In this document: positions 1-64,000 of the stretch, piece after piece
Numbering within the stretch: position 1 is the stretch's first letter
Layout: each line of letters begins with the position of its first letter
Assembly (NCBI RefSeq): GCF_000023325.1
Contig: NC_012785.1
Location: 1,178,001 to 1,242,000, forward strand
Direction of reading: 5' to 3'
Source of the DNA: Kosmotoga olearia TBF 19.5.1
Lineage (GTDB): Bacteria; Thermotogota; Thermotogae; Petrotogales; Kosmotogaceae
Length of the DNA: 64,000 nt
Made by a program: the position numbers and the translations under genes
The notes under the pieces: generated by a model
The model's database searches: none
Told to the model about the DNA's origin: nothing
The model's input: only the letters and a program-made list of their open reading frames with translations

Positions 1-1
1 T

Positions 2-487
2 GATGCTGATACGCTTTATCCAAATAATTGGTTGGCAAAAATGGTTCAAGCCTTTCAAAAAGACAAAGTTGTGGCAGTATACGGCCCCATGGCTTTTAGA
101 GAGAATGGACCGGTTTTAAGAAGGCTTACTGTATTCAGTTACTGTTTGCTTAATGGACTTTCAAATCTCGCAGGTGTAAGTTTGTCAGGTGCGGCAAATC
201 TTGGGATTAGAAAAGATGCGTATTTTGCTGTTGGCGGTTACAAATTGAATAGCAAAGTCGCTTCCCAGGATTTTATTCTTGTAAAAAAACTCAAAAAAAT
301 AGGCAAAGTCAAATTTTGTCCTTCTATGATATGTTACACTTCGAATCGGCGCTATACAAAGGTAAACTTCATGCACGGGCTCAAAGAAGCCTTTAGGTTA
401 TGGCTTGATGTGGCTCTCAACAGAAACAAGATTACCTATGACAATTATTATGATGAAGATTACTACAAGAAAAAGGAGAAACGATGA
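2..487 (+). CDS. glycosyltransferase family 2, C-terminal part (5' truncated by window edge)
   Basis: The frame is open from base 2 and enters at DADTLYPNNWLAKM, which looks like the DxD region where GT-A fold glycosyltransferases bind the metal and nucleotide sugar. The following residues (GAANLGIRKDAYFAVGGY, then SQDFILVKKL) match the usual 'acceptor/ED' part of family 2 enzymes, where a GG.. motif and an [EQ]D pair sit near the catalytic base. About 160 residues are visible; the N-terminal half lies outside the window. The stop overlaps the next start in an ATGA junction, so it is translationally coupled to the flippase-like gene. The sugar and acceptor cannot be told; a glycolipid role is inferred from the neighbours. 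Confidence 0.8.
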   Translation, partial: DADTLYPNNWLAKMVQAFQKDKVVAVYGPMAFRENGPVLRRLTVFSYCLLNGLSNLAGVSLSGAANLGIRKDAYFAVGGYKLNSKVASQDFILVKKLKKIGKVKFCPSMICYTSNRRYTKVNFMHGLKEAFRLWLDVALNRNKITYDNYYDEDYYKKKEKR

Positions 488-1545
488 AAAAGAAGAACTC
501 TTCCTTGCCCATTAGAGGAATGTTCGCTGGTATTGCTATAAGCATCATTATATTACTGGTTATACAAAAGATTTTTGGAGCCAAAATTGATTCTAGCTTA
601 CTAAAAAGTTCCTGGCCTATAGTTGTTGCTGCAATTTCTCTACTTTTCCTGAGTTTGGGCGTACCAGCTCTAAGATTGCTCCTTCTCCTGAAAAGTTTGA
701 ATGAGCGTTTGTCTTATTTTAGATCGTACAGGAGTACAATCTTAAGCTTGTTTTTTAGTGCTATTACCCCATTCGCTGCAGGTGGGCAACCATTTCAAAT
801 TTATGATTTAACAAAGGCTGGAATCAATGTTTCGCATGCATTGGCTGCCGTAATCTCACAGTACCTGATATCAAATTTCTCCACAGCTTTCCTGGCTGTT
901 CTTCTATTACCACGTTATCTCAGTTACTTTGCTAAGCTAGAAACCACTGGTACAATATTTGCTTTTGGCATTGCTATAACGATTACTGTTGGAATATTCT
1001 TTACCTTTCTAGCTCTTTCAAGAAACCTGCTAATAAAATTTTTGAATTTTATTTCACATCGAAAGTTCTTACTCACTGTAATTGGAAAGTTGGCTAAAAA
1101 AGACAAAGAAACTATCGTGGGTGTTATCCGTGAGAAGTTTGAAAGATACAACGCTGGAATGCAAAACATTTGGTCTAAGAAACCTTTAACGCTTGTAATT
1201 GACTTCTTCTTAGCCCTGGGTTACCTGTTGATAAATTACAGTATTTTTTATGTAACCGTGGTTGGTATTTTGATGAATAAAGGTCAAAACTTCAATTTCT
1301 CTCTAATTGATAGTATAGCCGTGCAAACGCTTTTGAGCTTTGTAGTTTACTATATTCCTACCCCGGGATCGAGCGGAGGTTTTGAATCCGGGATGTTTGT
1401 TATGCTAAAGGGTATGCTTCCAAACCAATCACTGATTATCGCTATTTCAATCTGGAGATTTGTTACCTATCACTTTCTGATTCTGGTTGGGCTTATAAAC
1501 TTTTTGCTGAGCTTTGGCCAAAAAGGCCAGAAGGAGTTGAACTAA
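484..1545 (+). CDS. lysylphosphatidylglycerol synthase-type TM / UPF0104 flippase-like membrane protein
   Basis: This 353-residue integral membrane protein has about eight hydrophobic segments. It carries the hallmark motifs of the PF03706 family (membrane part of MprF, AglD, UPF0104): SAITPFAAGGQPFQ near residue 95 and PTPGSSGGFESG near residue 295. No aminoacyl-transferase domain follows, so it is the stand-alone membrane type, which is thought to move or anchor lipid-linked products. It overlaps the upstream glycosyltransferase by ATGA and precedes a PlsC-type acyltransferase, so the three probably act on one glycolipid or lipid-linked glycan. The substrate is unknown. Confidence 0.8.
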   Translation: MKKKNSSLPIRGMFAGIAISIIILLVIQKIFGAKIDSSLLKSSWPIVVAAISLLFLSLGVPALRLLLLLKSLNERLSYFRSYRSTILSLFFSAITPFAAGGQPFQIYDLTKAGINVSHALAAVISQYLISNFSTAFLAVLLLPRYLSYFAKLETTGTIFAFGIAITITVGIFFTFLALSRNLLIKFLNFISHRKFLLTVIGKLAKKDKETIVGVIREKFERYNAGMQNIWSKKPLTLVIDFFLALGYLLINYSIFYVTVVGILMNKGQNFNFSLIDSIAVQTLLSFVVYYIPTPGSSGGFESGMFVMLKGMLPNQSLIIAISIWRFVTYHFLILVGLINFLLSFGQKGQKELN

Positions 1546-1547
1546 AC

Positions 1548-1628
1548 ATGATCAAAAAACTATTACTTTCTCCAGTATATGAAATTATCTGGTTGTTTTA
1601 GTCTGGAATTATACTCTTCATTCTTCCT
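1548..1628 (+). other. in-frame 5' extension of plsC interrupted by TAG
   Basis: An ATG at 1548 has a good Shine-Dalgarno (AAGGAG at 1530-1535) and reads MIKKLLLSPVYEIIWLF before an in-frame TAG at 1599-1601. Reading on in the same frame gives SGIILFILP and then the annotated ATG at 1629. The stretch looks like the hydrophobic N-terminus normally found in PlsC proteins. The ATG at 1629 has no convincing ribosome-binding site. Either the gene carries a nonsense mutation or translation re-initiates. Confidence 0.6.
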
Positions 1629-2252
1629 ATGATCGCAAAGTCAAGATCTAAAGGAAAACTTCCGGAACCTCCCTTCATAATGTGCGTGACCCACGTTGGT
1701 AACTTTGACCCATTATTTGTTGTACGAACATCAAAACGTTACAGAGCAAAGGCTTTGTATCAAGTAGATGGACCATACCCGTTAGTGAGATTCCTTTACA
1801 AGGCATTTTGGCGATTTAGAGTTTCTCAAGATCCAAAGATAAAACAGACTCTGAACAAGAAAACCATACGGGACGTGATCCTGTATCTTAAAAAAGGTGG
1901 TACTGTCATGATATTTCCAGAAGGTTACTGGAACTGGGAAAAAAGACTTTACCCCGGAGTAGCTGTTGTTGCCCATAGAGCAAATGTACCGATCGTACCC
2001 GTTGGAATAGAGAATGGATATGTTTTCAGACCTGAACTTGATCATGAACCACCTCTAAAAGCCGTGAAACGTGTTATCAAAGATTACCGCAAACGTGGAA
2101 CCATTACGGTCCATTTTGGTGAACCAATATATCCTGATCCGCTAAAAGAAGAAAAAGAAGATGTTGATCGAATGATGAAACTGATAGAGAGAAAATTCGG
2201 TGAGTACTACAATAGCTTCTATGACATGGAAGGCCCAAAGTGGATAGGATAA
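1629..2252 (+). CDS. 1-acyl-sn-glycerol-3-phosphate acyltransferase-like (PlsC family)
   Basis: The 207-residue protein belongs to the PlsC/lysophospholipid acyltransferase family. Visible blocks are the HX4D catalytic motif (HVGNFD, about residue 23), the glycerol-3-phosphate contact block containing FPEG (MIFPEGYW, about residue 97) and VPIVPVGI further on. It would transfer an acyl chain to a lysolipid or related acceptor at the membrane. It is the third gene of a putative glycolipid operon, three bases after the flippase-like gene if the upstream ATG at 1548 is counted. An in-frame TAG separates that better-supported start from this frame, so the gene may be broken or N-terminally shortened; the catalytic core itself is intact. 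Confidence 0.75.
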   Translation: MIAKSRSKGKLPEPPFIMCVTHVGNFDPLFVVRTSKRYRAKALYQVDGPYPLVRFLYKAFWRFRVSQDPKIKQTLNKKTIRDVILYLKKGGTVMIFPEGYWNWEKRLYPGVAVVAHRANVPIVPVGIENGYVFRPELDHEPPLKAVKRVIKDYRKRGTITVHFGEPIYPDPLKEEKEDVDRMMKLIERKFGEYYNSFYDMEGPKWIG

Positions 2253-2273
2253 CCTGTCCTCGTTTCGCAAAAA

Positions 2274-2300
2274 AACGGGTGGTATGACCACCCGTTCTTT
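2274..2300. terminator. bidirectional rho-independent terminator
   Basis: A perfect 9-bp stem, AACGGGTGG (2274-2282) with CCACCCGTT (2288-2296), has a 5-base loop, with A residues before it and CTTT after it. It lies between the convergent plsC and GGDEF genes. Confidence 0.8.
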
Positions 2301-2317
2301 AGCAGCTTGAATTTTTA

Positions 2318-2911
2318 TCAGAGTTTGTATTTTCTCAACAGGTCATCGAGGGCTTCTCTAAGAAGCGAAGATTCCGTTCTATTGAGCATTTTTGCCAATT
2401 TCGAGAGTCCATCGAGTTGAGACTTAAAATAATAATTGGATTTTAAGACCATTTTTTGTTCTCTTTCCATAGGTGCGAAGACTATCTGGTTCAATTTCTC
2501 CTTGGCTTTTCGCATTCCTTCTGAAAGGAGATTGAGTAATTTTTCTATTGACGAAGCGTTCCTTGGGTATTCCCCTACGGATCCGGAAACGGTGAAAGTG
2601 ATCTCTTTTCCATTACATTTAACCTTCCCATCCTCGATAATCTGCCTTATTTCCTGTATTTCCATGAACAGATTTTCAAGGGAGTATTCAGTAGAGTATA
2701 CGAAAAATTCGTCACCAAAACGTACAAAAGATACCTTTTCTGGAAGATTTTGTTTCAGGATTTCTCCAAAAAATTTCAGTATTTTGTCTCCACACTCACG
2801 CCCGAATTTCTCGTTTAGGGGCCCGAAGTTGTCTATGTCCAGATTTCCGATGGTGAGGCGCCCTCCTCTGGCTGCCTGTTCGAGTTCGAGTTTCCATTCA
2901 TCAAAAGTCAT
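2318..2911 (-). CDS. degenerate GGDEF protein with C-terminal ribbon-helix-helix domain
   Basis: Residues 15-145 form a GGDEF (diguanylate cyclase-like) domain: LDIDNFGPLNEKFG matches the nucleotide-binding helix region, and the signature reads FGDEF (VRFGDEFFVY) instead of GGDEF, with no RxxD inhibitory site in front of it. Loss of the first glycine often means a non-catalytic nucleotide sensor, but activity cannot be excluded. Residues 158-197 (YYFKSQLDGLSKLAKMLNRT, then ESSLLREALDDLLRKYKL) have the strand-helix-helix pattern of CopG/Arc-type DNA-binding domains. The protein therefore looks like a soluble regulator joining GTP or c-di-GMP sensing to DNA binding. A perfect 18-bp palindrome sits 22 bases upstream of the start, suggesting autoregulation. 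Confidence 0.75.
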   Translation of the reverse strand: MTFDEWKLELEQAARGGRLTIGNLDIDNFGPLNEKFGRECGDKILKFFGEILKQNLPEKVSFVRFGDEFFVYSTEYSLENLFMEIQEIRQIIEDGKVKCNGKEITFTVSGSVGEYPRNASSIEKLLNLLSEGMRKAKEKLNQIVFAPMEREQKMVLKSNYYFKSQLDGLSKLAKMLNRTESSLLREALDDLLRKYKL

Positions 2912-2932
2912 AAAAACACCTCTTTATATATA

Positions 2933-2950
2933 GATATATGTACATATATC
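2933..2950 (-). promoter_or_regulatory. 18-bp perfect palindrome, candidate operator of the GGDEF-RHH gene
   Basis: GATATATGTACATATATC is its own reverse complement. It lies just upstream of the ribosome-binding site of the minus-strand GGDEF-RHH gene, with further ATATACATAT repeats beside it. RHH repressors commonly bind short symmetric repeats over their own promoters. Confidence 0.5.
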
Positions 2951-3020
2951 AATATACATATCCAATATTTCCGATTCAGTTCATTTGTGTAAATTTGGGG
3001 TGAACTTAGTATTTATAGCA

Positions 3021-3060
3021 AAAAAGACAGGGGAGCCAAACGGCTCCCCTGTCTTTTTTT
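3021..3060 (-). terminator. rho-independent terminator of the 5'-nucleotidase gene
   Basis: A perfect 12-bp GC-rich stem (GACAGGGGAGCC at 3026-3037, GGCTCCCCTGTC at 3042-3053) with a 4-base loop is flanked by A and T tracts on both sides. It can work in both directions. Confidence 0.9.
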
Positions 3061-3078
3061 ATTAAGATTTAATACAGG

Positions 3079-4872
3079 TTACAGTACCGGTATATATCGA
3101 ACGTATGGAACGTATATCGTGATTTTTTGACCCGGGTATATAAGATCAGGATTTTCGATCCAGGGATTCCATCTGAGAATGTCTTTAACGCTTACTCCAT
3201 AGATCTTGGCAATCTTGCTGAGCGTATCACCGTAGGTGACTTCGTGAACCTTTTCAACGACGACGTGCCAATTGTTATCTGTTTGTGCCTCCACGACTTC
3301 GTGCTCCATTACATAATCCGCTATGAGTTCGGCAACTTCCATCATAACTTCTCTTACCACGGGTTTCCCTTTGAACATGGTGTAGCCACCGCCACCACCT
3401 GCTCTGTAATTGTTGAGAACGATTTCGTATTCGGCTTCCATATCGATGGGTTTACCCTGGAATGTCAGTTCTACGATTCTGTCACCGACGGGCCTGTTGA
3501 CGGCTATCGTGTAGTTTATGCCTTCCCACATGTCGTAGTTATAATGCCTTGGTTTGGGATCAACCCATGATTGGTTGACTTTTATTTGGTCATCTTCGAA
3601 AACGAAGTAATCTGCGCTCTTTTCAAGGGCATCTTTTATGTCTTTACCCTTAACCCTTAGAACTTTCAATGTATTTGGATATATGTACACCGCGTTAATG
3701 TCTCTCAGTGTTATTGGGCCTTCTTTCCAGCCTTTTATATCGTTGTTGAAGAGAGCGGAAGAAGAGATCGGGGCACCGCTGTAGTACATCTGGACTCTAT
3801 TGATGAATTCTATCAATGGGTTATCTGCAAGACGTGCTATTAAAGGATCATCAATGTAGAAATCACCTTTTGCAAGTCCCACCGGCTGGTCGAGCCATTT
3901 CTGTACTTTGTCTTCGTAGGGCTGAACGAGTTCGAGAACTTCCTGATCGGCGTCAACAGTCTTTGAGCTGAGAAGTTCTACCTTTTTATCCACTACTTCC
4001 CATTTTCCGTTGGAATCGTCGAGAACGATGTCAATCTTACCGAGGGCTTTCCCCCAGTTTCTTGGCTGGGTAACAGCCACACCGTTGATGATTTCAGCTA
4101 TTGATCTGTGCTGATGTCCGGTGAGAAGAGCATCGATTCCGGGCACTTCTTCGATCAACTGGTAGCCCTGATTTTCGCCAGTTAGTTCCTCTGTTGGTTC
4201 GCCCGTTTTTGGATCGCGTTCCAGTCCACCATGATAGCCAACTATCACCACATCGACGCCTTCCTCTTCCCTGAGGATTTTAACGTATTTTTTCGCTACT
4301 TCCACAGGATCAAGGAAATCCAGCTCAGCGATATTCTTCGGATCTTCCCAGTTAGGAATAAACTTTGTAGTCAATCCCAGAATCCCGACCTTTACACCGT
4401 CAACTTCAGTGATCAGATACGGCTTGAAATAAGGTTCTTCGGTCCCTTTTTTGACTATATTGGCACTCAGGAATGGGAAGTTAGCTTCTGAAACAGCCTT
4501 GTTTAGAATATTCATGCCGTAGTTGAATTCGTGGTTCCCGAGTATGCTGCATTGATACCCCATGTAATTCATAACAAGAACCATAGGGTCTACCGGTTCG
4601 TTATCGATACGAGCGTGGTAATACTCTAAAGGAGTTCCCTGAATCAGATCGCCTGTGTCGATGAGAAGAATGTTTGGATTTTCAGCTTTAACTGCTCTCA
4701 CGAGGCTTTGAATCTTTCCAAGCCCGACGTAGTAAGGTTTATTGGTAGCGTAGTTGATGGGAAAGATGTTTCCGTGCAAGTCACTGGTGTGCAAGATTGT
4801 TAGAGTGACGGTTTTGGCCAGCATCGACAAAGCGAGCAGGAGTATTAAAAATACCAAAAAGGTTTTCCTCAT
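3079..4872 (-). CDS. secreted 5'-nucleotidase / 2',3'-cyclic nucleotide phosphodiesterase with C-terminal LysM
   Basis: This 597-residue UshA/YfkN-type enzyme releases phosphate from extracellular nucleotides. It starts with a signal peptide (MRKTFLVFLILLLALSMLA). A metallophosphatase domain follows, with TSDLHGN, DTGDLIQGT, GNHEFNYG, and later VGYHGG and GHQHR as dimetal ligands. The 5'-nucleotidase C-terminal domain covers about residues 325-520 and includes NNYRAGGGGGY. The last 50 residues form a LysM repeat (VTYGDTLSKIAKIYGVSVKDI, split here as VTYGDTLSKIAK and IYGVSVKDIL), which should bind peptidoglycan. It has its own promoter and terminator and seems monocistronic. Confidence 0.9.
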   Translation of the reverse strand: MRKTFLVFLILLLALSMLAKTVTLTILHTSDLHGNIFPINYATNKPYYVGLGKIQSLVRAVKAENPNILLIDTGDLIQGTPLEYYHARIDNEPVDPMVLVMNYMGYQCSILGNHEFNYGMNILNKAVSEANFPFLSANIVKKGTEEPYFKPYLITEVDGVKVGILGLTTKFIPNWEDPKNIAELDFLDPVEVAKKYVKILREEEGVDVVIVGYHGGLERDPKTGEPTEELTGENQGYQLIEEVPGIDALLTGHQHRSIAEIINGVAVTQPRNWGKALGKIDIVLDDSNGKWEVVDKKVELLSSKTVDADQEVLELVQPYEDKVQKWLDQPVGLAKGDFYIDDPLIARLADNPLIEFINRVQMYYSGAPISSSALFNNDIKGWKEGPITLRDINAVYIYPNTLKVLRVKGKDIKDALEKSADYFVFEDDQIKVNQSWVDPKPRHYNYDMWEGINYTIAVNRPVGDRIVELTFQGKPIDMEAEYEIVLNNYRAGGGGGYTMFKGKPVVREVMMEVAELIADYVMEHEVVEAQTDNNWHVVVEKVHEVTYGDTLSKIAKIYGVSVKDILRWNPWIENPDLIYPGQKITIYVPYVRYIPVL

Positions 4873-4884
4873 ACTTATTCCCCC

Positions 4885-4937
4885 TTGTCAATTTTTTTGA
4901 CAACAGTATATTATACAAATTTACGGTTTAGCAGCAA
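4885..4937 (-). promoter_or_regulatory. promoter and candidate operator of the 5'-nucleotidase gene
   Basis: On the minus strand TTGCTG (4932-4937) and TATAAT (4909-4914) are 17 bases apart. The expected start point falls in a perfect inverted repeat, TTGTCA-N7-TGACAA (4885-4903), a plausible repressor site. The regulator is not identified. Confidence 0.6.
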
Positions 4938-5133
4938 AGTTTTGTGAAAAACGCTGTGTTACAGAATGGTTTCATTCGTGATGTACGACTTTTTTTATTG
5001 GAAGTTAGATGTTATAATTTCCTTCGCTGCCGCATTTTGTGTCTTCGATAAGTTCGCTATTTTGCTTGAACACTGCGTTATCTACCCTTTTCTTCACCTT
5101 GGGAACCGCTCCGTCCGAAAGGAGGAGTTTTTT

Positions 5134-5898
5134 GTGCGTGGTCTAGCAATTGCCAGAGCCTCTTTCTTGCGGAACCAGGTTTACCTGTTGAATCACGTCG
5201 CTGCCAACATCGGAAGTTTTGTTTTTGGCTATATCTTCGTCTGTATATGGAAAGCCGTTCTTGGCGATTCACCCGAAGCCTCGACCATGATTACTTACGT
5301 TATGGTCAACCAATCTGCACTCTGGGTAACCATGTTTCTTCCGCGCGGTGCTTTTTTAATCCGTAAGGTTTACGATGGAACGATCGTGTTCGACCTCATT
5401 CGACCCTATGGCCTGATGTACCAGAGTTTCTTTGAAGTTCTTGGGCATATCGTTTATAACTTTGTTTTCAGATCATTGCCCATTTATCTCCTGGGAGTAA
5501 CGTTACTTGGCGTGAAGTTTCCGGATGCAGGAAGGATAATTCCTTATATGGTATCGGTTTCCAATGCCTTTGTAATCTCATTTTTCATGAACTATTTTGT
5601 GGGCTTATGGATGGTCAAATTTCTTAACTACACAGCTGCTCAGGGAATGTACTACTTTTTTATGAACCTTTTCGGAGGATATTTTTTACCAGCACAGTAC
5701 TATCCAGCATTCCTGAGAAAGATAATGCCGTTGCTCCCTTTCGCCTCAACAAGCTATATACCGGGAAGTGTTTATCTTGGAAAAATTGATCCCATTAAGG
5801 CTTTTGGGATCCAGTGGTTCTGGATACTCACGTTGGGGCTTACAGCTTTTGGACTTACCGAGCTTATAAAAAAAGAAATCAGGATCCAGGGGGGATAA
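5134..5898 (+). CDS. ABC-2 type exporter permease (subunit 1)
   Basis: The 254-residue membrane protein has about six hydrophobic segments and resembles the ABC-2 permease family typified by PF06182. I start it at GTG 5134, because an ideal AAAGGAGG (5118-5125) precedes it; the frame is open further upstream but that part does not look like a permease N-terminus. It is followed one base later by a second permease and then by an ATPase, giving a heterodimeric exporter. A TATAAT at 5013-5018 suggests a leader of about 110 bases, in which CTCC can pair with GGAG of the ribosome-binding site. The substrate is unknown. Confidence 0.8.
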   Translation: MRGLAIARASFLRNQVYLLNHVAANIGSFVFGYIFVCIWKAVLGDSPEASTMITYVMVNQSALWVTMFLPRGAFLIRKVYDGTIVFDLIRPYGLMYQSFFEVLGHIVYNFVFRSLPIYLLGVTLLGVKFPDAGRIIPYMVSVSNAFVISFFMNYFVGLWMVKFLNYTAAQGMYYFFMNLFGGYFLPAQYYPAFLRKIMPLLPFASTSYIPGSVYLGKIDPIKAFGIQWFWILTLGLTAFGLTELIKKEIRIQGG

Positions 5899-5899
5899 A

Positions 5900-6676
5900 A
5901 TGGGTGTATTCAAAGCTCTTCTTGTTGCAAGTTTGAAATCTCAAATCGAATACCGCGTCAATTTTTACGTTGATATGATCGTAAGCGGGCTCGCGATGTT
6001 CAGTGATTTTCTCATAATTGCGTTTATGATGCTTACCTTTAAAGATATGGGAGGATGGTCACTTTCCGAAGTAGCAATTATCTACTCGATCGTAGAAGCT
6101 GGTTGGGGGATCTTTAGAATTTTTGGAGACGGCATCCTTCGTTTCCAGGATTTGATCATCACCGGACGTTTTGATGCTATTCTTGTCAGGCCGATTTCAA
6201 CGATCAAACAACTTATTCTCCAGCGAATAGAACTAAGACGAATGGGCGATATTATTCAGGCTGTGGGTCTCGGTGCATTTGGAATCACGTACGCTGGTAT
6301 GTGGAATGTTAGATTCATTCTGTGGTATATCGTCCTGGTAGCTTTTTCAGCAGTTATTCATTTCTGCATCAATCTATTACTCGCAACGGTAGCTTTCTGG
6401 TCAGTTAGGAATGAAGATATCAGGGTTGTGGCTTTTTATTCTACAAAAGCGGCGGCAGCTTATCCGATAAGTATCTACGGCCCTTTTCTGAGAAATATAC
6501 TTACCTTTGTTATTCCATTGGCAACCATTGCTTATTATCCTCTCGCCTATTTGTTGCACAAAACGAACGACATCTTTGCTCTCTTTGCCCCATTTATTAC
6601 GGTTTCCGTGCTCGTCCCTGTAACATTTCTACTCTGGGGAACCGGAGTAAAACATTACACCAGCACGGGAACGTAG
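5900..6676 (+). CDS. ABC-2 type exporter permease (subunit 2)
   Basis: This 258-residue polytopic protein is the partner of the preceding permease and belongs to the same ABC-2 group (ITGRFDAILVRPISTIKQ resembles the conserved cytoplasmic coupling region). It starts at ATG 5900, one base after the upstream stop, with GGGGGG as ribosome-binding site. The tight spacing and the ATPase 23 bases downstream indicate one exporter complex in the cytoplasmic membrane. The substrate cannot be inferred. Confidence 0.8.
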   Translation: MGVFKALLVASLKSQIEYRVNFYVDMIVSGLAMFSDFLIIAFMMLTFKDMGGWSLSEVAIIYSIVEAGWGIFRIFGDGILRFQDLIITGRFDAILVRPISTIKQLILQRIELRRMGDIIQAVGLGAFGITYAGMWNVRFILWYIVLVAFSAVIHFCINLLLATVAFWSVRNEDIRVVAFYSTKAAAAYPISIYGPFLRNILTFVIPLATIAYYPLAYLLHKTNDIFALFAPFITVSVLVPVTFLLWGTGVKHYTSTGT

Positions 6677-6699
6677 CGGTTACACAGGAGGTGATCATT

Positions 6700-7668
6700 A
6701 TGGATGATTTTATTGAAGTGAAAGAGCTACAAAAAAATTACACGGTTTATGAAAGAACAGGACTGAAAAGGAAGAAAAGAATAGTTAGAGCATTGAGAAA
6801 TGTAGATTTTACCGTAAAACGCGGAGAATTCCTCGGCTATATCGGTCCAAATGGTGCCGGAAAGTCAACTACAATCAAAATTTTGACCGGGATCATGGTT
6901 CCGGATCATGGAACGGTTAGGGTAGATAAATGGTGTCCCTGGAAAAACAGAAAAGAGTATGTGAAAAACATAGGGGTTGTTTTCGGCCAAAAAACGCAGA
7001 TGTGGTGGGATCTTCCGGTAAAGGACACCTATACTTTGTTGAAAGCGCTTTACAAAGTTCCTGACGATAAATATAGGAAGCATATTAAATATCTTATTGA
7101 GAGGCTGCACCTATCTGAAATCTTGAATCAACCAGTCAGGCAGCTCAGTTTAGGACAGCGTATGCGTGCGGAGCTCGCGGCAGCAATGATCCACGATCCA
7201 GATATTTTGTTTCTCGATGAACCGACAATCGGCCTGGATGTTGTTTCCAAACATAGAGTTCAGGATTTTTTAATGGAGCTAAACAGGCAAGGGAAGACAA
7301 TATTCCTCACCACCCATGATCTGAAAGATATAGAGACCCTTTGCAACGAAATTTTGATCATAAACCACGGTACCCTCATTTACAAAGGAAAAGTCCCCGG
7401 ATTGAAGGCGCTCACAGACATTCCGACAGTTATCAGGGCTACATTAAAAGAGTCCTACAAAAAAGTTTCCTCAGAAAGCCTTAGGTTCCTATCTGAGATA
7501 GGTGGAACATATCATCAGGAAAGGGACGAGATCGTTGTAAAACTACATAATAAAGAACGTCCTGGTGAAATTGCAAAGAGACTTTTTCAGAAGTTTGAGA
7601 TTGAAGATTTCCGGGTGGAAGAACCTGATATAGAAGAGATCATAAAAGCCATTTACAGACAAAATTAG
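6700..7668 (+). CDS. ABC transporter ATP-binding protein of the exporter
   Basis: The 322-residue ATPase has Walker A (GPNGAGKSTT), Q-loop (FGQKTQMWW), signature (LSLGQRMRAELAAA), Walker B (ILFLDEPTIGLD) and the switch histidine (TTHDLKDIE). About 90 extra residues at the C-terminus resemble those of CcmA/DrrA-like drug or lipid exporters. I chose ATG 6700 rather than GTG 6691 because 6686-6696 reads AGGAGGTGATC, an exact match to the 16S tail. It energises the two permeases encoded directly upstream. A shared terminator follows. Confidence 0.9.
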   Translation: MDDFIEVKELQKNYTVYERTGLKRKKRIVRALRNVDFTVKRGEFLGYIGPNGAGKSTTIKILTGIMVPDHGTVRVDKWCPWKNRKEYVKNIGVVFGQKTQMWWDLPVKDTYTLLKALYKVPDDKYRKHIKYLIERLHLSEILNQPVRQLSLGQRMRAELAAAMIHDPDILFLDEPTIGLDVVSKHRVQDFLMELNRQGKTIFLTTHDLKDIETLCNEILIINHGTLIYKGKVPGLKALTDIPTVIRATLKESYKKVSSESLRFLSEIGGTYHQERDEIVVKLHNKERPGEIAKRLFQKFEIEDFRVEEPDIEEIIKAIYRQN

Positions 7669-7674
7669 AAGGCA

Positions 7675-7708
7675 AAAAAACAGGTGGGGGGTGCCCACCT
7701 GTTTTTTA
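7675..7708. terminator. bidirectional rho-independent terminator
   Basis: CAGGTGGG (7681-7688) pairs with CCCACCTG (7694-7701), flanked by an A tract and a T tract. It serves the ABC operon on plus and the CstA gene on minus. Confidence 0.9.
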
Positions 7709-7724
7709 TTATGTTTTCTATTTC

Positions 7725-9422
7725 TCAATCCTCAAGTTCTTCTACCAACGGTTTCTGTGATTTCGAGTTAGCAATAGCTTTTGCAGATTCATAAATCATC
7801 CAGGCGGTAATGAGCAATGTGACAACTGAGATGAATATCAGCAGCCAGTTCTGGGTTGCGATAAATTTATTCAGGTTGTAGAAGGTTGCCCATATTGTCA
7901 TCGTCAGCATGAACACCATTGGAATAAGAGTAACGTAGAAAGGTCTCTTCTTCTTTGCGAGATAAACCGTTGCAATCATAAGAGCAAGACCGGCGAGAAG
8001 CTGGTTAAGAGCACCAAAGAGTGGCCAGAGTATGAGAGCACCCTTACCACCGGGCTTCAAGAAAGCGAGGACTGCTGCTGCAAAAACTACCACAAATGTT
8101 GCAACGTATCTATTGTCAAAGGGTTTGATAGTTTTACCTTTGCGGTTTTTCAAAAGTTCCTGCAACGAAAATCTCTGAATCCTCGTAGCTGAATCGAGAG
8201 TTGTCCCAGCAAAGGAGACGATGAAGACCGCCATGATGGAAGCGGCCAGATCTCTAGGTATACCGAGAGAAGCCATAAGGTTGGCAGATCCATCAACAAC
8301 GGCCGCAAGCTTTGCACCAAGCCCACTCGCGCTCGCCCAGCTTGCATATCTTTCAGTGAATACCTGAGCGCCTCCTGACATACCGAGTCCGGCTGTAACG
8401 GCTATGATAACGAGTGTGGCAAGAACGCCTTCCAGAATCATTCCGCCGTACCCAACAGCCAGCGTATCCGTCTCTTTGTCAACCTGTTTTACCGTTGTTC
8501 CTGAAGCAGCCAGACTGTGGAATCCAGAAATCGCTCCACATGCGATAGTTATAAATAGCATTGGGAGTATTGGCGGGGCATCCGGGACGCTATTGAATGC
8601 AGGAGCCACTATGGTTGGGTGTGCCACAAATACGCCAGCCGTTAAGAGCCCCATAGCTATTAAGAGTTCGTGGGAGTTTATGTAATCCCTTGGCTGTAAG
8701 AGCCAGTGAACGGGAAGTGTCGAGGCTATGAAAACGTATACGAAGAGTATCAACGACCATGTGATAACGGATGATCCTGCTATTGGAGGAACCGTTATCG
8801 GGAGATACAGACCTATCCAGATCGTAACATACATGGCTATTATTGCTATGATTGACCATACGACATCGCTCTTGCCTTTTTTGTAAATCATGTAGGAAAG
8901 GAGCAAAGCTATGGGAATTTCCATCCAGACGGGGAATACTGATGCCGGGTACATGTTAAAAAGTATACCCATTATCATGGCGAATATGGCTATAACGATC
9001 CACAGCAAGAACTGGATGAGTATGAGGAATACAACAGCTGTTCGATTGCTTATGAGCCCTCTTGTGAGTTCGCCTATGGTTTTCCCCTCATGCCTTGCAG
9101 AGATTACAAGGGCTGAGAAATCATGAACAGCTCCCATGAAGATCGAACCAAAGAAAACCCAGATAAAAGCTGGAACCCATCCCCAGATAACACCTATTGC
9201 GGGGCCAACTATCGGACCGGTACCGGCAATGGTTGTGAAGTGGTGCCCGAGTATAATATGACGCTTTGTGGGAACGTAATCGACCCCATCTTCGTACTTG
9301 TGGGAAGGCATCACGTTTTTGTTGTTTAGTTTGAAGATCTTGTTTCCTATCCATCTGCCGTAGGTGTTGTAGGCGATGATATACCCAACAAACGTGAGTA
9401 TAGCCAGAAACAATGAGTTCAT
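7725..9422 (-). CDS. cstA: CstA-family carbon starvation / pyruvate-peptide transporter
   Basis: The 565-residue protein has about sixteen membrane segments and the conserved CstA sequences GRWIGNKIF, HHFTTIAGTGPIVGPAIG and FAGTTLDSATR. Members take up pyruvate (BtsT, CstA in enterobacteria) or peptides. A LytS-type kinase and LytTR regulator lie directly upstream on the same strand, which parallels the enteric BtsSR-BtsT and YpdAB pyruvate-sensing systems. Two direct repeats at 9498-9535, between regulator and transporter, look like the LytTR binding site. Start ATG 9422 has a GGAGGAG ribosome-binding site. The transport substrate is inferred from the family only. Confidence 0.92.
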   Translation of the reverse strand: MNSLFLAILTFVGYIIAYNTYGRWIGNKIFKLNNKNVMPSHKYEDGVDYVPTKRHIILGHHFTTIAGTGPIVGPAIGVIWGWVPAFIWVFFGSIFMGAVHDFSALVISARHEGKTIGELTRGLISNRTAVVFLILIQFLLWIVIAIFAMIMGILFNMYPASVFPVWMEIPIALLLSYMIYKKGKSDVVWSIIAIIAMYVTIWIGLYLPITVPPIAGSSVITWSLILFVYVFIASTLPVHWLLQPRDYINSHELLIAMGLLTAGVFVAHPTIVAPAFNSVPDAPPILPMLFITIACGAISGFHSLAASGTTVKQVDKETDTLAVGYGGMILEGVLATLVIIAVTAGLGMSGGAQVFTERYASWASASGLGAKLAAVVDGSANLMASLGIPRDLAASIMAVFIVSFAGTTLDSATRIQRFSLQELLKNRKGKTIKPFDNRYVATFVVVFAAAVLAFLKPGGKGALILWPLFGALNQLLAGLALMIATVYLAKKKRPFYVTLIPMVFMLTMTIWATFYNLNKFIATQNWLLIFISVVTLLITAWMIYESAKAIANSKSQKPLVEELED

Positions 9423-9497
9423 AAGCTCTCCTCCTCCATTGAGATTAGTAAACCCGCAATCTTAATTTTATTAATTGAATTTGTGAACGATCAATTC

Positions 9498-9535
9498 TTT
9501 TGGAGCAAAAGGCGCAGATTTTGGAGTGAAAGGCG
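9498..9535 (-). promoter_or_regulatory. tandem direct repeat, candidate LytTR operator of cstA
   Basis: TTTTGGAGCAAAAGGCG (9498-9514) is repeated as TTTTGGAGTGAAAGGCG (9519-9535), two mismatches in 17 and a period of 21 bp. LytTR domains bind paired direct repeats about two helical turns apart. On the minus strand the half-site reads CGCCTTTCAC, close to the YpdB site GGCATTTCAT known from E. coli. It lies 76-113 bases upstream of the cstA start. Confidence 0.65.
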
Positions 9536-9537
9536 GG

Positions 9538-10245
9538 CTAGAGGTGGAGGAGCTTCTTAATCTTACTTTTGTAGTTCTTTCCTATCGGGATTTCCTTTCC
9601 ATTGGAAAGAGTGAGAAAGTATGAACGGCTTCCTGGCCATGAGGAGAAACGTCTAACTTTTTTTAGGTTTACAATAAATGACTTATGTACTCTTGCAAAA
9701 AAAGATGGAAGACTTGATTCTAATTCTGAGAGATTGTAACGATAAACTTCAAGCTCATCTTCTTTCGTGTGGAGATAAACTTTTTTATCCATAGACTCGA
9801 AATAGAAAATCTCTTCAAGATCAACCATCTCAAGAAGATTATCTTCTTTCACCGGAACTTTTTCCAGCACTCCCTCTTTAGCCAGAACCTTTTCGATGCG
9901 TTCAACTGTTACCGCGAACCTTTCCGGACTTACCGGTTTCATCAGGTAATCCACTGCATCAACTTCAAAAGCATCGAGAGCATATTCATCATAGGCAGAT
10001 ATGAAAACGACAAGGACCTTTTCTTCAAGTCGATTCAACAGTTCAACAAATTCAACTCCATTGAATCCAGGAAGCTGGATATCGAGAAAAACAACATTCG
10101 GTTTTTTTGTTTTAATTATGTCCAGGGCCTCTTCCGCCGAAGAAGCTTCGCCCATCACTTCAATATTTTGATAATCTTCGATAAGCTCGATAATTGCTTT
10201 CCTGGCGATTATTTCATCGTCGACAACGATAGCTTTTATATTCAT
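9538..10245 (-). CDS. LytTR-family response regulator
   Basis: The 235-residue protein has a receiver domain at residues 1-120, with VVDDEI acidic pocket, phosphoacceptor aspartate in VVFLDIQLPG (about residue 56), the conserved T/S as FISAYD and lysine in MKPVSP. A LytTR DNA-binding domain covers about residues 140-235 (VYRYNLSELESSLP, FARVHKSFIVNLKKV). It sits 75 bases after the LytS-type kinase gene and should be its partner. The direct repeat immediately beyond its stop codon is the likely binding site, giving control of cstA. Confidence 0.92.
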   Translation of the reverse strand: MNIKAIVVDDEIIARKAIIELIEDYQNIEVMGEASSAEEALDIIKTKKPNVVFLDIQLPGFNGVEFVELLNRLEEKVLVVFISAYDEYALDAFEVDAVDYLMKPVSPERFAVTVERIEKVLAKEGVLEKVPVKEDNLLEMVDLEEIFYFESMDKKVYLHTKEDELEVYRYNLSELESSLPSFFARVHKSFIVNLKKVRRFSSWPGSRSYFLTLSNGKEIPIGKNYKSKIKKLLHL

Positions 10246-10320
10246 AAGCTTTTGGCGTTTAGATTTTCAATTTCAAAACTCGGAGAAATAAACGCCTATG
10301 CCTCCCTTCTTCAAGCATAC

Positions 10321-12000
10321 TTAGCTTATTTCACTAACCTTTTTCTTTGCCAGTGATTCCGGTATTCTTATCGTTATGGTCGTCCCTTTCATTGGTTTGC
10401 TATTAACTTCCAAATGGGCTTTTTCTCCGTACAGGTTAGACAATCTTTCCCTTATCAATTTTAACCCAATACCTGTTTGAAGCTTATTTTCATTTTCTAT
10501 ACCCTTTCCTGTGTCGAATATCAAGATCTCGACATTCCTTGATTTAACTTTCACACTGATTCTTACGAATAGCTTTTTGTTTGGTATCATGCCGTGCTTG
10601 ATCGAGTTCTCTACTATCGGTTGGATTGTAAAAGGTGGAATCCAAAATGGTTCTTTGAGGTCCTTTTCCATTTTGAAGTCCAAAAGCTCGCCAAAACGGA
10701 TTTTCATGAGTTGCAGGTAATTTCTTACAAAAGAGAGTTCGTCGTCCAGAGGAACGAAGGTTCTCTTTTCGCGAAGTGTATATCTCATCATTTCTGAGAG
10801 TTTTAGGATCATTTCTCTGGCTTTTTCTGAATCGTGCCTGGTTAGGTAAGCCAGAGCATTGAGTATGTTGAAAAGGAAATGAGGATCTGTTTTGGCTACA
10901 AGTTGCCTGTAACGCGCTTCCGCGTTGTCTCTGGCTTCTTTGCTGGTTTTTGAAAGTTCGAGTTCAAGAGAAAGTATCTGTCCAAGGCCCTTTGCAAAGG
11001 TTATCTCGTACTTCTCTATGTCATTTTCCTTTGTTTTGTATAACTTCAACGTTCCAATAGTCTCGCCATTTGTGAATTTTATGGGAATGAGAATGCCTCT
11101 GAACAGGGGACAGTTTTTATGACTGCAACCAATACCTGAACGGTGTTTTATTAGTCTAGCTTTACCTTTTTGAATGGTTAGTCTTGTGGATTCTGTGAGA
11201 TTTGGATTTCCCGGGGTGTGGTGATCTTCGCCGGCGCCAACGTGACTCAGGATTTTTTCTCTTGTTGTGAGCGCTACAGCGTCAAAACTTGTCAATTTCT
11301 TTATCGTTTCACATATCTGTCTTGCTGTGGTCTCATTGAGTCCTTTATCTATAAGACCTATCGTGTTCTCTACTATTTTGAACATCGATTGAGTGGTTTC
11401 TTCGGTTACATTCTCTTTTTCTATTTGGAGGTTTCTGAATATGAGTGAAAGCAATAAGACGCCGATTGAATTTCCTAAAACCATTGGAAGCAAAACAGTG
11501 GTCACTATGTCTGCGGCAATGTCTTTTGGGAAGGTTACCAGATAAACAAAGCCAAGGTGTAAAAATTCCATTCCAATTGTCAAGGGAACCACAAACTGAG
11601 GACGTAGAAGCTTCGGCCCGAAGAGTTTTCGTGAAAAACCTGTTAGAACACCAACCATGATGGTTGCTAATGAACACGATATCCCGGTAACTCCTCCAAG
11701 GGTCATCCTGTGAAGTCCAGCGATAAGGCCGCTTATAGTTCCGGATATCGGCCCGCCTATGACTGCTGCGATTATAACCCCCATATCTCGATAGTTTGTT
11801 ATAGCCGTTTTATACTCTATTCCGAGAAAGGTTCCTATGATACCGAGAACTCCCCCAAGAATTCCTATAAAAATGGTTGATTGTGGTTTGGAACGTATGA
11901 TTAGGTGTCTTTGAGAGAAAGAAAAAGTGAAAATAATATAGATGGTCATGGTGATTATGGCTACTCTCTCAATCAGGATGAAAGCGATGTTTTCAAACAT
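10321..12000 (-). CDS. LytS-type sensor histidine kinase (5TM-LYT, GAF, His_kinase)
   Basis: The 559-residue kinase has six or so N-terminal membrane segments of the 5TMR-LYT type (residues 1-190; GGPISGTISGLIAGLHR is typical), a GAF domain (about 205-345), then the LytS/YehU-type dimerisation region with phosphoacceptor histidine in DPHFLFNILNAL and an HATPase domain (QPIVENSIKHG, DTGKGI). A CX4CX5C-type cysteine group (GIGCSHKNCPLFRG) in the GAF domain is typical of BtsS/LytS relatives. It is followed by the LytTR regulator and CstA, suggesting sensing of pyruvate or a related metabolite at the membrane. Confidence 0.92.
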   Translation of the reverse strand: MFENIAFILIERVAIITMTIYIIFTFSFSQRHLIIRSKPQSTIFIGILGGVLGIIGTFLGIEYKTAITNYRDMGVIIAAVIGGPISGTISGLIAGLHRMTLGGVTGISCSLATIMVGVLTGFSRKLFGPKLLRPQFVVPLTIGMEFLHLGFVYLVTFPKDIAADIVTTVLLPMVLGNSIGVLLLSLIFRNLQIEKENVTEETTQSMFKIVENTIGLIDKGLNETTARQICETIKKLTSFDAVALTTREKILSHVGAGEDHHTPGNPNLTESTRLTIQKGKARLIKHRSGIGCSHKNCPLFRGILIPIKFTNGETIGTLKLYKTKENDIEKYEITFAKGLGQILSLELELSKTSKEARDNAEARYRQLVAKTDPHFLFNILNALAYLTRHDSEKAREMILKLSEMMRYTLREKRTFVPLDDELSFVRNYLQLMKIRFGELLDFKMEKDLKEPFWIPPFTIQPIVENSIKHGMIPNKKLFVRISVKVKSRNVEILIFDTGKGIENENKLQTGIGLKLIRERLSNLYGEKAHLEVNSKPMKGTTITIRIPESLAKKKVSEIS

Positions 12001-12009
12001 ACTCTCCCC

Positions 12010-12312
12010 CTAAACCGGATCTCCACTCATGCCTCTGTATCCAAATTCGTCGCTGGCTATGATAAACACCTTTTGTCCTGAGGCTTTGAGTTTTTTAAAA
12101 AGTTTCTTTGCTTCCTTTCTGGGGTTCTCAACGACTTTAACATCGCAATAGAGAAGTTCTTTGATGAATTCTGTCGCCGCTCCTACAGGTTCCCTGCTAA
12201 CGAAGAAAATAAATTTTGTTGAAAACCCTTTTTCAAAGTAGTCTTTGATAGCTCTAAAATCTTCAACTCCCGCTAATCGCCCATAAATTATTGCAACCTG
12301 GTACTCTGCCAC
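12010..12312 (-). CDS. small hypothetical protein upstream of lytS
   Basis: I do not recognise this 100-residue protein. The start is GTG 12312, preceded by GGAGG (read on minus as GGAGGAGATAAA), rather than the longer frame to 12357. It has alternating strands and helices (VAIIYGRL, KFIFFVSREPVG, KVFIIASDEFGYRG), consistent with a small alpha/beta fold. It ends nine bases before the lytS start and is probably the first gene of the kinase-regulator operon. No catalytic motif is evident. Confidence 0.65.
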   Translation of the reverse strand: MAEYQVAIIYGRLAGVEDFRAIKDYFEKGFSTKFIFFVSREPVGAATEFIKELLYCDVKVVENPRKEAKKLFKKLKASGQKVFIIASDEFGYRGMSGDPV

Positions 12313-12424
12313 TTTATCTCCTCCGTTTGGTTCAGCAAGAACAAATTTATTATACACTAGCTGTAATTTGAACCTTTATCGCGTATCATTATTTCTCATT
12401 TGCGTTACTTTAAGTGCCAAGAAA

Positions 12425-12497
12425 GATTATCCCTCTTTTTTGAGTAGATTTATTTTTGACGCAACGTTCCCTTTTCGAGTAGATTTTTTATGAGGCA
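12425..12497. mobile_element. solitary IS end, remnant of the rve-type element found at 23963
   Basis: These 73 bases match the reverse complement of 23963-24037 with about three differences. The match includes both copies of the transposase-site repeat (GAGTAGATTTATTTTTGACG and CGAGTAGATTTTTTATGAGG). No transposase is present. The fragment ends 10 bases before the -35 of the peroxiredoxin promoter. Confidence 0.75.
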
Positions 12498-12507
12498 ATT
12501 CGGTTTC

Positions 12508-12537
12508 TTGACTTTTATGGAAGAAAAGTAGTATAAT
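12508..12537 (+). promoter_or_regulatory. promoter of the peroxiredoxin gene
   Basis: TTGACT (12508-12513) and TATAAT (12532-12537) are separated by 18 bases. The start codon follows 60 bases later, behind GGAGGTG. Confidence 0.75.
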
Positions 12538-12596
12538 AAATGTAGCAATTTAGATGTGTTATAAATTGTAACAAACAAAATTGGAGGTGAGTTTAT

Positions 12597-13241
12597 ATGG
12601 AAGAAAGAATCCCATTGATAGGTGAAAAATTTCCGGAACTAAAAGTCCAAACAACACATGGAGTTATGAAGCTTCCGGACGCTTTCAAAGGCAAATGGTT
12701 CATTCTCTTCAGCCATCCTGCTGATTTTACACCGGTTTGTACGACCGAATTTGTTGCTTTCCAAAAGCGATACGATGAGTTCAAAAAGCTAAACACTGAA
12801 TTAATAGGTTTGAGCATTGACCAGGTGTTCTCCCACATTAAATGGGTTGAATGGATCAAGGACAATCTTAATGTAGAGATTAAATTCCCTGTAATCGCTG
12901 ATGATACTGGTAAAGTTGCTTCCAAGCTTGGGCTAATCCATCCCGGAAAAGGGACGAATACTGTCAGGGCTGTTTTTATCGTTGATCCAGAAGGAACCAT
13001 CCGTGCTATACTTTACTACCCGCAGGAGCTTGGCAGAAACGTTGACGAAATCTTAAGAATGATCAAAGGATTCCAGGTTTCTGACGATAAGGGCGTTGCT
13101 ATTCCTGCAAATTGGCCCAACAACGAGCTTATTGGTGATGAGGTTATTATTCCACCTGCAAGCGACATGGAAACTGCAGAAAAGAGAAAAGAAGAATATC
13201 AGTGCTTCGATTGGTGGTTTTGCCACAAAAAAGTTGATTAA
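12597..13241 (+). CDS. peroxiredoxin, Prx6/AhpC-TSA family
   Basis: The 214-residue thiol peroxidase reduces peroxides in the cytoplasm. The peroxidatic cysteine lies in [12 protein letters not shown] (about residue 46), with the family's T and the downstream arginine ([11 protein letters not shown]). The length and C-terminal arm match archaeal/thermophile Prx6 enzymes. Two further cysteines (CFDWWFC) at the very end may resolve the disulfide. It has a strong promoter of its own and a shared terminator, and lies beside a PadR regulator and an FAD disulfide reductase, which could recycle thiols. Confidence 0.93.
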
Positions 13242-13278
13242 TTGACTTCAATTGCCCCCTATATCAAAAAGCACAGTT

Positions 13279-13307
13279 AAGGCGAGGATTTATTCCTCGC
13301 CTTTTCT
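13279..13307. terminator. bidirectional terminator between peroxiredoxin and padR genes
   Basis: GGCGAGGA (13281-13288) pairs with TCCTCGCC (13294-13301) around a 5-base loop and is followed by TTTT. It overlaps the last codons of the minus-strand PadR gene. Confidence 0.8.
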
Positions 13308-13673
13308 ATTTCTTAACCTGTTGTATTTTTCCTTAAATTCCGAAAGGACCTTTTCAAATTCCAGAATATGGGAAGCAGCTTCATCGAGAAACATCATTCC
13401 AGAATCTGTTATACGGTAAATCTTTTTTGCTGGACCGGGGGCAGAAGTATCCCAATCGGCAATTACAAAACCATTCATTTCCAGTTCTGCAAGCAGACGG
13501 TAGAGATTCCCCATGTTACTGATTCCCTGTTTTGCCAGGCCAAGTTCTCTAAGCCTTTCGGATAATTCGTAGCCGTGGCCCGGTTTCTCTGCTATTAAAA
13601 GTAGTAAAAAGGCACTTTGCCACCAGCGCCACATTCCTCTACCTCTGCCAAAACCTCTACCAAAACCAGGCAT
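13290..13673 (-). CDS. PadR-family transcriptional regulator with Gly/Arg-rich N-terminus
   Basis: The protein is 127 residues from ATG 13673, which follows AGGGG by a suitable distance; GTG 13682 is the longest option. Residues 15-95 form a PadR winged helix (SAFLLLLIAEKPGHGYELSE, NMGNLYRLLAELEMNGFV), with a short dimerising C-terminal helix. The N-terminus reads PGFGRGFGRGRGMWRWW, a Gly/Arg repeat also seen in three other proteins of this cluster. It is the last gene of a ten-gene minus-strand cluster. The inverted repeat over the cluster promoter (19563-19585) has the ATGT...ACAT form used by PadR repressors, so it is the likely regulator. Confidence 0.88.
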   Translation of the reverse strand: MPGFGRGFGRGRGMWRWWQSAFLLLLIAEKPGHGYELSERLRELGLAKQGISNMGNLYRLLAELEMNGFVIADWDTSAPGPAKKIYRITDSGMMFLDEAASHILEFEKVLSEFKEKYNRLRNRKGEE

Positions 13674-13710
13674 ATACATCACCCCTAAGTTTATCCGGGT
13701 ATAAAATAAC

Positions 13711-13738
13711 TGGGTTGGAATCTAAGGATCCCAACCCA
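13711..13738 (-). terminator. hairpin downstream of the FAD reductase gene
   Basis: TGGGTTGG (13711-13718) pairs with CCAACCCA (13731-13738). On the minus strand it is followed by GTTATTTTAT, a weak terminator or attenuator between the reductase and padR. Confidence 0.6.
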
Positions 13739-13759
13739 ATTATACATGGGTTCATCTTA

Positions 13760-15106
13760 CTATTCAGCTCTAAGTTTTCTTATAGCAGCTTCAGCTGCAG
13801 TTATAATTGGATATACAGTGGGAGCAGATGTCAAAAGTGGATGGGTGCCTATCTGCATGGTTACCAGGTCGTTAGCCGTAACTCCCATTTGTAAGCCAAG
13901 TCCAAGAATATTTATCATTTCGCCTACACTCTTTCCACCAGCTATCTGTGCACCAAGCAGTATTCCACTCTCCTTTGAGAAGATCAACATTACATAAAGG
14001 CTGCTTTTATCTGGAAGTGTACCAGGATGCCTATCTATGCTTTTTGCCTCTCCAACTACACATTCGAAACCTTCCTCGCAGGCCGTTTTGTATGTCATTC
14101 CAGCAGCCCCAAGCGTCAATCCTTCGACCGAGGTTGAGAATACTCCCAGATTTCCATGATTCTCTCTCACAACTTTAAGGGTGTAAAGATTCGCTCCAGC
14201 AACTCTTGCGTCAAATGCAGCTGTAGATGCCAGCATGAGTTTACTTGGCTTTCTGGTGAAGAAATCCTTGTGTTCCGCACAATCTCCGACAGCGAAAACA
14301 TCTTTAACGCTGGTTCTCATGTATTCATCCACCCAGATGGAACCACTGTATCCGAGATGGATAGGAAGCTTCTTCACAAGTTCAGTATTCGGTTTGTACC
14401 CCACAGCAAAAATGACCATGTCTGTTGAGAGTTTTTCACCACTGGAAAGTTCAACCCCTTCGACCTTATCTGTTCCAAGAATCTTTGTTACAAGGGTTTC
14501 GGTCATCACAACGACATTTTTTTCCTTAAGATTTTCTTCCATCAACTTGCCAAAAGATTCGTCGAAAGCGGCAGGAAGGAGATGAGGCTTAGCTTCAATT
14601 ATCGTAACTTTCTTTCCCATCTTTCTGATTTCATCGCCAACTTCGACGCCGATGAATCCTCCGCCAATGATTATTACATTATGCGCTTTCTTAGCCGCTT
14701 CATAAACCTTCTCTATCTCTTCTTTATTCTTTGGAACTGCGTAAACACCGCTTAATTCCGCTCCTTCTATTTTTGGGATAACCGGTATGGAACCAGTAGC
14801 GAAAACAAGTTTGTCATACTGGACGCTTTCACCTGACGCTGTTTCAACTATTTTGGCTTCGAAATCTACGCTGGTAACCTCCGCAGTCATGAATTCCACA
14901 CCGAGGTTTTCTGCGGGTTTGGTTCCCATTATGTTGCCGTCAACCGAACCTATGGTACCAAAAATGTACGGAATACCGCAGGGAACAAGTCCGACTTTTT
15001 CTTTTCTGATTATCAGGATTTCTTTGTCTGGATAGGTTTTCTTTGCTGTTGTTGCAGTAACAAGCCCGGCGGGGCCTCCACCGATTATGATAACGTCCCT
15101 TTTCAT
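13760..15106 (-). CDS. FAD-dependent pyridine nucleotide-disulfide oxidoreductase (NADH oxidase / CoA-disulfide reductase type)
   Basis: The 448-residue flavoprotein has an N-terminal FAD site (IIIGGGPAGLVTA), the redox cysteine in LVPCGIPYIFG (residue 43), an NAD(P)H site (VIIIGGGFIGVEVGDEI), the second FAD motif (VFAVGDCAEH) and a C-terminal dimerisation domain. The single active cysteine without a CxxC pair is typical of NADH oxidases, NADH-dependent sulfur reductases and CoA-disulfide reductases. In an anaerobe it may reduce oxygen, sulfur or thiols. The gene is 5 bases after the radical SAM gene, whose tail supplies the AGGAGGG ribosome-binding site. Confidence 0.88.
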   Translation of the reverse strand: MKRDVIIIGGGPAGLVTATTAKKTYPDKEILIIRKEKVGLVPCGIPYIFGTIGSVDGNIMGTKPAENLGVEFMTAEVTSVDFEAKIVETASGESVQYDKLVFATGSIPVIPKIEGAELSGVYAVPKNKEEIEKVYEAAKKAHNVIIIGGGFIGVEVGDEIRKMGKKVTIIEAKPHLLPAAFDESFGKLMEENLKEKNVVVMTETLVTKILGTDKVEGVELSSGEKLSTDMVIFAVGYKPNTELVKKLPIHLGYSGSIWVDEYMRTSVKDVFAVGDCAEHKDFFTRKPSKLMLASTAAFDARVAGANLYTLKVVRENHGNLGVFSTSVEGLTLGAAGMTYKTACEEGFECVVGEAKSIDRHPGTLPDKSSLYVMLIFSKESGILLGAQIAGGKSVGEMINILGLGLQMGVTANDLVTMQIGTHPLLTSAPTVYPIITAAEAAIRKLRAE

Positions 15107-15111
15107 CGAAG

Positions 15112-16071
15112 TTATCCCTCCTTTATGAATCTGTAGAATACAGTTCCATTGTAGACAATCTTTTTTACGTGACCAAGGCTTTCGAACTCTCTCAGGAATT
15201 GTTCGCTGTTAATTTTCCTTTGTTCCAAAAAACTGCATATATCACTTTTTGACATTGGATGGCGCTTTATAATCTCCAGAAGAGCACTTTCAGCATCACT
15301 CTCGGGAGAAACGAATTTTCCGGGAGCACCTTTTTCAATGCTTATAGCATTGAATAACTCTCGTGCCTGTTTTATCGTTACCTCATCGGGCTTTTCAACC
15401 CATGGTTCTGCTGGAGGGCGTAGCGGAACATTGACATACACCCTATCAGGTTTTAGTCTTGCGATTCGCTCAGTTAATCTTTCTAATTGCTCTTTAGAGT
15501 CATTAAGCCCCTTTACAAGCATGACCTCGAGCCATACTTCACCCGGGAATAAATTTCTTAATTCAAGAAGGCCTTTATAAACCTCCTCGAAACTCAATTT
15601 GCCGAAGGGCCTGTTAATGCGCTTGAAGCTTTCGTCATCCCAGGCATCAAGAGTGGGCATTATAATATCCGCTTGTCTGACTTCATTTCTTACATTTTCA
15701 TCGTAAAATAAAGAGCCGTTGGTAATGACCACAACGGGTTTTTTTGATAATCTCTTTATCCCGGATATTATGATATCTATGGGTCTATACAACAACGGCT
15801 CTCCTTCCGAAACGAGGGTTATAACATCATATTCGTTCTCATTGTGTACTTTTAAAAATTCTTCGAGTTCACCCAAAATTTCGTTTGTAGGATAAAAGCT
15901 CTGTCTTGTGTTACACACCTTCGTGGTTCTTCCAAGTTGACAGTAAACACAGGAATAATTGCAGACCTTGAAAGGAACGGTGCTCACACCGAGGGATCTT
16001 CCCAGTCTTCGTGAAGGGACGATTCCATAAACATGTCTCGAATTCTTATTTCTGGCGTTGGGGTGGTTCAT
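15112..16071 (-). CDS. radical SAM protein (COG0731-like)
   Basis: The 319-residue enzyme has the radical SAM cluster motif CNYSCVYC (CX3CX2C, about residue 38) preceded by the usual GIVPSRRLGRSLGVS of this family. SEGEPLL corresponds to the SAM-binding GGEPLL-like motif, and the barrel continues to about residue 230. The C-terminal 80 residues (SDICSFLEQRKINSEQF) look like a winged helix. Its start overlaps the ferredoxin stop (ATGA), so the ferredoxin is a plausible electron donor. The reaction is unknown; the family is often beside metal-cofactor and Fe-S assembly genes. Confidence 0.85.
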   Translation of the reverse strand: MNHPNARNKNSRHVYGIVPSRRLGRSLGVSTVPFKVCNYSCVYCQLGRTTKVCNTRQSFYPTNEILGELEEFLKVHNENEYDVITLVSEGEPLLYRPIDIIISGIKRLSKKPVVVITNGSLFYDENVRNEVRQADIIMPTLDAWDDESFKRINRPFGKLSFEEVYKGLLELRNLFPGEVWLEVMLVKGLNDSKEQLERLTERIARLKPDRVYVNVPLRPPAEPWVEKPDEVTIKQARELFNAISIEKGAPGKFVSPESDAESALLEIIKRHPMSKSDICSFLEQRKINSEQFLREFESLGHVKKIVYNGTVFYRFIKEG

Positions 16072-16355
16072 ATGGCTCCGCCTCGCCCCCGACCAATTCC
16101 TCTTCCAAATCCGCGTCCCATGCTGCGGCCTCGGCCCCGTCCTCCTCCGCCTATTCCTCTTCCACGTAGAAAGGGGTTTTCAGAATTGGGATGGATTGCG
16201 TTTTTGGGGCATACATCAAAACACTTTCCGCAGCGCGTACAGACGGAATTGTCTATCACGGCTTTTCTGTCTTTCATTTTAATTGCGTTCTCAACCGGGC
16301 AAGCCTGTACACAAAGGCCGCACCCGATACAATCGTTTTCTTTAACCCACGGCAT
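16068..16355 (-). CDS. 2[4Fe-4S] ferredoxin with Gly/Arg-rich tail
   Basis: The 95-residue protein has two 4Fe-4S motifs, CIGCGLCVQACP and CTRCGKCFDVCP, within the first 52 residues. The rest is almost only glycine and arginine (RGRGIGGGGRGRGR, GRGFGRGIGRGRGG). Such a tail is unusual for a ferredoxin and suggests binding to nucleic acid, to an acidic partner or to the other RG-rich proteins of the cluster. A GAGGAGG ribosome-binding site precedes ATG 16355. It is coupled to the radical SAM gene and probably supplies electrons to it or to the MinD-type ATPases. Confidence 0.9.
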   Translation of the reverse strand: MPWVKENDCIGCGLCVQACPVENAIKMKDRKAVIDNSVCTRCGKCFDVCPKNAIHPNSENPFLRGRGIGGGGRGRGRSMGRGFGRGIGRGRGGAI

Positions 16356-16367
16356 TGAACTACCTCC

Positions 16368-16718
16368 TCATCCATGGGAAGGCCCGGGAGTTTCAAGTGC
16401 TGAGAGATCACCGTTCATGGCGCTTTCTATGTTCTCCCTGGCTGTTCCCTCCTTAGCGAGCAGAACCTTCATTCCAACCTGTTTCAAAGCGGAAAAAGCA
16501 TTTTGACCGACATTTTTCGCTATGAGGACTTCGGCTCCTTTGCTTGCCAGAGTTTCAACCATTTTTGGTCCGGCACCGTGAGCCTGAGTTCCTTCATTTT
16601 CGAAAAATTCCGCTTCTTCTGTATCTGAATCGTATATAACGAAAAAGGCTGCTCTTGCGAATCTATCATCAACCTCCGCATCAAGGCTCTTATCTTTAAC
16701 TGGCAAAGCGTACTTCAT
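16368..16718 (-). CDS. NifX/NifB-type dinitrogenase iron-molybdenum cofactor biosynthesis family protein
   Basis: The 116-residue protein has the RNase H-like fold sequence pattern of the Nitro_FeMo-Co family (PF02579): ALPVKDKSLDAEVDDRFARA at the start, GAGPKMVETLASKGAEVLIA in the middle and a C-terminal helix. Members carry Fe-Mo-type or other Fe-S cofactors; in non-diazotrophs such as this they occur with MinD-type ferredoxin ATPases and their role is unresolved. GGAGGTG precedes ATG 16718. It is one of two homologues placed in tandem. Confidence 0.88.
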   Translation of the reverse strand: MKYALPVKDKSLDAEVDDRFARAAFFVIYDSDTEEAEFFENEGTQAHGAGPKMVETLASKGAEVLIAKNVGQNAFSALKQVGMKVLLAKEGTARENIESAMNGDLSALETPGPSHG

Positions 16719-16746
16719 CTTCTATTCACCTCCAGGTTCTAAAGAA

Positions 16747-17112
16747 TCAATGATTATGGAACTTCTTATCAGGTTCATAATTAACACTTTTCAACTGCCC
16801 TTCAAGATAACCATCAATAATTTCTTTTAGAGAACCACTTGCGCCTGTCAACACTTCAACACCAAAACTGCTGAAAAAAGCTTTAGCTCTAGCACCCATT
16901 CCCCGAGCTATAAGAACTTTCGCACCCTTTCGATAAATATACTCGGGAATCTCACCTGGTCCATGATCTTCAAATGGATTGGGTTCAATTTCCACTGAAG
17001 AAATTTTATTGTCTTCAACTTTTACAAAAGCAAAGTATGGAGCATGCCCGAAATGTTCAGAAATCTTGGCTTCAAGACAAGCATCATTCATTACAGGAAC
17101 GGCAATAATCAC
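16747..17112 (-). CDS. NifX/NifB-type cofactor-carrier family protein (second copy)
   Basis: The 121-residue protein is a paralogue of the next gene downstream, with AVPVMNDACLEAKISEHFGHAP, EIPEYIYRKGAKVLIARGMG and a C-terminal segment ending in histidines. It starts at GTG 17112 after GGAGGTGG, 11 bases beyond the stop of the ATPase gene. Like its neighbour it belongs to PF02579. The H-E-H-F-G-H region (SEHFGHA) may bind a metal. Two different copies next to two different ATPases suggest paired partners. Confidence 0.88.
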   Translation of the reverse strand: MIIAVPVMNDACLEAKISEHFGHAPYFAFVKVEDNKISSVEIEPNPFEDHGPGEIPEYIYRKGAKVLIARGMGARAKAFFSSFGVEVLTGASGSLKEIIDGYLEGQLKSVNYEPDKKFHNH

Positions 17113-17123
17113 AGTTCCACCTC

Positions 17124-17987
17124 CTAACTAAGTTGATCTTTGATTTTTTTGTATATCTCCCTTATTGCTTTGGCGGCTTTTGAATTTTCGTTAATAACTA
17201 CGGGTTCCGCTTTTATAGTCGCTTCACGTACCATGGGATCGAAAGGTATTTTCCCAAGAATCTCAATGTTTTCTTTTTTGCACCAGTCAATAATCTCCTG
17301 GGTCTTATCCAGGTTGAGGTCAAATTTGTTTATCACGATCCCAAATTTCCTTCTAAAATGACGGACAGTTTGAACAATTCTGTCGAGATCATGGAGCCCT
17401 GAGACTGTAGGTTCCGCAACAATAACAACGTAATTCGCTCCAGTAATAGAAGAGGTAGCGGCACATCCGATACCTGGGGAGCCATCTATTATGATCGTTT
17501 CCCTTTTCTCATCTTCTGCAGCCTTCAAGGCCAATTTTCTTACTTCGGCTATCAATCCACCGGAGGTTTCTTCCCCGGGATCGAGTAGTGCATGGCTTAA
17601 CGGAAGATCATCGACTTTCGAAAGGTAATAAACACCAGAACGGTTGTCATTTAAGGAGATTGCATTTATCGGGCAGGTGAGAACGCATGCTCCACAACCT
17701 TCACAGGCGTATGGATCCACAGAATAAGGATTTCCAGGTCTTATGGCATCGAAGCGGCAGGTTCGTTCGCATATGCCGCAAGCAATACAAGTATCATTTA
17801 TTTCAGCTTTTTTCCCGCCGATATACTCATGAATTTCAAGTGTTTCTGGTTTCATAAGAAGATGAAGGTTCGGCGCGTCCACATCACAATCAGCCATTAC
17901 ATGATTATCGAAAAGATATGAAAGCGAACCTGAAAGAGTCGTCTTCCCCGTTCCACCTTTTCCGCTGACGATGGCTATTTGCTTCAT
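17124..17987 (-). CDS. MinD-superfamily ATPase with inserted ferredoxin domain (second copy)
   Basis: The 287-residue protein has a deviant Walker A (VSGKGGTGKTTL) at its start, two 4Fe-4S motifs (CIACGICERTCR and CEGCGACVLTCP) inserted at about residues 62-110, and later Walker B-type IIIDGSPGIGC. These proteins couple ATP hydrolysis to Fe-S cluster or metal transfer, by analogy with Mrp/NBP35, and are common in anaerobes next to NifX-like genes. The start overlaps the preceding stop (ATGA), so the two ATPases are co-translated and may form a heterodimer. Confidence 0.9.
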   Translation of the reverse strand: MKQIAIVSGKGGTGKTTLSGSLSYLFDNHVMADCDVDAPNLHLLMKPETLEIHEYIGGKKAEINDTCIACGICERTCRFDAIRPGNPYSVDPYACEGCGACVLTCPINAISLNDNRSGVYYLSKVDDLPLSHALLDPGEETSGGLIAEVRKLALKAAEDEKRETIIIDGSPGIGCAATSSITGANYVVIVAEPTVSGLHDLDRIVQTVRHFRRKFGIVINKFDLNLDKTQEIIDWCKKENIEILGKIPFDPMVREATIKAEPVVINENSKAAKAIREIYKKIKDQLS

Positions 17988-18832
17988 TTCTTCATCACTC
18001 CGGTTATGTTATCAAAGAGTTTTTCGAAGCGTATAAACCACTCAGGATCTTCTTTTGTAAAGAGAAGTCCGCGAGAGTAGCATTCTGCTATATCTCTATC
18101 AAAGGGAATCCTTTCTAAAACTGGAATGTCTTTTTCTTTTGCGAATTTCTCTACTTCAGTGTAATCATCAGATGCTCTATTTACTATGATTCCCATGGGA
18201 ATTTTCATTTCTTTCACAACATCTACCGCCAGTCTTAGATCGTGCAGTCCAAAAGGAGTTGCTTCGGTTACCATAAGGGCAAAATCTGCACCACGCAGTG
18301 TTTCAACAACAGGACAGGAAGTTCCTGGGGGTGCATCGATAATCGTTATCCGGGAACCATCTATATGTTTTTTCAACTGACGTATAACCCTGACACCAGA
18401 AGGTTCTCCTATATTCAACAATCCCATTCCAAAGGATAGGTTTTCATCTACTTTACCCAGTTTAACAACACCTATTTCTTTTGGTACTTCATATATTGCT
18501 TTGGTTGGACATATTATCGAACAGGCGCCGCAACCGTGACAAAGGCTGTCAAAAACCATTACCCCTGTTTTGAAAACGGATATAGCGCCGAATTGACAGA
18601 CTCTGGCACATTCACCACATAGCGTGCATTTATCTTTATTCACCTTTGGAAGCAAAAGAAGGACCTGCTCCTCATGTTCGAACTTTACTTCGAAGAAAAG
18701 ATGGGAATTCGGCTCTTCTACGTCAGCGTCAAGAAGCTGGACCGGCGTTGCTCTTGAAAGAGTCCATGCTAGATTTGTTGCTATGGTAGTTTTTCCTGTT
18801 CCACCCTTTCCACTGAGCACAGCTATTACCAA
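17984..18832 (-). CDS. MinD-superfamily ATPase with inserted ferredoxin domain (first copy)
   Basis: The 282-residue protein shares the plan of its downstream neighbour: Walker A (LSGKGGTGKTT), 4Fe-4S motifs CTLCGECARVCQ and CHGCGACSIICP at about residues 62-108, and Walker B in IIDAPPGTSCPV, where the CP follows as in Mrp-type proteins. It starts at TTG 18832 with AGGAGGG. The 146-base gap before it holds a long perfect stem with inner hairpins (18882-18952) that could set its expression relative to the small RG-rich genes upstream. Confidence 0.9.
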   Translation of the reverse strand: MVIAVLSGKGGTGKTTIATNLAWTLSRATPVQLLDADVEEPNSHLFFEVKFEHEEQVLLLLPKVNKDKCTLCGECARVCQFGAISVFKTGVMVFDSLCHGCGACSIICPTKAIYEVPKEIGVVKLGKVDENLSFGMGLLNIGEPSGVRVIRQLKKHIDGSRITIIDAPPGTSCPVVETLRGADFALMVTEATPFGLHDLRLAVDVVKEMKIPMGIIVNRASDDYTEVEKFAKEKDIPVLERIPFDRDIAECYSRGLLFTKEDPEWFIRFEKLFDNITGVMKK

Positions 18833-18881
18833 GATTCAACCCTCCTAAAAAAGATGATTAGAGGTAAACTCTTCATACAAA

Positions 18882-18952
18882 GAAAGAGGCCTCGATGAAC
18901 TTTGCATGATCCATAACAATGGTTTATAGCACAGCTATTGGAGGCCTCTTTC
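18882..18952 (-). ncRNA. intercistronic structured RNA element (candidate)
   Basis: GAAAGAGGCCTC and GAGGCCTCTTTC form a perfect 12-bp stem closing 47 bases. Read on the minus strand, the interior holds ATAGC-TGT-GCTAT and CCAT-TGTT-ATGG, giving a multibranched shape. No long T run follows, so it is not a standard terminator. It lies between the DUF5320-like and MinD-type genes of one transcript and may be a processing or stability element. Confidence 0.45.
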
Positions 18953-18978
18953 AAGCCATGAATATTTTGTCTAAAAAA

Positions 18979-19242
18979 TTACCACCATCCACGGCCCCAA
19001 CCTCTACCGAAACCATAGCCTCTTCCGAAACCAGCTCCTCTACCGTACCATCCGTGTCTCCAGGCCAGACCGGGTCCTCTGAGCCCTGTCCATCCGTAGC
19101 GCGGTGCATTAGGGTTGAACCATACAGAACTTCTTAAAGGAGAAAAGCCTCTACCGGGGTAAAATCTTGTCGAGCACCAACCAAGTCCACGTCCGGTCAT
19201 TGGACCGTATCCCATGGGGCCAGTTCCATCACCAAAGGGCAT
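18979..19242 (-). CDS. DUF5320-like small Gly/Arg/Trp-rich protein
   Basis: The 87-residue protein begins MPFGDGTGPMGYGPMTGRGLGWC, split here as MPFGDGTGPMGYG and PMTGRGLGWC, which is the signature of the DUF5320 family found next to NifX and MinD-type ferredoxin ATPases in anaerobes. The rest is rich in Gly, Arg, Tyr and Trp (GRGAGFGRGYGFGRGWGRGWW) and has one cysteine. It is probably disordered. The gene is 4 bases after the upstream RG-rich gene. Function unknown; a scaffold or metal-related role is only a guess. Confidence 0.85.
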   Translation of the reverse strand: MPFGDGTGPMGYGPMTGRGLGWCSTRFYPGRGFSPLRSSVWFNPNAPRYGWTGLRGPGLAWRHGWYGRGAGFGRGYGFGRGWGRGWW

Positions 19243-19246
19243 TTTT

Positions 19247-19534
19247 TCACCTCCCTTGATTCTGGAGTTCTTTTAGCTTTTTTTCAACTTCAGCTAATTC
19301 TTCTTCAAGGAATGCTTTGTATTCCATTAACATCTGCTCTTCTTCCTTAGGATCGGGTCCCCAGGGGCCATAAAGGTCATATACAGGACCGCGGAAATAA
19401 TCACGCTCGAGTCCATAATCATATCCATAACCACCATAACCCCAACCGGCCATTCTACCGTAACCTCTGCCGTAGCCTCTGCCAAAACCGCGTCCATAGC
19501 CTCTGCCATAACCTCTTCCGAAACCATTTGGCAT
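19247..19534 (-). CDS. DUF5320-like RG/GY-repeat protein with C-terminal coiled coil
   Basis: The 95-residue protein starts at ATG 19534 behind AGGAGGTG. The first 40 residues are repeats of GRGYGRGF type (MPNGFGRGYGRGYGRG), the middle is Tyr/Gly rich, and the last 35 residues form a charged coiled coil (EEEQMLMEYKAFLEEELAEV). This order is typical of DUF5320-group proteins that accompany NifX and MinD-type ATPases. It is the first gene of the cluster, behind a promoter covered by a perfect inverted repeat. Confidence 0.85.
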   Translation of the reverse strand: MPNGFGRGYGRGYGRGFGRGYGRGYGRMAGWGYGGYGYDYGLERDYFRGPVYDLYGPWGPDPKEEEQMLMEYKAFLEEELAEVEKKLKELQNQGR

Positions 19535-19562
19535 ATAATTCACCTCCTTGAATTGTATCATA

Positions 19563-19612
19563 TATATATGTTGTCTACATATATAATACTACGATACCCT
19601 TCTTGATGTCAA
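19563..19612 (-). promoter_or_regulatory. promoter and PadR-type operator of the RG/NifX/MinD cluster
   Basis: On the minus strand TTGACA (19607-19612) and TATTAT (19583-19588) are 18 bases apart. TATATATGT-N5-ACATATATA (19563-19585) is a perfect 9+9 inverted repeat touching the -10 and the start point. PadR repressors use ATGT...ACAT symmetry, and a PadR gene ends this cluster. Confidence 0.6.
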
Positions 19613-19674
19613 GGAGCGTTTTGGAGATCATAAAACATGGCGCTCGCGAGGCTGTCAGATTGTAAAACGACGCG

Positions 19675-19749
19675 AACCGCAAGCGGTTGTTGCGAACTCT
19701 TTCAGAGTTGTTTCGAACCACTACGTGGTTGCTACGAACTGCTTCGCAG
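19675..19749. repeat. 21-bp phased hairpin array (copy A)
   Basis: Four hairpins start at 19675, 19695, 19716 and 19737: AACCGC-AA-GCGGTT, AACTCT-TTC-AGAGTT, AACCAC-TAC-GTGGTT and ACTGC-TTC-GCAG(C). Stems differ but pairing is kept, and spacing is 20-21 bp. No gene explains it. The wider gap 19562-20286 otherwise holds only dispersed repeats. Confidence 0.8.
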
Positions 19750-19905
19750 CGATAAAAACCGTTGTAGGTTGTGGGTTGTAGGTTGTGCGTAAGAATCGAG
19801 AGAAAACGCGGACCGTACCATCTTCTCACAAAACAGTCATTCTGGAGATGTTCCATCCAGAATCTTGTTTTCAGGACCGGATCCTGAATCAAATTCAGGA
19901 TGACG
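19740..19905. repeat. composite intergenic repeat, inverted relative to 58083-58250
   Basis: The stretch contains GTTGTAGGTTGTGGGTTGT, a GTCATTCTGGA...TCCAGAATC palindrome (19836-19864) and GATCCTGAATC...GATTCAGGATGAC-type palindrome (19880-19904). Nearly the same 165 bases occur in reverse complement at 58083-58250. From 19980 to 20160 there is further low-complexity CTCGG/CAACTAACAAC sequence without a gene. Confidence 0.8.
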
Positions 19906-20286
19906 AGCAAGATTTGCGAGGTTGTAATAAATCGCTGTTTTTCATTGTGGGCTAGAACATTTTCCGCCCTTTGTGGTTACTATGATTTGCTATTGGTCGT
20001 TTTACCTTCTCGGGTTCTCGATTCTCGGCTCTCGAGTTTTATACAGCATGCTGTGCCCTTTTTATACCAGCGACATAGTCACTTCAAGCCTCGAGGCTAT
20101 CAACTAACAACTAGCAACTGACAACGGCTTTTCTTGAACTCTCGGATTCTTAGCCCTCGAAGAAATTATGATGTAAAATTGAAAATGACGGAAAGAATTG
20201 AGAATTTTTGATCGATTTGTTTATCGAGCTTTCTAGTGTTAAAATGGCACAATGAAAAGAGATTTTGAAATCGGGAGGAGATATCA

Positions 20287-20781
20287 ATGGTTGTTACAGT
20301 GATGGTTGAAATTCCCAAAGGTAGCAGAAACAAGTATGAATATGACAAAGAAAAGAAAATGATTCGATTCGATAGAACTCTTTTCTCATCTGTTCATTAT
20401 CCAGCTGACTATGGGTTCATTTGCGATACGCTTGCGTTAGATGGAGATCCGCTTGATGCCATGGTTCTTGTTTCAGAACCAACCTTCCCCGGGTGCATTA
20501 TAGATGTAGTCCCAGTTGGTGTTTTCAAGATGTGGGACGAAAAAGGAACTGATGAAAAGATATTATGTGTTCCCGTGAAAGATCCTCTCTGGAATCATAT
20601 TGAGAATCTAGAGCAAGTTCCGCCACACCTCCTTAGAGAGATAGAAAACTTTTTCTCTATTTACAAACAACTTGAAAACAAGGTCACTGGTACCGAAGGT
20701 TGGGAAAGAAGAGAAGCTGCTGAAAGGATAATAGAAGAAGCTCAAAGACGCTATCAAGAAGTGAAGAAAAAGAATAAGTAA
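20287..20781 (+). CDS. ppa: inorganic pyrophosphatase (family I)
   Basis: The 164-residue cytosolic enzyme hydrolyses pyrophosphate to phosphate. It shows EIPKGSRNKYEYD, the signature DGDPLDAMVL (metal-binding aspartates, about residue 58) and the later KDPLWNHIENLEQVP. GGGAGGAG precedes ATG 20287. It lacks about 12-15 N-terminal residues present in many family members, but no upstream start fits. It stands alone and converges with an HD-GYP gene 11 bases away. Confidence 0.93.
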   Translation: MVVTVMVEIPKGSRNKYEYDKEKKMIRFDRTLFSSVHYPADYGFICDTLALDGDPLDAMVLVSEPTFPGCIIDVVPVGVFKMWDEKGTDEKILCVPVKDPLWNHIENLEQVPPHLLREIENFFSIYKQLENKVTGTEGWERREAAERIIEEAQRRYQEVKKKNK

Positions 20782-20792
20782 CGCTTTTGCGT

Positions 20793-22577
20793 CTATCGGT
20801 CTTTATCTTGGTGCAGTTCGTATGTACGCTTTACTTCATCCAGAACATCAAAAAACGCATCAAGAACAACAGGATCAAATCGTTTTCCGCGATCCTGGCG
20901 CAACATTTTAAGCGCTGTTTCAAACTTGAAGGCCGGTTTGTAAGGCCTTCGTGATGTTAATGCGTCAAAAACATCAGCAACTGCTACTATGCGCCCAGCA
21001 AGGGGAATCTGTTCGCCCTTCAACCCATAAGGATAACCACTTCCGTCCCATTTTTCATGATGCCCTATTATTACATCCCTTGCAGTTTTCATAAAGTCAA
21101 TGCCAACTTTTGATATAAGATTTTTGCTCATCTTTTGCAAAACACCTTCACCTATAATTACGTGAGTTTTCATGATTTCAAATTCTTCTTTGGTGAGTTT
21201 TCCAGGTTTCAGAAGTATTTTGTCTGGGATCCCCACTTTTCCGATGTCGTGTAATGGACTGAACCATAGTACTTCGCGAATGAACTTTGGCGTGAGTCTG
21301 TCGTCGTCTTTTGCAAGTCTGGAAGCAATTAAATACGAATACATCGAAACCCTTGTTAAATGTTCGCCGGTCTCGAGGTCTTTTTTTTCTACGATATCAG
21401 CAAAGGTTCTCGCGGTTGTCGCAATCAGCTCCTGGTTTATGTAAGAATTGTAAATAAGACCCTTGATAATCCTTACAAAACGTTCAATTCTGGAAGCATT
21501 TTCCTCTGTAAAAAAGTTCGCTTTTGTACTGTTCACGAAGAAAAAGCCTATGCACCTATGATTAACAAATATAGGAACGGTTATGCTCGATCTCATGCCT
21601 TCTTCTAAAATAAGTCTGGTTACCTCGGACTTATGTACATTTTCATAGTAATGTTGGAGATCGTTAATTATACGTGGATGCCTGTTTTCTATGATTTTGC
21701 TGAGTGTTGTGTGATCAAGCCTATAGACGAAACCTGATCTAAGGCGTATTTCACCCGCTTTTGACACGGCCGTTTCTGCGATGACATTTCCTAACTCATC
21801 TAAAAAAGCAAATGCTATCCGATCCACATTCACATATTTATTCAATGTCTCAAATATGTTGGGAACGATATCCTCCAGAGTTCCAACGGTTGGAATATTC
21901 AACAGTTCTTTGTCAAACTTCAGCTCATTGATAATCTTTTCTGTACTTTCACGGACCCCTTCTGTTTCCTTCAACGTTGATTTTAGTTGTGTTTTTAATT
22001 TTTCATGTTCAAGAAAGGAATCTATATTTTCCATACTCTGCTGAACATATTCCAAATAGTGTTTAAAGCTTCTCCAGATAAATAGTAAGACAACCACCAT
22101 GCTCCCAAGACTGGCAATTATGATATACAACGCTACATTTTTTAATTTGTTAACAAACCGGACCCTGTCGTATACCCAATTTTCCACTTTTCTCTGCAAA
22201 TCTTTAAGAATCGTGGCAAACCGTAGGTACTGATATTCGTCTGTTATCAGCGGAAGCATTTCATCGGAAGAAAAGGTTATAGGGATTTGCGAAGAATATT
22301 TTTCAAGTTCCCTTAATTCTTTGGATAGTTTTGATAGTGTCTCCGCGTACTCTGGAACTTCTTGTATTTGTCCCTTACTATCATGATAGAGATTATGAAG
22401 TTTTCCAACTTCCAAAACCATTGCGTTAATTTTCGAGAAGTCATTTGCGATTTTTTCATAGTACGCAAGCCTTAAGCTGGCTAATCCGAATAATAGAAGC
22501 ATAGCCCCAATTGCACCGAAAGAAACAATGGTAGCATAGAGTAAAATGTTTATGTATGTTCTCACACTTTTTTTCAT
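20793..22577 (-). CDS. membrane HD-GYP phosphodiesterase with GAF domain
   Basis: The 594-residue protein has an N-terminal membrane segment, a periplasmic stretch to about residue 140, a second membrane segment (ALYIIIASLGSMVVVLLFIW), a coiled coil, a GAF domain (about 235-375) and an HD-GYP domain (about 390-580). The HD dyad lies in FSPLHDIGKVGIP and the GYP motif in HHEKWDGSGYPYGLKGEQIP. HD-GYP proteins degrade c-di-GMP. The gene is followed upstream by a second HD-GYP gene 11 bases away, so both may share a transcript. Confidence 0.9.
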   Translation of the reverse strand: MKKSVRTYINILLYATIVSFGAIGAMLLLFGLASLRLAYYEKIANDFSKINAMVLEVGKLHNLYHDSKGQIQEVPEYAETLSKLSKELRELEKYSSQIPITFSSDEMLPLITDEYQYLRFATILKDLQRKVENWVYDRVRFVNKLKNVALYIIIASLGSMVVVLLFIWRSFKHYLEYVQQSMENIDSFLEHEKLKTQLKSTLKETEGVRESTEKIINELKFDKELLNIPTVGTLEDIVPNIFETLNKYVNVDRIAFAFLDELGNVIAETAVSKAGEIRLRSGFVYRLDHTTLSKIIENRHPRIINDLQHYYENVHKSEVTRLILEEGMRSSITVPIFVNHRCIGFFFVNSTKANFFTEENASRIERFVRIIKGLIYNSYINQELIATTARTFADIVEKKDLETGEHLTRVSMYSYLIASRLAKDDDRLTPKFIREVLWFSPLHDIGKVGIPDKILLKPGKLTKEEFEIMKTHVIIGEGVLQKMSKNLISKVGIDFMKTARDVIIGHHEKWDGSGYPYGLKGEQIPLAGRIVAVADVFDALTSRRPYKPAFKFETALKMLRQDRGKRFDPVVLDAFFDVLDEVKRTYELHQDKDR

Positions 22578-22588
22578 CAGCCATCATC

Positions 22589-23878
22589 CTATTTTCTATT
22601 AAAACTAAATCCTTCCTTGAAAATCTTCAAACAAGCTTGCACCACATCTGGATCATACAGCTTTCCAGCATTTTTATCAATTTCTTCAAGAGCATTATCG
22701 ATCCCCAGTGCTGGTCTATAAGGTCTGTGTGAAGACATCGCTTCAACTACATCAGCAACGGCTAAGATTCTTGCTTCTAAGAGAATTTCACCGTTTTTCA
22801 ATCCTTTAGGATATCCTGAACCATCCATTCTTTCGTGATGCTGAAGAACAATATCTGCGATTGGCCACGGAAACTTAATTTCTTTGAGGATTTCATAACC
22901 AGCTTCTGGATGGCTTTTTATTATTTGCCATTCAATCGGTGTAAGTGAACCCGGTTTTACTAATATTTCGGACGGTATAGATATTTTTCCTATATCATGA
23001 ACTAACCCGGCCATAGCAACAGCGGTAACTCTATCCTCTGGTAAATTCAATTCTTTTGCAATCTTGTTAGCCAAAATAGAGACCCTATGTTGGTGTCCCG
23101 CAGTATAAGGATCTTTCTTTTCAACGATCTTTCCCAGAACGCGGATAGCTCCTCGTAACGTCTCTTGAAGTTCAAAGTGAACCTTTTTATTTTCCGTTAT
23201 ATCTCTTACTGTTCCAACCATTCTTACTGGCTTACCATTTTCATCCCATTCGACAACTTTCCCGCTGATGAAGGCCCACTTCCATTCTCCTGATTTTGTA
23301 TACAGGCGAGCTTCTACTTCATATTTATCCGAAAGTCCTTTCAAATGATTTTCCAACATTTCTTTGGTTCTTCTAACGTCTTCCGGATGAACAATAGCAA
23401 AGAATTTCCCGATCGCACTTCCGCTGATCGTCCCCGCGTTATCCCATCCGAAAAGAACGGCGAAACGTTCATCCAAAAAAACTTCATTTGTTTTAAGATC
23501 AAGATCCCAGATACCCGCTTCAGTTCCCTCAAGAGCCAGATCAAGACGTTCTTTAATTTTTGTCAGTTGTTTCAATTCCATTTTTTCTTTGGTCACATTC
23601 ACAAGAGTGATAACAAAAGCTTCTTCATTACCAAGAAAAACCTTTTCTGCATTCATCTGGACAATTTTTTTGCGGTTATTTGGAAGGTTTAACACAAATT
23701 CCTGGATCCTTTCATTCGAAATGGCATAATCAAAAGTAGAATCAATGAGTTTTCGACCCTCAAAAAGTCTTTCTGCGGCGGGATTAGCATAGATTATTTT
23801 GCGGGTCTTTTTTGGCAGTATAAAATAAATGCTGTAAAAATAAAAAAAGCCCTGTATCCTAGAATAGGAAGAACACAT
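22589..23878 (-). CDS. PAS-HD-GYP phosphodiesterase, 5' end replaced by an insertion sequence
   Basis: The 429-residue frame has a truncated PAS domain (TRKIIYANPAAERLFEGRKL at about residue 25), a second PAS (GIWDLDLKTNEVF to GTVRDITENKK) and an HD-GYP domain (LVHDIGKISIP, HHERMDGSGYPKGL). The IS256-type left end begins at 23830, so the first 16 residues (MCSSYSRIQGFFYFYS) are encoded by the IS. The native N-terminus is lost or displaced. The catalytic domain is intact and should degrade c-di-GMP if the chimeric start is used. No ribosome-binding site or promoter for this start is evident within the IS end. Confidence 0.75.
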   Translation of the reverse strand: MCSSYSRIQGFFYFYSIYFILPKKTRKIIYANPAAERLFEGRKLIDSTFDYAISNERIQEFVLNLPNNRKKIVQMNAEKVFLGNEEAFVITLVNVTKEKMELKQLTKIKERLDLALEGTEAGIWDLDLKTNEVFLDERFAVLFGWDNAGTISGSAIGKFFAIVHPEDVRRTKEMLENHLKGLSDKYEVEARLYTKSGEWKWAFISGKVVEWDENGKPVRMVGTVRDITENKKVHFELQETLRGAIRVLGKIVEKKDPYTAGHQHRVSILANKIAKELNLPEDRVTAVAMAGLVHDIGKISIPSEILVKPGSLTPIEWQIIKSHPEAGYEILKEIKFPWPIADIVLQHHERMDGSGYPKGLKNGEILLEARILAVADVVEAMSSHRPYRPALGIDNALEEIDKNAGKLYDPDVVQACLKIFKEGFSFNRK

Positions 23879-23907
23879 AAACCATACAAAGGAGGGATAC
23901 AGGGCCC

Positions 23908-23962
23908 ATGGAAATCAAAGATATTATACTCCAATTTCTCACAGAAAATGAAGAAGGCGAAT
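23908..23962 (+). pseudogene. IS256-family transposase, 5' fragment
   Basis: ATG 23908 follows GGAGGG (AAAGGAGGGATACAGGGCCC) and reads MEIKDIILQFLTENEEGE before running into the inserted IS at 23963. The rest of the gene continues beyond 25317. Confidence 0.7.
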
Positions 23963-25317
23963 TGCTTCAAAAAAAATCTACTCGAAAAGGGAACGTTGCG
24001 TCAAAAATAAATCTACTCGAAAAAGAGGGATAATCTTCTCGAATACCAAAGAAGGTAGGCGAGAAGATGAAGAGGTTAGATATGAAAAATGTGGTGGAAG
24101 ATTATTCAAAAAGGTACAGAAAAGCTCGCAAAAAAGAAAAATCCGAGATTCTAGATGAATTCACCCGAGTTACCAAGTATAATCGTAGTTACGCATCGTT
24201 TTTACTACGAGGAGCCTTGAAAAAGCGAAAGACAACCTCACCCAGCAAGAAAAAAGGCCGAAAGAAAAAATATGATCGTAAAGTCTTCGTGAAACTCGTG
24301 AAGATATGGGAGATAATGGATTTTCCGTGTGGTAAAAGGCTCGAAGCAGTGATGGACGAAGTAATAGATAATCTTGTTCGTAATGGGCATCTAACATTGA
24401 CTGAAGAAACAAAGAGGAAGCTTCTTAATATAAGTGCTTCCACTATCGATAGATTGTTAACCAGCGAGAGGAAAAAGATGGAACTCAAAGGACGATCTCA
24501 TACAAAACCCGGAACTCTTCTGAAAAAGCACATACGAATAAAAACACATTACGAGTGGGACGATACAAGACCAGGCTTTGTTGAGATTGATCTCGTTGGG
24601 CATGATGGCGGGAGTGTAAGTGGTGATTTTTGCTACAGCCTCAACATGGTAGATGTAGCAAGTGGTTGGAGTGTAGTGGCACCAATAAGAAACAAAGCGC
24701 AAATCTGGACATTAAAAGCTATAATTCAGTTGAGGAAAACGCTTCCTTTCACTTTATTAGGTATTCACTCAGATAACGGATCAGAATTCATTAACAGACA
24801 CCTATACCGTTATTGTGAAGATGAAGGGCTTCTATTCACCAGAACCCGGAGTTACAACAAGAATGATAATTGTCATGTCGAACAAAAGAACTGGTCTGTT
24901 GTAAGAAGAGCCGTTGGATATTACAGATACGATACAGAGGAAGAATTCCAAATACTGAAGGAGTTGTACGCGTCGCTGAATCTGTACAATAATCATTTTC
25001 AGCCAAATCAGAAAATCGTTGAGAAAATTAGAAAAGGAAACAAGGTAAGCAAGAAATACGACCGTCCTACTACACCATACGAAAGGATCATGCGATCTCC
25101 CTGGGTTGACCAAGATAAAAAAGACAGGCTTCGCAGACAACACGAAGCCCTAGACATTTACAAACTCAAGAGTATAATAACACATTTGCAAGAGCAATTA
25201 CTGAGCATCCAGATTGACAAATCGAAAGGAGGGATCCTCAACTATGTCCCTCTCAATTTCAAGTAGATTCTATTTTGAGGCATCCAATCTATTTCAAGTA
25301 GATTTATTTTTGAGGCA
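23963..25317 (+). mobile_element. single-ORF DDE (rve) insertion sequence with doubled end repeats
   Basis: The 1355-bp element starts TGCTTCAAAA and ends TTTTGAGGCA. Each end has two copies of one ~26-bp site in inverted orientation: 23963 and 23997 on the left (core TGCGTCAAAAATAAATCTAC), 25257 and 25292 on the right (core GTAGATTTATTTTTGAGGCA). It is inserted in the IS256-type transposase gene. No target duplication longer than one base is visible. Confidence 0.8.
24067..25266 (+). CDS. DDE integrase-core transposase
   Basis: The 399-residue transposase has a basic N-terminal DNA-binding region with a helix-turn-helix-like segment (residues 1-140, KKKGRKKKYDRK) and an rve integrase core. 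The likely catalytic triad is D175 (FVEIDLVGHD), D236 (GIHSDNGSEF) and E272 (DNCHVEQKN), with 35 residues between the last two, as expected for DD(35)E enzymes. The last part is basic and alpha-helical. It fits the IS481/ISNCY-like group; exact family assignment needs a database. The frame is intact, so the element may be active. Confidence 0.85.
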   Translation: MKRLDMKNVVEDYSKRYRKARKKEKSEILDEFTRVTKYNRSYASFLLRGALKKRKTTSPSKKKGRKKKYDRKVFVKLVKIWEIMDFPCGKRLEAVMDEVIDNLVRNGHLTLTEETKRKLLNISASTIDRLLTSERKKMELKGRSHTKPGTLLKKHIRIKTHYEWDDTRPGFVEIDLVGHDGGSVSGDFCYSLNMVDVASGWSVVAPIRNKAQIWTLKAIIQLRKTLPFTLLGIHSDNGSEFINRHLYRYCEDEGLLFTRTRSYNKNDNCHVEQKNWSVVRRAVGYYRYDTEEEFQILKELYASLNLYNNHFQPNQKIVEKIRKGNKVSKKYDRPTTPYERIMRSPWVDQDKKDRLRRQHEALDIYKLKSIITHLQEQLLSIQIDKSKGGILNYVPLNFK

Positions 25318-25328
25318 TTACGGAAGGA

Positions 25329-26402
25329 ATGAGAAATCTTCTAACCTGGTTTTTGAATACGGTTATGGAATATGAAGCCCGGATACAGGCTGGAGCAGAC
25401 TACTACGAGAGAACAAAAAACAGAAGAGCACACCGCAACGGTTATAGAAAAAGAAGTTTGAACACCAGATTAGGAAAATTGGAGTTGAAGAAACCCCAAT
25501 TCAGAGAATTCCCCTTCGAAACCAGGGTCTTTGATAAATACTCAAGAGTAGAGAAAGCATTAAAGAACGCTATTGTCGAATCATATCTTCAGGGTGTTTC
25601 TACTCGCAGGATAAAGGAAATAATATCCACCTTAGGAGCAGAAGAACTTTCACCTGGAACAGTTTCTAATATAGCCAGGGAACTGGACGAAAAGGTGTAT
25701 GAGTTTCTTAACAGGGAAATAGAGGAGGAGATACCGTATCTTTTCGTGGACGCCAGCTATTTCAAAGTCAGGGACGGGGTTAGATACGTCAATAAAGCTC
25801 TTTATGTGGTAGCCGGTGTGAGAAAAGATGGACATAGAGAGATACTTGGTGCAAAGATCGCCGATGTTGAAGATGAACTCTTTTGGGAAGACTTCTTCCA
25901 AGAATTGAAAAACCGTGGATTGAGAGGAGTAGAACTTGTCATCTCAGATGGTCACAAGGGGATAATCTCAGCGGTGAAAAAGGCCTTTATTGGAGCGAGC
26001 TGGCAAATGTGCCATGTACATTTTGTGAGGGATGTGCTGAAAAAAGTACCTCGTAAACGCTGGAAAGAGATAGCAGAACGGTTGAACGAGAGCCTGGAAA
26101 GTGCGAAAAAATTACAAGCCTTTATTGAGGAACTTGAAGAAGAAGGCTTCAAAAAAGCGGCGGAAACCTGTGAAAGATTCATATTCGGCTTGTTTAATTA
26201 CCAGAAATATCCACGGGATCATTGGAAAAGGATAAAAACGACGAATATGCTGGAACGGATAAACAAAGAACTAAAAAGGCGTACTAGAGTGGTAGGAGCT
26301 TTTCCAAATGATGCGGCACTTTTGAGGTTGGCTGTCGCAATCTTACTTGACATTAACGAAGAATGGCTGCTTGGAAGGAGATATCTAAACATGGGATCTT
26401 AG
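25329..26402 (+). pseudogene. IS256/Mutator-family transposase, main 3' part
   Basis: The 357-residue frame contains most of a Mutator-type transposase: RRAHRNGYRKRSLNTRLGK, first Asp in PYLFVDASYFKVR, second in LVISDGHKGI followed by the conserved CxxH (WQMCHVHFVRD), and Glu in TTNMLERINKELKRR. The N-terminal 18 residues are on the other side of the inserted IS at 23908-23962, so the gene is interrupted. ATG 25329 has a weak GGAAGGA in front and might give a shortened product. Confidence 0.75.
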
Positions 26403-26435
26403 CCTGTTTTAGGATACAGGGATATTTTTACAGCA

Positions 26436-26604
26436 CTTTCTTGACATAGCCTCTTTTTTACTACGAGTATCGAAGCAGAGGTATTATTTAAGACCATTTT
26501 TAGTAATTTGATTTCTGGTACATCTGTCTTATTGTTTCTAAGCAAATCCACCATCCCCTTCATATACCGTATTCCAGGACTTTTAAACACGGAGAATGAT
26601 GCTA
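26436..26604 (-). pseudogene. gene fragment, possibly the displaced 5' part of a PAS/HD-GYP gene
   Basis: On the minus strand the frame is open from about 26604 to the IS border and reads VFKSPGIRYMKGMVDLLRNN, then LLKMVLNNTSASILVVKK. The last part resembles the entry into a PAS domain. It faces the HD-GYP gene across the IS nest, so it may be that gene's original N-terminus, but it overlaps the retained PAS start and could come from a paralogue. Confidence 0.4.
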
Positions 26605-26747
26605 TGACATTTTAGTTTACCACTAGTTCGTGTCTATAGAAAACACTAACAATTGAAATATGAGTAAGCATTTCTATGCTAGAATTATTTTAGTCCTTAT
26701 GTTGATTATTCATAATTCGCATGAGGAACTCTTAAGGGGGGGATAAT

Positions 26748-26939
26748 ATGGAATGCACGAACTTTAAGCAAAATCTTCAAAAGTGCAATTGTAGTTATCC
26801 TGGTTGTCCAAGAAAAGGGAAATGCTGCGAGTGCCTTTCTTATCATCGTTCCCGCGGAGAGTTACCTGCGTGTTACTTTACTGAAGCACAGGAAAGAACC
26901 TGGAACAGGAGCATTGAGTACTTCATACAATCTCGTTGA
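26748..26939 (+). CDS. DUF6485-type cysteine-rich small protein
   Basis: The 63-residue protein has seven cysteines in the pattern [20 protein letters not shown] and [21 protein letters not shown]. This pattern, followed by a C-terminal helix with [10 protein letters not shown], matches the DUF6485 family of short cytosolic proteins in anaerobes. Clustered cysteines suggest zinc or Fe-S binding. GGGGGGA precedes ATG 26748, and TTGAAA-N17-TATGCT about 75 bases upstream may be its promoter. It seems monocistronic. Function unknown. Confidence 0.8.
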
Positions 26940-27042
26940 AAAAGCTGCTTTCTTGTGAAAAAGAGTCTGAGGAATTAGAAAGTTATTCATTAATATAAAT
27001 AAATTAAACTATTCAGTAGTCGAGTAATAATAGCTCTTAAAA

Positions 27043-27543
27043 TCAGAGTTCTCTTTCGAACAGAAGTTCAATATTCTTCAAAAGGTAGTCAGTAACATTC
27101 TTAAGAGCTTCAAGGCTTGCAAGATTGTTCTGGTATCTTTTTAGGTTGAAAGCAAATCGTGGATCAAGGTGAACAATTGTTCTATCTCTGCATCGCTTTA
27201 CTTGTTCAATGTACGAAATTGTCTCATTTTCAAGATTTTCGAGGGAGTCAAGCAGCGGATAAACCTTGTACCTGAGCTCTTTTAGGACATTTTGCCGTAT
27301 GAATCGTCTTAGTTTGTCGAAGGTATAGCCACTGTTTCGAATGAGCTTGGCAGCTCTTACAACAGCACTTTCATAGGTTGAAAGAAGCTCGAGATCTTCA
27401 AGTTCTTCAGGAATTTTCTCTTGTGCTTTCTCTAATAGTATCTGAACTTCCTCATTTAGAATTTCAACTTCCCTTTTTAGCACCTTTTCTCTTAAACAAA
27501 AGGCTTTCCTTTTTTCTGGTTTTATAGTATCTACGAGTTTCAT
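27043..27543 (-). CDS. hypothetical helical protein
   Basis: I do not recognise this 166-residue protein. It is almost entirely helical and charged, with coiled-coil-like segments at residues 20-60 and 95-160. The segment KRCRDRTIVHLDPRFAFN contains an RDxxxxHxD pattern that resembles the conserved helix of HEPN/AbiU2-type proteins, though this is weak. It starts at ATG 27543, has no operon partner, and lies between the small cysteine-rich gene and the repeat-rich leader region of the rRNA operon. Confidence 0.6.
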   Translation of the reverse strand: MKLVDTIKPEKRKAFCLREKVLKREVEILNEEVQILLEKAQEKIPEELEDLELLSTYESAVVRAAKLIRNSGYTFDKLRRFIRQNVLKELRYKVYPLLDSLENLENETISYIEQVKRCRDRTIVHLDPRFAFNLKRYQNNLASLEALKNVTDYLLKNIELLFEREL

Positions 27544-27604
27544 TTGGCATACTCCTAATCCCTGGTCATAGCATTTAATCCATAATGATTATAACGTACC
27601 GGCA

Positions 27605-27960
27605 TCTAAAACCGAGATCCGGTGTTCGAGATCCGACAACCGAGAGACCAAGAAGATGAGAATCGGCTCTCAAAGCTCTTTCTACACCCAAGACCCTTAA
27701 CCCCATACCCGATTTTTATCTAAACTCCAGTCTCCAACATCCAATCTCGTACTTTAATTTTTGTTCACAAGCTCTCGGATTCTCTGTGTTTTCGAACAAC
27801 CGACAACGATTTCTTACATCCGCCGAAGGCGCTTACCCCTGACATAGTCAGGCTTACCCCCAGCGCAGCTGGGCACACCCACGCGAAGCGTGCTTACTCG
27901 CCGCGTAGCGGCCCTCTCGGGTCTCGGCTCTCGGACTCTCGGATCTCGATTAAGTCGAAC
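27605..27960. repeat. intergenic repeat region with 21-bp phased hairpin array (copy B)
   Basis: The first 200 bases are low-complexity CCGAGATCCGG/CAACCGAGAG sequence. From 27821 five hairpins follow, centred at 27826, 27845, 27866, 27886 and 27906: CGCC-GAA-GGCG, CCTGAC-ATA-GTCAGG, CCCAGC-GCA-GCTGGG, CACGC-GAA-GCGTG and CCGC-GTA-GCGG. I see no gene here. Confidence 0.75.
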
Positions 27961-28019
27961 AGCAATCCCCTATGAAATGAATTCACACATTGCGAAGGAA
28001 CTGGTAAGTTTCCTGTAAC

Positions 28020-28048
28020 TTGACAGGTGGGGAAGGTGATGGTAATAT
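28020..28048 (+). promoter_or_regulatory. promoter of the rRNA operon
   Basis: TTGACA (28020-28025) and TAATAT (28043-28048) are 17 bases apart, about 80 bases before the mature 16S end. TGGATAGCGGTCC (28083-28095) downstream is the 5' arm of the 16S processing stem. Confidence 0.85.
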
Positions 28049-28128
28049 AGTTAGCGCTGGAGATAAGAGGGTCATTGAAAAATGGATAGCGGTCCCAAGG
28101 AAGAAAACTTTGAGTGGAAAGAGAGCCA

Positions 28129-29667
<1,539 letters not shown>

Positions 29668-29737
29668 CTAAGGAGTCAAGTGCGGACCGCTATCCATCTT
29701 TGAGTGACTCTCAGGTCATTGAAAAGTGCATAGGGAA

Positions 29738-32691
<2,954 letters not shown>

Positions 32692-32723
32692 TCCCTATGC
32701 ACCTTTGAGTGATTTGAGAGTTA

Positions 32724-32843
32724 TCCTGGGTGCCGATACCGGAGTGGGAAACACCCGGATCCATCCCGAACCCGGCCGTTAAGCCACTTCGGGCCGATGG
32801 TAGTGCGGGGGCAGCCCCGTGCGAGAGTAGGTAGCGCCCAGGG
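32724..32843 (+). rRNA. rrf: 5S ribosomal RNA
   Basis: About 119 bases, closed by CCTGGGTGCC and GGTAGCGCCCAGG, with the internal CCCGAACCCGGCCGTTAAGC typical of 5S. It lies 32 bases after 23S. End positions are approximate to a few bases. Confidence 0.95.
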
Positions 32844-32852
32844 TTTTATGGG

Positions 32853-32884
32853 AAAAGGGAGAGCGAAATGCTCTCCCTTTTTCG
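32853..32884 (+). terminator. terminator of the rRNA operon
   Basis: AAAAGGGAGAGC pairs with GCTCTCCCTTTTT, loop of five bases, followed by a T run. It begins about 10 bases after 5S. Confidence 0.9.
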
Positions 32885-33202
32885 TTGTGCGTTGTACGTA
32901 ACGACCGAGACTCGGGAGTCGAGAACCGAGATCCGGTGAAGAAAAATTAAAGAGCGAGAATGGATGTTGGAGACTGGAGCTTAGATAAAGATCGGGTATA
33001 GGGTCTGGGGTCTAGGTTGTAGAGAAAATATTGAAAAGCAGAGATCTGAGAAAAAGATCGTTGTCGGTTGTGGGTCGTGCGTGAAGGCTAAAAAAACGAG
33101 AATCCGAGATGGCGAGAAGGCGAGAAGGCCGCTACGCGGCGGTACGAATCCCTTTCGGGATTGACACGAACTCCTGCGGAGTTGACTAGAACCACTACGT
33201 GG
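32885..33202. repeat. intergenic repeats with 21-bp phased hairpin array (copy C)
   Basis: The first 240 bases are CTCGGGAGTCGAGAACC-type and GGTTGTGGGTCGTGCG-type dispersed repeats. Four hairpins follow, centred at 33134, 33154, 33176 and 33197 (GCCGC-TAC-GCGGC, AATCCC-TTTC-GGGATT, AACTCC-TGC-GGAGTT, AACCAC-TAC-GTGG). The last one is cut by the IS256-family element at 33203 and resumes at 34535. Confidence 0.8.
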
Positions 33203-34534
33203 GGGCGTGTCACATATTTTGTGTAAACCCCAAACTCCGGAAAAGATCAGACATAGGATTTCACCCAATCAAATTCTATCATCAAAGTGGCAAGGATTTT
33301 ATCCCATTCATTTATTCTCACGGTCCATTTTCTAGTTATATTGTTAATGGCGAGATATGCCAGTTTCATGAGAGCCATGTCATTGGGAAAAACACCTCTG
33401 TTCTTTGTTACCTTCCTGAGTTGGCTGTTCAGGGATTCTATTGGATTGGTTGTGTAAATCAATTTTCTAATCTCTTTGGGATATTCGAAATAGGTCGTGA
33501 GGGATTCCCAGTTGTCTTTCCAGCTTTTAATGCTGAAAGGATACTTTTCTCCCCATTTCTCTTCAAAAGCCATAAGGGCGTTCCATGCTGCTTCTCTTGT
33601 GTCTGCTGTGTATACCGATTTCAGGTCAGCAGCGAATTTCTTTTTGTCTTTCCAGGATACAAATTTCATGGAATATCTTATCTGGTGTACTACGCATCTC
33701 TGGATTTTAGCCTGGGGATATACCGCTTCTATTGCCTCTTCCATTCCCTTTAATCCGTCTATTGAAAAGAACATCACTCCTTTGACACCTCGGTTTTTCA
33801 GCTCATTTAGCACACCAAGCCAGTATTTTGAACCTTCACTCTGAGCTATCCACATTCCTAGGACATCTTTCATTCCTTCCAGATTTATCCCAAAGGCTAT
33901 ATACAAAGCCTTATTTCTTATCTGGTTGTTCTCAGAGACTTTGAAAAAGATAGCATCCATGTAGATTATGGTATATACCTCTTCAAGGGGTCTGTTTCTC
34001 CATTCGGAAACGATGGGTATTATCTTGTCTGTTATCCTGCTTATGCTTTCAGTTGACAATTCAGAGCCGTATATGTCCTTAAGATGTGCCTGTATGTCCC
34101 TGTATGTCATTCCCCGGGCATACATAGACAATATCTGGTCCTCTATGGAAGCTATGCTTCGCTGGTGCTTTTTAACCACTATTGGTTCGAATTCACCTTT
34201 TCGATCCCTGGGAATTGAAAGCTCTATTTTGCCATATGAGGTATTCACTGTTTTTTTCGAATAACCGTTTCGGGAGTTATCCGTTTCTTTGTTCCTATAG
34301 TCATGCTTGGAATAGCCCAGTTCTTCTTCAAGTTCCGTTTCCAGCATCTCTTTAATGATGTCTCCAAATAATTCTTTTACAAGATTTTCCGCGTCTTCTG
34401 TTGTCTTTAATTTCCTCTCTCGTACCAATCTCTTCATTGCTTCTTTGTCAAAGTTTCCCACTGTTCTCCCTCCTTAGCTTTTTGTTATTTTCTCATATTT
34501 CGGAGGGAGTTTACACAAAATTGCTAACAGACCC
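33203..34534 (-). mobile_element. intact IS256-family insertion sequence with 8-bp target duplication
   Basis: The 1332-bp element is bounded by direct repeats CTACGTGG (33195-33202 and 34535-34542). Its ends are inverted repeats sharing TTTTGTGTAAAC near 33217 and GTTTACACAAAA near 34510, with outermost bases GGG/CCC. The duplicated target is the loop and 3' arm of an AACCAC-TAC-GTGGTT hairpin. The perfect duplication points to a fairly recent insertion. Confidence 0.92.
33247..34461 (-). CDS. IS256/Mutator-family transposase
   Basis: The 404-residue transposase has the Mutator-type plan: a helical N-terminus with ELEEELGYSKHDYRNKETDN, first Asp in TIIYMDAIFFKV, second Asp in MFFSIDGLKGMEEAI, the CxxH-like QRCVVHQIRYS, and Glu in TTNPIESLNSQLRKV. 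Length is typical for the family. The frame is complete, with ATG 34461 behind GGAGGGAG. Both IS ends and the target duplication are intact, so it may still move. Confidence 0.95.
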   Translation of the reverse strand: MGNFDKEAMKRLVRERKLKTTEDAENLVKELFGDIIKEMLETELEEELGYSKHDYRNKETDNSRNGYSKKTVNTSYGKIELSIPRDRKGEFEPIVVKKHQRSIASIEDQILSMYARGMTYRDIQAHLKDIYGSELSTESISRITDKIIPIVSEWRNRPLEEVYTIIYMDAIFFKVSENNQIRNKALYIAFGINLEGMKDVLGMWIAQSEGSKYWLGVLNELKNRGVKGVMFFSIDGLKGMEEAIEAVYPQAKIQRCVVHQIRYSMKFVSWKDKKKFAADLKSVYTADTREAAWNALMAFEEKWGEKYPFSIKSWKDNWESLTTYFEYPKEIRKLIYTTNPIESLNSQLRKVTKNRGVFPNDMALMKLAYLAINNITRKWTVRINEWDKILATLMIEFDWVKSYV

Positions 34535-34800
34535 CTACGTGGTTGTTCTGAACCGCTTCGCGGTTGATTTATTACAACCTCGGAAATCTGGCTTGTCATC
34601 CTGAACTTGATTCAGGATCTCGTCAATGGATATTATCCAATGGATATTAACCGCCGCAGGCGCATGTCAACTGCGAAGCAGTTCGAATCAACTCCGAAGG
34701 AGTTCGTAACACCGGCGTAGCCGGTCATGTCAATCCCAGGAGGAATTCTTGCCGCTGCTTCGCAGCGCACAGACTTGCGAGCCTCCGGGGCGCAACTCCG
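34535..34800. repeat. intergenic repeats with 21-bp phased hairpin arrays (copy D)
   Basis: Hairpin centres at 34537 (second half of the IS-split hairpin) and 34558, then GTCATCCTGAACTTGATTC palindrome at 34595-34620, then a second array centred at 34657, 34676, 34697 and 34718 (CGCC-GCA-GGCG, AACTGC-GAA-GCAGTT, AACTCC-GAA-GGAGTT, ACCGGC-GTA-GCCGGT). It runs up to the htpX stop codon. No gene seen. Confidence 0.8.
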
Positions 34801-34804
34801 CACT

Positions 34805-35800
34805 TCACTTCTCAATCCCATAAATCTCTTTCTTAACTTCCTCGGGATCTCTGTTTTCAAGTACAGCTATTCTCATATATATTGGCGGATGGGTGCTGAA
34901 AAGCGAAGAGAGTTTTGAAGTTTTCTCATTAACTTTTCTCTTCAAGGGATCTGCGATGAAGAGATGAGCCGTTGCGACATTTGCAACTTTAAGCTTTCGA
35001 GAGTTTTTAGCTATCTTTCTCAAAGCATTCGCCAGTCCGTTTGGATTTCGTGTAAGTTCTACCCCTAGAGCATCTGCAAAGAATTCTCGTGTTCTAGAAA
35101 CAGCAAAAAGCGACAAGCGTCCCAGAAAAGAAAAGACAGTCGCAAGTCCTGCTACCGCGGCGAGGAATGCCAGGATGGCTGCGGTAGAATTCCCTTCTTT
35201 ACCTTTTCGACTTCCTCTTCTTCCGCCAAAACGCAGGTATCCCCACAGGGCTCTAACGGCGAAGATCTGGATTATAACAACAGCACCTAAAAGAGCCGAT
35301 ATAAGAGTCATTATAAGGATATCTCTATTTATAATATGGCTCAATTCGTGAGCGATAACGCCGGATGTCTCTTCTCTATTCAGGTTTTTAAGCAACCCTG
35401 AAGTGACACAGATTACACCGTCTTCTTTTTTCAATCCGGTAGCGAAGGCATTTATCACGGAATCATCATCTATTACATAGATGTCGGGAGGTTTGGGAAG
35501 ACCGGCGGCAATTGAAAGTTCCTCCACGATGTTTTTTAGCTGTTTTTCTTCGATATTATTCAACCTCAAAGGTCGGGCATTTACAGAGTGCAAAACGATA
35601 TTCTTCCCGGAGATCAGGGAAACAAGCAGCTGTATTGTTGCAATGCTCCCAAAGATAGCGGTAAAAATTGGGAAGATATTGAACATAAAGTCTATTACAA
35701 GACCAAAGAAAAGCATCATGAGAAAGAAAATTAAAATCAGAAGAACGCTCTTGCGAACGTTCTTCTTTTCTTCAGTATAGAAATCGACCGTAAAAGCCAT
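34805..35800 (-). CDS. htpX: HtpX-like M48 zinc metalloprotease
   Basis: The 331-residue membrane protease has two N-terminal membrane segments, the zinc motif HELSH (VIAHELSHIINRD, about residue 150), two more hydrophobic segments (about 160-235), and the third ligand Glu in SRTREFFADALGVEL. HtpX proteases degrade damaged membrane proteins, with the active site facing the cytoplasm. It lies two bases after the lemA-like gene; LemA-HtpX pairs are common. An A-B-type tail follows without extra domains. Confidence 0.92.
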   Translation of the reverse strand: MAFTVDFYTEEKKNVRKSVLLILIFFLMMLFFGLVIDFMFNIFPIFTAIFGSIATIQLLVSLISGKNIVLHSVNARPLRLNNIEEKQLKNIVEELSIAAGLPKPPDIYVIDDDSVINAFATGLKKEDGVICVTSGLLKNLNREETSGVIAHELSHIINRDILIMTLISALLGAVVIIQIFAVRALWGYLRFGGRRGSRKGKEGNSTAAILAFLAAVAGLATVFSFLGRLSLFAVSRTREFFADALGVELTRNPNGLANALRKIAKNSRKLKVANVATAHLFIADPLKRKVNEKTSKLSSLFSTHPPIYMRIAVLENRDPEEVKKEIYGIEK

Positions 35801-35802
35801 AG

Positions 35803-36366
35803 TTAACCAAGATCTACCTTCGGAACTTCTCTTTCGGACTCGTCCGTTATCTCAAAGAGAGGAAACGGCTTGAACTTGGAAGAATACATACCGGCAACGA
35901 TGTTATTAGGGAATATTTCTATCTTTGTGTTGAATTTGGTTACAGTATCATTGTAGAACTGCCTGGCGTAGGTTATCCTGTTTTCAGTTGTGGTCAGTTC
36001 TTCCATGAGTTGTTTTACGTTTTCATTTGCCTTCAACTCGGGATAATTTTCCACAATGGCAAGCAATCTGCCGAGAGCACCACCAAGAACACCTTCGGCC
36101 TGAATCTTTTCATCTATGTTTTTTGCCGAAACGGCTTTGGTACGTGCTTGGATCACTTTTTCCAGGGTCTCGCGTTCGAATTTCATATATCCTTTCACTG
36201 CGTTGACAAGGTTTGGGATCAAATCATGACGTCGTTTTAATTGAACGTCTATCTGGGCCCAGGCATTTTCAACGCGTTTTTTTGATGCCACGAGGTTATT
36301 ATAAACGCCAATAAACCAGAAAATGATGACAACAGCAATCACTAGCACGATCAACCCTATTATCAT
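35803..36366 (-). CDS. LemA family protein
   Basis: The 187-residue protein has one N-terminal membrane anchor (IIGLIVLVIAVVIIFWFIGV) followed by the four-helix LemA domain: NNLVASKKRVENAWAQIDVQ, LKRRHDLIPNLVNAVKGYMK, LKANENVKQLMEEL and ARQFYNDTVTKFNTKIEIFP are all family signatures. It precedes HtpX in one operon and may present substrates to it, but the biochemical role is unknown. AGGAGGTG precedes ATG 36366. Confidence 0.95.
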   Translation of the reverse strand: MIIGLIVLVIAVVIIFWFIGVYNNLVASKKRVENAWAQIDVQLKRRHDLIPNLVNAVKGYMKFERETLEKVIQARTKAVSAKNIDEKIQAEGVLGGALGRLLAIVENYPELKANENVKQLMEELTTTENRITYARQFYNDTVTKFNTKIEIFPNNIVAGMYSSKFKPFPLFEITDESEREVPKVDLG

Positions 36367-36486
36367 TGAATCACCTCCTACAAAATTATAATATATCCTG
36401 GTTGTATTGTAGCATGCTACAATATTGGAGATTGGTTTCTACGTTATAACTTATTCAGACCAGATTATCAACATTGGAGGTGCACT

Positions 36487-37254
36487 GTGAAAAAACTGTT
36501 TGTGCTGGATATGGATGGGACATTCTACCTCGGAAATACGCTTTTTCCTGAAAGCCTCGAATTTGTGGAAAGAATTACAAGTACGGGTGCTAAGCTTGTT
36601 TTTTTGACAAACAATTCTTCGGCTACTCCTGAAGAGTATCACGACAAACTGGTGCGCCTCGGTGTTCCAGAAGGTTCTTTTTCGGTTTATACTTCAGGAG
36701 AAGCTACCATGCGTTTTCTCAAGGATAACTATCCAGGTTCTTCCGTTTACTTGCTTGCCACACCGTCAGTTGAAAAGATGTTCGTTGATTCGGGGATAAT
36801 TTTAGATGAAAAAGATCCAGACGTTGTTGTTTTAACCTACGATAAAACCCTGACCTTTAAGAAGATTTCAAAATTTTGTGGTTTTGTAAGAGATGGCATT
36901 TCATATATAGCATCACATCCGGATATAAATTGTCCAACGGAAAGAGGATTTATCCCGGATGTGGGAAGTTTTATGGCTTTGATCAAAACATCTACCGGTA
37001 GAGAACCAGACCATATTGTAGGAAAGCCAAATCCAACTATTCTCGAAATGCTTATAGAGGAATTTGATGTGAATAGAGCCGACGTCATAATGGTTGGTGA
37101 CAGACTCATGACCGACATTGAGTGTGGTTTGAGAGCCGAAGTTACAACAGCGTTGGTACTTACAGGGGAAACAACCAGAGAGATGGTACCAGACAATCCC
37201 CCTTTCATTGTAGCGGATAACCTGCTTGATCTTCTTAAAAAGTTAGGATATTGA
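36487..37254 (+). CDS. HAD-superfamily IIA phosphatase (NagD / p-nitrophenyl phosphatase type)
   Basis: The 255-residue cytosolic phosphatase has HAD motif I (VLDMDGTFYLGN), motif II (LTNNSS), a class IIA cap between about residues 75 and 170, motif III lysine in GKPNPTIL, and motif IV (MVGDRLMTDIECG). NagD-type enzymes dephosphorylate nucleotides or sugar phosphates. It starts at GTG 36487 behind GGAGGTG. It seems to be monocistronic and divergent from lemA-htpX. Confidence 0.92.
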   Translation: MKKLFVLDMDGTFYLGNTLFPESLEFVERITSTGAKLVFLTNNSSATPEEYHDKLVRLGVPEGSFSVYTSGEATMRFLKDNYPGSSVYLLATPSVEKMFVDSGIILDEKDPDVVVLTYDKTLTFKKISKFCGFVRDGISYIASHPDINCPTERGFIPDVGSFMALIKTSTGREPDHIVGKPNPTILEMLIEEFDVNRADVIMVGDRLMTDIECGLRAEVTTALVLTGETTREMVPDNPPFIVADNLLDLLKKLGY

Positions 37255-37463
37255 GATAAATAACGCGGTTTTTAACACAACGACTGTTCTTAAATAAAAT
37301 CTTGAAACAGTTCGATTTTTTAGCTCTTATATTGTAAAATAAAAGTATGAAAGTTATTTTTATCCTGTTAAAAGAGGTGGGATAGAAAATCATGAGCTAA
37401 GTTGTAAAATGAAAGAAATCCAATAAAGAAAACATATTGGTTAATTTAGAAGGGGGGATAAAA

Positions 37464-37988
37464 ATGCGCAAGGTACTGATTCTTTTCTTTTTAGTGTTAA
37501 TTTTCAGCCTGTCAGTTTTCGGTGTTTCGAAAGGTCCAAAGACAGTTGCTGAAATTACGGCAGAATTGATTGAAAAGGGTATTCTTGAAGGCGTATATAC
37601 AAAAGAAGAAATCAAAATGGATGGAGCTGTGACGCGTTATGAACTTGCACTCAGCCTGTACAATGTCATTAATTATACAGACAACTCAATGGCACAACTT
37701 CATAAATATTTCAGTAAAATGGAGATTCTCTCTGGAAAAATCGATGAACTTTTCACTACTACAAATGTGCTTTCATTGAAAATCGAAGACAATAGGAGAT
37801 TGATTACAAAATTACAGAATGACTTTTCCGAAAGGTTTGATAATCTCGAAAATGATGTTTCTCTTTTGGAGGAAAAGGTTAAAAGCTACGAAGAAACAAT
37901 AGCGAAACTGCAGAAACAGTTAGGATTTACCCTTGTTGGTCTTTTGGTAGTAGCTGTTGTAGCTATTTATGAACTGCTTCAACCATAA
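37464..37988 (+). CDS. short Ompα-like toga protein: signal peptide, SLH-like domain, coiled coil, C-terminal anchor
   Basis: The 174-residue protein starts at ATG 37464 behind GGGGGG. Residues 1-22 are a signal peptide (KVLILFFLVLIFSLSVFG). Residues 28-75 resemble one S-layer-homology repeat (VAEITAELIEKGILEG, AVTRYELALSLYNVI). Residues 85-150 form a coiled coil, and 154-172 a C-terminal membrane helix (GFTLVGLLVVAVVAIYELL). This is the plan of Thermotoga Ompα, the rod that tethers the toga to the cell wall, but much shorter. It is monocistronic with its own terminator. Confidence 0.75.
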   Translation: MRKVLILFFLVLIFSLSVFGVSKGPKTVAEITAELIEKGILEGVYTKEEIKMDGAVTRYELALSLYNVINYTDNSMAQLHKYFSKMEILSGKIDELFTTTNVLSLKIEDNRRLITKLQNDFSERFDNLENDVSLLEEKVKSYEETIAKLQKQLGFTLVGLLVVAVVAIYELLQP

Positions 37989-38012
37989 TTGTTCCAGGAT
38001 TATCGATCAACG

Positions 38013-38036
38013 GCGGGCTTAAAGGCCCGCTTTTTT
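38013..38036 (+). terminator. terminator of the Ompα-like gene
   Basis: GCGGGC pairs with GCCCGC (38025-38030) and is followed by TTTTTT. It overlaps the last codons of the convergent NTPase gene. Confidence 0.8.
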
Positions 38037-38504
38037 ATATTCTTCGATCAGGAAAGAAAGAATGCTTTCACGGTTCCTTACAGTAACTTCTATGGTTTCA
38101 AAACCACCCAGCGTGAGCAACTCTTTTATAAAAGGAAATTTTCCTTTTCTCAAAACGCAGAGGCAATTGTCTGAGTGTTCGAGCAAATTCTTAACAGCTC
38201 TTCTGAACTCTTCACAGCACTCTTCCAGGAAGCCTATTTCATCTATCACAAGTAGTTTTGAAGAAGTTTCAAGTTCCGGGATCTCTTTTGATGCTTTAAG
38301 AAACCCCTCCGGTATCGGTTGTATTTTCTTTTTTTCTCTTTTACCTATAAGATATTCAGGTCCTTGAATAAATCTAAGGTACAGTTCTTTTCTTCGTTTG
38401 TCAAAGCGCGTGAGAAAACCCGTGACACGGTATAGCTCTATAAGTTTTTCAACAATGTGGGATTTACCCGTACCCCTTTCGCCGGTAAGGAAATATTTTG
38501 GCAT
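38019..38504 (-). CDS. THEP1-type nucleoside-triphosphatase (DUF265)
   Basis: The 161-residue protein opens with a P-loop (YFLTGERGTGKSHIVEKL) and has a Walker B-type LLVIDEIGFLEECCEEF. Order and spacing match the THEP1 family (PF03266), described in Aquifex as a thermostable NTPase of unknown biological role. The gene is 14 bases downstream of the split permease pair and on the same strand, so it may belong to that operon. Confidence 0.85.
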   Translation of the reverse strand: MPKYFLTGERGTGKSHIVEKLIELYRVTGFLTRFDKRRKELYLRFIQGPEYLIGKREKKKIQPIPEGFLKASKEIPELETSSKLLVIDEIGFLEECCEEFRRAVKNLLEHSDNCLCVLRKGKFPFIKELLTLGGFETIEVTVRNRESILSFLIEEYKKAGL

Positions 38505-38518
38505 CTAAATCCACCTTT

Positions 38519-39064
38519 TCAAACCTTTGATTCCTTTTTATTGCTCCATAAAATTATTTGCTCTATGAATACTCCCATAAGGATTACAAAAATGATTGTT
38601 AAAGAAAGTCTCATTGCCATAAATTTTGGTCCAAGGAACTGAAGTTCTACCAGCTCCTGAGGAATCTTGATGCATGCCCATGCTGAAAGAAAGATAATAA
38701 TGTTGGAAATACGCGCGCCTTTTTTAAGCAAAGCAGAAGCCATAGGAAAAGCCACATAAAGAGGGCCCGTAGGCAATGCACCCATAAATATAGAAATGAA
38801 AATACCTTTTATCCCGGAACTTTTCCCTAAATATTTCACAACCATTTCTTTTGGGACAAACACTGCAAAAAGTCCCATCAATACCATTACCGCAGGGAGT
38901 ATCAGAATCATTTCAATGAGGAAATTCCATGAGGTTGTGATCACCGCTTCGCGCTTATCAGGAAAAATTGATAGCAAAATTATCGCGGTTACCAAAGTAA
39001 TTCCTAAAAAGATCAAATCTCGCATAATTTCTTTTTTTTGCTTTTCCTTTAGAGACTCTTTCAT
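38519..39064 (-). CDS. DUF318/ArsP-type permease half protein (second half)
   Basis: The 181-residue protein has about five membrane segments and the motif GALPTGPLYVAFPMA, typical of half of a YraQ/ArsP-like (PF03773) permease. LSAWACIKIPQELVELQFLG follows. It overlaps the upstream half gene by ATGA and the two together would make one full-length transporter. A paralogous pair lies at 48641-49839. Family members include organoarsenical exporters, but the substrate here is unknown. Confidence 0.75.
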   Translation of the reverse strand: MKESLKEKQKKEIMRDLIFLGITLVTAIILLSIFPDKREAVITTSWNFLIEMILILPAVMVLMGLFAVFVPKEMVVKYLGKSSGIKGIFISIFMGALPTGPLYVAFPMASALLKKGARISNIIIFLSAWACIKIPQELVELQFLGPKFMAMRLSLTIIFVILMGVFIEQIILWSNKKESKV

Positions 39065-39537
39065 AGTATCACTCCCATAATAAGCGCAATAATAATTGCT
39101 ATGATGAAGCTTATCCCGTTTCTGAGTAAAGCCATTTTCTTTCCTAGTTCTTTTATTTCTACCGGTAGGGTAACTACTCCAATCATAGTTAATGTGGTAA
39201 TAAAAACTGCAACTGCTGTAACTGAAGCTCCACTTTCAAGAAGCGACGCTCCTAAGGGAAATGAAATTAAAGAAGGGATATGTAAGATCGCTCCCAATGA
39301 TGCAATAACGAGTATTCCAAAAAAACCTGCCTGTTCACCAACAATCCTGGAGATTTGGCTTTGTGGCACAAAACCTAAAAGCAAACCTATAAAGACAATG
39401 ATAATAAGCATAGTTGGAAGAATACGAAAGAATGACTTCAGTGATATCATTAATGATTTTTTTGCTTTTTCCCTATCTTTGATTAAAGCAAAAATCAAGC
39501 AGCTGAGAGCAAAGATGTTTATAAGTATAGTAGTCAT
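39061..39537 (-). CDS. DUF318/ArsP-type permease half protein (first half)
   Basis: The 158-residue membrane protein starts at ATG 39537 behind AAAGGGG rather than the longer frame. It contains GAILHIPSLISFPLGASLLE and ITTLTMIGVVTLPVEIKELGK, equivalent in position to the motifs of its partner, which suggests an inverted or tandem duplication of a 5-TM unit. The paralogue at 48641 has exactly the same length. Both halves are likely to assemble as a heterodimer. Confidence 0.75.
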   Translation of the reverse strand: MTTILINIFALSCLIFALIKDREKAKKSLMISLKSFFRILPTMLIIIVFIGLLLGFVPQSQISRIVGEQAGFFGILVIASLGAILHIPSLISFPLGASLLESGASVTAVAVFITTLTMIGVVTLPVEIKELGKKMALLRNGISFIIAIIIALIMGVIL

Positions 39538-39591
39538 AATATATCCCCTTTCATCTTTTTTCATCTTTGACGTTCGCATATATGTGCCTAT

Positions 39592-39619
39592 ACTATAACA
39601 GCAATATTTCTTTTGTCAA
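39592..39619 (-). promoter_or_regulatory. promoter of the split-permease operon
   Basis: On the minus strand TTGACA (39614-39619) and TATAGT (39592-39597) are 16 bases apart. GCATATATGTGC just downstream contains a CATATATG core resembling other operator-like sites in this window. Confidence 0.65.
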
Positions 39620-39697
39620 GATTTTTTCGATTCTATTTTTTCCAAGTTTTTGTGTGTACAAGATGAAAGGGGATTTTGAAAGAGTTTAAAACAACTA

Positions 39698-40648
39698 TCA
39701 GGATTGCTCGACATATTTCATGAATATCTTTTCGAAATTTACCGTGTCCTGTTCGATAGATTTTATTTCAGTGCCCATGGTTTTCAAAGCGTCCATGAGA
39801 TCGAAAAGTTTTTGCGGATTTTCCAGGTCGATCTTGAATTCAAAAAGCCCATCTTCCTTTTTTATATCTACCGCTCCGAATTCTTTGAGATGGGGCTCGA
39901 GCTCTTTTCCTTTGTTAGAAACTTTCAGCACATATCTTCGAGCTCTGAACATATCCATGAGTTTCTCCTTTTCTTCACAGACAACGATTTTTCCTTTACT
40001 CATGATAGCTACTCTGTCAGCAATTGCCTCAACAAGGTTCATGTCGTGAGTCGATAGAAGGATTGTCTTTCCTTCCTTTTCCGTAATGTTTCTTAAAATG
40101 CTCCTCAATTCAATAGAAGAAGCAACATCGAGGCCGAGAGTTGGTTCATCGAGAAGCAGGATATCAGCTCCTGTGGCGAGACACACAGCCACAGCTGATT
40201 TTTGCTGCATTCCTCTGGAAAGTTGCTGTACAAGGTCGTTGGCTTTTTCCTCAAGATTAAATTTTTTGAGGATTTTCAGTGCTTCCTCCCTTGTGAGTTT
40301 CTTTCCACGTATCCCGGAGAAGTAGATCATGTTCTCTACCGGTGTCATTCTCCAGTAAAGATTTCTGTTTCCTTCCAGAACGGCGCTGATATGTTTTAAT
40401 GCTTCTCTACGTCTTTTTAAGAGATTTTTCCCCATTATCTCTATTGAACCTGAATCGGGAAGCAGTAATCCGCAAATACTCTTTATCGTTGTTGTTTTTC
40501 CGGCACCGTTCGGCCCAAGAAGCGCAAAAATCTCACCCTGTTTAATTTCGAAAGATACTTCGTCAACAGCTACGAACTTTTCCCTGGTTTTCCTTCTCTT
40601 ATATGTTTTCACAAGATTCTTTACTTTAAGAACTTTTTTATCTGTCAT
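39698..40648 (-). CDS. ABC-2 exporter ATP-binding protein
   Basis: The 316-residue ATPase has Walker A (GPNGAGKTTTIKS), signature (QLSRGMQQKSAVA), Walker B (ILLLDEPTLGLD) and switch His (STHDMNLVE). A C-terminal extension of about 100 residues (ELEPHLKEFGAVDIKKEDG) is typical of drug, lipid or bacteriocin exporters. It lies 12 bases after the permease gene and both form one exporter. The substrate is unknown. Confidence 0.9.
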   Translation of the reverse strand: MTDKKVLKVKNLVKTYKRRKTREKFVAVDEVSFEIKQGEIFALLGPNGAGKTTTIKSICGLLLPDSGSIEIMGKNLLKRRREALKHISAVLEGNRNLYWRMTPVENMIYFSGIRGKKLTREEALKILKKFNLEEKANDLVQQLSRGMQQKSAVAVCLATGADILLLDEPTLGLDVASSIELRSILRNITEKEGKTILLSTHDMNLVEAIADRVAIMSKGKIVVCEEKEKLMDMFRARRYVLKVSNKGKELEPHLKEFGAVDIKKEDGLFEFKIDLENPQKLFDLMDALKTMGTEIKSIEQDTVNFEKIFMKYVEQS

Positions 40649-40660
40649 ATTATCACCCCG

Positions 40661-41437
40661 TCAATACTGGCTGAGCGCGCCTGTTCTCATTGCTTTTTTC
40701 TCAAAAAGCCTGAAGATAAAGATTCCAAGAGAAAGATACAGGAGAGAAACCAGCCAGAGATACAAATGTTCTATAAACGGAAATTCCATGATACCTATTT
40801 TGTTTATAGTCATCTGTCGCATCAGATACGATACTTGAGACATCGGTATAAATTTCATGATCGGAGTTTTCGGATCGATCATCGTGAAAGCAAGCGAGCC
40901 AAAAGTCACGATTTGAACGAATGATGAGACCCTCTTGAAAATCAGGGCAATACCCCCGATGATCATACCTATTCCCGTGGCGCACATAACCCCAACAATA
41001 AGAAGATAGATAAGCGTCAAAAAATCGAAATTCAAAGTCCTGCCGGTGGTGAAAGCGGCGAAATACATCAGGACAACTACCATAGAAACGTTGAGAACAA
41101 AATTACCAATGATCCTGGAAAACAGCTGAAATTCAAAGGGTATGGGCGACATAAAAACCTGTTCCAGAGTCCCCCTTTGAGCCTCTTCAATTATTCCCCA
41201 GCTGACACCCTGAAAAGAAAAAACAAACATGAGCCACATGAAATAACCCACAATAACTCCATCGAGAGTTTTTCCAAACCCGGGAGTTCCCCCACCGATG
41301 GTCTTAACCCCAAAGAATATAAGATAAAAGAAAACCAGAATCGTGAGTATCCCGGAGATGGAATCGAAGTAGTAACGCTTGAATTCTATCAAGTTTTTCC
41401 AAAAATTCGCCCAGAAAGCTCTAAACATTTCAACCAA
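40661..41437 (-). CDS. ABC-2 exporter permease
   Basis: The 258-residue protein has six membrane segments and the ABC-2 membrane signature around EEAQRGTLEQVFMSPIPFEF. It pairs with the ATPase gene directly downstream. ATG 41437 follows a weak AAGGAG. The layout resembles the 53085-54706 exporter, and the proteins look like distant paralogues. Confidence 0.85.
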   Translation of the reverse strand: MVEMFRAFWANFWKNLIEFKRYYFDSISGILTILVFFYLIFFGVKTIGGGTPGFGKTLDGVIVGYFMWLMFVFSFQGVSWGIIEEAQRGTLEQVFMSPIPFEFQLFSRIIGNFVLNVSMVVVLMYFAAFTTGRTLNFDFLTLIYLLIVGVMCATGIGMIIGGIALIFKRVSSFVQIVTFGSLAFTMIDPKTPIMKFIPMSQVSYLMRQMTINKIGIMEFPFIEHLYLWLVSLLYLSLGIFIFRLFEKKAMRTGALSQY

Positions 41438-41576
41438 CTCCTTAGTTTATCCGAATTACTGATTGAATAATATCATATTTGATTAAAATTTTTCAAGCAC
41501 CTTATGCTTCCGACTTTATTTTTTTAATTTCAATAAGTATTATTTGATTTTGAACTTAAAAAAGAATCATAAATAA

Positions 41577-41610
41577 AGAAGAGAGGAAGAAATCCTCTCT
41601 TCTGTTTTTT
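41577..41610. terminator. bidirectional terminator
   Basis: AGAAGAGAGGA (41577-41587) and TCCTCTCTTCT (41593-41603) form a perfect 11-bp stem followed by GTTTTTT on plus. It lies between the ABC exporter start region and the decayed nuclease gene. Bases 41438-41576 are AT-rich and hold no gene. Confidence 0.8.
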
Positions 41611-41638
41611 AAATTTCTAAGTTATCATCTCGAGAATC

Positions 41639-42004
41639 CTAATAGCTGTAATGATCTACCTCTATCCCTTCACTATCATACAACTTTGCTTCATCGTAGT
41701 AACTTGCTGAAAAGAGAAGCTGATTTTCCGAAATATTCAACAGGCTTTCTTGGATGAACACTTTCCGGTGTATCGACTCCTATCAAGCGAATTGTTTCGA
41801 TTTCTGAATCTAAAATCACCTTGATCGTATCTCCATCTATATTGGATACACCTCTGCAGAAGCATATTCGGTTGGTTGTAACTACTTTAGCCATTCTTCC
41901 GCATAGATGAATTGGATAGAGCCGGTACTAAGAATGATGGGCGTCATAGTGAAAGCAATATTGATGAGAAGCAAATACATTACTAATAGCCATTTGGTTC
42001 TCAT
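41639..42004 (-). pseudogene. decayed secreted thermonuclease (SNase family)
   Basis: Three pieces in different frames can be read on minus. ATG 42004 behind GGGGGGA gives a signal peptide (MRTKWLLVMYLLLINIAFTM) that stops at TAG near 41880. The next frame gives VSNIDGDTIKVILDSEIETI and RLIGVDTPES, the N-terminal barrel of staphylococcal-type nuclease. A third frame gives YYDEAKLYDSEGIEVDHYSY and a stop at 41639. The central and catalytic C-terminal parts of the domain (about 80 residues) are missing. This is a remnant with at least two frameshifts and a deletion. Confidence 0.7.
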
Positions 42005-42125
42005 GAAATCCCCCCTTTTTGAAGATATATTCGAACCAATTTTTATCGGAAGAGAAAAAAGGAAACTGTGTAAAGCTAAAATGGCCAACAAAAGCTTTGG
42101 AAAGACTTATAAGCGAACAAAAAAC

Positions 42126-42150
42126 ACAGGGGACACAAAGTCCCCTGTTT
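42126..42150 (-). terminator. terminator of tRNA-Cys
   Basis: ACAGGGGAC (42126-42134) pairs with GTCCCCTGT (42140-42148). On the minus strand a T run follows (GTGTTTTTTG). Confidence 0.85.
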
Positions 42151-42161
42151 ATGTTTAAGCT

Positions 42162-42238
42162 TGGAGGCGACGGAGGGATTTGAACCCTCGAATAGAGATT
42201 TTGCAGACCTCCGCCTTAGACCCCTTGGCTACGTCGCC
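42162..42238 (-). tRNA. tRNA-Cys (GCA)
   Basis: On minus, acceptor GGCGACG pairs with CGTCGCC, discriminator is T as usual for cysteine, and CCA is encoded (42162-42164). The anticodon arm reads GAGGT-CTGCAAA-ATCTC with anticodon GCA, and the T arm GAGGG-TTCAAAT-CCCTC. Confidence 0.95.
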
Positions 42239-42489
42239 CAACCGTCTTGTATTTTAACATGTTATCCAGATCTATTCAACTACAAAGTGAAGCTATCGTA
42301 CTGACGCTGGGAATGGCTAACGCTGTTGAAGTGCTGGACAACGTCCTGGAGGGTCACGACGTTGACGCTTGCAAGGCTGTCAGCTGGTGGAGCGACGCTC
42401 GAAGACTGAGGCTTGCAGACGCTGATGAAACCCGTTGTCGGTTGTGCGTGAAAATCTGGAGAAAACGCGGACTGTATCATCTTCTCGCA

Positions 42490-42850
42490 AAACGGTCATT
42501 CTGGAGGTGTTTAATCCAGAATATTAATCCGCCACTGTCATTCTGGAAATCTTCTATCCAGAATCTGGGCTTTTTTGATGATTAGATCCTGAATCAAGTT
42601 CAGGATGACAATCTTTATTTTCTTATTTTCAAGGCGCGTTTACTGGTTTTCGTTTTTTGGGTTCTATTCCGCCGAAGGCGCATGTCAACTGCACAGCAGT
42701 TCGTAACAACCACGAAGTGGTTCGAAACAACTCCGCAGGAGTTCGCCCCACCGGCGTAGCCAGTCGCACCGAATCTCACTATTCTCCAATCTCCAACATC
42801 CGATCTCGCTTTTTAATGTACTCAGCCGCAATTCCGTTGCGCAGCGGCCG
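42490..42850. repeat. composite intergenic repeat with 21-bp phased hairpin array (copy E)
   Basis: It contains two GTCATTCTGGA...TCCAGAAT palindromes (42497, 42539), a GATCCTGAATC...CAGGATGAC palindrome (42585-42609), and five hairpins centred at 42675, 42694, 42715, 42736 and 42757 (loops GAA, ACA, GAA, GCA, GTA). About 260 bases (42590-42850) recur almost identically in reverse complement at 57840-58105. Apparent small frames in it are by-products of the repeat. Confidence 0.85.
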
Positions 42851-42892
42851 TCCCGGATCTCGGGTCTCGAATCTCGTGTATTATGAAACCAG

Positions 42893-42921
42893 TTGACAGA
42901 GTTACAAGCATGATGTAAAAT
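42893..42921 (+). promoter_or_regulatory. promoter of tRNA-Asp
   Basis: TTGACA (42893-42898) and TAAAAT (42916-42921) are 17 bases apart and end 10 bases before the tRNA. Confidence 0.88.
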
Positions 42922-42931
42922 CATTAGCGTC

Positions 42932-43008
42932 GGGGACGTGGTGAAGATGGTTATCATGCCGGTCTGTCACACCGGTGGCCGCGAGTTCGAGTCTCGTCGT
43001 CCCCGCCA
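42932..43008 (+). tRNA. tRNA-Asp (GTC)
   Basis: Acceptor GGGGACG pairs with CGTCCCC; discriminator G and encoded CCA (43006-43008). Anticodon arm CCGGT-CTGTCAC-ACCGG gives anticodon GTC, and the T arm GCGAG-TTCGAGT-CTCGT fits. Confidence 0.96.
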
Positions 43009-43014
43009 GGGAAA

Positions 43015-43047
43015 GAAGGGATATCTGATGATATCCCTTCTTTTTTT
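43015..43047 (+). terminator. terminator of tRNA-Asp
   Basis: GAAGGGATATC (43015-43025) pairs with GATATCCCTTC (43030-43040), followed by seven T residues. Confidence 0.92.
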
Positions 43048-43189
43048 ACACTCACCTGAGGCGTTAGGAGGGGGTTTTTTTATTTTCTTGATTTCTAAGG
43101 ATATTTTGCGTTGTAAAAGCATTATTTGATGTTGCTTTTGGAATGATGGCAATTTGATTGTCAGAAAATTTGTTATAGACTAAAAATAC

Positions 43190-43312
43190 TGTATAAGGGA
43201 AATTCTTTTTTTGAATAAGAAATAATCTTGAATGACCCGATAAGTGGGAAAGTGAAAAACCTTTCCCTGCCAGATTTAGGAGCCGACTCCCATCGGCTCC
43301 CTTTTTTCTTTT
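43190..43312 (+). ncRNA. candidate small RNA or leader with two hairpins and terminator
   Basis: A TTGTTA-N16-TATAAG promoter-like sequence near 43170 precedes about 120 bases without a frame. GGGAAAG pairs with CTTTCCC near 43247-43267, then GGAGCCGA (43279-43286) with TCGGCTCC (43293-43300) followed by CTTTTTTCTTTT. The terminator lies 45 bases before the next gene. It could be an independent small RNA or an attenuator. Confidence 0.4.
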
Positions 43313-43356
43313 AGATGAGCTATAATTTGTTCAAATGACGAAAGAGTGGTGTTTAT

Positions 43357-44025
43357 ATGAGAGCCGGTGATATAGCCGAAAGCACTGTAATGGAATTATT
43401 CAAAGTTAATGATTATGATTGTCCTGTATGCAGAGCTGTTAATGACGCTTCGATAGCATGGCTTGCCAGTGTCCTTGCAGATCTTCTCCATAATTTCGAA
43501 TCCCGGGAAAAACTCCTTCATGGTGGACTGTGCCAGACGCATAGAGGCAAAATAGTGTCTCTTGCCAGATCGACGTCAGATATTGGAGGACTGCCGGTGG
43601 CAATGCTTCTGGAAGAAATGCTGGAACGCCAGCTCAAAGCTCTGGAAAATTCAGGGAAAAGAAGGTTTTTCAGAAAAAACAACAAAACCCATTCTAAAAC
43701 ATGTTACCTGTGTTCCTTTGAGAAGGAAACGGAGATGAGATATATCATAGCATTGCAAAGTGCATTTAGAAAAGCCGAATTCAGAAGAGCCTATGAAGAA
43801 ACCTCAAGGATAATTTGTATTGATCATAGCGTGATGATTCTGGGAAGACTTACCGCAACCGAATGGTTTAAGGAAATTCAAAAAAAGAAGTATAGATTCA
43901 TGTTAACTCAACTGGGGCATTATATTTCAAAACACGATTATCGAAATAAAGAACCTTTTGGTGAAGAAGCCCTTTTCTGGAAGATTGCTACTAAACTTAC
44001 CGGGGAAATAGAAACAAAAGGTTAG
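43357..44025 (+). CDS. DUF6062-like protein with four Cys/His clusters
   Basis: The 222-residue soluble protein has spaced metal-ligand pairs: YDCPVCRAVND (about residue 25), GGLCQTHRGK (about 66), KTCYLCSFEKE (about 113) and RIICIDHSVM (about 150). The order CxxC, CxxH, CxxC, CxxH is the plan of the DUF6062 family in anaerobic Firmicutes and Thermotogae. Zinc or Fe-S binding is likely; function unknown. It starts at ATG 43357 behind a GTGGTG-type weak site and is monocistronic, sharing a terminator with hcp. Confidence 0.75.
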   Translation: MRAGDIAESTVMELFKVNDYDCPVCRAVNDASIAWLASVLADLLHNFESREKLLHGGLCQTHRGKIVSLARSTSDIGGLPVAMLLEEMLERQLKALENSGKRRFFRKNNKTHSKTCYLCSFEKETEMRYIIALQSAFRKAEFRRAYEETSRIICIDHSVMILGRLTATEWFKEIQKKKYRFMLTQLGHYISKHDYRNKEPFGEEALFWKIATKLTGEIETKG

Positions 44026-44029
44026 CCAA

Positions 44030-44064
44030 AAAAACCGGTAGCAACGATGGCTACCGGTTTTTTT
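44030..44064. terminator. bidirectional terminator between DUF6062-like and hcp genes
   Basis: AAAAACCGGTAGC (44030-44042) pairs with GCTACCGGTTTTT (44050-44062), with A and T tracts extending it. Confidence 0.92.
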
Positions 44065-44081
44065 CTAATTTTATTGCTTTA

Positions 44082-45752
44082 TTACTTGCCCTGAAGGATC
44101 AGTTCAAGATCTTGTTCGACAGTTGATATCGGTTTTATATCAAAATTCTCCACAAGAACTTTAAGAACATTCGGCGAAAGGAATGCGGGCAAAACCGGTC
44201 CGAGCCTTATGCCTTTGACACCGAGGTAAAGTAACGCGAGAAGAACAGCAACGGCTTTTTGTTCATACCACGCGATATCATAAGAGATCGGTAGGTCGTT
44301 AATATCATCAAGGCCGAAAGCTTCCTTCAATCGAAGCGCTGTAACAACTAGTGAGTAAGAATCATTACACTGCCCCGCATCTATTACTCTTGGGATACCA
44401 TCGATATCACCGAGATCAAGCATGTTGTATCGGTATTTTGCACACCCGGCTGTCAATATGACGGTTTCTTTGGGTAATCTCTTAGCCATTTCTGTGTAGT
44501 ATTCACGCTCTTTCGCTCTTCCATCACATCCGGCCATAACGACGAAGCGTTTAATCTTTCCAGCTTTCACTGCTTCTATTATCTTGTCTGCTACTTGAGC
44601 TGTTTGTTCATGAGCGAAACCGATCACTATTTTCTTTCCGGGTTTTTCTTCCAATCCACCCAGTTCAAGGGCTTTTTCGATAACAGGGGTGAAATCTTTT
44701 TGACCTCCATCTGTTCGATTGGGTATATGCTTCACTCCAGGCCAACCAACAAGACCCGTTGTGAATATCCTATCTTTATAGCTCTCGAGAGGTTTCTGGA
44801 TACAGTTCGTTGTCATAACAATTGCACCGTTAAATTGAGCAAACTCTTTTTGCTGGTTGTACCAGGAAGTTCCGTAGTTTCCAACAAGATGCTTGTATTT
44901 CTTGAGCTCTGGATAGGCATGAGCGGGAAGCATTTCTCCATGAGTATAGACATTTATTCCTTTGCCTTCCGTTTGCTTCAGGATTTCTTCGAGGTCGAGA
45001 AGGTCGTGTCCGCTCACCAGTATCGCGGGTCCGGGGAGCGTACCGGTATAAACTTCAGTAATTTCTGGATTTCCGTAACGGGATGTGTTCGCTTCATCCA
45101 GAAGCTGCATGGCTTTAACAGCAAATTCTCCAGCTTTCATTACAAGAGCAACATAATCATTTACCGTCAATGAGTCGTCCAGGGTCGCAGCGAGACCTTC
45201 CTGTAAGAAGTGGAGAATCTCATCATTGAACTTTTGCAGAATGTAAGCATGGTCTGTATAAGCGGCGATTCCTTTCAATCCATAGGTAAGCAGTTCCCTC
45301 AGGGATCTTATGTCTTCATCTTTTGTGGAAAGAGCGCCTACTTCTGCACCTTTAAGTTCCCAGACACTTAAATCTCCGGGAACATACCATGTTGCAGCTT
45401 CAGGAACTTCTTTAGAGAATTCTTTTCCGTACTGTTCTTTGTAAGCCTCTTTTGTGGCCTTCATGATTCTTTCCCTTAATGCAAAAGCCTTTTCGATTTT
45501 CTTACCGATGCTTTCGGGATCGAAATTCACGTTGGTTATAGTTGTAAAAAGTCCTTCTGCCACAAATAGGTTCACTTCTGGATCATCTACACCGAGTTTC
45601 CTCGCTTCGGTAGCCCAGAAGGAAATTCCCTTTAGAACCCATACAAGAAGATCGAGCAGGTTAGATGTTTCCGGGTCTTTCCCACAAACTCCTGCCACTG
45701 TACAGGCCTTTCCGTTGAGAGTTTCAGAACATTGGTAACAGAACATACTCAT
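44082..45752 (-). CDS. hcp: hydroxylamine reductase / hybrid-cluster protein
   Basis: The 556-residue enzyme begins [22 protein letters not shown], split as [13 protein letters not shown] and ACTVAGVCG, with the four N-terminal cysteines (5, 8, 17, 23) that hold the 4Fe-4S cluster. Hybrid-cluster ligands appear later in [29 protein letters not shown] and [10 protein letters not shown]. Hcp reduces nitric oxide or hydroxylamine and protects against nitrosative stress. It lies 25 bases after a DUF438-hemerythrin gene, and both are downstream of a palindrome bound probably by the divergent Crp/Fnr regulator. Confidence 0.97.
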
Positions 45753-45777
45753 TCAAAGCACCCCCTCTATGGATGTG

Positions 45778-46992
45778 TTAAGATTCAAGATCATCATATA
45801 TTCTTTTTTCACCTGTTATCTTTTGTATAGGAACAATATCCTGTGTTATTTCCAGTGTTCCCAGATATTCGCCCTTTTCGTTTCTGACAGCGAGGTATCT
45901 TATATAGACGTATTTATCGCCGAGCTTCAGCCAGAAATCGGCACTATCACGTTTACCGGATTTGAAGTCGTTCAAGATCTTGTTGACCACATGAACGCTC
46001 TTTTGAGGATGACAGTTCTGTACCTTTCTGCCGATGATCGCTCTTGTCCTTATGAAGATCCTATCCGAGCTTTCATTGAAATATCTGACTGTGTCGGTAT
46101 CATCCACGAAAGTAATGTCTATCGGGAGGGTATTGAGCATGGCTATAAGTTGTTCTACACTCAAATAACCGCTTCCGAGGTTTAAGAGGCCATCTTTGTT
46201 ATCAACAGTGCTCTCCTGTGACTCAGCCTGAAGGAAGAAAGGAATGGGTTTGTAGGCGAAATAACCAAGCTCCTCGAACTGCTTCCTGATTTCCTTCCAT
46301 TCAGTGTCAGTTATAAGCTTTAATGCCGTCGGGAAGAGAACTTTATGTTCTTTGTATATGTGGTTATAAAAGAGCTCGCTTATACCCAAAGCAACTTCCT
46401 TTATCTTCATTTTAACCTCATTCAAGGGCGAATTAAGGAGTTTTTTGAACTCTTTGATGAGTGCCCTTATATCATCATGCTCTTTCCACATGATAGCTGG
46501 GGGTTGAACAACGCCGTGCTTCTCCAGATAAGGGAAAAGGACGTCTTCTTCTTTGTGAAAATATTTTTCTATCTCAGAGAGGTAATCCGCAAACTCCTTC
46601 AGTTCTTTGAGAAATTCTTTACTATTAACTTCATCAAGTTCAGAATTTACAATTTTGTTGGTGAGTTCTCTTAAAGCTTTTGTCTTGTTGAGTATATCCT
46701 TGTGTTCTTCCATGAGAATATGAATTGGGTGCCATGGCTCCACATCCAGCTCATCTTCTATCAGTGCTTCTTTAAATAGATCGAGATGGACGTCGCACAT
46801 TAACTGTATGGTTTCGGCAGGGGTTCCTTCATTTATAAGTTCTTGCTCTACTTGAGAGATCTCAATTGGCGTTAGTTCTCTTATTAAATGTTTGAATTGT
46901 TCCTGGATCTTCCCAAAATTTTCATTTGGATTTTCATGAAGTTGTTTGATAAGATTTTTTAGCACCTCTTTTTTATTGAACAGTTCGCTCAT
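45778..46992 (-). CDS. DUF438 - hemerythrin - PAS protein
   Basis: The 404-residue cytosolic protein has DUF438 at about residues 10-85 (HLIRELTPIEISQVEQELI), a hemerythrin HHE domain at about 95-225 with iron ligands in PWHPIHILMEEHKD, YFHKEEDVLFPYLEKHG, WKEHDD and HIYKEHKVLFP, and a PAS domain at about 275-395 (VDDTDTVRYFNESSDRIF). Such proteins are found beside hcp and are thought to sense or bind oxygen or NO. It is the first gene of the hcp operon and divergent from a Crp/Fnr gene. GGAGGA precedes ATG 46992. Confidence 0.93.
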   Translation of the reverse strand: MSELFNKKEVLKNLIKQLHENPNENFGKIQEQFKHLIRELTPIEISQVEQELINEGTPAETIQLMCDVHLDLFKEALIEDELDVEPWHPIHILMEEHKDILNKTKALRELTNKIVNSELDEVNSKEFLKELKEFADYLSEIEKYFHKEEDVLFPYLEKHGVVQPPAIMWKEHDDIRALIKEFKKLLNSPLNEVKMKIKEVALGISELFYNHIYKEHKVLFPTALKLITDTEWKEIRKQFEELGYFAYKPIPFFLQAESQESTVDNKDGLLNLGSGYLSVEQLIAMLNTLPIDITFVDDTDTVRYFNESSDRIFIRTRAIIGRKVQNCHPQKSVHVVNKILNDFKSGKRDSADFWLKLGDKYVYIRYLAVRNEKGEYLGTLEITQDIVPIQKITGEKRIYDDLES

Positions 46993-47033
46993 ATAAATTC
47001 CTCCTTTTTTAGTTGGTTTTTCTTTTCAATTCC

Positions 47034-47075
47034 AGTATAATTTTTTTGAATCATTCAATCGGTAACATATGTTAC
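47034..47075. promoter_or_regulatory. HcpR-type operator and promoter of the DUF438-hcp operon
   Basis: GTAACATATGTTAC (47062-47075) is a perfect 14-bp palindrome of the GTAAC-N4-GTTAC form. On the minus strand TATACT (47034-47039) gives a start point near 47027, so the palindrome is centred about 41.5 bases upstream, the class II activator position. It also lies in the 5' leader of the divergent Crp/Fnr gene. Confidence 0.7.
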
Positions 47076-47086
47076 GGAGGATAGAG

Positions 47087-47761
47087 ATGAATCCACTAAT
47101 TCTAAACCTTGCACGTTCAAAGCTTTTTAAAGGATTAACCGTTGGAGAACTTGAAACAATTTTTCGAGAAATTTTGTATCGTATCGAAAAGTACAAAGCC
47201 GGTGAATTTGTCCGTTTTCGTGGAGACAGTTGTGATGATCTCCTGATTCTTCTGGATGGTAAGGTTAAAACGGAGATGCAAGACTTTAATGGAAAAGTCG
47301 TCAGGATAGAAGTAATGGACGCACCAAGCCTTTTAGCTTCAGGTTTCTTATTTGCCACCGATAATGTATTTCCCGTTGACGTTATCACGATTACTGATTG
47401 TTCATTCCTGACAATACCGAAAAAATCAGTAATTAATCTTTGTAGAAAAAACGAAAAGTTTCTGTTGAATCTTCTGCAAGATATGGGGGATAGATTGGTA
47501 TTTCTCTCGGAAAAACTCTATATGCTGACGTTGAGAACCCTCAAAGAGAAGATAGCTGATTATATCCTTTCGCTTTGCAAAGATAAACAATGTGAAGTAT
47601 CTGTTCCTCTAACAAAAGAAGAGCTTTCACAGGTATTTGGGGTTGCAAGGCCTTCGCTTTCACGTGCTTTTGCCGATCTTGCAAGAGATGGAATTTTAGA
47701 AATGGATGGAAGGAAGATAATCATAAAGGATTTTGAAAAGTTAAAGGCCCTTATAAAATAA
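47087..47761 (+). CDS. Crp/Fnr-family regulator, HcpR-like
   Basis: The 224-residue protein has an N-terminal cyclic-nucleotide-binding-type barrel (LFKGLTVGELETIFREILYR, FRGDSCDDLLILLDGKVKTE) and a C-terminal winged helix (LTKEELSQVFGVARPSLSRA). I start it at ATG 47087, behind CGGAGG; the longer frame would begin inside the operator palindrome. It is divergent from the DUF438-hcp operon and separated from it by the GTAAC-N4-GTTAC site, so it is very likely the nitrosative-stress activator of hcp and of itself. No N-terminal Fe-S cysteine set is seen. Confidence 0.88.
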   Translation: MNPLILNLARSKLFKGLTVGELETIFREILYRIEKYKAGEFVRFRGDSCDDLLILLDGKVKTEMQDFNGKVVRIEVMDAPSLLASGFLFATDNVFPVDVITITDCSFLTIPKKSVINLCRKNEKFLLNLLQDMGDRLVFLSEKLYMLTLRTLKEKIADYILSLCKDKQCEVSVPLTKEELSQVFGVARPSLSRAFADLARDGILEMDGRKIIIKDFEKLKALIK

Positions 47762-47811
47762 GATTTTTAGCGAGGCATCATCGCAAATTAAAACTACGGC
47801 TGATGCGTTGT

Positions 47812-47837
47812 GCCCGGTGTGTAACAGTGCACCGGGC
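47812..47837 (+). other. hairpin between the two Crp/Fnr genes
   Basis: GCCCGGTG (47812-47819) pairs with CACCGGGC (47830-47837) around a 10-base loop that contains GTAAC. No T run follows on plus. It may be an mRNA processing or partial termination element. Confidence 0.4.
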
Positions 47838-47914
47838 AAATTAATGCGGTATTATAGGAAGAGACATTGTACGCGCTCTGATTATCTGAAAAGGAAAAAG
47901 GTAGTGATTTCAAA

Positions 47915-48574
47915 ATGGAACTACGGAACATTCGTACCTTTGATAAATTGAACGAAGCTGAGATCAAATACATTGAAAAAAACGCAAGGGTGGTGAAGGT
48001 CAATGAAAATAAGATTCTGTACAGTCCCGACGAAGTATGTGAACAGGTTAGCGTAATACTGAAAGGAAAACTCAGAGTTTCGAAACTCTTTCCCTCTGGT
48101 AAAGAGCAAATATTGAAATATCTTCAAGAAGGCGATACCTTTGGTGAAACCCTTGTTTTTCTCAAAGTACAATATCCTGCTTATATCATAGCTGATACAA
48201 CTGCAAAAATATTGGAGATCCCTGAAAAGGTTATATTCAAACTTTTTGATAACAAAACTTTCCTTGTTTCTTATCTGGAGAGCGTTTCAAAGAAGATGTT
48301 AAACCTATCGAATATCATAGAGATGCTTTCTTTGAAGAGCATTAAGCAGCGAGTTGCAAAATATCTTATAGATCTATATTATTCTCAAGGTTCTTCTGTT
48401 ATAAATCTCAAGAAAACAAAAAAACAAATAGCACAGGACATTGGGAGCGTCAGGGAGGTAGTGTCCAGGGCATTCGGTGATCTCGAAAAAGCTGGAATGA
48501 TAAAACTACTTGATAAAAATCGTGTCAAGATAACAGATCTCAAAAAACTCGAAGAAATTATCCTGAAGTCGTAA
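47915..48574 (+). CDS. Crp/Fnr-family regulator (second copy)
   Basis: The 219-residue protein has a sensor barrel (residues 10-115; YSPDEVCEQVSVILKGKLRV, LQEGDTFGETLVFLKVQYPA) and a winged helix with KKQIAQDIGSVREVVSRAFG. It contains one cysteine only, so it is not an Fe-S sensor of the FNR kind. It follows the HcpR-like gene by 150 bases and precedes the second split-permease pair by 66 bases, and probably regulates that pair. The effector is unknown. Confidence 0.9.
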   Translation: MELRNIRTFDKLNEAEIKYIEKNARVVKVNENKILYSPDEVCEQVSVILKGKLRVSKLFPSGKEQILKYLQEGDTFGETLVFLKVQYPAYIIADTTAKILEIPEKVIFKLFDNKTFLVSYLESVSKKMLNLSNIIEMLSLKSIKQRVAKYLIDLYYSQGSSVINLKKTKKQIAQDIGSVREVVSRAFGDLEKAGMIKLLDKNRVKITDLKKLEEIILKS

Positions 48575-48640
48575 CTATAGTCACGGACGTTTCTATGGAG
48601 AGCCCCTATAATGAAGTAAATCTAGAATTGGAGGTGCTGA

Positions 48641-49117
48641 ATGACAACAGTAATTCTAGCAATAGTTGCAGGGGCTTTTTTGTTTTGGTCGCTTTTGAAG
48701 AGTGTGGAAAAAACAAAAAAAAGCTTGAAGATTGCCCGAAACTTACTCGCAAAAACTTTCCTTCAGATAATAGGAGTCATGGCACTCATAGGGCTCGTCC
48801 TTGCGGCAGTACCACCGGAGCTTATCAAAAAATTGTTGGGGGGGTCAAATGAGGTTTTAAGTACTCTCTATGGGGCAATAATCGGTACAGTGACGATTAT
48901 TCCGGGCTTTATAGCTTTTCCGCTTTCCAAGTCTTTATATGAAAGTGGCGCGCACTTGATTGCAATAGCCGCTTTCATAACAACACTTACCATGGTAGGG
49001 TTCGCTACGATTCCCATAGAAGTACGTCATTTTGGTAAGAAATTTACCTTTTATAGAAACGCTTTGAGTTTTGTTTTCGCTATTGGTATAGCGTTGGGTA
49101 TGGGGGTGTTGCTATGA
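48641..49117 (+). CDS. DUF318/ArsP-type permease half protein (first half, second locus)
   Basis: The 158-residue membrane protein is a paralogue of the gene at 39061-39537, with the same length and motifs (GAIIGTVTIIPGFIAFPLSK, ITTLTMVGFATIPIEVRHFG). GGAGGTG precedes ATG 48641. Its stop overlaps the start of the partner gene (ATGA). It follows a Crp/Fnr regulator, unlike the first pair. It should form half of a heterodimeric transporter. Confidence 0.75.
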   Translation: MTTVILAIVAGAFLFWSLLKSVEKTKKSLKIARNLLAKTFLQIIGVMALIGLVLAAVPPELIKKLLGGSNEVLSTLYGAIIGTVTIIPGFIAFPLSKSLYESGAHLIAIAAFITTLTMVGFATIPIEVRHFGKKFTFYRNALSFVFAIGIALGMGVLL

Positions 49118-49839
49118 AGAACTTTATAAAAGAAAATAAACTGCTGGTTATTACCGCTGTCCTGTATTTGGTGGTTTTCTTTTTTAATCCAGGATTATTC
49201 AACAATGCGGTTAAAATGACTGGTAAATTCCTTCTTGAAATGATCGAGGTAATGCCTCCAATTCTTTTGTTATCGGCTCTTATAACGGTTTGGGTACCTT
49301 CAGAGGTTATTACAAAGAACTTTGGTAAAGAATCGGGGATCAAAGGAAAACTCATATCTGTTTTTATAGGATCTGTGTCTGCCGGTCCGATATATGCAGC
49401 TTTTCCAATGGCGCTAACACTTTTTTACAAAGGTGCTAGCGTATCGAATATAGTTATCATAATAAGCGCATGGGCTGTGGTAAAAGTCCCTATGTTTATG
49501 ATCGAATCGAGCTTTCTTGGACTTAAATTTGCCGCGATAAGGTATCTCCTGACAGTGCCGGCGATTGTAGCTCTTGGGTACCTGATGGACAAACTGGTTA
49601 AAAGAGAAGATATCCTAAAAGAACAAAGTCAAATTGAGAAAGAGACAAACCTTACTGAAAAGCACATCTTGCGGAAGCTTCCCCGCTTTGACTGTGGTGG
49701 TTGTGGCTATAAAGATTGTGCCTCATTTGCGAAAGCTGTGTACGCAGGCGAAGCAACCATAAGTGAGTGTGTTATTAAAAGCAAAAATCGAGAATCAGAA
49801 ACCGGAGTTCAAGAACCGTTATTAGAGACTGGAGATTAA
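49114..49839 (+). CDS. DUF318/ArsP-type permease half protein fused to a 4Fe-4S domain
   Basis: Residues 1-175 correspond to the second-half permease at 38519 (GSVSAGPIYAAFPMALTLFY, ISAWAVVKVPMFMIESSFLG). After a linker, residues 188-222 read LPRFDCGGCGYKDCASF and ISECVI, the CxxCx4C...C pattern of the Fes/4Fe-4S domain (PF04060) found in RnfB and corrinoid proteins. This fusion is absent from the first pair. It suggests redox control of, or electron delivery through, the transporter on the cytoplasmic side. The last 20 residues (KSKNRESETGVQEPLLETGD) run into sequence like the dispersed intergenic repeats and may not be ancestral. Confidence 0.78.
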   Translation: MKNFIKENKLLVITAVLYLVVFFFNPGLFNNAVKMTGKFLLEMIEVMPPILLLSALITVWVPSEVITKNFGKESGIKGKLISVFIGSVSAGPIYAAFPMALTLFYKGASVSNIVIIISAWAVVKVPMFMIESSFLGLKFAAIRYLLTVPAIVALGYLMDKLVKREDILKEQSQIEKETNLTEKHILRKLPRFDCGGCGYKDCASFAKAVYAGEATISECVIKSKNRESETGVQEPLLETGD

Positions 49840-49927
49840 GCAATAGAGATCGGTACCATGGGAATCGGGAAAAATATGCCATCTCCATCAAAGCGTTTAC
49901 ATTTTCACTCTTTCGGTATTCGTACAT
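49775..49927 (-). other. possible small gene or gene remnant (50 codons)
   Basis: ATG 49927 on minus has an ideal AGGAGG-N5 ribosome-binding site and reads MYEYRKSENVNALMEMAYFS, but the second half runs antisense into the end of the Fe-S permease gene through repeat-like sequence. It may be the 5' stub of a lost gene. The rest of the gap 49840-50124 is AT-rich and shows nothing else. Confidence 0.25.
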
Positions 49928-50124
49928 TTTATTCCTCCTGAATGCAATTTATAAATTTATTTTTTTATATTTTAAGAACAATTCTGTTAGCGTTGTGGAT
50001 ATATCATCATTTTTTTGGTGATTGAAATCCTATGTTGTCAATTGTGGTTGTTTTTCTTCTATTGGGTCAATGGAAACAGCATGGTAGAATTTTAATACAG
50101 AATAACAGAAATGGAGGGACAACA

Positions 50125-52719
50125 ATGAAGAAAACAGTATTTTTGCTAGTGGTTGCACTTTTGATTTCAGTAATTGCACTAGCACAATTTGAGAATTTCA
50201 ATCTTTATTTTGGGAACCTGCACTCTCATACGAGCTACTCAGATGGGAAGGGGACTCCAGAGATAGCTTACAATTATGCGAGAAATGCCGGCCATCTTGA
50301 CTTTCATGCAGTTACCGATCACGCACACTATTTTGAGCAAGAGTTGATGGACGGCAGAGACAAGTTCGATGCCATGAAAGAAGCAGCCAGAAATGCTTCC
50401 GATGAAAACTTTCTTGCAATAGCTGGTTTTGAATGGACTGCCACTGGTTGGGGACACATAAATATCTTTGAGACTCCAGATTGGACAGACAGAAACGAAT
50501 CTCCGAACCTCGATGTGCTTTACAAATGGATCGTTGAACGAAAAGCTCTCGCTCAGTTCAACCACCCAATCTCAACATTCGGCATTTTTGATGATTTCAA
50601 ATACGATCCCAGAGCAGACGAGTACATAAATCTCGTGGAAGTTGGAAATGGAAACTGGTCTCTGGGGGATACCATTTCCCCTGAAATGTTTAATGCGGTT
50701 AGATTGGCTTTTGCCAAAGGATGGCATCTGGGTACTGCCGTAGGACAGGATAATCACAAACCCAACTGGGGAACTGCTAACGACTCCAGAACAGCAGTTT
50801 ATTCTCCAAGCTTAAAATGGGAAGATTTTTATGAGAGTCTCATGGCTAGAAGAACTTACGGAACAGAAGACAAGGACGTAGTCGTAGAATTCTCAGGTAA
50901 CGGTTATCCGCTTGGCTCCATAATATATGACGCTAAAGAAGTGGAGTTAAAGATTAAAGTCAAAGAAAGCGATGATGACATTATTTCCAAGGTTGTGCTT
51001 TACAACAAAACCGGCATATATCGCGTCTTTGATGTGAATTCAAACAGTTTCGAACATGTTGAAAAGATTTCCCCGGATACCGGTTATGATTATTACTTCC
51101 TCTATGTTCTCGAAGCGGATGGAGAAGAAGTAGTGAGTACACCTATCTGGGTTCAGAGCTCTTCAAAAACATATCTGTTGAATCCAGCACTTTATCCATC
51201 TAACGTAAAACCAGGCGAAATAGTTAAAGCGAAGTTCCAGCTTGTAAACGCCAATGAAACGGAAAAGAGCTTGCACGTGGCAATCAAAGCTTCAACGGGG
51301 AACATTCTTTCTGAAGAAACTTATACTCTTAATGGCATGACTTCCCGGGAATTTGTGATCGAATTTGCACCTGAATCCGTCGAAGACAGTCCTATTGGAT
51401 TCTATGTAAACGATGAGCTTTACTATAAAGTGGATCTCACCATAAGATCTGGAGAGTCCATGAACATCGTTATAGACAAAACACACGACAACCATGGAAT
51501 GAAGAATAGAGAAATACTTAAGGCCACTCTCGATGCTGCAGGTAATAAAGTAACTGAAGCTGAAAGGATTCTTAAACCTACCAACTTTACGAACACAGAT
51601 GTTTTTATTCTCCCTCTTCCGGGAACAGAAGGTTACTTTGAAACTGTTAAGATTCTCATGCCTCCACACGCTAAGATGATAGAGAACTTTGTTAAATCAG
51701 GAGGTACGCTTATTGTTCTCGGAAACGGTGTGGAATTGAGTGATAAAATTCTGGGTTCTTACAACAGCCTTTTAAAACTCCTGGGCCTTCCCGTACAATT
51801 TGGTGATGTTAATTCCTCTGAAGTTGAAGAGATATCTGGTATTTACTTCGATGGATACAGAGAGATTGAAGGAGCAGGAACCTATTACGAAAAGGCTGTT
51901 GGAAAAGGTAAAGTTATCCTCTTTGCTGGAGACCCATTCACAGATGCTGTCATAGAAAAGAACGGAGAATTACTTAAGGAACTCTTTGGCGTTGAAGATA
52001 TCATTGCTCCTGAGGTTACAACCCTTCCGGTGGTTCTAATTGATGTTGCCCACGGGAACGACTATTCCAGAGAGAAACTCAACGATTTTTCCGCGGCAAT
52101 TGACAGTTGGGGCTATTTGAGCAAGTTCTCCTACGGGAAACTCACCGAAGATGTCTTGAAAGAGGTTTCGTTGCTTATTATCATGGATGGAACGGGATTT
52201 ACCGATGAAGAATATAGAGCGGTGAAAAAATTCTTCGAAAATGGCGGAAGACTCATTTTAACTGGAAAATCTGATTTCAGAAACGGAAGCCATCCGCAGG
52301 CCATGAACAAATTCCTTGAGCTTATAGGTTCGTCCATAAGGATAAATGACGATCAGATAATCGACAGAACGGATAACTATGGCGCTTATTATAAAGTAGA
52401 AATAAAAACCTTCCCGGATAGTCCTTTGGAACTGACGGAAATCAGAAAGCTGGATGTTTACAGCGGTTGTTCGTTGATTGTTAAAGGAAAAGATGTCCTG
52501 ATATTCGCAACCGGTGATGACGATACCGAAAGTGTCGATCAGGATGGTAGAGGAGATGCGGTGAGAGTAGACAGGGTTATATTTGCTGCCGGAGAGGTTA
52601 TCGGCAATTCAAAAGTAGCCGTTCTCGGAAAAGCGGTGTTCAGCGATTATGATTTCAAACACCCGAAAAACGATAACTACAAATTTACGAAGGCGTTAAT
52701 CGATTGGCTGATGAAATAA
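50125..52719 (+). CDS. secreted PHP-domain protein (CehA/McbA-like) with two tandem GATase/DUF4350-like domains
   Basis: The 864-residue protein starts at ATG 50125 behind GGAGGG, with a signal peptide (KKTVFLLVVALLISVIALA). Residues 25-270 form a PHP metallohydrolase (NLHSHTSYSDGKGTPE, VTDHAHYFEQ, FEWT, FNHPIST, VGQDNHKP), which is the CehA/McbA group known from phosphoesterases. Residues 290-470 are beta-rich. Two alpha/beta domains follow (FVKSGGTLIVLGNG near 555 and FFENGGRLILTGKSD near 720), resembling DUF4350/ThuA-like amidotransferase folds. It is monocistronic and exported. Substrate unknown; an extracellular phosphoester or polymer is possible. Confidence 0.82.
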   Translation: MKKTVFLLVVALLISVIALAQFENFNLYFGNLHSHTSYSDGKGTPEIAYNYARNAGHLDFHAVTDHAHYFEQELMDGRDKFDAMKEAARNASDENFLAIAGFEWTATGWGHINIFETPDWTDRNESPNLDVLYKWIVERKALAQFNHPISTFGIFDDFKYDPRADEYINLVEVGNGNWSLGDTISPEMFNAVRLAFAKGWHLGTAVGQDNHKPNWGTANDSRTAVYSPSLKWEDFYESLMARRTYGTEDKDVVVEFSGNGYPLGSIIYDAKEVELKIKVKESDDDIISKVVLYNKTGIYRVFDVNSNSFEHVEKISPDTGYDYYFLYVLEADGEEVVSTPIWVQSSSKTYLLNPALYPSNVKPGEIVKAKFQLVNANETEKSLHVAIKASTGNILSEETYTLNGMTSREFVIEFAPESVEDSPIGFYVNDELYYKVDLTIRSGESMNIVIDKTHDNHGMKNREILKATLDAAGNKVTEAERILKPTNFTNTDVFILPLPGTEGYFETVKILMPPHAKMIENFVKSGGTLIVLGNGVELSDKILGSYNSLLKLLGLPVQFGDVNSSEVEEISGIYFDGYREIEGAGTYYEKAVGKGKVILFAGDPFTDAVIEKNGELLKELFGVEDIIAPEVTTLPVVLIDVAHGNDYSREKLNDFSAAIDSWGYLSKFSYGKLTEDVLKEVSLLIIMDGTGFTDEEYRAVKKFFENGGRLILTGKSDFRNGSHPQAMNKFLELIGSSIRINDDQIIDRTDNYGAYYKVEIKTFPDSPLELTEIRKLDVYSGCSLIVKGKDVLIFATGDDDTESVDQDGRGDAVRVDRVIFAAGEVIGNSKVAVLGKAVFSDYDFKHPKNDNYKFTKALIDWLMK

Positions 52720-52736
52720 TTCTCAAAGAAAACTGT

Positions 52737-52765
52737 TTGCTTTTCACGAATCATTATGTTATAAT
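52737..52765 (+). promoter_or_regulatory. promoter of the leader-peptide / ABC exporter transcript
   Basis: TTGCTT (52737-52742) and TATAAT (52760-52765) are 17 bases apart. Transcription would start near 52772, about 28 bases before the leader start codon. Confidence 0.75.
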
Positions 52766-52790
52766 CTGTTTCGCAATTATTCCGAAAGGA

Positions 52791-52956
52791 GGTGTGGCAA
52801 TGTTAAGGAGCTTTGGAACTTCAAGAATTTTCAGAATCCAGTCATCTGGAGCAGTCATGCTTTGCCACGCCTTGGTACGATTACGGGGGTATCAATTTGT
52901 ATAGTATAGAGTAACCCGTTGTACGAGGGCCGTGGCGAGAGTCACGGCCCTTTTTT
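52791..52956 (+). promoter_or_regulatory. candidate translation-coupled attenuator
   Basis: Segment 1 GGTGTGGCAA (52791-52800, overlapping the leader ribosome site and start) pairs over 10 bases with segment 2 TTGCCACGCC (52862-52871). Segment 2 can instead pair through GCCACG with CGTGGC of segment 3 (52931-52936). Segment 3 GGGCCGTG (52927-52934) otherwise pairs with segment 4 CACGGCCC (52943-52950), followed by six T residues. So 1:2 plus 3:4 terminates, and 2:3 would prevent termination. Confidence 0.55.
52800..52904 (+). CDS. leader peptide upstream of ABC exporter (34 codons)
   Basis: ATG 52800 follows GAAAGGAGGTG, one of the strongest ribosome sites in the window, and encodes MLRSFGTSRIFRIQSSGAVM followed by LCHALVRLRGYQFV. 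The peptide has no membrane or secretion signal and matches no family I know. Its coding sequence spans pairing segments 1 and 2 of the attenuator, and a terminator begins 22 bases after the stop. That layout fits a regulatory leader whose translation or stalling controls read-through into the exporter genes. A stand-alone small protein is the alternative. Confidence 0.55.
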   Translation: MLRSFGTSRIFRIQSSGAVMLCHALVRLRGYQFV

Positions 52957-52958
52957 AT
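52927..52958 (+). terminator. terminator of the leader transcript
   Basis: GGGCCGTG (52927-52934) pairs with CACGGCCC (52943-52950), 8-base loop, then TTTTTTATTT. A very short second frame, MRTRGRES, begins at 52988 behind GGAGGGG, before the ATPase gene. Confidence 0.85.
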
Positions 52959-53084
52959 TTGAGTTCAAATCATGAGGAGGGGAAAATATGAGAACGAGAG
53001 GCAGAGAATCTTGAAAGTGTAGCTATTTTGAAGGACGGCTATTTGAGACAGAAAAGACAGAGTTGAAGAAAAAGGGGTGATACT

Positions 53085-53879
53085 ATGAACTACGCTCTTA
53101 ATGCGGAAAATGTTAGAAAGTACTTCAAGAAAAATAAAAAAATTGTGCATGCGTTAAAGGGAATAGATTTGAAAATAAGAGAAGGAGAAGTCTATGGTCT
53201 TTTAGGACCGAATGGCTCTGGAAAATCGACTTTTATCAGGATAGCGTCTACACTTTTAATTCCCGATTCCGGACGCATAGAGATATTTGGGTATGATGTT
53301 GTGAAAGAAGCTTCAAAAGTCCAGAAGCTAATAAACAGGGTCTCAGTTGAAGCAAGTTTTTTCAGAAAGCTCTCCGCACTCGAGAACTTGCTCTTTGCGG
53401 CTGGAATTCACGGTATGTCTAAAAAAGAAGCTTTGATGAAAATAAACGATATTGTGGAGAGAGTCGGGCTCGACAAAAAGAGATTAAACGATCCTCTGGA
53501 AAACTTTTCCAGAGGTATGCAGCAGAAAGTCGCAATAGCGAGAGCTTTCATGACCGAACCCAGAATGATGCTGCTTGATGAACCCACCACCGGACTTGAT
53601 CCCAGAGCTAAACGTGAGGTTCAGAGGCTGATAGAAGACATGAAGCACAAAATGAAAGCAACAATACTTTTGACCACCCATGATATGGAAGAAGCCGAAA
53701 AACTCTGTGATTATGTAGCGATAATCCACAGAGGGAGAATAATCGTCAAAGGTCGTCCGGAAGAACTCAAGGCGAAAATTTCCGACAAAGTTCATAATCC
53801 AACTTTTGAAGATGTCTTCATGGAATTCACTGGTGTAAGATTCGACGAAGCGGAATATGAGGAGGTTGAAACCCTATGA
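53085..53879 (+). CDS. ABC-2 exporter ATP-binding protein (drug-exporter type)
   Basis: The 264-residue ATPase has Walker A (GPNGSGKSTFIR), signature (NFSRGMQQKVAIARA), Walker B (MMLLDEPTTGLDP) and switch His (TTHDMEEAE). The arrangement and short C-terminus match DrrA/CcmA-like exporters of antibiotics or other hydrophobic compounds. Its stop overlaps the permease start (ATGA). It is downstream of the leader-peptide attenuator and upstream of an ABC-F gene, a context seen for antibiotic-inducible loci. Confidence 0.9.
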   Translation: MNYALNAENVRKYFKKNKKIVHALKGIDLKIREGEVYGLLGPNGSGKSTFIRIASTLLIPDSGRIEIFGYDVVKEASKVQKLINRVSVEASFFRKLSALENLLFAAGIHGMSKKEALMKINDIVERVGLDKKRLNDPLENFSRGMQQKVAIARAFMTEPRMMLLDEPTTGLDPRAKREVQRLIEDMKHKMKATILLTTHDMEEAEKLCDYVAIIHRGRIIVKGRPEELKAKISDKVHNPTFEDVFMEFTGVRFDEAEYEEVETL

Positions 53880-54706
53880 GCGTTCAAGCAATAGTTCAAG
53901 AAATGAGGGCATCATGGGCTTTTATTGTTAGAAATTTCAATCTGTCAAAACGTTACTGGAAATGGGAACTGGTGTTTCTCGTTTATACAATTGCAAATTC
54001 GGTGACCATGGGGTTCATCGGAAAAGGTGTCGAGTCCTTCTCTGATGGCTCTTTCGATACCAACTATCTGATACTCTATATGTTGCTCGGATCGATTCTC
54101 TGGGGTTATCTTTCAGTTCTTTTCGCAATAGTTGCCGAAACAGTTGCCTGGGAACGCTGGGAAGAAACGATAGAATACACCTTCATGGCTCCGGTAAAAA
54201 GAGCAACGCACCTTTTAAGCGTTTGTGGATACGCGATACTTTACGGAATATTGAGGGCTGGTTTAATACTGCTCGTGGTTTCAATCTTTTTCGATCTCAA
54301 CCTGGCTAATGCGAACCTGTTGTCCGCAGCGGGAATCCTAGCTGTAGCTAGTTTCTCTTTCATAGGTCTTGGGATGGTTGCGGCAGTACTTCCGCTAATA
54401 TCCCCTGAAAAGGGCGTACAGGTTGTGCATATATTTCAGGCATTACTACTGATGTTCTCAGGGGTTTACTATGAAATAACCGTTCTCCCTGACTGGATGC
54501 AGAAAGTGGCGAAACTATCACCGGCAACTTATGCGTTAGCCGGTATGAGAAGTGCCATATTGCATGGTAAGAGTTTCTCTGAGTTATGGAGTCAGGTGTG
54601 GCCGTTGATATTTCTAGGGGCGGTTTTGCTCCCCTTTGGGATCTATTTCTTCAGCGTGATGGAGTTCTGGGCGAAGAAGAAAGGCGTACTAAAAAGGAGC
54701 GGGTGA
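53876..54706 (+). CDS. ABC-2 exporter permease
   Basis: The 276-residue protein has six membrane segments and the ABC-2 features ETVAWERWEETIEYTFMAPV and the late PDWMQKVAKLSPATYALAGM. It overlaps the ATPase gene by four bases and forms the exporter with it. It resembles the 40661 permease distantly. The terminator at 54697-54724 overlaps its last codons. Confidence 0.87.
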   Translation: MSVQAIVQEMRASWAFIVRNFNLSKRYWKWELVFLVYTIANSVTMGFIGKGVESFSDGSFDTNYLILYMLLGSILWGYLSVLFAIVAETVAWERWEETIEYTFMAPVKRATHLLSVCGYAILYGILRAGLILLVVSIFFDLNLANANLLSAAGILAVASFSFIGLGMVAAVLPLISPEKGVQVVHIFQALLLMFSGVYYEITVLPDWMQKVAKLSPATYALAGMRSAILHGKSFSELWSQVWPLIFLGAVLLPFGIYFFSVMEFWAKKKGVLKRSG

Positions 54707-54724
54707 GCTTTCCCCGCTCTTTTC
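54697..54724 (+). terminator. terminator after the exporter permease
   Basis: GAGCGGG (54697-54703) pairs with CCCGCTC (54713-54719), followed by TTTTCT. Read-through to the ABC-F gene, or a separate promoter around 54735-54750 (AAAATATAATGG), would be needed for downstream expression. Confidence 0.7.
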
Positions 54725-54769
54725 TACGTCTGCTAAAATATAATGGTATAAAAACTTACGGAGGTAATT

Positions 54770-56584
54770 ATGATACTATCTCTCAGCAAAGTCGGACACG
54801 ATTATGGTGAAGGATTCCTTTTTCAAAATTTTTCCGCTTCCGTTGCCAAAAGAGACAAGATTGTCTTGATTGGTCCGAATGGAAGCGGAAAGTCAACGCT
54901 CTTAAAGATTATAAAAGGGCAATTACAACCAACAGAGGGAGAGGTCTTCCTCGCTTCTGGAACCAGAATAGGCTTTCAGAAGCAACAGCGGATTGAACAT
55001 CCGGATATGGCTCTTTTCGATTACTACATGCTGGAAAAGGAAAACCTTGACGAAGAGACGGAAGAGTATTACAGCTACGAAAGAAGGGTAAGAAGCATTC
55101 TCAGCGGTCTTGGCTTTAAAGAAGACGCCTGGAACAGAAACCTCGGGAGTTTCAGTGGTGGAGAGTTAACAAGGATAGCGTTAGGAAAACTCTTTCTGGT
55201 AGATTACGATCTTTTGCTGCTCGATGAGCCCACAAACCATCTGGACCTCGACTCCGTTGAATGGCTCCTTTCTTTCCTGAAAAGTTACCGTGGAGCTATC
55301 ATTCTTGTCTCGCATGATAGATACCTGATTCGAAATGTAGGAAACCGTTTCTGGGAGATAAACGGTGGAAAAGTATGGGATTTTAGCGGCAACTTCGATA
55401 AATATATAGTCGAAAGGGAAAGAATCTTAAAAACAGGCATCAGACGCCGCGAGAATTTAGAACGCGAAATAAAGCGTCTTGAAGCTGTTGCGAAACGTTA
55501 CAGGTCTTGGGGAAAGGAGAAACTGATCAAACAGGCCATCAGCAAAGAAAAACAGGCTGAAAGGCTCCGACAGGAATTGGAAGAAATCCAGCTTCCAGAA
55601 GAAACGGTAAGAGAACCGGAGATAAGAATTCCCGAACCGAGCAGAACGGGTCTGGTTGTTCTGGAAGTTAAAGACCTTTCCTTCTCTTATGATGAAAAAA
55701 AGATCTTTGACAAAGCCTCTTTAACGGTTAACAGGGGCAACAAGATAGCCCTGCTTGGCCCAAATGGAAGCGGTAAGAGCACCTTTTTGAAGATAATAAC
55801 GAAAAGGATTCGAAATTTTTCCGGAACCGTTTCATGGGGCTACAACGTTAAATGGGGCTATCTTTCCCAGATGACCGAAGATCTAGATCCGGAGAAAGAG
55901 GTTATTGAAGAATGCTGGCAATTAGTGTCGGATTGGCCAGACTACCAGATCAGAAGGTATCTCGGAAGGTTTAATTTTGTTGGGGAAGATGTTTTCAAGA
56001 AAGTTGGTCAGCTCAGTGGTGGTGAGAGAACAAAACTCGCTCTCGCCAAGCTGATACTCGAAAGACCAAATGTTCTAATAATGGATGAACCGACGAATAA
56101 CCTAGATATCTGGTCCATCCAGAGTCTGGAAAAAGTGCTGAAAGAATACAAAGGAGCTTTGCTTCTTGTATCACACGATAGGGAATTCACAAATAACGTG
56201 TGTCAAAGTTTCTACTCTATAAAGAACTTTAAGATCCGTCCAGTTTCATCGATCGAGGAATACCTTTCCTGGGGAAAAATCTCTTTGCCTGAAAACAATA
56301 AAGTCCAGAGATCCAACATGGACTATACAGAGAAAAAGCGTATAAAAAATAAGCTAAAATCCCTTCTCAGGGATATTGAAGATCTGAACAGCAAAGAAGA
56401 GGAGCTTGAAAAGCAAATAGATGAACTCAACGACGAAATAAAAATATATAGCACAGATTTTAACAAACTCCAGCAACTTCACGAAGAGCTTTCTAAAAAA
56501 GAAGAAGATCTTCTCGAACTATTGCAAAAGCGAGAAGATCTGGAAGAAAAAATTAGAGAACTAAAAGAATTGGTTGAAAGTTAA
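54770..56584 (+). CDS. ABC-F family ATPase (ribosome-associated type)
   Basis: The 604-residue protein has two ABC domains and no membrane part: Walker A1 (GPNGSGKSTLLK), signature 1 (LGSFSGGELTRIALG), Walker B1 (LLLLDEPTNHLDL); then Walker A2 (GPNGSGKSTFLK), signature 2 (GQLSGGERTKLALAK) and Walker B2 (NVLIMDEPTNNLDI). The interdomain linker (about residues 225-290) is charged and helical, as in ribosome-binding ABC-F proteins, and the last 80 residues form a coiled coil as in Uup. ABC-F proteins act on the ribosomal E site; some give antibiotic resistance. Proximity to the exporter and leader attenuator suggests such a role, but a housekeeping Uup/EttA function is equally possible. Confidence 0.92.
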   Translation: MILSLSKVGHDYGEGFLFQNFSASVAKRDKIVLIGPNGSGKSTLLKIIKGQLQPTEGEVFLASGTRIGFQKQQRIEHPDMALFDYYMLEKENLDEETEEYYSYERRVRSILSGLGFKEDAWNRNLGSFSGGELTRIALGKLFLVDYDLLLLDEPTNHLDLDSVEWLLSFLKSYRGAIILVSHDRYLIRNVGNRFWEINGGKVWDFSGNFDKYIVERERILKTGIRRRENLEREIKRLEAVAKRYRSWGKEKLIKQAISKEKQAERLRQELEEIQLPEETVREPEIRIPEPSRTGLVVLEVKDLSFSYDEKKIFDKASLTVNRGNKIALLGPNGSGKSTFLKIITKRIRNFSGTVSWGYNVKWGYLSQMTEDLDPEKEVIEECWQLVSDWPDYQIRRYLGRFNFVGEDVFKKVGQLSGGERTKLALAKLILERPNVLIMDEPTNNLDIWSIQSLEKVLKEYKGALLLVSHDREFTNNVCQSFYSIKNFKIRPVSSIEEYLSWGKISLPENNKVQRSNMDYTEKKRIKNKLKSLLRDIEDLNSKEEELEKQIDELNDEIKIYSTDFNKLQQLHEELSKKEEDLLELLQKREDLEEKIRELKELVES

Positions 56585-56585
56585 A

Positions 56586-57044
56586 TCAGATGGGATGAAT
56601 CATTGTTGCAAGTATAAGAACCGTTGAGAATATCAAAAAGATATTGAAATAGCTTCCACCAATTACCCTTTTGACGTCTCTTTCAGTCATGCTCAAAGGG
56701 TTATATTCGTTTTGTTTCATGATTTTGAAAATGGTCAGTGTCCAACCTATATGAATAAGAAAAATGGCTATAGAAATGAAAATACCGGGGGTAAAGAAAA
56801 TCTCTTCGGGAAGTACTTTATTAATGCTGATTCCAATGGTAAAAGTTCCCGTTAACAAGGCCCAGCAACCGTACATAATTATTCGATAACTCCTGTAAAA
56901 ATTAAAAATCAGTCCACGAACCTCCGCGGTTGTTTTTTTCTCCAGTAGCGGCAGAAAAAACAATGTGAAAGTAATGGATACTCCTCCCCAGATGATTGTG
57001 GTGATAATGAAAACGTATCTGTTGATTAAAAGCAGGATTTCCAT
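56586..57044 (-). CDS. four-TM hypothetical membrane protein
   Basis: The 152-residue protein has four membrane segments (residues 5-30, 55-75, 85-110 and 128-150) and short charged loops. The layout is like small CopD/DUF4149-type membrane proteins, but I cannot assign a family. It converges with the ABC-F gene with one base between the stops. GGAGGGA precedes ATG 57044. Function unknown. Confidence 0.75.
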   Translation of the reverse strand: MEILLLINRYVFIITTIIWGGVSITFTLFFLPLLEKKTTAEVRGLIFNFYRSYRIIMYGCWALLTGTFTIGISINKVLPEEIFFTPGIFISIAIFLIHIGWTLTIFKIMKQNEYNPLSMTERDVKRVIGGSYFNIFLIFSTVLILATMIHPI

Positions 57045-57127
57045 AGAATCCCTCCTATAAAGAATTCAAAATGATTATAGCATTTTAACGGTGAACAAAG
57101 GTATATGGTAGAGATCCTTTACAACAA

Positions 57128-57157
57128 AAAAAGCCTCCCACATGGGAGGCTTTTTGT
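57128..57157. terminator. bidirectional terminator of the pilin gene
   Basis: AAAAAGCCTCCC (57128-57139) pairs with GGGAGGCTTTTT (57144-57155), loop ACAT. It follows the minus-strand pilin gene. Confidence 0.9.
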
Positions 57158-57169
57158 TATTTGAATTCA

Positions 57170-57607
57170 TCAATAGACTACAAAGCTGAATTCGTAGAAT
57201 ACTGTTCCGCCAGCTGTGCTGCTAAGACCACCACTCAGGAAAGTGTAACCACTGGTACCTGGATCGGAAGATACCGCATCCTTCAGGATTCCCTGAACAG
57301 TGTTGAAGTCGACATCTTCTGTTGTGAATACTACGACTGTGTAATCTCCGGCGGACTCTGTATAAGCAACACCGTACTTGGTTGTGTCGATGTCTCTTCC
57401 AAGATCGCTGATGGATGATGGAGCTACGCCATCAACATATGCCTTGTTCTCAAAGGAGCTAGCAAGTGTTTTCAGGTTCTGTGCAACCTTTGTAGCCTGC
57501 GCCTTCTTGATAGCGTTCAAAGCAACCGGTGTGATTGTAGCGATTAACGCAGCGATAACCGCCAAAACGATCAAAAGTTCAACGAGTGAAAATCCTCTTT
57601 TTCTCAT
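57170..57607 (-). CDS. type IV pilin-like / pseudopilin
   Basis: The 145-residue protein has a class III signal: RKRGFSLVELLIVLAVIAAL, with cleavage before Phe and Glu at position +5 of the mature protein, followed by the hydrophobic helix typical of PilA/PulG. The C-terminal domain is small and rich in Ser, Thr and Gly. It would be processed by a prepilin peptidase and assembled in a pilus or type II secretion pseudopilus. GGAGGGG precedes ATG 57607. No other pilus genes are nearby. Confidence 0.92.
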   Translation of the reverse strand: MRKRGFSLVELLIVLAVIAALIATITPVALNAIKKAQATKVAQNLKTLASSFENKAYVDGVAPSSISDLGRDIDTTKYGVAYTESAGDYTVVVFTTEDVDFNTVQGILKDAVSSDPGTSGYTFLSGGLSSTAGGTVFYEFSFVVY

Positions 57608-57676
57608 TTAATACCCCTCCTCTAAAAATTGGAATTTTTGCCTCGACTATTTATATACAAAATCGTGCCAACTGAA

Positions 57677-58380
57677 TACACGAGAATCCGAGAACCGAGA
57701 GTCCGAGAGAGCCAGCAAAGCTGGCCGAAGTGCTGAGCTAGTGCTCAGGAGGTTCACGACGTTGAGGCTTGTTGCAGAGACGCTGTGTCCGGCTTCGCCG
57801 GCGCTATGCTGGGCTTACGCCCAGGCTATGCGTTCCTACGGAACGGCCATGCGCAACGGAATTGCGGCTGAGTACATTAAAAAGCGAGATCGGATGTTGG
57901 AGATTGGAGAATAGTGAGATTCGGTGCGACTGGCTACGCCAGTGGGGCGAACTCCTGCGGAGTTGTTTCGAACCACTTCGTGGTTGTTACGAACTGCTGT
58001 GCAGTTGACATGCGCCTTCGGCGGAATAGAACCCAAAAAACGAAAACCAGTAAACGCGCCTTGAAAATAAGAAAATAAAGATTGTCATCCTGAACTTGAT
58101 TCAGGATCTGGTCCTGAAAACAAGATTCTGGATGGAACATCTCCAGAATGACTGTTTTGTGAGAAGATGGTACGGTCCGCGTTTTCTCTCGATTCTTACG
58201 CACAACCTACAAAACGGTTTTTATCGCTGCGAAGCAGTTTGTAGCAACTCTGAAGGAGTTCGCACCACCGGCGCAGCCGGTCGTACCCACGGCGTAGTCG
58301 TGCTTACCCCCGACGCGAAGTGTCGAACCGGAAACCCATTTCCAAAATTGCAAAAAAAGAGGAAATCCATTTCTGAAAAG
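57677..58380. repeat. composite intergenic repeat with two 21-bp phased hairpin arrays (copy F)
   Basis: First array: centres at 57936, 57957, 57978, 57999 and 58018 (stems ACTGGC, AACTCC, AACCAC, AACTGC, CGCC; loops TAC, TGC, TTC, TGT, TTC). Then GTCATCCTGAACTTGATTC (58084) and ATTCTGGATGG...CCAGAATGAC (58122-58153) palindromes. Second array: centres at 58232, 58253, 58274, 58295 and 58318. 57840-58105 is an inverted near-copy of 42590-42850, and 58083-58250 of 19740-19905. No gene is supported in the 800-base gap. Confidence 0.87.
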
Positions 58381-58409
58381 TATTGAAATACGTATGCTTA
58401 TACATATGT

Positions 58410-60227
58410 TCAGGCAGTTGCGAGGTGTTTATCAAGGAATTCCAGAATTTTTTTGTAGGCTTTTAATTGATTAGCCTTCTTCGTGAATCCGTGACCTTCA
58501 TCTTCGAATACGATGTATTCCACGGGAACACCATTTTCCTTGACCTTTTCAACGATTTCATCTGACTCTATTTTCAGGACTCTGGGATCGTTAGCTCCCT
58601 GGAGGACGAGCAGTGGTTTGACAATCTTCTCTGCATGGAAGAGAGGTGAAATGCTTCTTAAATATTCCTCTTCCTTGTATGGGTCACCAATTTTCCTGTA
58701 AAGAGCATCTTTCATAGCTCCCCACCATGGTGGAATCTCTTTCAGCGTGCGCAACCAGTTGGAAACACCGAAAATGTCGATACCGACCTTAAAAACTTCT
58801 GGTTTGAAAACGAGGGCGGCCAGAACCATATAACCGCCGTAGCTGGCACCGATTATTCCTATCTTTGTTCCATCGATAAAATCCAGTGTTTCCAGAAAGC
58901 GTTTAGCCTCGACGCAATCTGCCAGGTCGAGTTCTCCGTGCCTATGATCAGCGGCCATGAAGAAAGTTTTTCCATAACCGCTGCTTCCGCGGTTGTTTAC
59001 AGCAAATATGGCATAACCGTGATTCACAAGATATTGAAACATCGGTGAATAACTTAGAATCGTTTGCCCGCCGGGACCACCGTGAACGTAAACAAGTGCA
59101 GGGACTTTTTCACCTTTTTTAAGCCCTTTCGGTTTGTAAAAGATTCCCGGTATTTCCAATCCATCAAAGGATTTGAATCTTACAACCTCTGCCTCTACGA
59201 GATCTTCTGGATCTATTTCTGGATTGAGTGAATCCGTGAGTTTTTTGATTTCGCCTGTCTGGAAATCCAGAAGGAAAAGATTTCTCGGGGAGTTCGATGC
59301 GTCTGCTACCAACGCAAGGAACCTCTCATCCCGGGAAAAGTCAAAATCAGAGACAACGCCTTTCGGTAATTCCGGCAAGTCGATTTCAATATCTTTTTTA
59401 AGATCGTAGATCTTGAGTTCTATCCGTGCATCGTTGTTTATTGCCAGCGCTAAGAATCTGTTGTTTTTTGAAAATTTAGCGAAGACTACGTCCCATGCGA
59501 AGACTTTGAAGGGTTCACTTGTCCCGGAACTCAAATTGTACTTTTTTAGGTACTTGAATTCCCTATCCTCATCCGTAATGAAGTATAGAATCTTTGAATC
59601 CCTGGAAAAACTCACGGGGTCGTAGAATACTTCACCTTCATGGGGTGTTATATGTGTCAGCTCACCGGTCTTAAGATCTTTTATGTACATTTCAACATCG
59701 TTCATCGTAACTGTTTTAGAAAGAGCAATAAACCTTCCATTGGGAGATACTGGCCCGGGGTTAAACCCTTCGTTATTCTCAAGAATCAGATCTGCCTCGA
59801 GGCTTTTAATATCCATATAGTAAATATCGAAATATTTAGGATCCCTTTTATTTGAAAGAAAATAGAATCCCTTGCCGTCATCGCTCCAGCTGTGGAACAT
59901 AGCTTTCGCTTTTTCATCTGGAGTTAGATCCTTTTCATTTCCATCGGCATCTTTAAGATAAATATGGGAAATCTCGTTTCCGCCGTTATCTTTTTCAAAC
60001 AAAAATCCATTACCTTCCGGAAGATATCCTACGATGAAAACGCTATCCTGAGAATCTGTAAGTTTGGATGCTTTACCCGTTTCCAGATCAATTTCGTGTG
60101 CGTTGAATATTCCACTTTCATCGCTGGAAAAAAGGATCTTTCTTCCATCTGACGATAAAGCGGTACCGATGATAGTTATGTTCTTCATAAATTGATGGAT
60201 TGTGTACTTTTTTACCTGTTTTTTCAT
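58410..60227 (-). CDS. S9-family serine peptidase (acylaminoacyl-peptidase / prolyl oligopeptidase type)
   Basis: The 605-residue cytosolic enzyme has an N-terminal beta-propeller (about residues 15-330, with repeated DG/DS-type blades) and a C-terminal alpha/beta hydrolase. The nucleophile is Ser in GASYGGYMVLA, the acid is Asp in LVLQGANDPRV, and the base is His in EDEGHGFTKK; the oxyanion region is YVHGGPGGQT. It removes acylated or other residues from short peptides. No signal peptide is present. It stands alone behind a GGGGGGA ribosome site. Confidence 0.93.
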   Translation of the reverse strand: MKKQVKKYTIHQFMKNITIIGTALSSDGRKILFSSDESGIFNAHEIDLETGKASKLTDSQDSVFIVGYLPEGNGFLFEKDNGGNEISHIYLKDADGNEKDLTPDEKAKAMFHSWSDDGKGFYFLSNKRDPKYFDIYYMDIKSLEADLILENNEGFNPGPVSPNGRFIALSKTVTMNDVEMYIKDLKTGELTHITPHEGEVFYDPVSFSRDSKILYFITDEDREFKYLKKYNLSSGTSEPFKVFAWDVVFAKFSKNNRFLALAINNDARIELKIYDLKKDIEIDLPELPKGVVSDFDFSRDERFLALVADASNSPRNLFLLDFQTGEIKKLTDSLNPEIDPEDLVEAEVVRFKSFDGLEIPGIFYKPKGLKKGEKVPALVYVHGGPGGQTILSYSPMFQYLVNHGYAIFAVNNRGSSGYGKTFFMAADHRHGELDLADCVEAKRFLETLDFIDGTKIGIIGASYGGYMVLAALVFKPEVFKVGIDIFGVSNWLRTLKEIPPWWGAMKDALYRKIGDPYKEEEYLRSISPLFHAEKIVKPLLVLQGANDPRVLKIESDEIVEKVKENGVPVEYIVFEDEGHGFTKKANQLKAYKKILEFLDKHLATA

Positions 60228-60277
60228 AATGCTCCCCCCTCTATAAACAGCTGTTCTACCTATACAGAAAGAATTGA

Positions 60278-60466
60278 GCTTTCATATTCGAAACTAATTA
60301 TACTCTAATTCTGGCATACAAAGATAACAAGCTACAGATAGAAGCTTTCTCAGAAGAGTTGTTTGAGTCAGATGTGTTCTTTCTTCATCTCATAGCAGCT
60401 ACAGAAAAGGAAGAAAAAGAGAAAATTCTGTGTAAGTTCGCAATAATGAGAAAAACAAGAAAGTAA
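60278..60466 (+). pseudogene. possible C-terminal gene remnant
   Basis: An open frame without a start reads ETNYTLILAYKDNKLQIEAF and continues FLHLIAATEKEEKEKILCKF to a TAA at 60464. Codon use and charge pattern look coding, but no ribosome site or N-terminus is present. I do not recognise the family. The remaining gap 60467-60613 is AT-rich. Confidence 0.3.
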
Positions 60467-60613
60467 AACTTTATTGTTTATACTTAAAGTTCTGTTTTTG
60501 AATAACGATAAAAAAACACAGAATATGGCAAATATTATTTATAATCGCAGGTATTTTTAAATATTCAGAGCTGAAAACACACAACAAGTTTTCTTGGTGG
60601 TGAAACGAATGAT

Positions 60614-60632
60614 TATAATGGAAGCGGTTCCA
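60614..60632 (+). promoter_or_regulatory. LacI-type operator over the -10 of the regulator gene
   Basis: TGGAAGCGGTTCCA (60619-60632) has the TGGAA-N-CG-N-TTCCA form of LacI-family operators and overlaps TATAAT (60614-60619). It lies 23 bases before the regulator start, so autorepression is likely. Confidence 0.7.
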
Positions 60633-60654
60633 AAATTATTAGTGAGGTATTCAT

Positions 60655-61644
60655 ATGAAAAAGAAGATAACTATCAGAGAGATCGCTAAAATTGCTGGTG
60701 TTGGTGTTGGTACCGTTTCCAGAGTTTTGAATGGTGGTGCTGTAAAACCTGAAACAAAAAAACTTGTGATGGATACTATTGAGAGGCTTGGTTACATTCC
60801 CAATGCTTCTGCAAGAAAGTTAGCTGGGGGAAAAACTAAGAGTGTAATGATGCTAACCCCGGAGATCAAAACGGAATTTCACTGGCGATTGATAAAGAGC
60901 ATGGACAAATATCTTGATGAAATGGATTATCAGACGATTATATATCCCCTAATTTCTAAAAATCGCTTTGAAAAGTTATTTGCCAGCCATAACATCCACG
61001 AAGTTGATGGGGTTGTTCTCTGTACCCTCACATTTGAAAAGACCTTTGGACAAAAGAAGAATATAGATTTTCCGATTGTTTTACTTGAAGGTTTGGTAGA
61101 AAGTTATGACAGTGTTTATCTTGACAATTATCTTGGTGGGGTTCAAGCTGCGAAAGTGTTGCTTGAGGATGAGGCTAGTGAGTTTTTTGTTCTTTACTAT
61201 GAGGAGACAAATCCGCTTTTGTCAAATGACAATATACTGCAGCGTCTCAAAGGATTTCAGGATAGGTTGAGAGAATCGGGGATTGAGTTGCCAGATGAGA
61301 ATGTAATAAACGTAGATTTCTTTCTGGGTTCGGCGCACGAAAAAATCGTGCAAGTACTCACCAAAGTTGAAAAACCCGGTATTTTCGCAACGACAGATAA
61401 CTTTGCCCTCAATGTTCTGGAAACGGCTAAAACTCTCGGTAAAACTCCTGGCAAGGATTTCTTTCTTATTGGATATGATGATCAGTTTTGGGCAGAGGAA
61501 CTTGGTTTAACAACAATAGGTCAGCCTATTGAGGAAATGGGAAAAACTGCGGGAGAACTTATCCTTAAAAGGATAGAAAATCCCATGGGTTCAATCCAAC
61601 ATATTAAATTTCTTCCTGCCGTCGTTCGAAGAAATACAGCATAA
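60655..61644 (+). CDS. LacI-family transcriptional regulator
   Basis: The 329-residue repressor starts with the family helix-turn-helix and hinge (ITIREIAKIAGVGVGTVSRV, NGGAVKPETKKLVMDTIERL) followed by a periplasmic-binding-protein-like effector domain (about residues 60-325; FLIGYDDQFWAEELGLTTIG). It precedes the genes of a sugar ABC transporter on the same strand, 43 bases before the binding-protein gene, and should respond to that sugar. A matching operator overlaps its own promoter. Confidence 0.95.
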   Translation: MKKKITIREIAKIAGVGVGTVSRVLNGGAVKPETKKLVMDTIERLGYIPNASARKLAGGKTKSVMMLTPEIKTEFHWRLIKSMDKYLDEMDYQTIIYPLISKNRFEKLFASHNIHEVDGVVLCTLTFEKTFGQKKNIDFPIVLLEGLVESYDSVYLDNYLGGVQAAKVLLEDEASEFFVLYYEETNPLLSNDNILQRLKGFQDRLRESGIELPDENVINVDFFLGSAHEKIVQVLTKVEKPGIFATTDNFALNVLETAKTLGKTPGKDFFLIGYDDQFWAEELGLTTIGQPIEEMGKTAGELILKRIENPMGSIQHIKFLPAVVRRNTA

Positions 61645-61687
61645 ATAATTGCCCCACTTTAGGGTTATTTTTTAGGAGGTGTAGGCT

Positions 61688-62929
61688 GTGAAAAAGGTAG
61701 TAGCGGTGTTGTTGGTTGTTCTTTTGGCTACTTTTGTGGTAGCCAAGGTTAAGATCACGTTCTTTGGCGACAATGATCCCAATAGTGCAGATGGCCTTTT
61801 GACAAGGCTCTTCAATGCATCCCAGGATGAAATTGAAGTTGAGTTTCTTATTCAGTCATGGTCAACTGATGACAAACACACGGCTCTTGTTACAAGGCTG
61901 GGTGCTGGTGATCCAAATCCCACGGTATTCATGGGAGATGTAATTTGGCCGGCAGAGTTTGCGGCAGCTGGTTGGGTAATGGATCTTACAGACTATGTTT
62001 CTGAGGAAGAATTGAAGGATTTCCTCCCTGGGACAATTCAGGCGTGTACCTATGAAGGAAGGCTGTATGCTCTTCCATCTTTTACTGATGCTGGTCTTTT
62101 GTACTACAGGAAAGATCTTCTTGAAAAATATGGCTATAAGGTTCCAGAAACCTGGGATGAATTGGTCAAAATTGCAAAAGATATATCCGAAAAGGAAGGC
62201 ATTTACGGCTTTGTCTTCCAGGGTGCCCAATACGAAGGACTTGTTTGTGATGCAGTTGAATACATAGCTGGAAACGGAGGCGCTATAATTGATGCCAATG
62301 GGAAAGTCACAGTGAACAGCCCTGAGGTTATTGAAGCGCTTCAGTTTATGCATGACATGATTTACAAATACAAGATTGCTCCAGAATCCGTTCTTTCTTT
62401 CATGGAAGAAGATGCAAGAACAACCTTCCAGCAGGGAAAGGCTGTTTTTATGAGAAACTGGCCTTATTGTAACTCTCCGACAAACCTCAATAGTCCTCAA
62501 TCAGCTGTTAGAGGAAAATTCGGAATGGCTCCAATGCCCAGAGGGCCCAGAGGAAAATCTGGTGCTGCTACGCTTGGAGGTTGGAACATCTTTATAAACA
62601 ATTTTGCCTCTAAAGAGGAAAAAGAGGCTGCCATTAAATTCGCCAAGTTCCTTACATCAGAAACAGCTCAGGTTATAAGAGCCATTATTGGTGGAAATTC
62701 TCCAACAAGAATTTCCGTTTACAGCAACCCTGCCGCTTTGAAAGCCAATCCTTCCTTAAAAGATTATTATCCAATTATGATTAATGCTGTTCCGAGACCA
62801 GTTACTCCCTGGTATGCTGAAATAACTGATGTCATGCAGGAAGAGTTCCATGCCGCTCTCACTGGTGAAAAGACACCAGCTAAAGCTGTAAGGGATCTTG
62901 AAAAGAAGATCAAGGCAATATATTGGTGA
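61688..62929 (+). CDS. sugar ABC transporter substrate-binding protein (family 1)
   Basis: The 413-residue protein starts at GTG 61688 behind GGAGGTG, with a signal peptide (KKVVAVLLVVLLATFVVA) and no lipobox. It shows features of the MalE/TreS-type group: DPNPTVFMGDVIWPAEFAAA, YYRKDLLEKYGYKVPETWDE, and QQGKAVFMRNWPY. It captures a sugar, possibly trehalose or another alpha-glucoside by similarity of organisation, for import by the permeases downstream. A strong hairpin after the gene probably raises its level above that of the permeases. Confidence 0.93.
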   Translation: MKKVVAVLLVVLLATFVVAKVKITFFGDNDPNSADGLLTRLFNASQDEIEVEFLIQSWSTDDKHTALVTRLGAGDPNPTVFMGDVIWPAEFAAAGWVMDLTDYVSEEELKDFLPGTIQACTYEGRLYALPSFTDAGLLYYRKDLLEKYGYKVPETWDELVKIAKDISEKEGIYGFVFQGAQYEGLVCDAVEYIAGNGGAIIDANGKVTVNSPEVIEALQFMHDMIYKYKIAPESVLSFMEEDARTTFQQGKAVFMRNWPYCNSPTNLNSPQSAVRGKFGMAPMPRGPRGKSGAATLGGWNIFINNFASKEEKEAAIKFAKFLTSETAQVIRAIIGGNSPTRISVYSNPAALKANPSLKDYYPIMINAVPRPVTPWYAEITDVMQEEFHAALTGEKTPAKAVRDLEKKIKAIYW

Positions 62930-62955
62930 TAATGTTTATAAGATCTTTTTGCCTC

Positions 62956-62983
62956 AAATCTGGCCCCTTAAGGGGCCAGATTT
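62956..62983 (+). other. intercistronic hairpin after the binding-protein gene
   Basis: AAATCTGGCCCC (62956-62967) and GGGGCCAGATTT (62972-62983) form a perfect 12-bp stem with loop TTAA. Such hairpins often protect the upstream binding-protein mRNA or cause partial termination. Confidence 0.8.
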
Positions 62984-63002
62984 ATTGAAGGAGGGTTGAA
63001 GC

Positions 63003-63905
63003 ATGAAGAAGTACTCAAGAGAACGGCGTGAAACTCAATTGGGAATGCTTTTTGTTATACCTTCGCTCATTGTAATTGCTCTTGTGATTTTTTTCCCAAT
63101 TGGGCGCACCTTTTACCTGTCTTTGTTTAAATACAATTTAAAGTTTCCAAGACTGATGCGGTTTATTGGTTTGGGTAATTACATGAACCTGTTCCAGGAT
63201 GATAGATTCTGGAATTCAGTAAAAGTTACGTTATCTTTTACTTTTACAGCCGTTGCCTTCGAAACTGTTCTTGGGATTCTTATTGCACTTGTTATAAACA
63301 AGAATTTTAAAGGCAGAGGAATAGTAAGGGCTGCTACACTTGTGCCCTGGGCTATTCCAACGGTTGCCTCTGCACAGATGTGGCGTATGATGTTTTCAGA
63401 CCAGTTTGGAGTTATAAACGACATTTTTATGAAGTTGGGAATTATAAGCGAATATGTGAATTTCATAGGAAAGCAACCTCATGCTTTTTGGGCAATGGTT
63501 GCTGCTGATGTTTGGAAGACCACACCTTTCATGGCGCTGCTTCTTCTCGCTGGACTTCAGGTGATTCCCATGCAGATCTACGAAGCGGCAAAAGTAGATG
63601 GTGCTAATAAATGGAAGCAATTCTGGTCGATTACCTTGCCAATGTTAAAACCGACAATACTAGTTGCTTTGATTTTTAGAACGCTTGACACTTTTAAGGC
63701 TTTTGATATTTCACTGGTTTTGACAAATGGTGGACCTGCTTCGAGTACTGAATTACTCTCGCTTTACAACTACAAGATAATGATTCAGCAGTTGAATTTT
63801 GGAAAAGGATCGGCTATCGCCATCGTGTTATTCGCCTTCACGATGCTTATAGCCTTTTTCTTCATAAAGATTCTTGGGGCAAATCCATATTCTTCAGGGA
63901 AGTGA
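63003..63905 (+). CDS. sugar ABC transporter permease, MalF/UgpA type
   Basis: The 300-residue permease has six membrane segments and the EAA loop that contacts the ATPase (QIYEAAKVDGANKWKQFWSI near residue 195, followed by TLPMLKPT). AGGAGGG precedes ATG 63003. It forms the transmembrane channel together with the gene starting at 63910. It follows the binding-protein gene after a hairpin. Confidence 0.94.
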   Translation: MKKYSRERRETQLGMLFVIPSLIVIALVIFFPIGRTFYLSLFKYNLKFPRLMRFIGLGNYMNLFQDDRFWNSVKVTLSFTFTAVAFETVLGILIALVINKNFKGRGIVRAATLVPWAIPTVASAQMWRMMFSDQFGVINDIFMKLGIISEYVNFIGKQPHAFWAMVAADVWKTTPFMALLLLAGLQVIPMQIYEAAKVDGANKWKQFWSITLPMLKPTILVALIFRTLDTFKAFDISLVLTNGGPASSTELLSLYNYKIMIQQLNFGKGSAIAIVLFAFTMLIAFFFIKILGANPYSSGK

Positions 63906-63909
63906 TTGA

Positions 63910-64000
63910 ATGAAGCGTAGAAAACTCAATCAGTTGCTTTTACTTATAACGGTGATGGTGATAGTAATTTATATGTTTTTTCCCTTTTACTGGCTTTTTA
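63910..64000 (+). CDS. sugar ABC transporter permease, MalG/UgpE type (3' truncated by window edge)
   Basis: ATG 63910 follows the MalF-type stop by four bases and reads MKRRKLNQLLLLITVMVIVI and then YMFFPFYWLF, which is the first membrane segment and the PFYW motif typical of MalG-type permeases. The remaining part is outside the window. Confidence 0.85.
   Translation, partial: MKRRKLNQLLLLITVMVIVIYMFFPFYWLF

Follow-up and report, generated by a model that had tools for sequence, protein, structure and literature searches.

In the 64,000-nucleotide stretch of the Kosmotoga olearia TBF 19.5.1 genome analysed here (the window), a short ORF and an intrinsic terminator precede abcA and abcB, the two genes of an ABC exporter; the question is whether the position of a ribosome on the ORF decides if transcription continues into the exporter. 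We consider it probable that the leader is a ribosome-position-sensing transcription attenuator of abcAB.

Leader anatomy and exclusive pairings

A promoter, a 34-codon leader frame and a terminator had been proposed at this locus and all were found in place (Table 1), the promoter combining a weak -35 with an extended -10 element. Because of the weak -35 it was not listed by a simple promoter scan; comparison with the leaders of relatives showed the TATAAT to be nearly invariant.

Table 1. Features of the exporter locus (positions in the window).
Feature	Position	Strand	Remarks
Promoter	52737..52765	+	Read directly; weak -35 TTGCTT (52737-52742), extended -10 TGtTATAAT (TATAAT at 52760-52765)
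Segment 1	52786..52800	+	Leader Shine-Dalgarno (SD) region, SD AAAGGAGG; pairs with segment 2 (anti-antiterminator)
Leader ORF	52800..52904	+	34 codons, MLRSFGTSRIFRIQSSGAVMLCHALVRLRGYQFV; ATG at 52800, stop TAG 52902-52904
Segment 2	52861..52878	+	Partner is segment 1 or segment 3
Segment 3	52921..52939	+	Terminator 5' side; partner is segment 2 (antiterminator) or segment 4
Intrinsic terminator	52925..52956	+	12-bp stem (52925-52952) and T run
abcA	53085..53879	+	DrrA-like ABC exporter ATPase; TIGR01188 260 bits (below cut-off 312); PF00005
abcB	53876..54706	+	ABC-2 type permease; PF01061 and PF12698 above cut-off; DrrB models match weakly
Intrinsic terminator after abcB	54693..54724 (approximate ends)	+	
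abcF	54770..56584	+	Ribosomal-protection-like ABC-F; NF000355 above cut-off; terminator upstream

As in attenuators of the bmrCD/vmlR kind, a leader ORF with a ribosome-binding site lies ahead of the terminator, and terminator, antiterminator and anti-antiterminator are mutually exclusive. Checked against the sequence, GGTGTGGCAA (52791-52800) in segment 1 pairs with TTGCCACGCC (52862-52871) in segment 2, GCCACG (52864-52869) pairs with CGTGGC (52931-52936) as the antiterminator core, and GGGCCGTG (52927-52934) pairs with CACGGCCC (52943-52950) inside the terminator stem. The original prediction had placed the three pairings at these positions, with a shorter antiterminator; the helix between segments 2 and 3 extends to 17 pairs (52861-52878 with 52921-52939) and encloses another hairpin, located around the stop codon of the leader. 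The leader region folds with a z of -3.8, and the complementarity of segment 2 to both partners was greater than in all of 200 dinucleotide shuffles. No Rfam family matched at the gathering score; weak Rfam sRNA matches, driven by the terminator, were discarded.

Spread and covariation of the double pairing

The host genome (a single contig of 2,302,126 bases) was compared with its family in a set of 17 genomes, 14 of which carry an orthologous exporter, two of them as broken copies. Orthologous exporters were also present in 11 genomes from other families of the class, reached by searching with the exporter protein, as DNA similarity search gave no match beyond the family. The order CehA-like gene, leader, abcA and abcB is retained across much of the family where contigs allow, and exporter leaders with the same layout extend to five further families of the Thermotogae and to a single MAG carrying the label Caldiserica. 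Altogether 22 exporter leaders were read, 13 from the family, eight from families f3, f5, f6, f8 and f10, and one (L098) from the Caldiserica-labelled MAG, with the leader ORF kept at 23-35 codons in all of them. No leader was found at two orthologous exporters of family f3 (L068 and L070, genera g29 and g30); the L070 exporter lies directly behind another gene. A related permease with 50% identity (L101) is on a contig binned as Woesearchaeota, by either mis-binning or transfer.

Each of the 22 leaders has, within its ORF, a stretch of 16 bases complementary both to the leader SD region and to the terminator 5' side, the weaker of the two pairing energies ranging from -14.7 to -23.4 kcal/mol. 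When the intervening sequence was shuffled, none of 200 dinucleotide shuffles for each of 21 leaders matched this double complementarity, nor did any of 300 mononucleotide shuffles for L098. The leader sequences have greatly diverged all the same. In partner swaps, the strongest or nearly strongest pairing of segment 2 was with its own partners, and partners taken from other families mostly gave a poor fit. A further 244.6 kb scan by rule, to which leader positions were not given, covered 120 terminators and 29 leader candidates; the exporter leaders together with three rows from MFS leaders (two loci, one of them present twice) scored -14.7 or below and everything else -10.8 or above; L065 was missed, its terminator falling outside the scan's filter.

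Covariation was assessed for the helix between segments 2 and 3 in family f1, on ten distinct sequences. Both partners vary in five of 13 pairs, a number reached in none of 500 shuffles; the register of the helix and a bulge of 1-2 nt were chosen manually, a source of bias. In the alignment 91.5% of cells pair, and the signal collapses when the helix is slid by one column. On the sequences, the clearest case of coordinated segment change is G004, in which segments 1, 2 and 3 are altered together (GCGA, GCCACGTCGC and GCGACCGTGGC, respectively) and the frame over segment 2 is shifted; here, therefore, the pairing and not the peptide has been kept.

Homologous loci retain both the frame and the alternative pairing, in agreement with the attenuator originally proposed, and the leader ORF with its exclusive pairings has been retained, class-wide, upstream of orthologous exporters. 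The pairing logic persists while the sequence turns over, making these leaders searchable by logic and not by similarity.

A leader ORF and a terminator are also found upstream of MFS transporter genes in genus g4 (L045, L051 and L073-L079), with the conserved peptide IQA.RR.IL.G...S.GECYLV. Most of these loci fail the double-pairing test and they were not counted as the same kind; they are perhaps a second kind of attenuator.

Ribosome position and the leader peptide

Segment 2 starts 43-67 nt past the start codon, and 13-28 nt separate the end of the stop codon from the terminator stem; therefore, a ribosome at the stop leaves the terminator unobstructed and masks or adjoins segment 2, and one at the start covers segment 1. 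From the observed anatomy, exclusive pairings, conservation and covariation we infer readthrough, an inducer and a cargo, as follows. With no ribosome, the leader SD would pair with segment 2 as the anti-antiterminator, the terminator would form and the exporter would be off. During normal leader translation, the ribosome at the stop codon would cover or clear segment 2, and the terminator would form again. Arrest on the start codon or within the next few codons would place the ribosome over the SD, leaving segment 2 free to pair with the terminator 5' arm, and with the antiterminator formed RNA polymerase would read through into abcAB.

That ribosome position decides which structure forms had been part of the original prediction, and for the window's leader it is consistent with folding with a modelled ribosome (an equilibrium model with an assumed footprint of 33 nt, allowing pairing across the bound ribosome): at 65 C, the antiterminator is predicted to beat the terminator only with the P-site at codons 1-5. 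Seven other leaders behave in the same way in the model (G002, G006, G005, L065, L066, L067 and L069), in three further ones the terminator is merely weakened under a stalled ribosome, and in the remaining ten of the 21 modelled (G004, L063, L064, L071, L072 and five of g4) the terminator is still preferred at equilibrium, so that these leaders would need a kinetic route to antitermination. In ribosome-free RNA, before synthesis of segment 4, pairing of segment 2 with segment 3 is predicted to be favoured over pairing with segment 1 at equilibrium, so the off state would depend on segments 1 and 2 pairing first.

The signal read is likely the ribosome position and not a specific arrest peptide, because there is almost no constraint on the first codons of the leader. 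For g4, a Mesotoga-like genus, pN/pS is 1.07 in codons 2-10, 0.39 in codons 11-20, 0.47 over segment 2 and 1.14 in codons 28-35; little of the peptide thus appears to be protein-selected, except for the middle, where RNA pairing also acts. Conservation of the peptide, proposed earlier as a check, gave no clear sign of an arrest peptide.

These values bear directly on a leader of the erm/mef type, in which the nascent peptide itself would arrest the ribosome by a macrolide +X+ motif near its N-terminus. Such a motif occurs within residues 2-9 of 11 of the 21 leaders, against 3.1 expected by shuffling, a count that is inflated by shared ancestry, and the leader of the Caldiserica-labelled MAG contains MRWR. 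Arg and Lys are also enriched in residues 2-8 (28% against 14.5%), a weak hint at macrolide contexts in some lineages. However, the motif is found in only about five of 13 lineage groups and is absent near the start of the window's leader, and with codons 2-10 close to neutral in g4 we regard a peptide-specific arrest as improbable. As a common sensor, the +X+ motif was dropped for its patchy occurrence and for the freely evolving codons 2-10.

A somewhat smaller chance is given to an attenuator that answers a general slowdown of translation, by cold or amino-acid shortage, and not a drug. This reading is consistent with the lack of a clear arrest motif near the start of the window's peptide, with the free first codons in g4, with the Arg/Lys enrichment and with the very wide temperature range over which Kosmotoga grows (PMC5674127). 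Against it, the modelled switch requires arrest at codons 1-5, and the downstream gene is a drug-type exporter, neither a biosynthetic nor a cold gene. Likewise, no run of codons for a single amino acid is present in the peptides or common to the leaders, as an amino-acid attenuator of the trp kind would have; the leader of L069 has a single Arg, close to its end. If the leader were just a small gene or small RNA, unregulated and ending in a terminator of its own ahead of the exporter, it would show an identical promoter, RBS, ORF and terminator, but this reading is very unlikely given the double complementarity and covariation across exporter leaders, the conserved placement directly ahead of orthologous exporters and the mostly unconserved peptide.

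For the ribosome-position attenuator, the natural inducer would most likely be a compound that binds the ribosome, stops it during initiation or early in elongation and is then pumped out by the exporter. By analogy with known systems, a drug response of the leader is plausible, and induction is predicted for drugs that stop the ribosome on the start codon or immediately beyond it.

Downstream genes and known attenuators

The ABC-F gene had been included in the proposed circuit, and this part of the proposal was not supported. In the window's genome, as in G002, G006 and G004, abcB has an intrinsic terminator of its own behind it; 65 of 103 genomes of the class have an ABC-F gene, which lies elsewhere than the exporter in Mesotoga-like genomes and other families and adjoins it in part of the Kosmotoga family only. 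An operon of abcF with abcAB was therefore rejected, and abcF is probably, judging from gene arrangement, a separate transcription unit. Further on, at 57170-57607 of the minus strand, the window encodes a Type IV pilin-like protein (MRKRGFSLVELLIVLAVIAAL...), with a strong terminator that can act in both directions (57128-57155) coming after it.

In g4 (L039, L040, L041, L043, L047, L048 and L050), g3 (L037/L038), g5 (L044) and g2 (L046), the interval from the terminator to abcA contains two to five short ORFs that have good RBSs, and two short ORFs lie at this place in L098 as well. Two of those in g4 are under purifying selection (pN/pS 0.22 and 0.34); for one g4 ORF that was searched, no well-supported second copy was found in the family. 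The counterparts in the window (52957-53084) look degenerate, consisting of MRTRGRES* with a good RBS and of a startless open frame ending in EEKGVIL*, which resembles the ORF ends of G002 and G006. It is doubtful, and less likely than either slowdown sensing or peptide-specific arrest, that the attenuator governs, beyond the pump alone, a translation-stress-induced unit for small-protein export, in which the two to five short, mostly basic proteins of Kosmotogaceae relatives would be co-induced as cargo or partners.

In the open-licence PMC literature no Thermotogota example of such an attenuator was found, which is limited evidence of absence; if true, the present reading would place ribosome-mediated efflux control in the Thermotogota. 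By analogy, the Thermotogae leader mechanism would match the three-structure logic of bmrCD and vmlR of Bacillus subtilis. The bmrB-bmrCD attenuator responds to ribosome-targeting drugs and controls a multidrug ABC exporter encoded by two genes, and shares with our leaders a leader ORF, an intrinsic terminator, an antiterminator and a predicted anti-antiterminator; there, however, the terminator is located within the leader gene and the exporter belongs to another ABC type, whereas here the terminator is past the leader stop and the SD of the leader itself serves as segment 1 (PMC4191407). In vmlR, the uORF lies within the anti-antiterminator and induction is by drugs that halt ribosomes during initiation and expose the antiterminator, comparable to the early arrest predicted here; its uORF has three codons (MIN) and its target is an ABC-F gene, in contrast to 23-35 codons, an exporter target and a segment 2 inside the ORF (PMC9226507). 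In mefA/msrD, a drug-stalled ribosome on the leader ORF likewise lets transcription pass an intrinsic terminator into an efflux/ABC-F operon, the drug part being assumed by analogy for our leaders; specific arrest peptides (MTASMRLR and MYLIFM) act there, whereas no clearly conserved arrest peptide was seen here (PMC10314930). Finally, the toiL uORF of E. coli senses several drug classes, start-codon stalling included, but it targets translation of the next gene and Rho instead of an intrinsic terminator (PMC12121999).

Follow-up and report, generated by a model that had tools for sequence, protein, structure and literature searches.

Arrays of small hairpins located between the genes of Kosmotoga olearia TBF 19.5.1 (2,302,126 bp, single contig) probably represent a lineage-specific family of extragenic DNA repeats, in which the hairpin adopted by single-stranded DNA is the conserved trait and blocks are copied whole. 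The family is real, well defined, and apparently undescribed, and our literature search found no paper that names it. We analysed a 64,000-nt stretch of this genome (hereafter called the window), and wider counts are based on a 566-kb sample taken as stretches and on whole-genome model searches.

An earlier note on the window had reported seven arrays, and each of them was located to within a few bases. One had been described as an array at 33126-33202 that continues at 34535-34565. It is present, but as one array whose two parts are separated by an insertion sequence of 1332 bp with its 8-bp target duplication. The following features were identified in the window.

19675..19751, minus strand: array with CGCTGC/GCAGTT, AACCAC, and AACTCT hairpins, then a CCGC hairpin
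27819..27913, plus strand: second-series array with CCGCC, CCTGAC, CCCAGC, CCACGC, and CGCCGC
33126..33202, minus strand: left part of the array split by an insertion sequence
33203..34534, minus strand: insertion sequence inside a hairpin, with a 404-aa ORF (33247-34461) and 8-bp direct repeats CTACGTGG flanking both sides
34535..34565, minus strand: right part of the array split by the insertion sequence
34650..34725, plus strand: array of four hairpins, CCGCC, AACTGC, AACTCC, and ACCGGC
42668..42764, plus strand: array that is an inverted, near-identical copy of the array at 57929..58025
57788..57862, minus strand: third-series hairpins CCGGC, CTGGGC, and CGTTCC, spaced ~22-25 bp and absent from the earlier list
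57929..58025, minus strand: focus array of five hairpins, TCCGCC(gaa) - AACTGC(aca) - AACCAC(gaa) - AACTCC(gca) - ACTGGC(gta)
58227..58325, plus strand: second array near the focus array, with CGCTGC, AACTCT-type, ACCGGC, CACGGC, and CGACGC hairpins, partly decayed

The focus array has spacings of 19, 21, 21, and 21, with GNA loops on the minus strand. A 322-bp block around the array at 42668..42764 is 94.7% identical to the block of the focus array, and one stem that reads ACCGGC/GCCAGT (one mismatch) in the former is a perfect ACTGGC/GCCAGT in the latter. The insertion sequence at 33203..34534 has further copies elsewhere at 95-100% identity, and the array at 27819..27913 lies ~215 bp upstream of a 16S rRNA gene (28129).

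The repeating unit is a 15-nt hairpin with a 6-bp stem and a 3-nt loop, and linkers of ~6 nt join the units. Read on one strand, its pattern is 5'-(C)-6-nt arm-(G/A)NA-6-nt arm-(CG), and GNA is found on the same strand throughout the units of one array. Loops in a first survey were GAA (112), GCA (70), GTA (33), AAA (20), and ACA (14). The dominance of GNA also holds without array bias, because an array-blind census of all perfect palindromes with 6-bp arms and a 3-nt loop in the sample returned the same loops (GAA/TTC 193, GCA/TGC 88, GTA/TAC 60). Flanking the stem, only the C before and the CG after are conserved, and the remaining linker columns are variable.

Array number and phasing are far beyond chance. 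A strict scan (perfect arms of at least 5, loop of 3, spacing of 19-23, at least three consecutive hairpins) found four phased runs of at least three hairpins in the window, whereas 50 first-order Markov resamples averaged 0.0 such runs and 0.3 runs of at least two. The shuffled control on which the earlier note had staked the arrays therefore went in their favor. The strict scan also gave 20 runs in twenty 20-kb stretches spread evenly over the genome. A genome-wide scan, likewise proposed in the note, indicated that arrays are abundant (~76-109 across the genome): a covariance model derived from 40 three-hairpin stretches has 76 matches in K. olearia, and the 19 arrays of at least three units in the 20 evenly spaced 20-kb stretches extrapolate to ~109. 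The claim that centers are mostly exactly 21 bp apart was borne out in the 566-kb sample, where this spacing accounts for 248 of 336 cases (74%), with 45 at 20 bp and 21 at 19 bp.

Stems occur in three series. The first is [TCCGCC]-AACTGC-AACCAC-AACTCC-ACCGGC or AACTCT-AATCCC-CGCCGC, the second is CACTCC-CCTGAC-CCCAGC-CCACGC-AGCCGC, and the third includes CGGCTC/CGTGAC/CTGGGC/CGCTGC. Approximately 16 hairpin types recur, and 467 of 470 ordered pairs (156 arrays) follow one order, as do 30 of 31 pairs from two relatives. Because the order is fixed, we regard arrays as descended from ancestral blocks by copying, with units lost or gained, and not as independent instances of symmetry. Thus, neighboring stems do differ, as had been observed, but the same ~16 stems appear in a constant order across arrays, and so their choice is not arbitrary. 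An earlier reader could take the pattern for ‘symmetry without sequence’ from seven arrays alone. The identical repeats and unique spacers of a CRISPR are not present, since adjacent units are not identical and their order is repeated over 156 arrays.

The folding of the DNA is conserved more than its letters. In an alignment of arrays, 98.1% of stem cells are paired, a figure obtained with units whose detection needed at least five of six pairs and thus favored intact stems, whereas controls with a slid register are 18-45% paired. Stem cells are changed on both sides in 195 instances versus one side in 5, and all 18 stem pairs show two-sided changes. When similar arrays are compared, stem bases change at a rate of 8.5% and the three variable linker positions at 32-50%, such that stems change 4-6 times more slowly than linkers. 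Within the loop, the middle position changes at 39% and the third position (A) at 2.6%. Two-sided complementary changes number 923 versus ~40 expected under independence, where the expectation is arithmetic from the observed per-position rates and the array pairs compared are not independent. The earlier note had suggested selection or copying that acts on symmetry rather than on sequence. The paired changes uphold the self-complementarity in this proposal, but its second half fails because stem types are heritable and ordered and the loop is constrained.

One source (PMC6895277, citing Yoshizawa 1997) describes GNA loops as forming ‘extraordinarily stable’ DNA minihairpins such as CGCGAAGCG. 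This same string occurs within the CCACGC(gaa)GCGTG hairpin of arrays. The C(GNA)G loops of arrays would thus be tied to the class of stable minihairpins, which may be relevant to a thermophilic host. Loop energies from the ViennaRNA DNA and RNA tables are uninformative in this respect, since these tables score nearly all triloops alike.

One biological machine, a group II intron, reads array hairpins as hairpins. The intron has 12 matches in the K. olearia genome, and its 5' end is kept in 11. In all 11 testable introns the insertion lies 6-7 nt downstream of an array hairpin (imperfect in one case), and the intron sense corresponds to the TNC strand in 10 of 11 copies (p = 0.012 for orientation).

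Intron copies (L162-L172): K. olearia 1392953, 1414378, 219302, 89940, 548483, 159378
Further intron copies (L162-L172): K. olearia 1320273, 1109547, 1886210, 1405366, 1526444

The intron RNA matches Rfam group-II-D1D4-3, and its 423-aa protein has reverse transcriptase and maturase domains, whereas an endonuclease domain was not found. Insertion after terminator or attC-site hairpins is a known habit of class C introns (PMC4424553, PMC7923331), and the stem-loop just upstream of the insertion that characterizes group IIC targets is present for 11 of 11 introns. Our conclusion on hairpin reading is based on this known habit and on the constant distance of all 11 insertions. Arrays share with terminator hairpins and attC bottom strands a hairpin followed by a short IBS1, an intron at a fixed distance, and an intron protein apparently without an endonuclease; the array linker probably serves as this IBS1. 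Unlike those targets, however, arrays are multi-unit extragenic repeats that are neither terminators nor attC sites, and they are abundant in genomes that lack the intron. Intron targeting proves that the hairpins are read, but not where else they form, and terminator hairpins form in RNA too.

We also considered the intron as the cause of the arrays and rejected this idea, since genomes G002 and G006 bear arrays without an intron match. Related introns of one Mesotoga genome and of other relatives are inserted after other hairpins; among five such junctions, one looks like a different palindrome and another like a terminator. At array linkers or stems there are also three copies of an IS element that has two ORFs (125 and 300 aa), as well as a second IS.

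By sequence searches, the family is apparently confined to Kosmotogaceae within the genomes examined. Among 103 genomes of the phylum, model matches number 76 in K. olearia, 33 in G006, 18 in K. pacifica, 8 in G008, and 0-2 in Mesotoga. Beyond these, matches are limited to a few contigs of metagenome-assembled genomes (MAGs) from other families, and all other genomes have none. A generic two-unit pattern, when searched against 84,980 species genomes (from which records near K. olearia may be left out), hit only three Thermotogae/Kosmotogales MAG contigs, and no array match was obtained in the viral contigs, plasmids, and phages searched. A decayed array with similar flanks is present in at least three Mesotoga genomes. 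Array positions differ between genera. Near-identical Kosmotoga-like contigs occur in MAGs of different families (G004:C111 and G032:C46; also L113, L114, and L115), which suggests misbinning, and we did not count them as spread of the family.

Based on calls from a codon-usage gene finder, 24 of 63 arrays are in convergent gaps, 32 in tandem gaps, and 3 in divergent gaps, and 4 overlap predicted genes. The excess in convergent gaps yields p = 2.6e-7 over all loci but is not significant when only the evenly spaced sample is considered (p = 0.12). Likewise, a bias with respect to the replication strand is not significant (43 leading, 27 lagging, p = 0.07).

Some arrays are carried in a genomic island of K. 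olearia (1380001-1400000; L021 1-20000), where they lie between PIN, AbiE, PemK, HTH-peptidase M78, and ATPase/DUF234 genes. A counterpart island in G006, another Kosmotogaceae genome (L174 10200-19520), has blocks that are 87-98% identical and rearranged between the two genera. The blocks show a recent exchange of an array-bearing island of toxin-antitoxin and ATPase genes. Because of these shared blocks, block transfer with recombination is available as a route for arrays. One shared block of 1589 bp begins beside one array and contains another, but the other shared blocks do not end at arrays, and cassette boundaries at arrays are thus not general.

Several other explanations for these patterns deserve consideration. 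An RNA-level element (a 3'-end stabilizer, a terminator, or a non-coding RNA) would show stem covariation too, the low number of arrays in divergent gaps is as seen for 3'-end elements, and insertion downstream of terminators is known for group IIC introns. However, arrays have no strand preference relative to tandem genes (13 same, 19 opposite), T-tracts after the hairpins are absent, and an Rfam scan of the window at the gathering threshold returned rRNA and tRNA only, with no other RNA family. Furthermore, no preference for G·T over A·C mismatches was seen (19 versus 28 among 210 distinct units; 188 versus 140 in pairwise counts, where pairs are not independent), and so pairing does not seem to be maintained by a one-strand RNA that tolerates G·U. 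An action in RNA is unlikely in our estimation. Repeats of seven codons, whether decayed or present, would also have a period of 21, and ORFs of ~90-150 aa traverse many arrays. The earlier note had named decayed coding repeats as a possible undoing of its arrays, but 88 of 336 spacings (a quarter) are not 21 and break the frame, only 4 of the 63 arrays overlap a predicted gene, and stems undergo paired changes without a coding reason; the probability of this explanation is negligible. Together, the standing of G·T as no better than A·C, the lack of a strand preference relative to genes, and the exclusion of coding by phase breaks point to a hairpin at the DNA level. The note had further proposed a protein that reads one face of the duplex, and 21 bp does equal two helical turns, with spacings of 19-23 tolerated. 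This idea is not favored: the ~16 different stem sequences share only an asymmetric CGNAG core, linkers vary freely, and all cores in an array point the same way, a consistency not required of a duplex site with dyad symmetry. Because the conserved loop (GNA/TNC) lacks symmetry about the dyad, a single-stranded hairpin loop would fit better than a symmetric duplex site, and duplex sites for a nucleoid or regulatory protein strike us as extremely improbable.

Two further possibilities involve known mobile systems. Arrays could be REP/BIME-type elements moved by a host RAYT (REP-associated tyrosine transposase, HUH/Y1), a protein that recognizes single-stranded hairpins. There are exactly two Y1 proteins in the genome, both RAYT-like (67-68 bits; cut-off 80). 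One RAYT gene is directly followed by a five-unit array, a degenerate array-like stretch comes after both genes, and two decayed Mesotoga arrays adjoin RAYT C-terminal fragments. Yet the 566-kb sample has only 4 copies of the RAYT-end repeat GGGACAGAC, of which 3 are at RAYT genes, array matches number 0-2 in Mesotoga genomes where RAYT has 4-8, and intact RAYT flanks in Mesotoga and K. pacifica lack arrays. As in the REP/BIME elements of enterobacteria and pseudomonads, arrays are multicopy, small intergenic palindromes that form tandem mosaics and are copied between sites. A GTAG-type tetranucleotide is a feature 5' of REP palindromes (PMC8266576), whereas none is conserved 5' of array stems, and arrays differ also in their 21-bp phase, in a fixed succession of as many as six different stems, and in having no clear tie to the RAYT present in the genome. 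The best reading is that arrays are BIME-like in behavior but are not a REP, and movement by RAYT is quite unlikely. Alternatively, arrays might be integron-like, a cluster of attC-like sites without integrase between toxin-antitoxin cassettes. The gene content and rearranged blocks of the 1.380-1.400 Mb island, the 1589-bp block that starts beside an array, and the insertion of group IIC-attC introns into attC hairpins are in keeping with this idea, as is the resemblance to CALIN (integrase-less attC clusters), where hairpin DNA also lies between toxin-antitoxin and defense cassettes. An integron integrase in the genome is not needed for CALIN. In this genome it is absent (the best match, at 71 bits versus a cut-off of 265, is an Xer-like protein of all relatives), and the perfect 6-bp hairpins with 3-nt loops have no attC R/L boxes and the remaining block ends are not at arrays. 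An integron-like origin is very unlikely.

The two RAYT-like transposases (L065, L066) are 95% identical and carry AAAATAGGGACAGAC repeats on their 5' side, and this pair with its repeats is probably the REPtron of another repeat family.

Our preferred reading, a family of DNA repeats that conserves a single-stranded hairpin, also invites comparison with the repetitive hairpin-forming elements and short palindromic repeats of organelles (sponge mtDNA RHE, Volvox, and the double-hairpin elements of Allomyces), which are likewise intergenic with conserved stems and are thought to be selfish. Arrays differ in being bacterial, ordered, and constrained in the loop (C-GNA-G), whereas sponge substitutions fall in the loop. 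Each copy consists of three to six 15-nt mini-hairpins in fixed order, with ~6-nt linkers and a 21-bp period. According to our reading, such blocks would be copied whole by duplication or recombination and by horizontal transfer with neighboring genes. The hairpin would form when DNA is single-stranded, perhaps at the replication fork, during uptake, or by extrusion, and the C(GNA)G loop would lend it unusual thermal stability. Imperfect stems would be either purged or repaired off the opposite arm, and elements that recognize folded DNA would find a convenient target in a hairpin with its 6-nt linker. A benefit to the host is not needed to account for the pattern. We found neither an insertion with defined ends nor a pair of empty and filled array sites, and the ends of duplicated blocks vary; mobility of the array itself is therefore inferred from its dispersal. 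Decidedly unlikely, though worth stating, is a bolder version in which stems are kept perfect by hairpin-templated correction (arm templates arm) and not by functional selection, and in which arrays act as single-strand docking sites for the integrase-free loading and shuffling of introns, insertion sequences, and toxin-antitoxin genes across Kosmotogaceae.

If our preferred reading is correct, these arrays are a natural bacterial repeat, found in a thermophile, in which the folding of DNA and not its coding is the conserved trait, with a loop that is by chemistry one of the most stable in DNA. The arrays also link extragenic hairpin repeats to how group II introns choose their targets. One culturable organism holds ~100 arrays and 11 introns, which opens the spread of palindromic repeats and the formation of chromosomal hairpins at high temperature to testing.

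A mosaic of other short repeats surrounds the arrays at 57700-58420 of the window and in most array gaps. Its members are tandem CTCGG (~9 bp), ACAACC (7 bp), and CCCTAGA (7 bp), the palindrome TCATCCTGAACTTGATTCAGGAT, and GCAAGCCTC.
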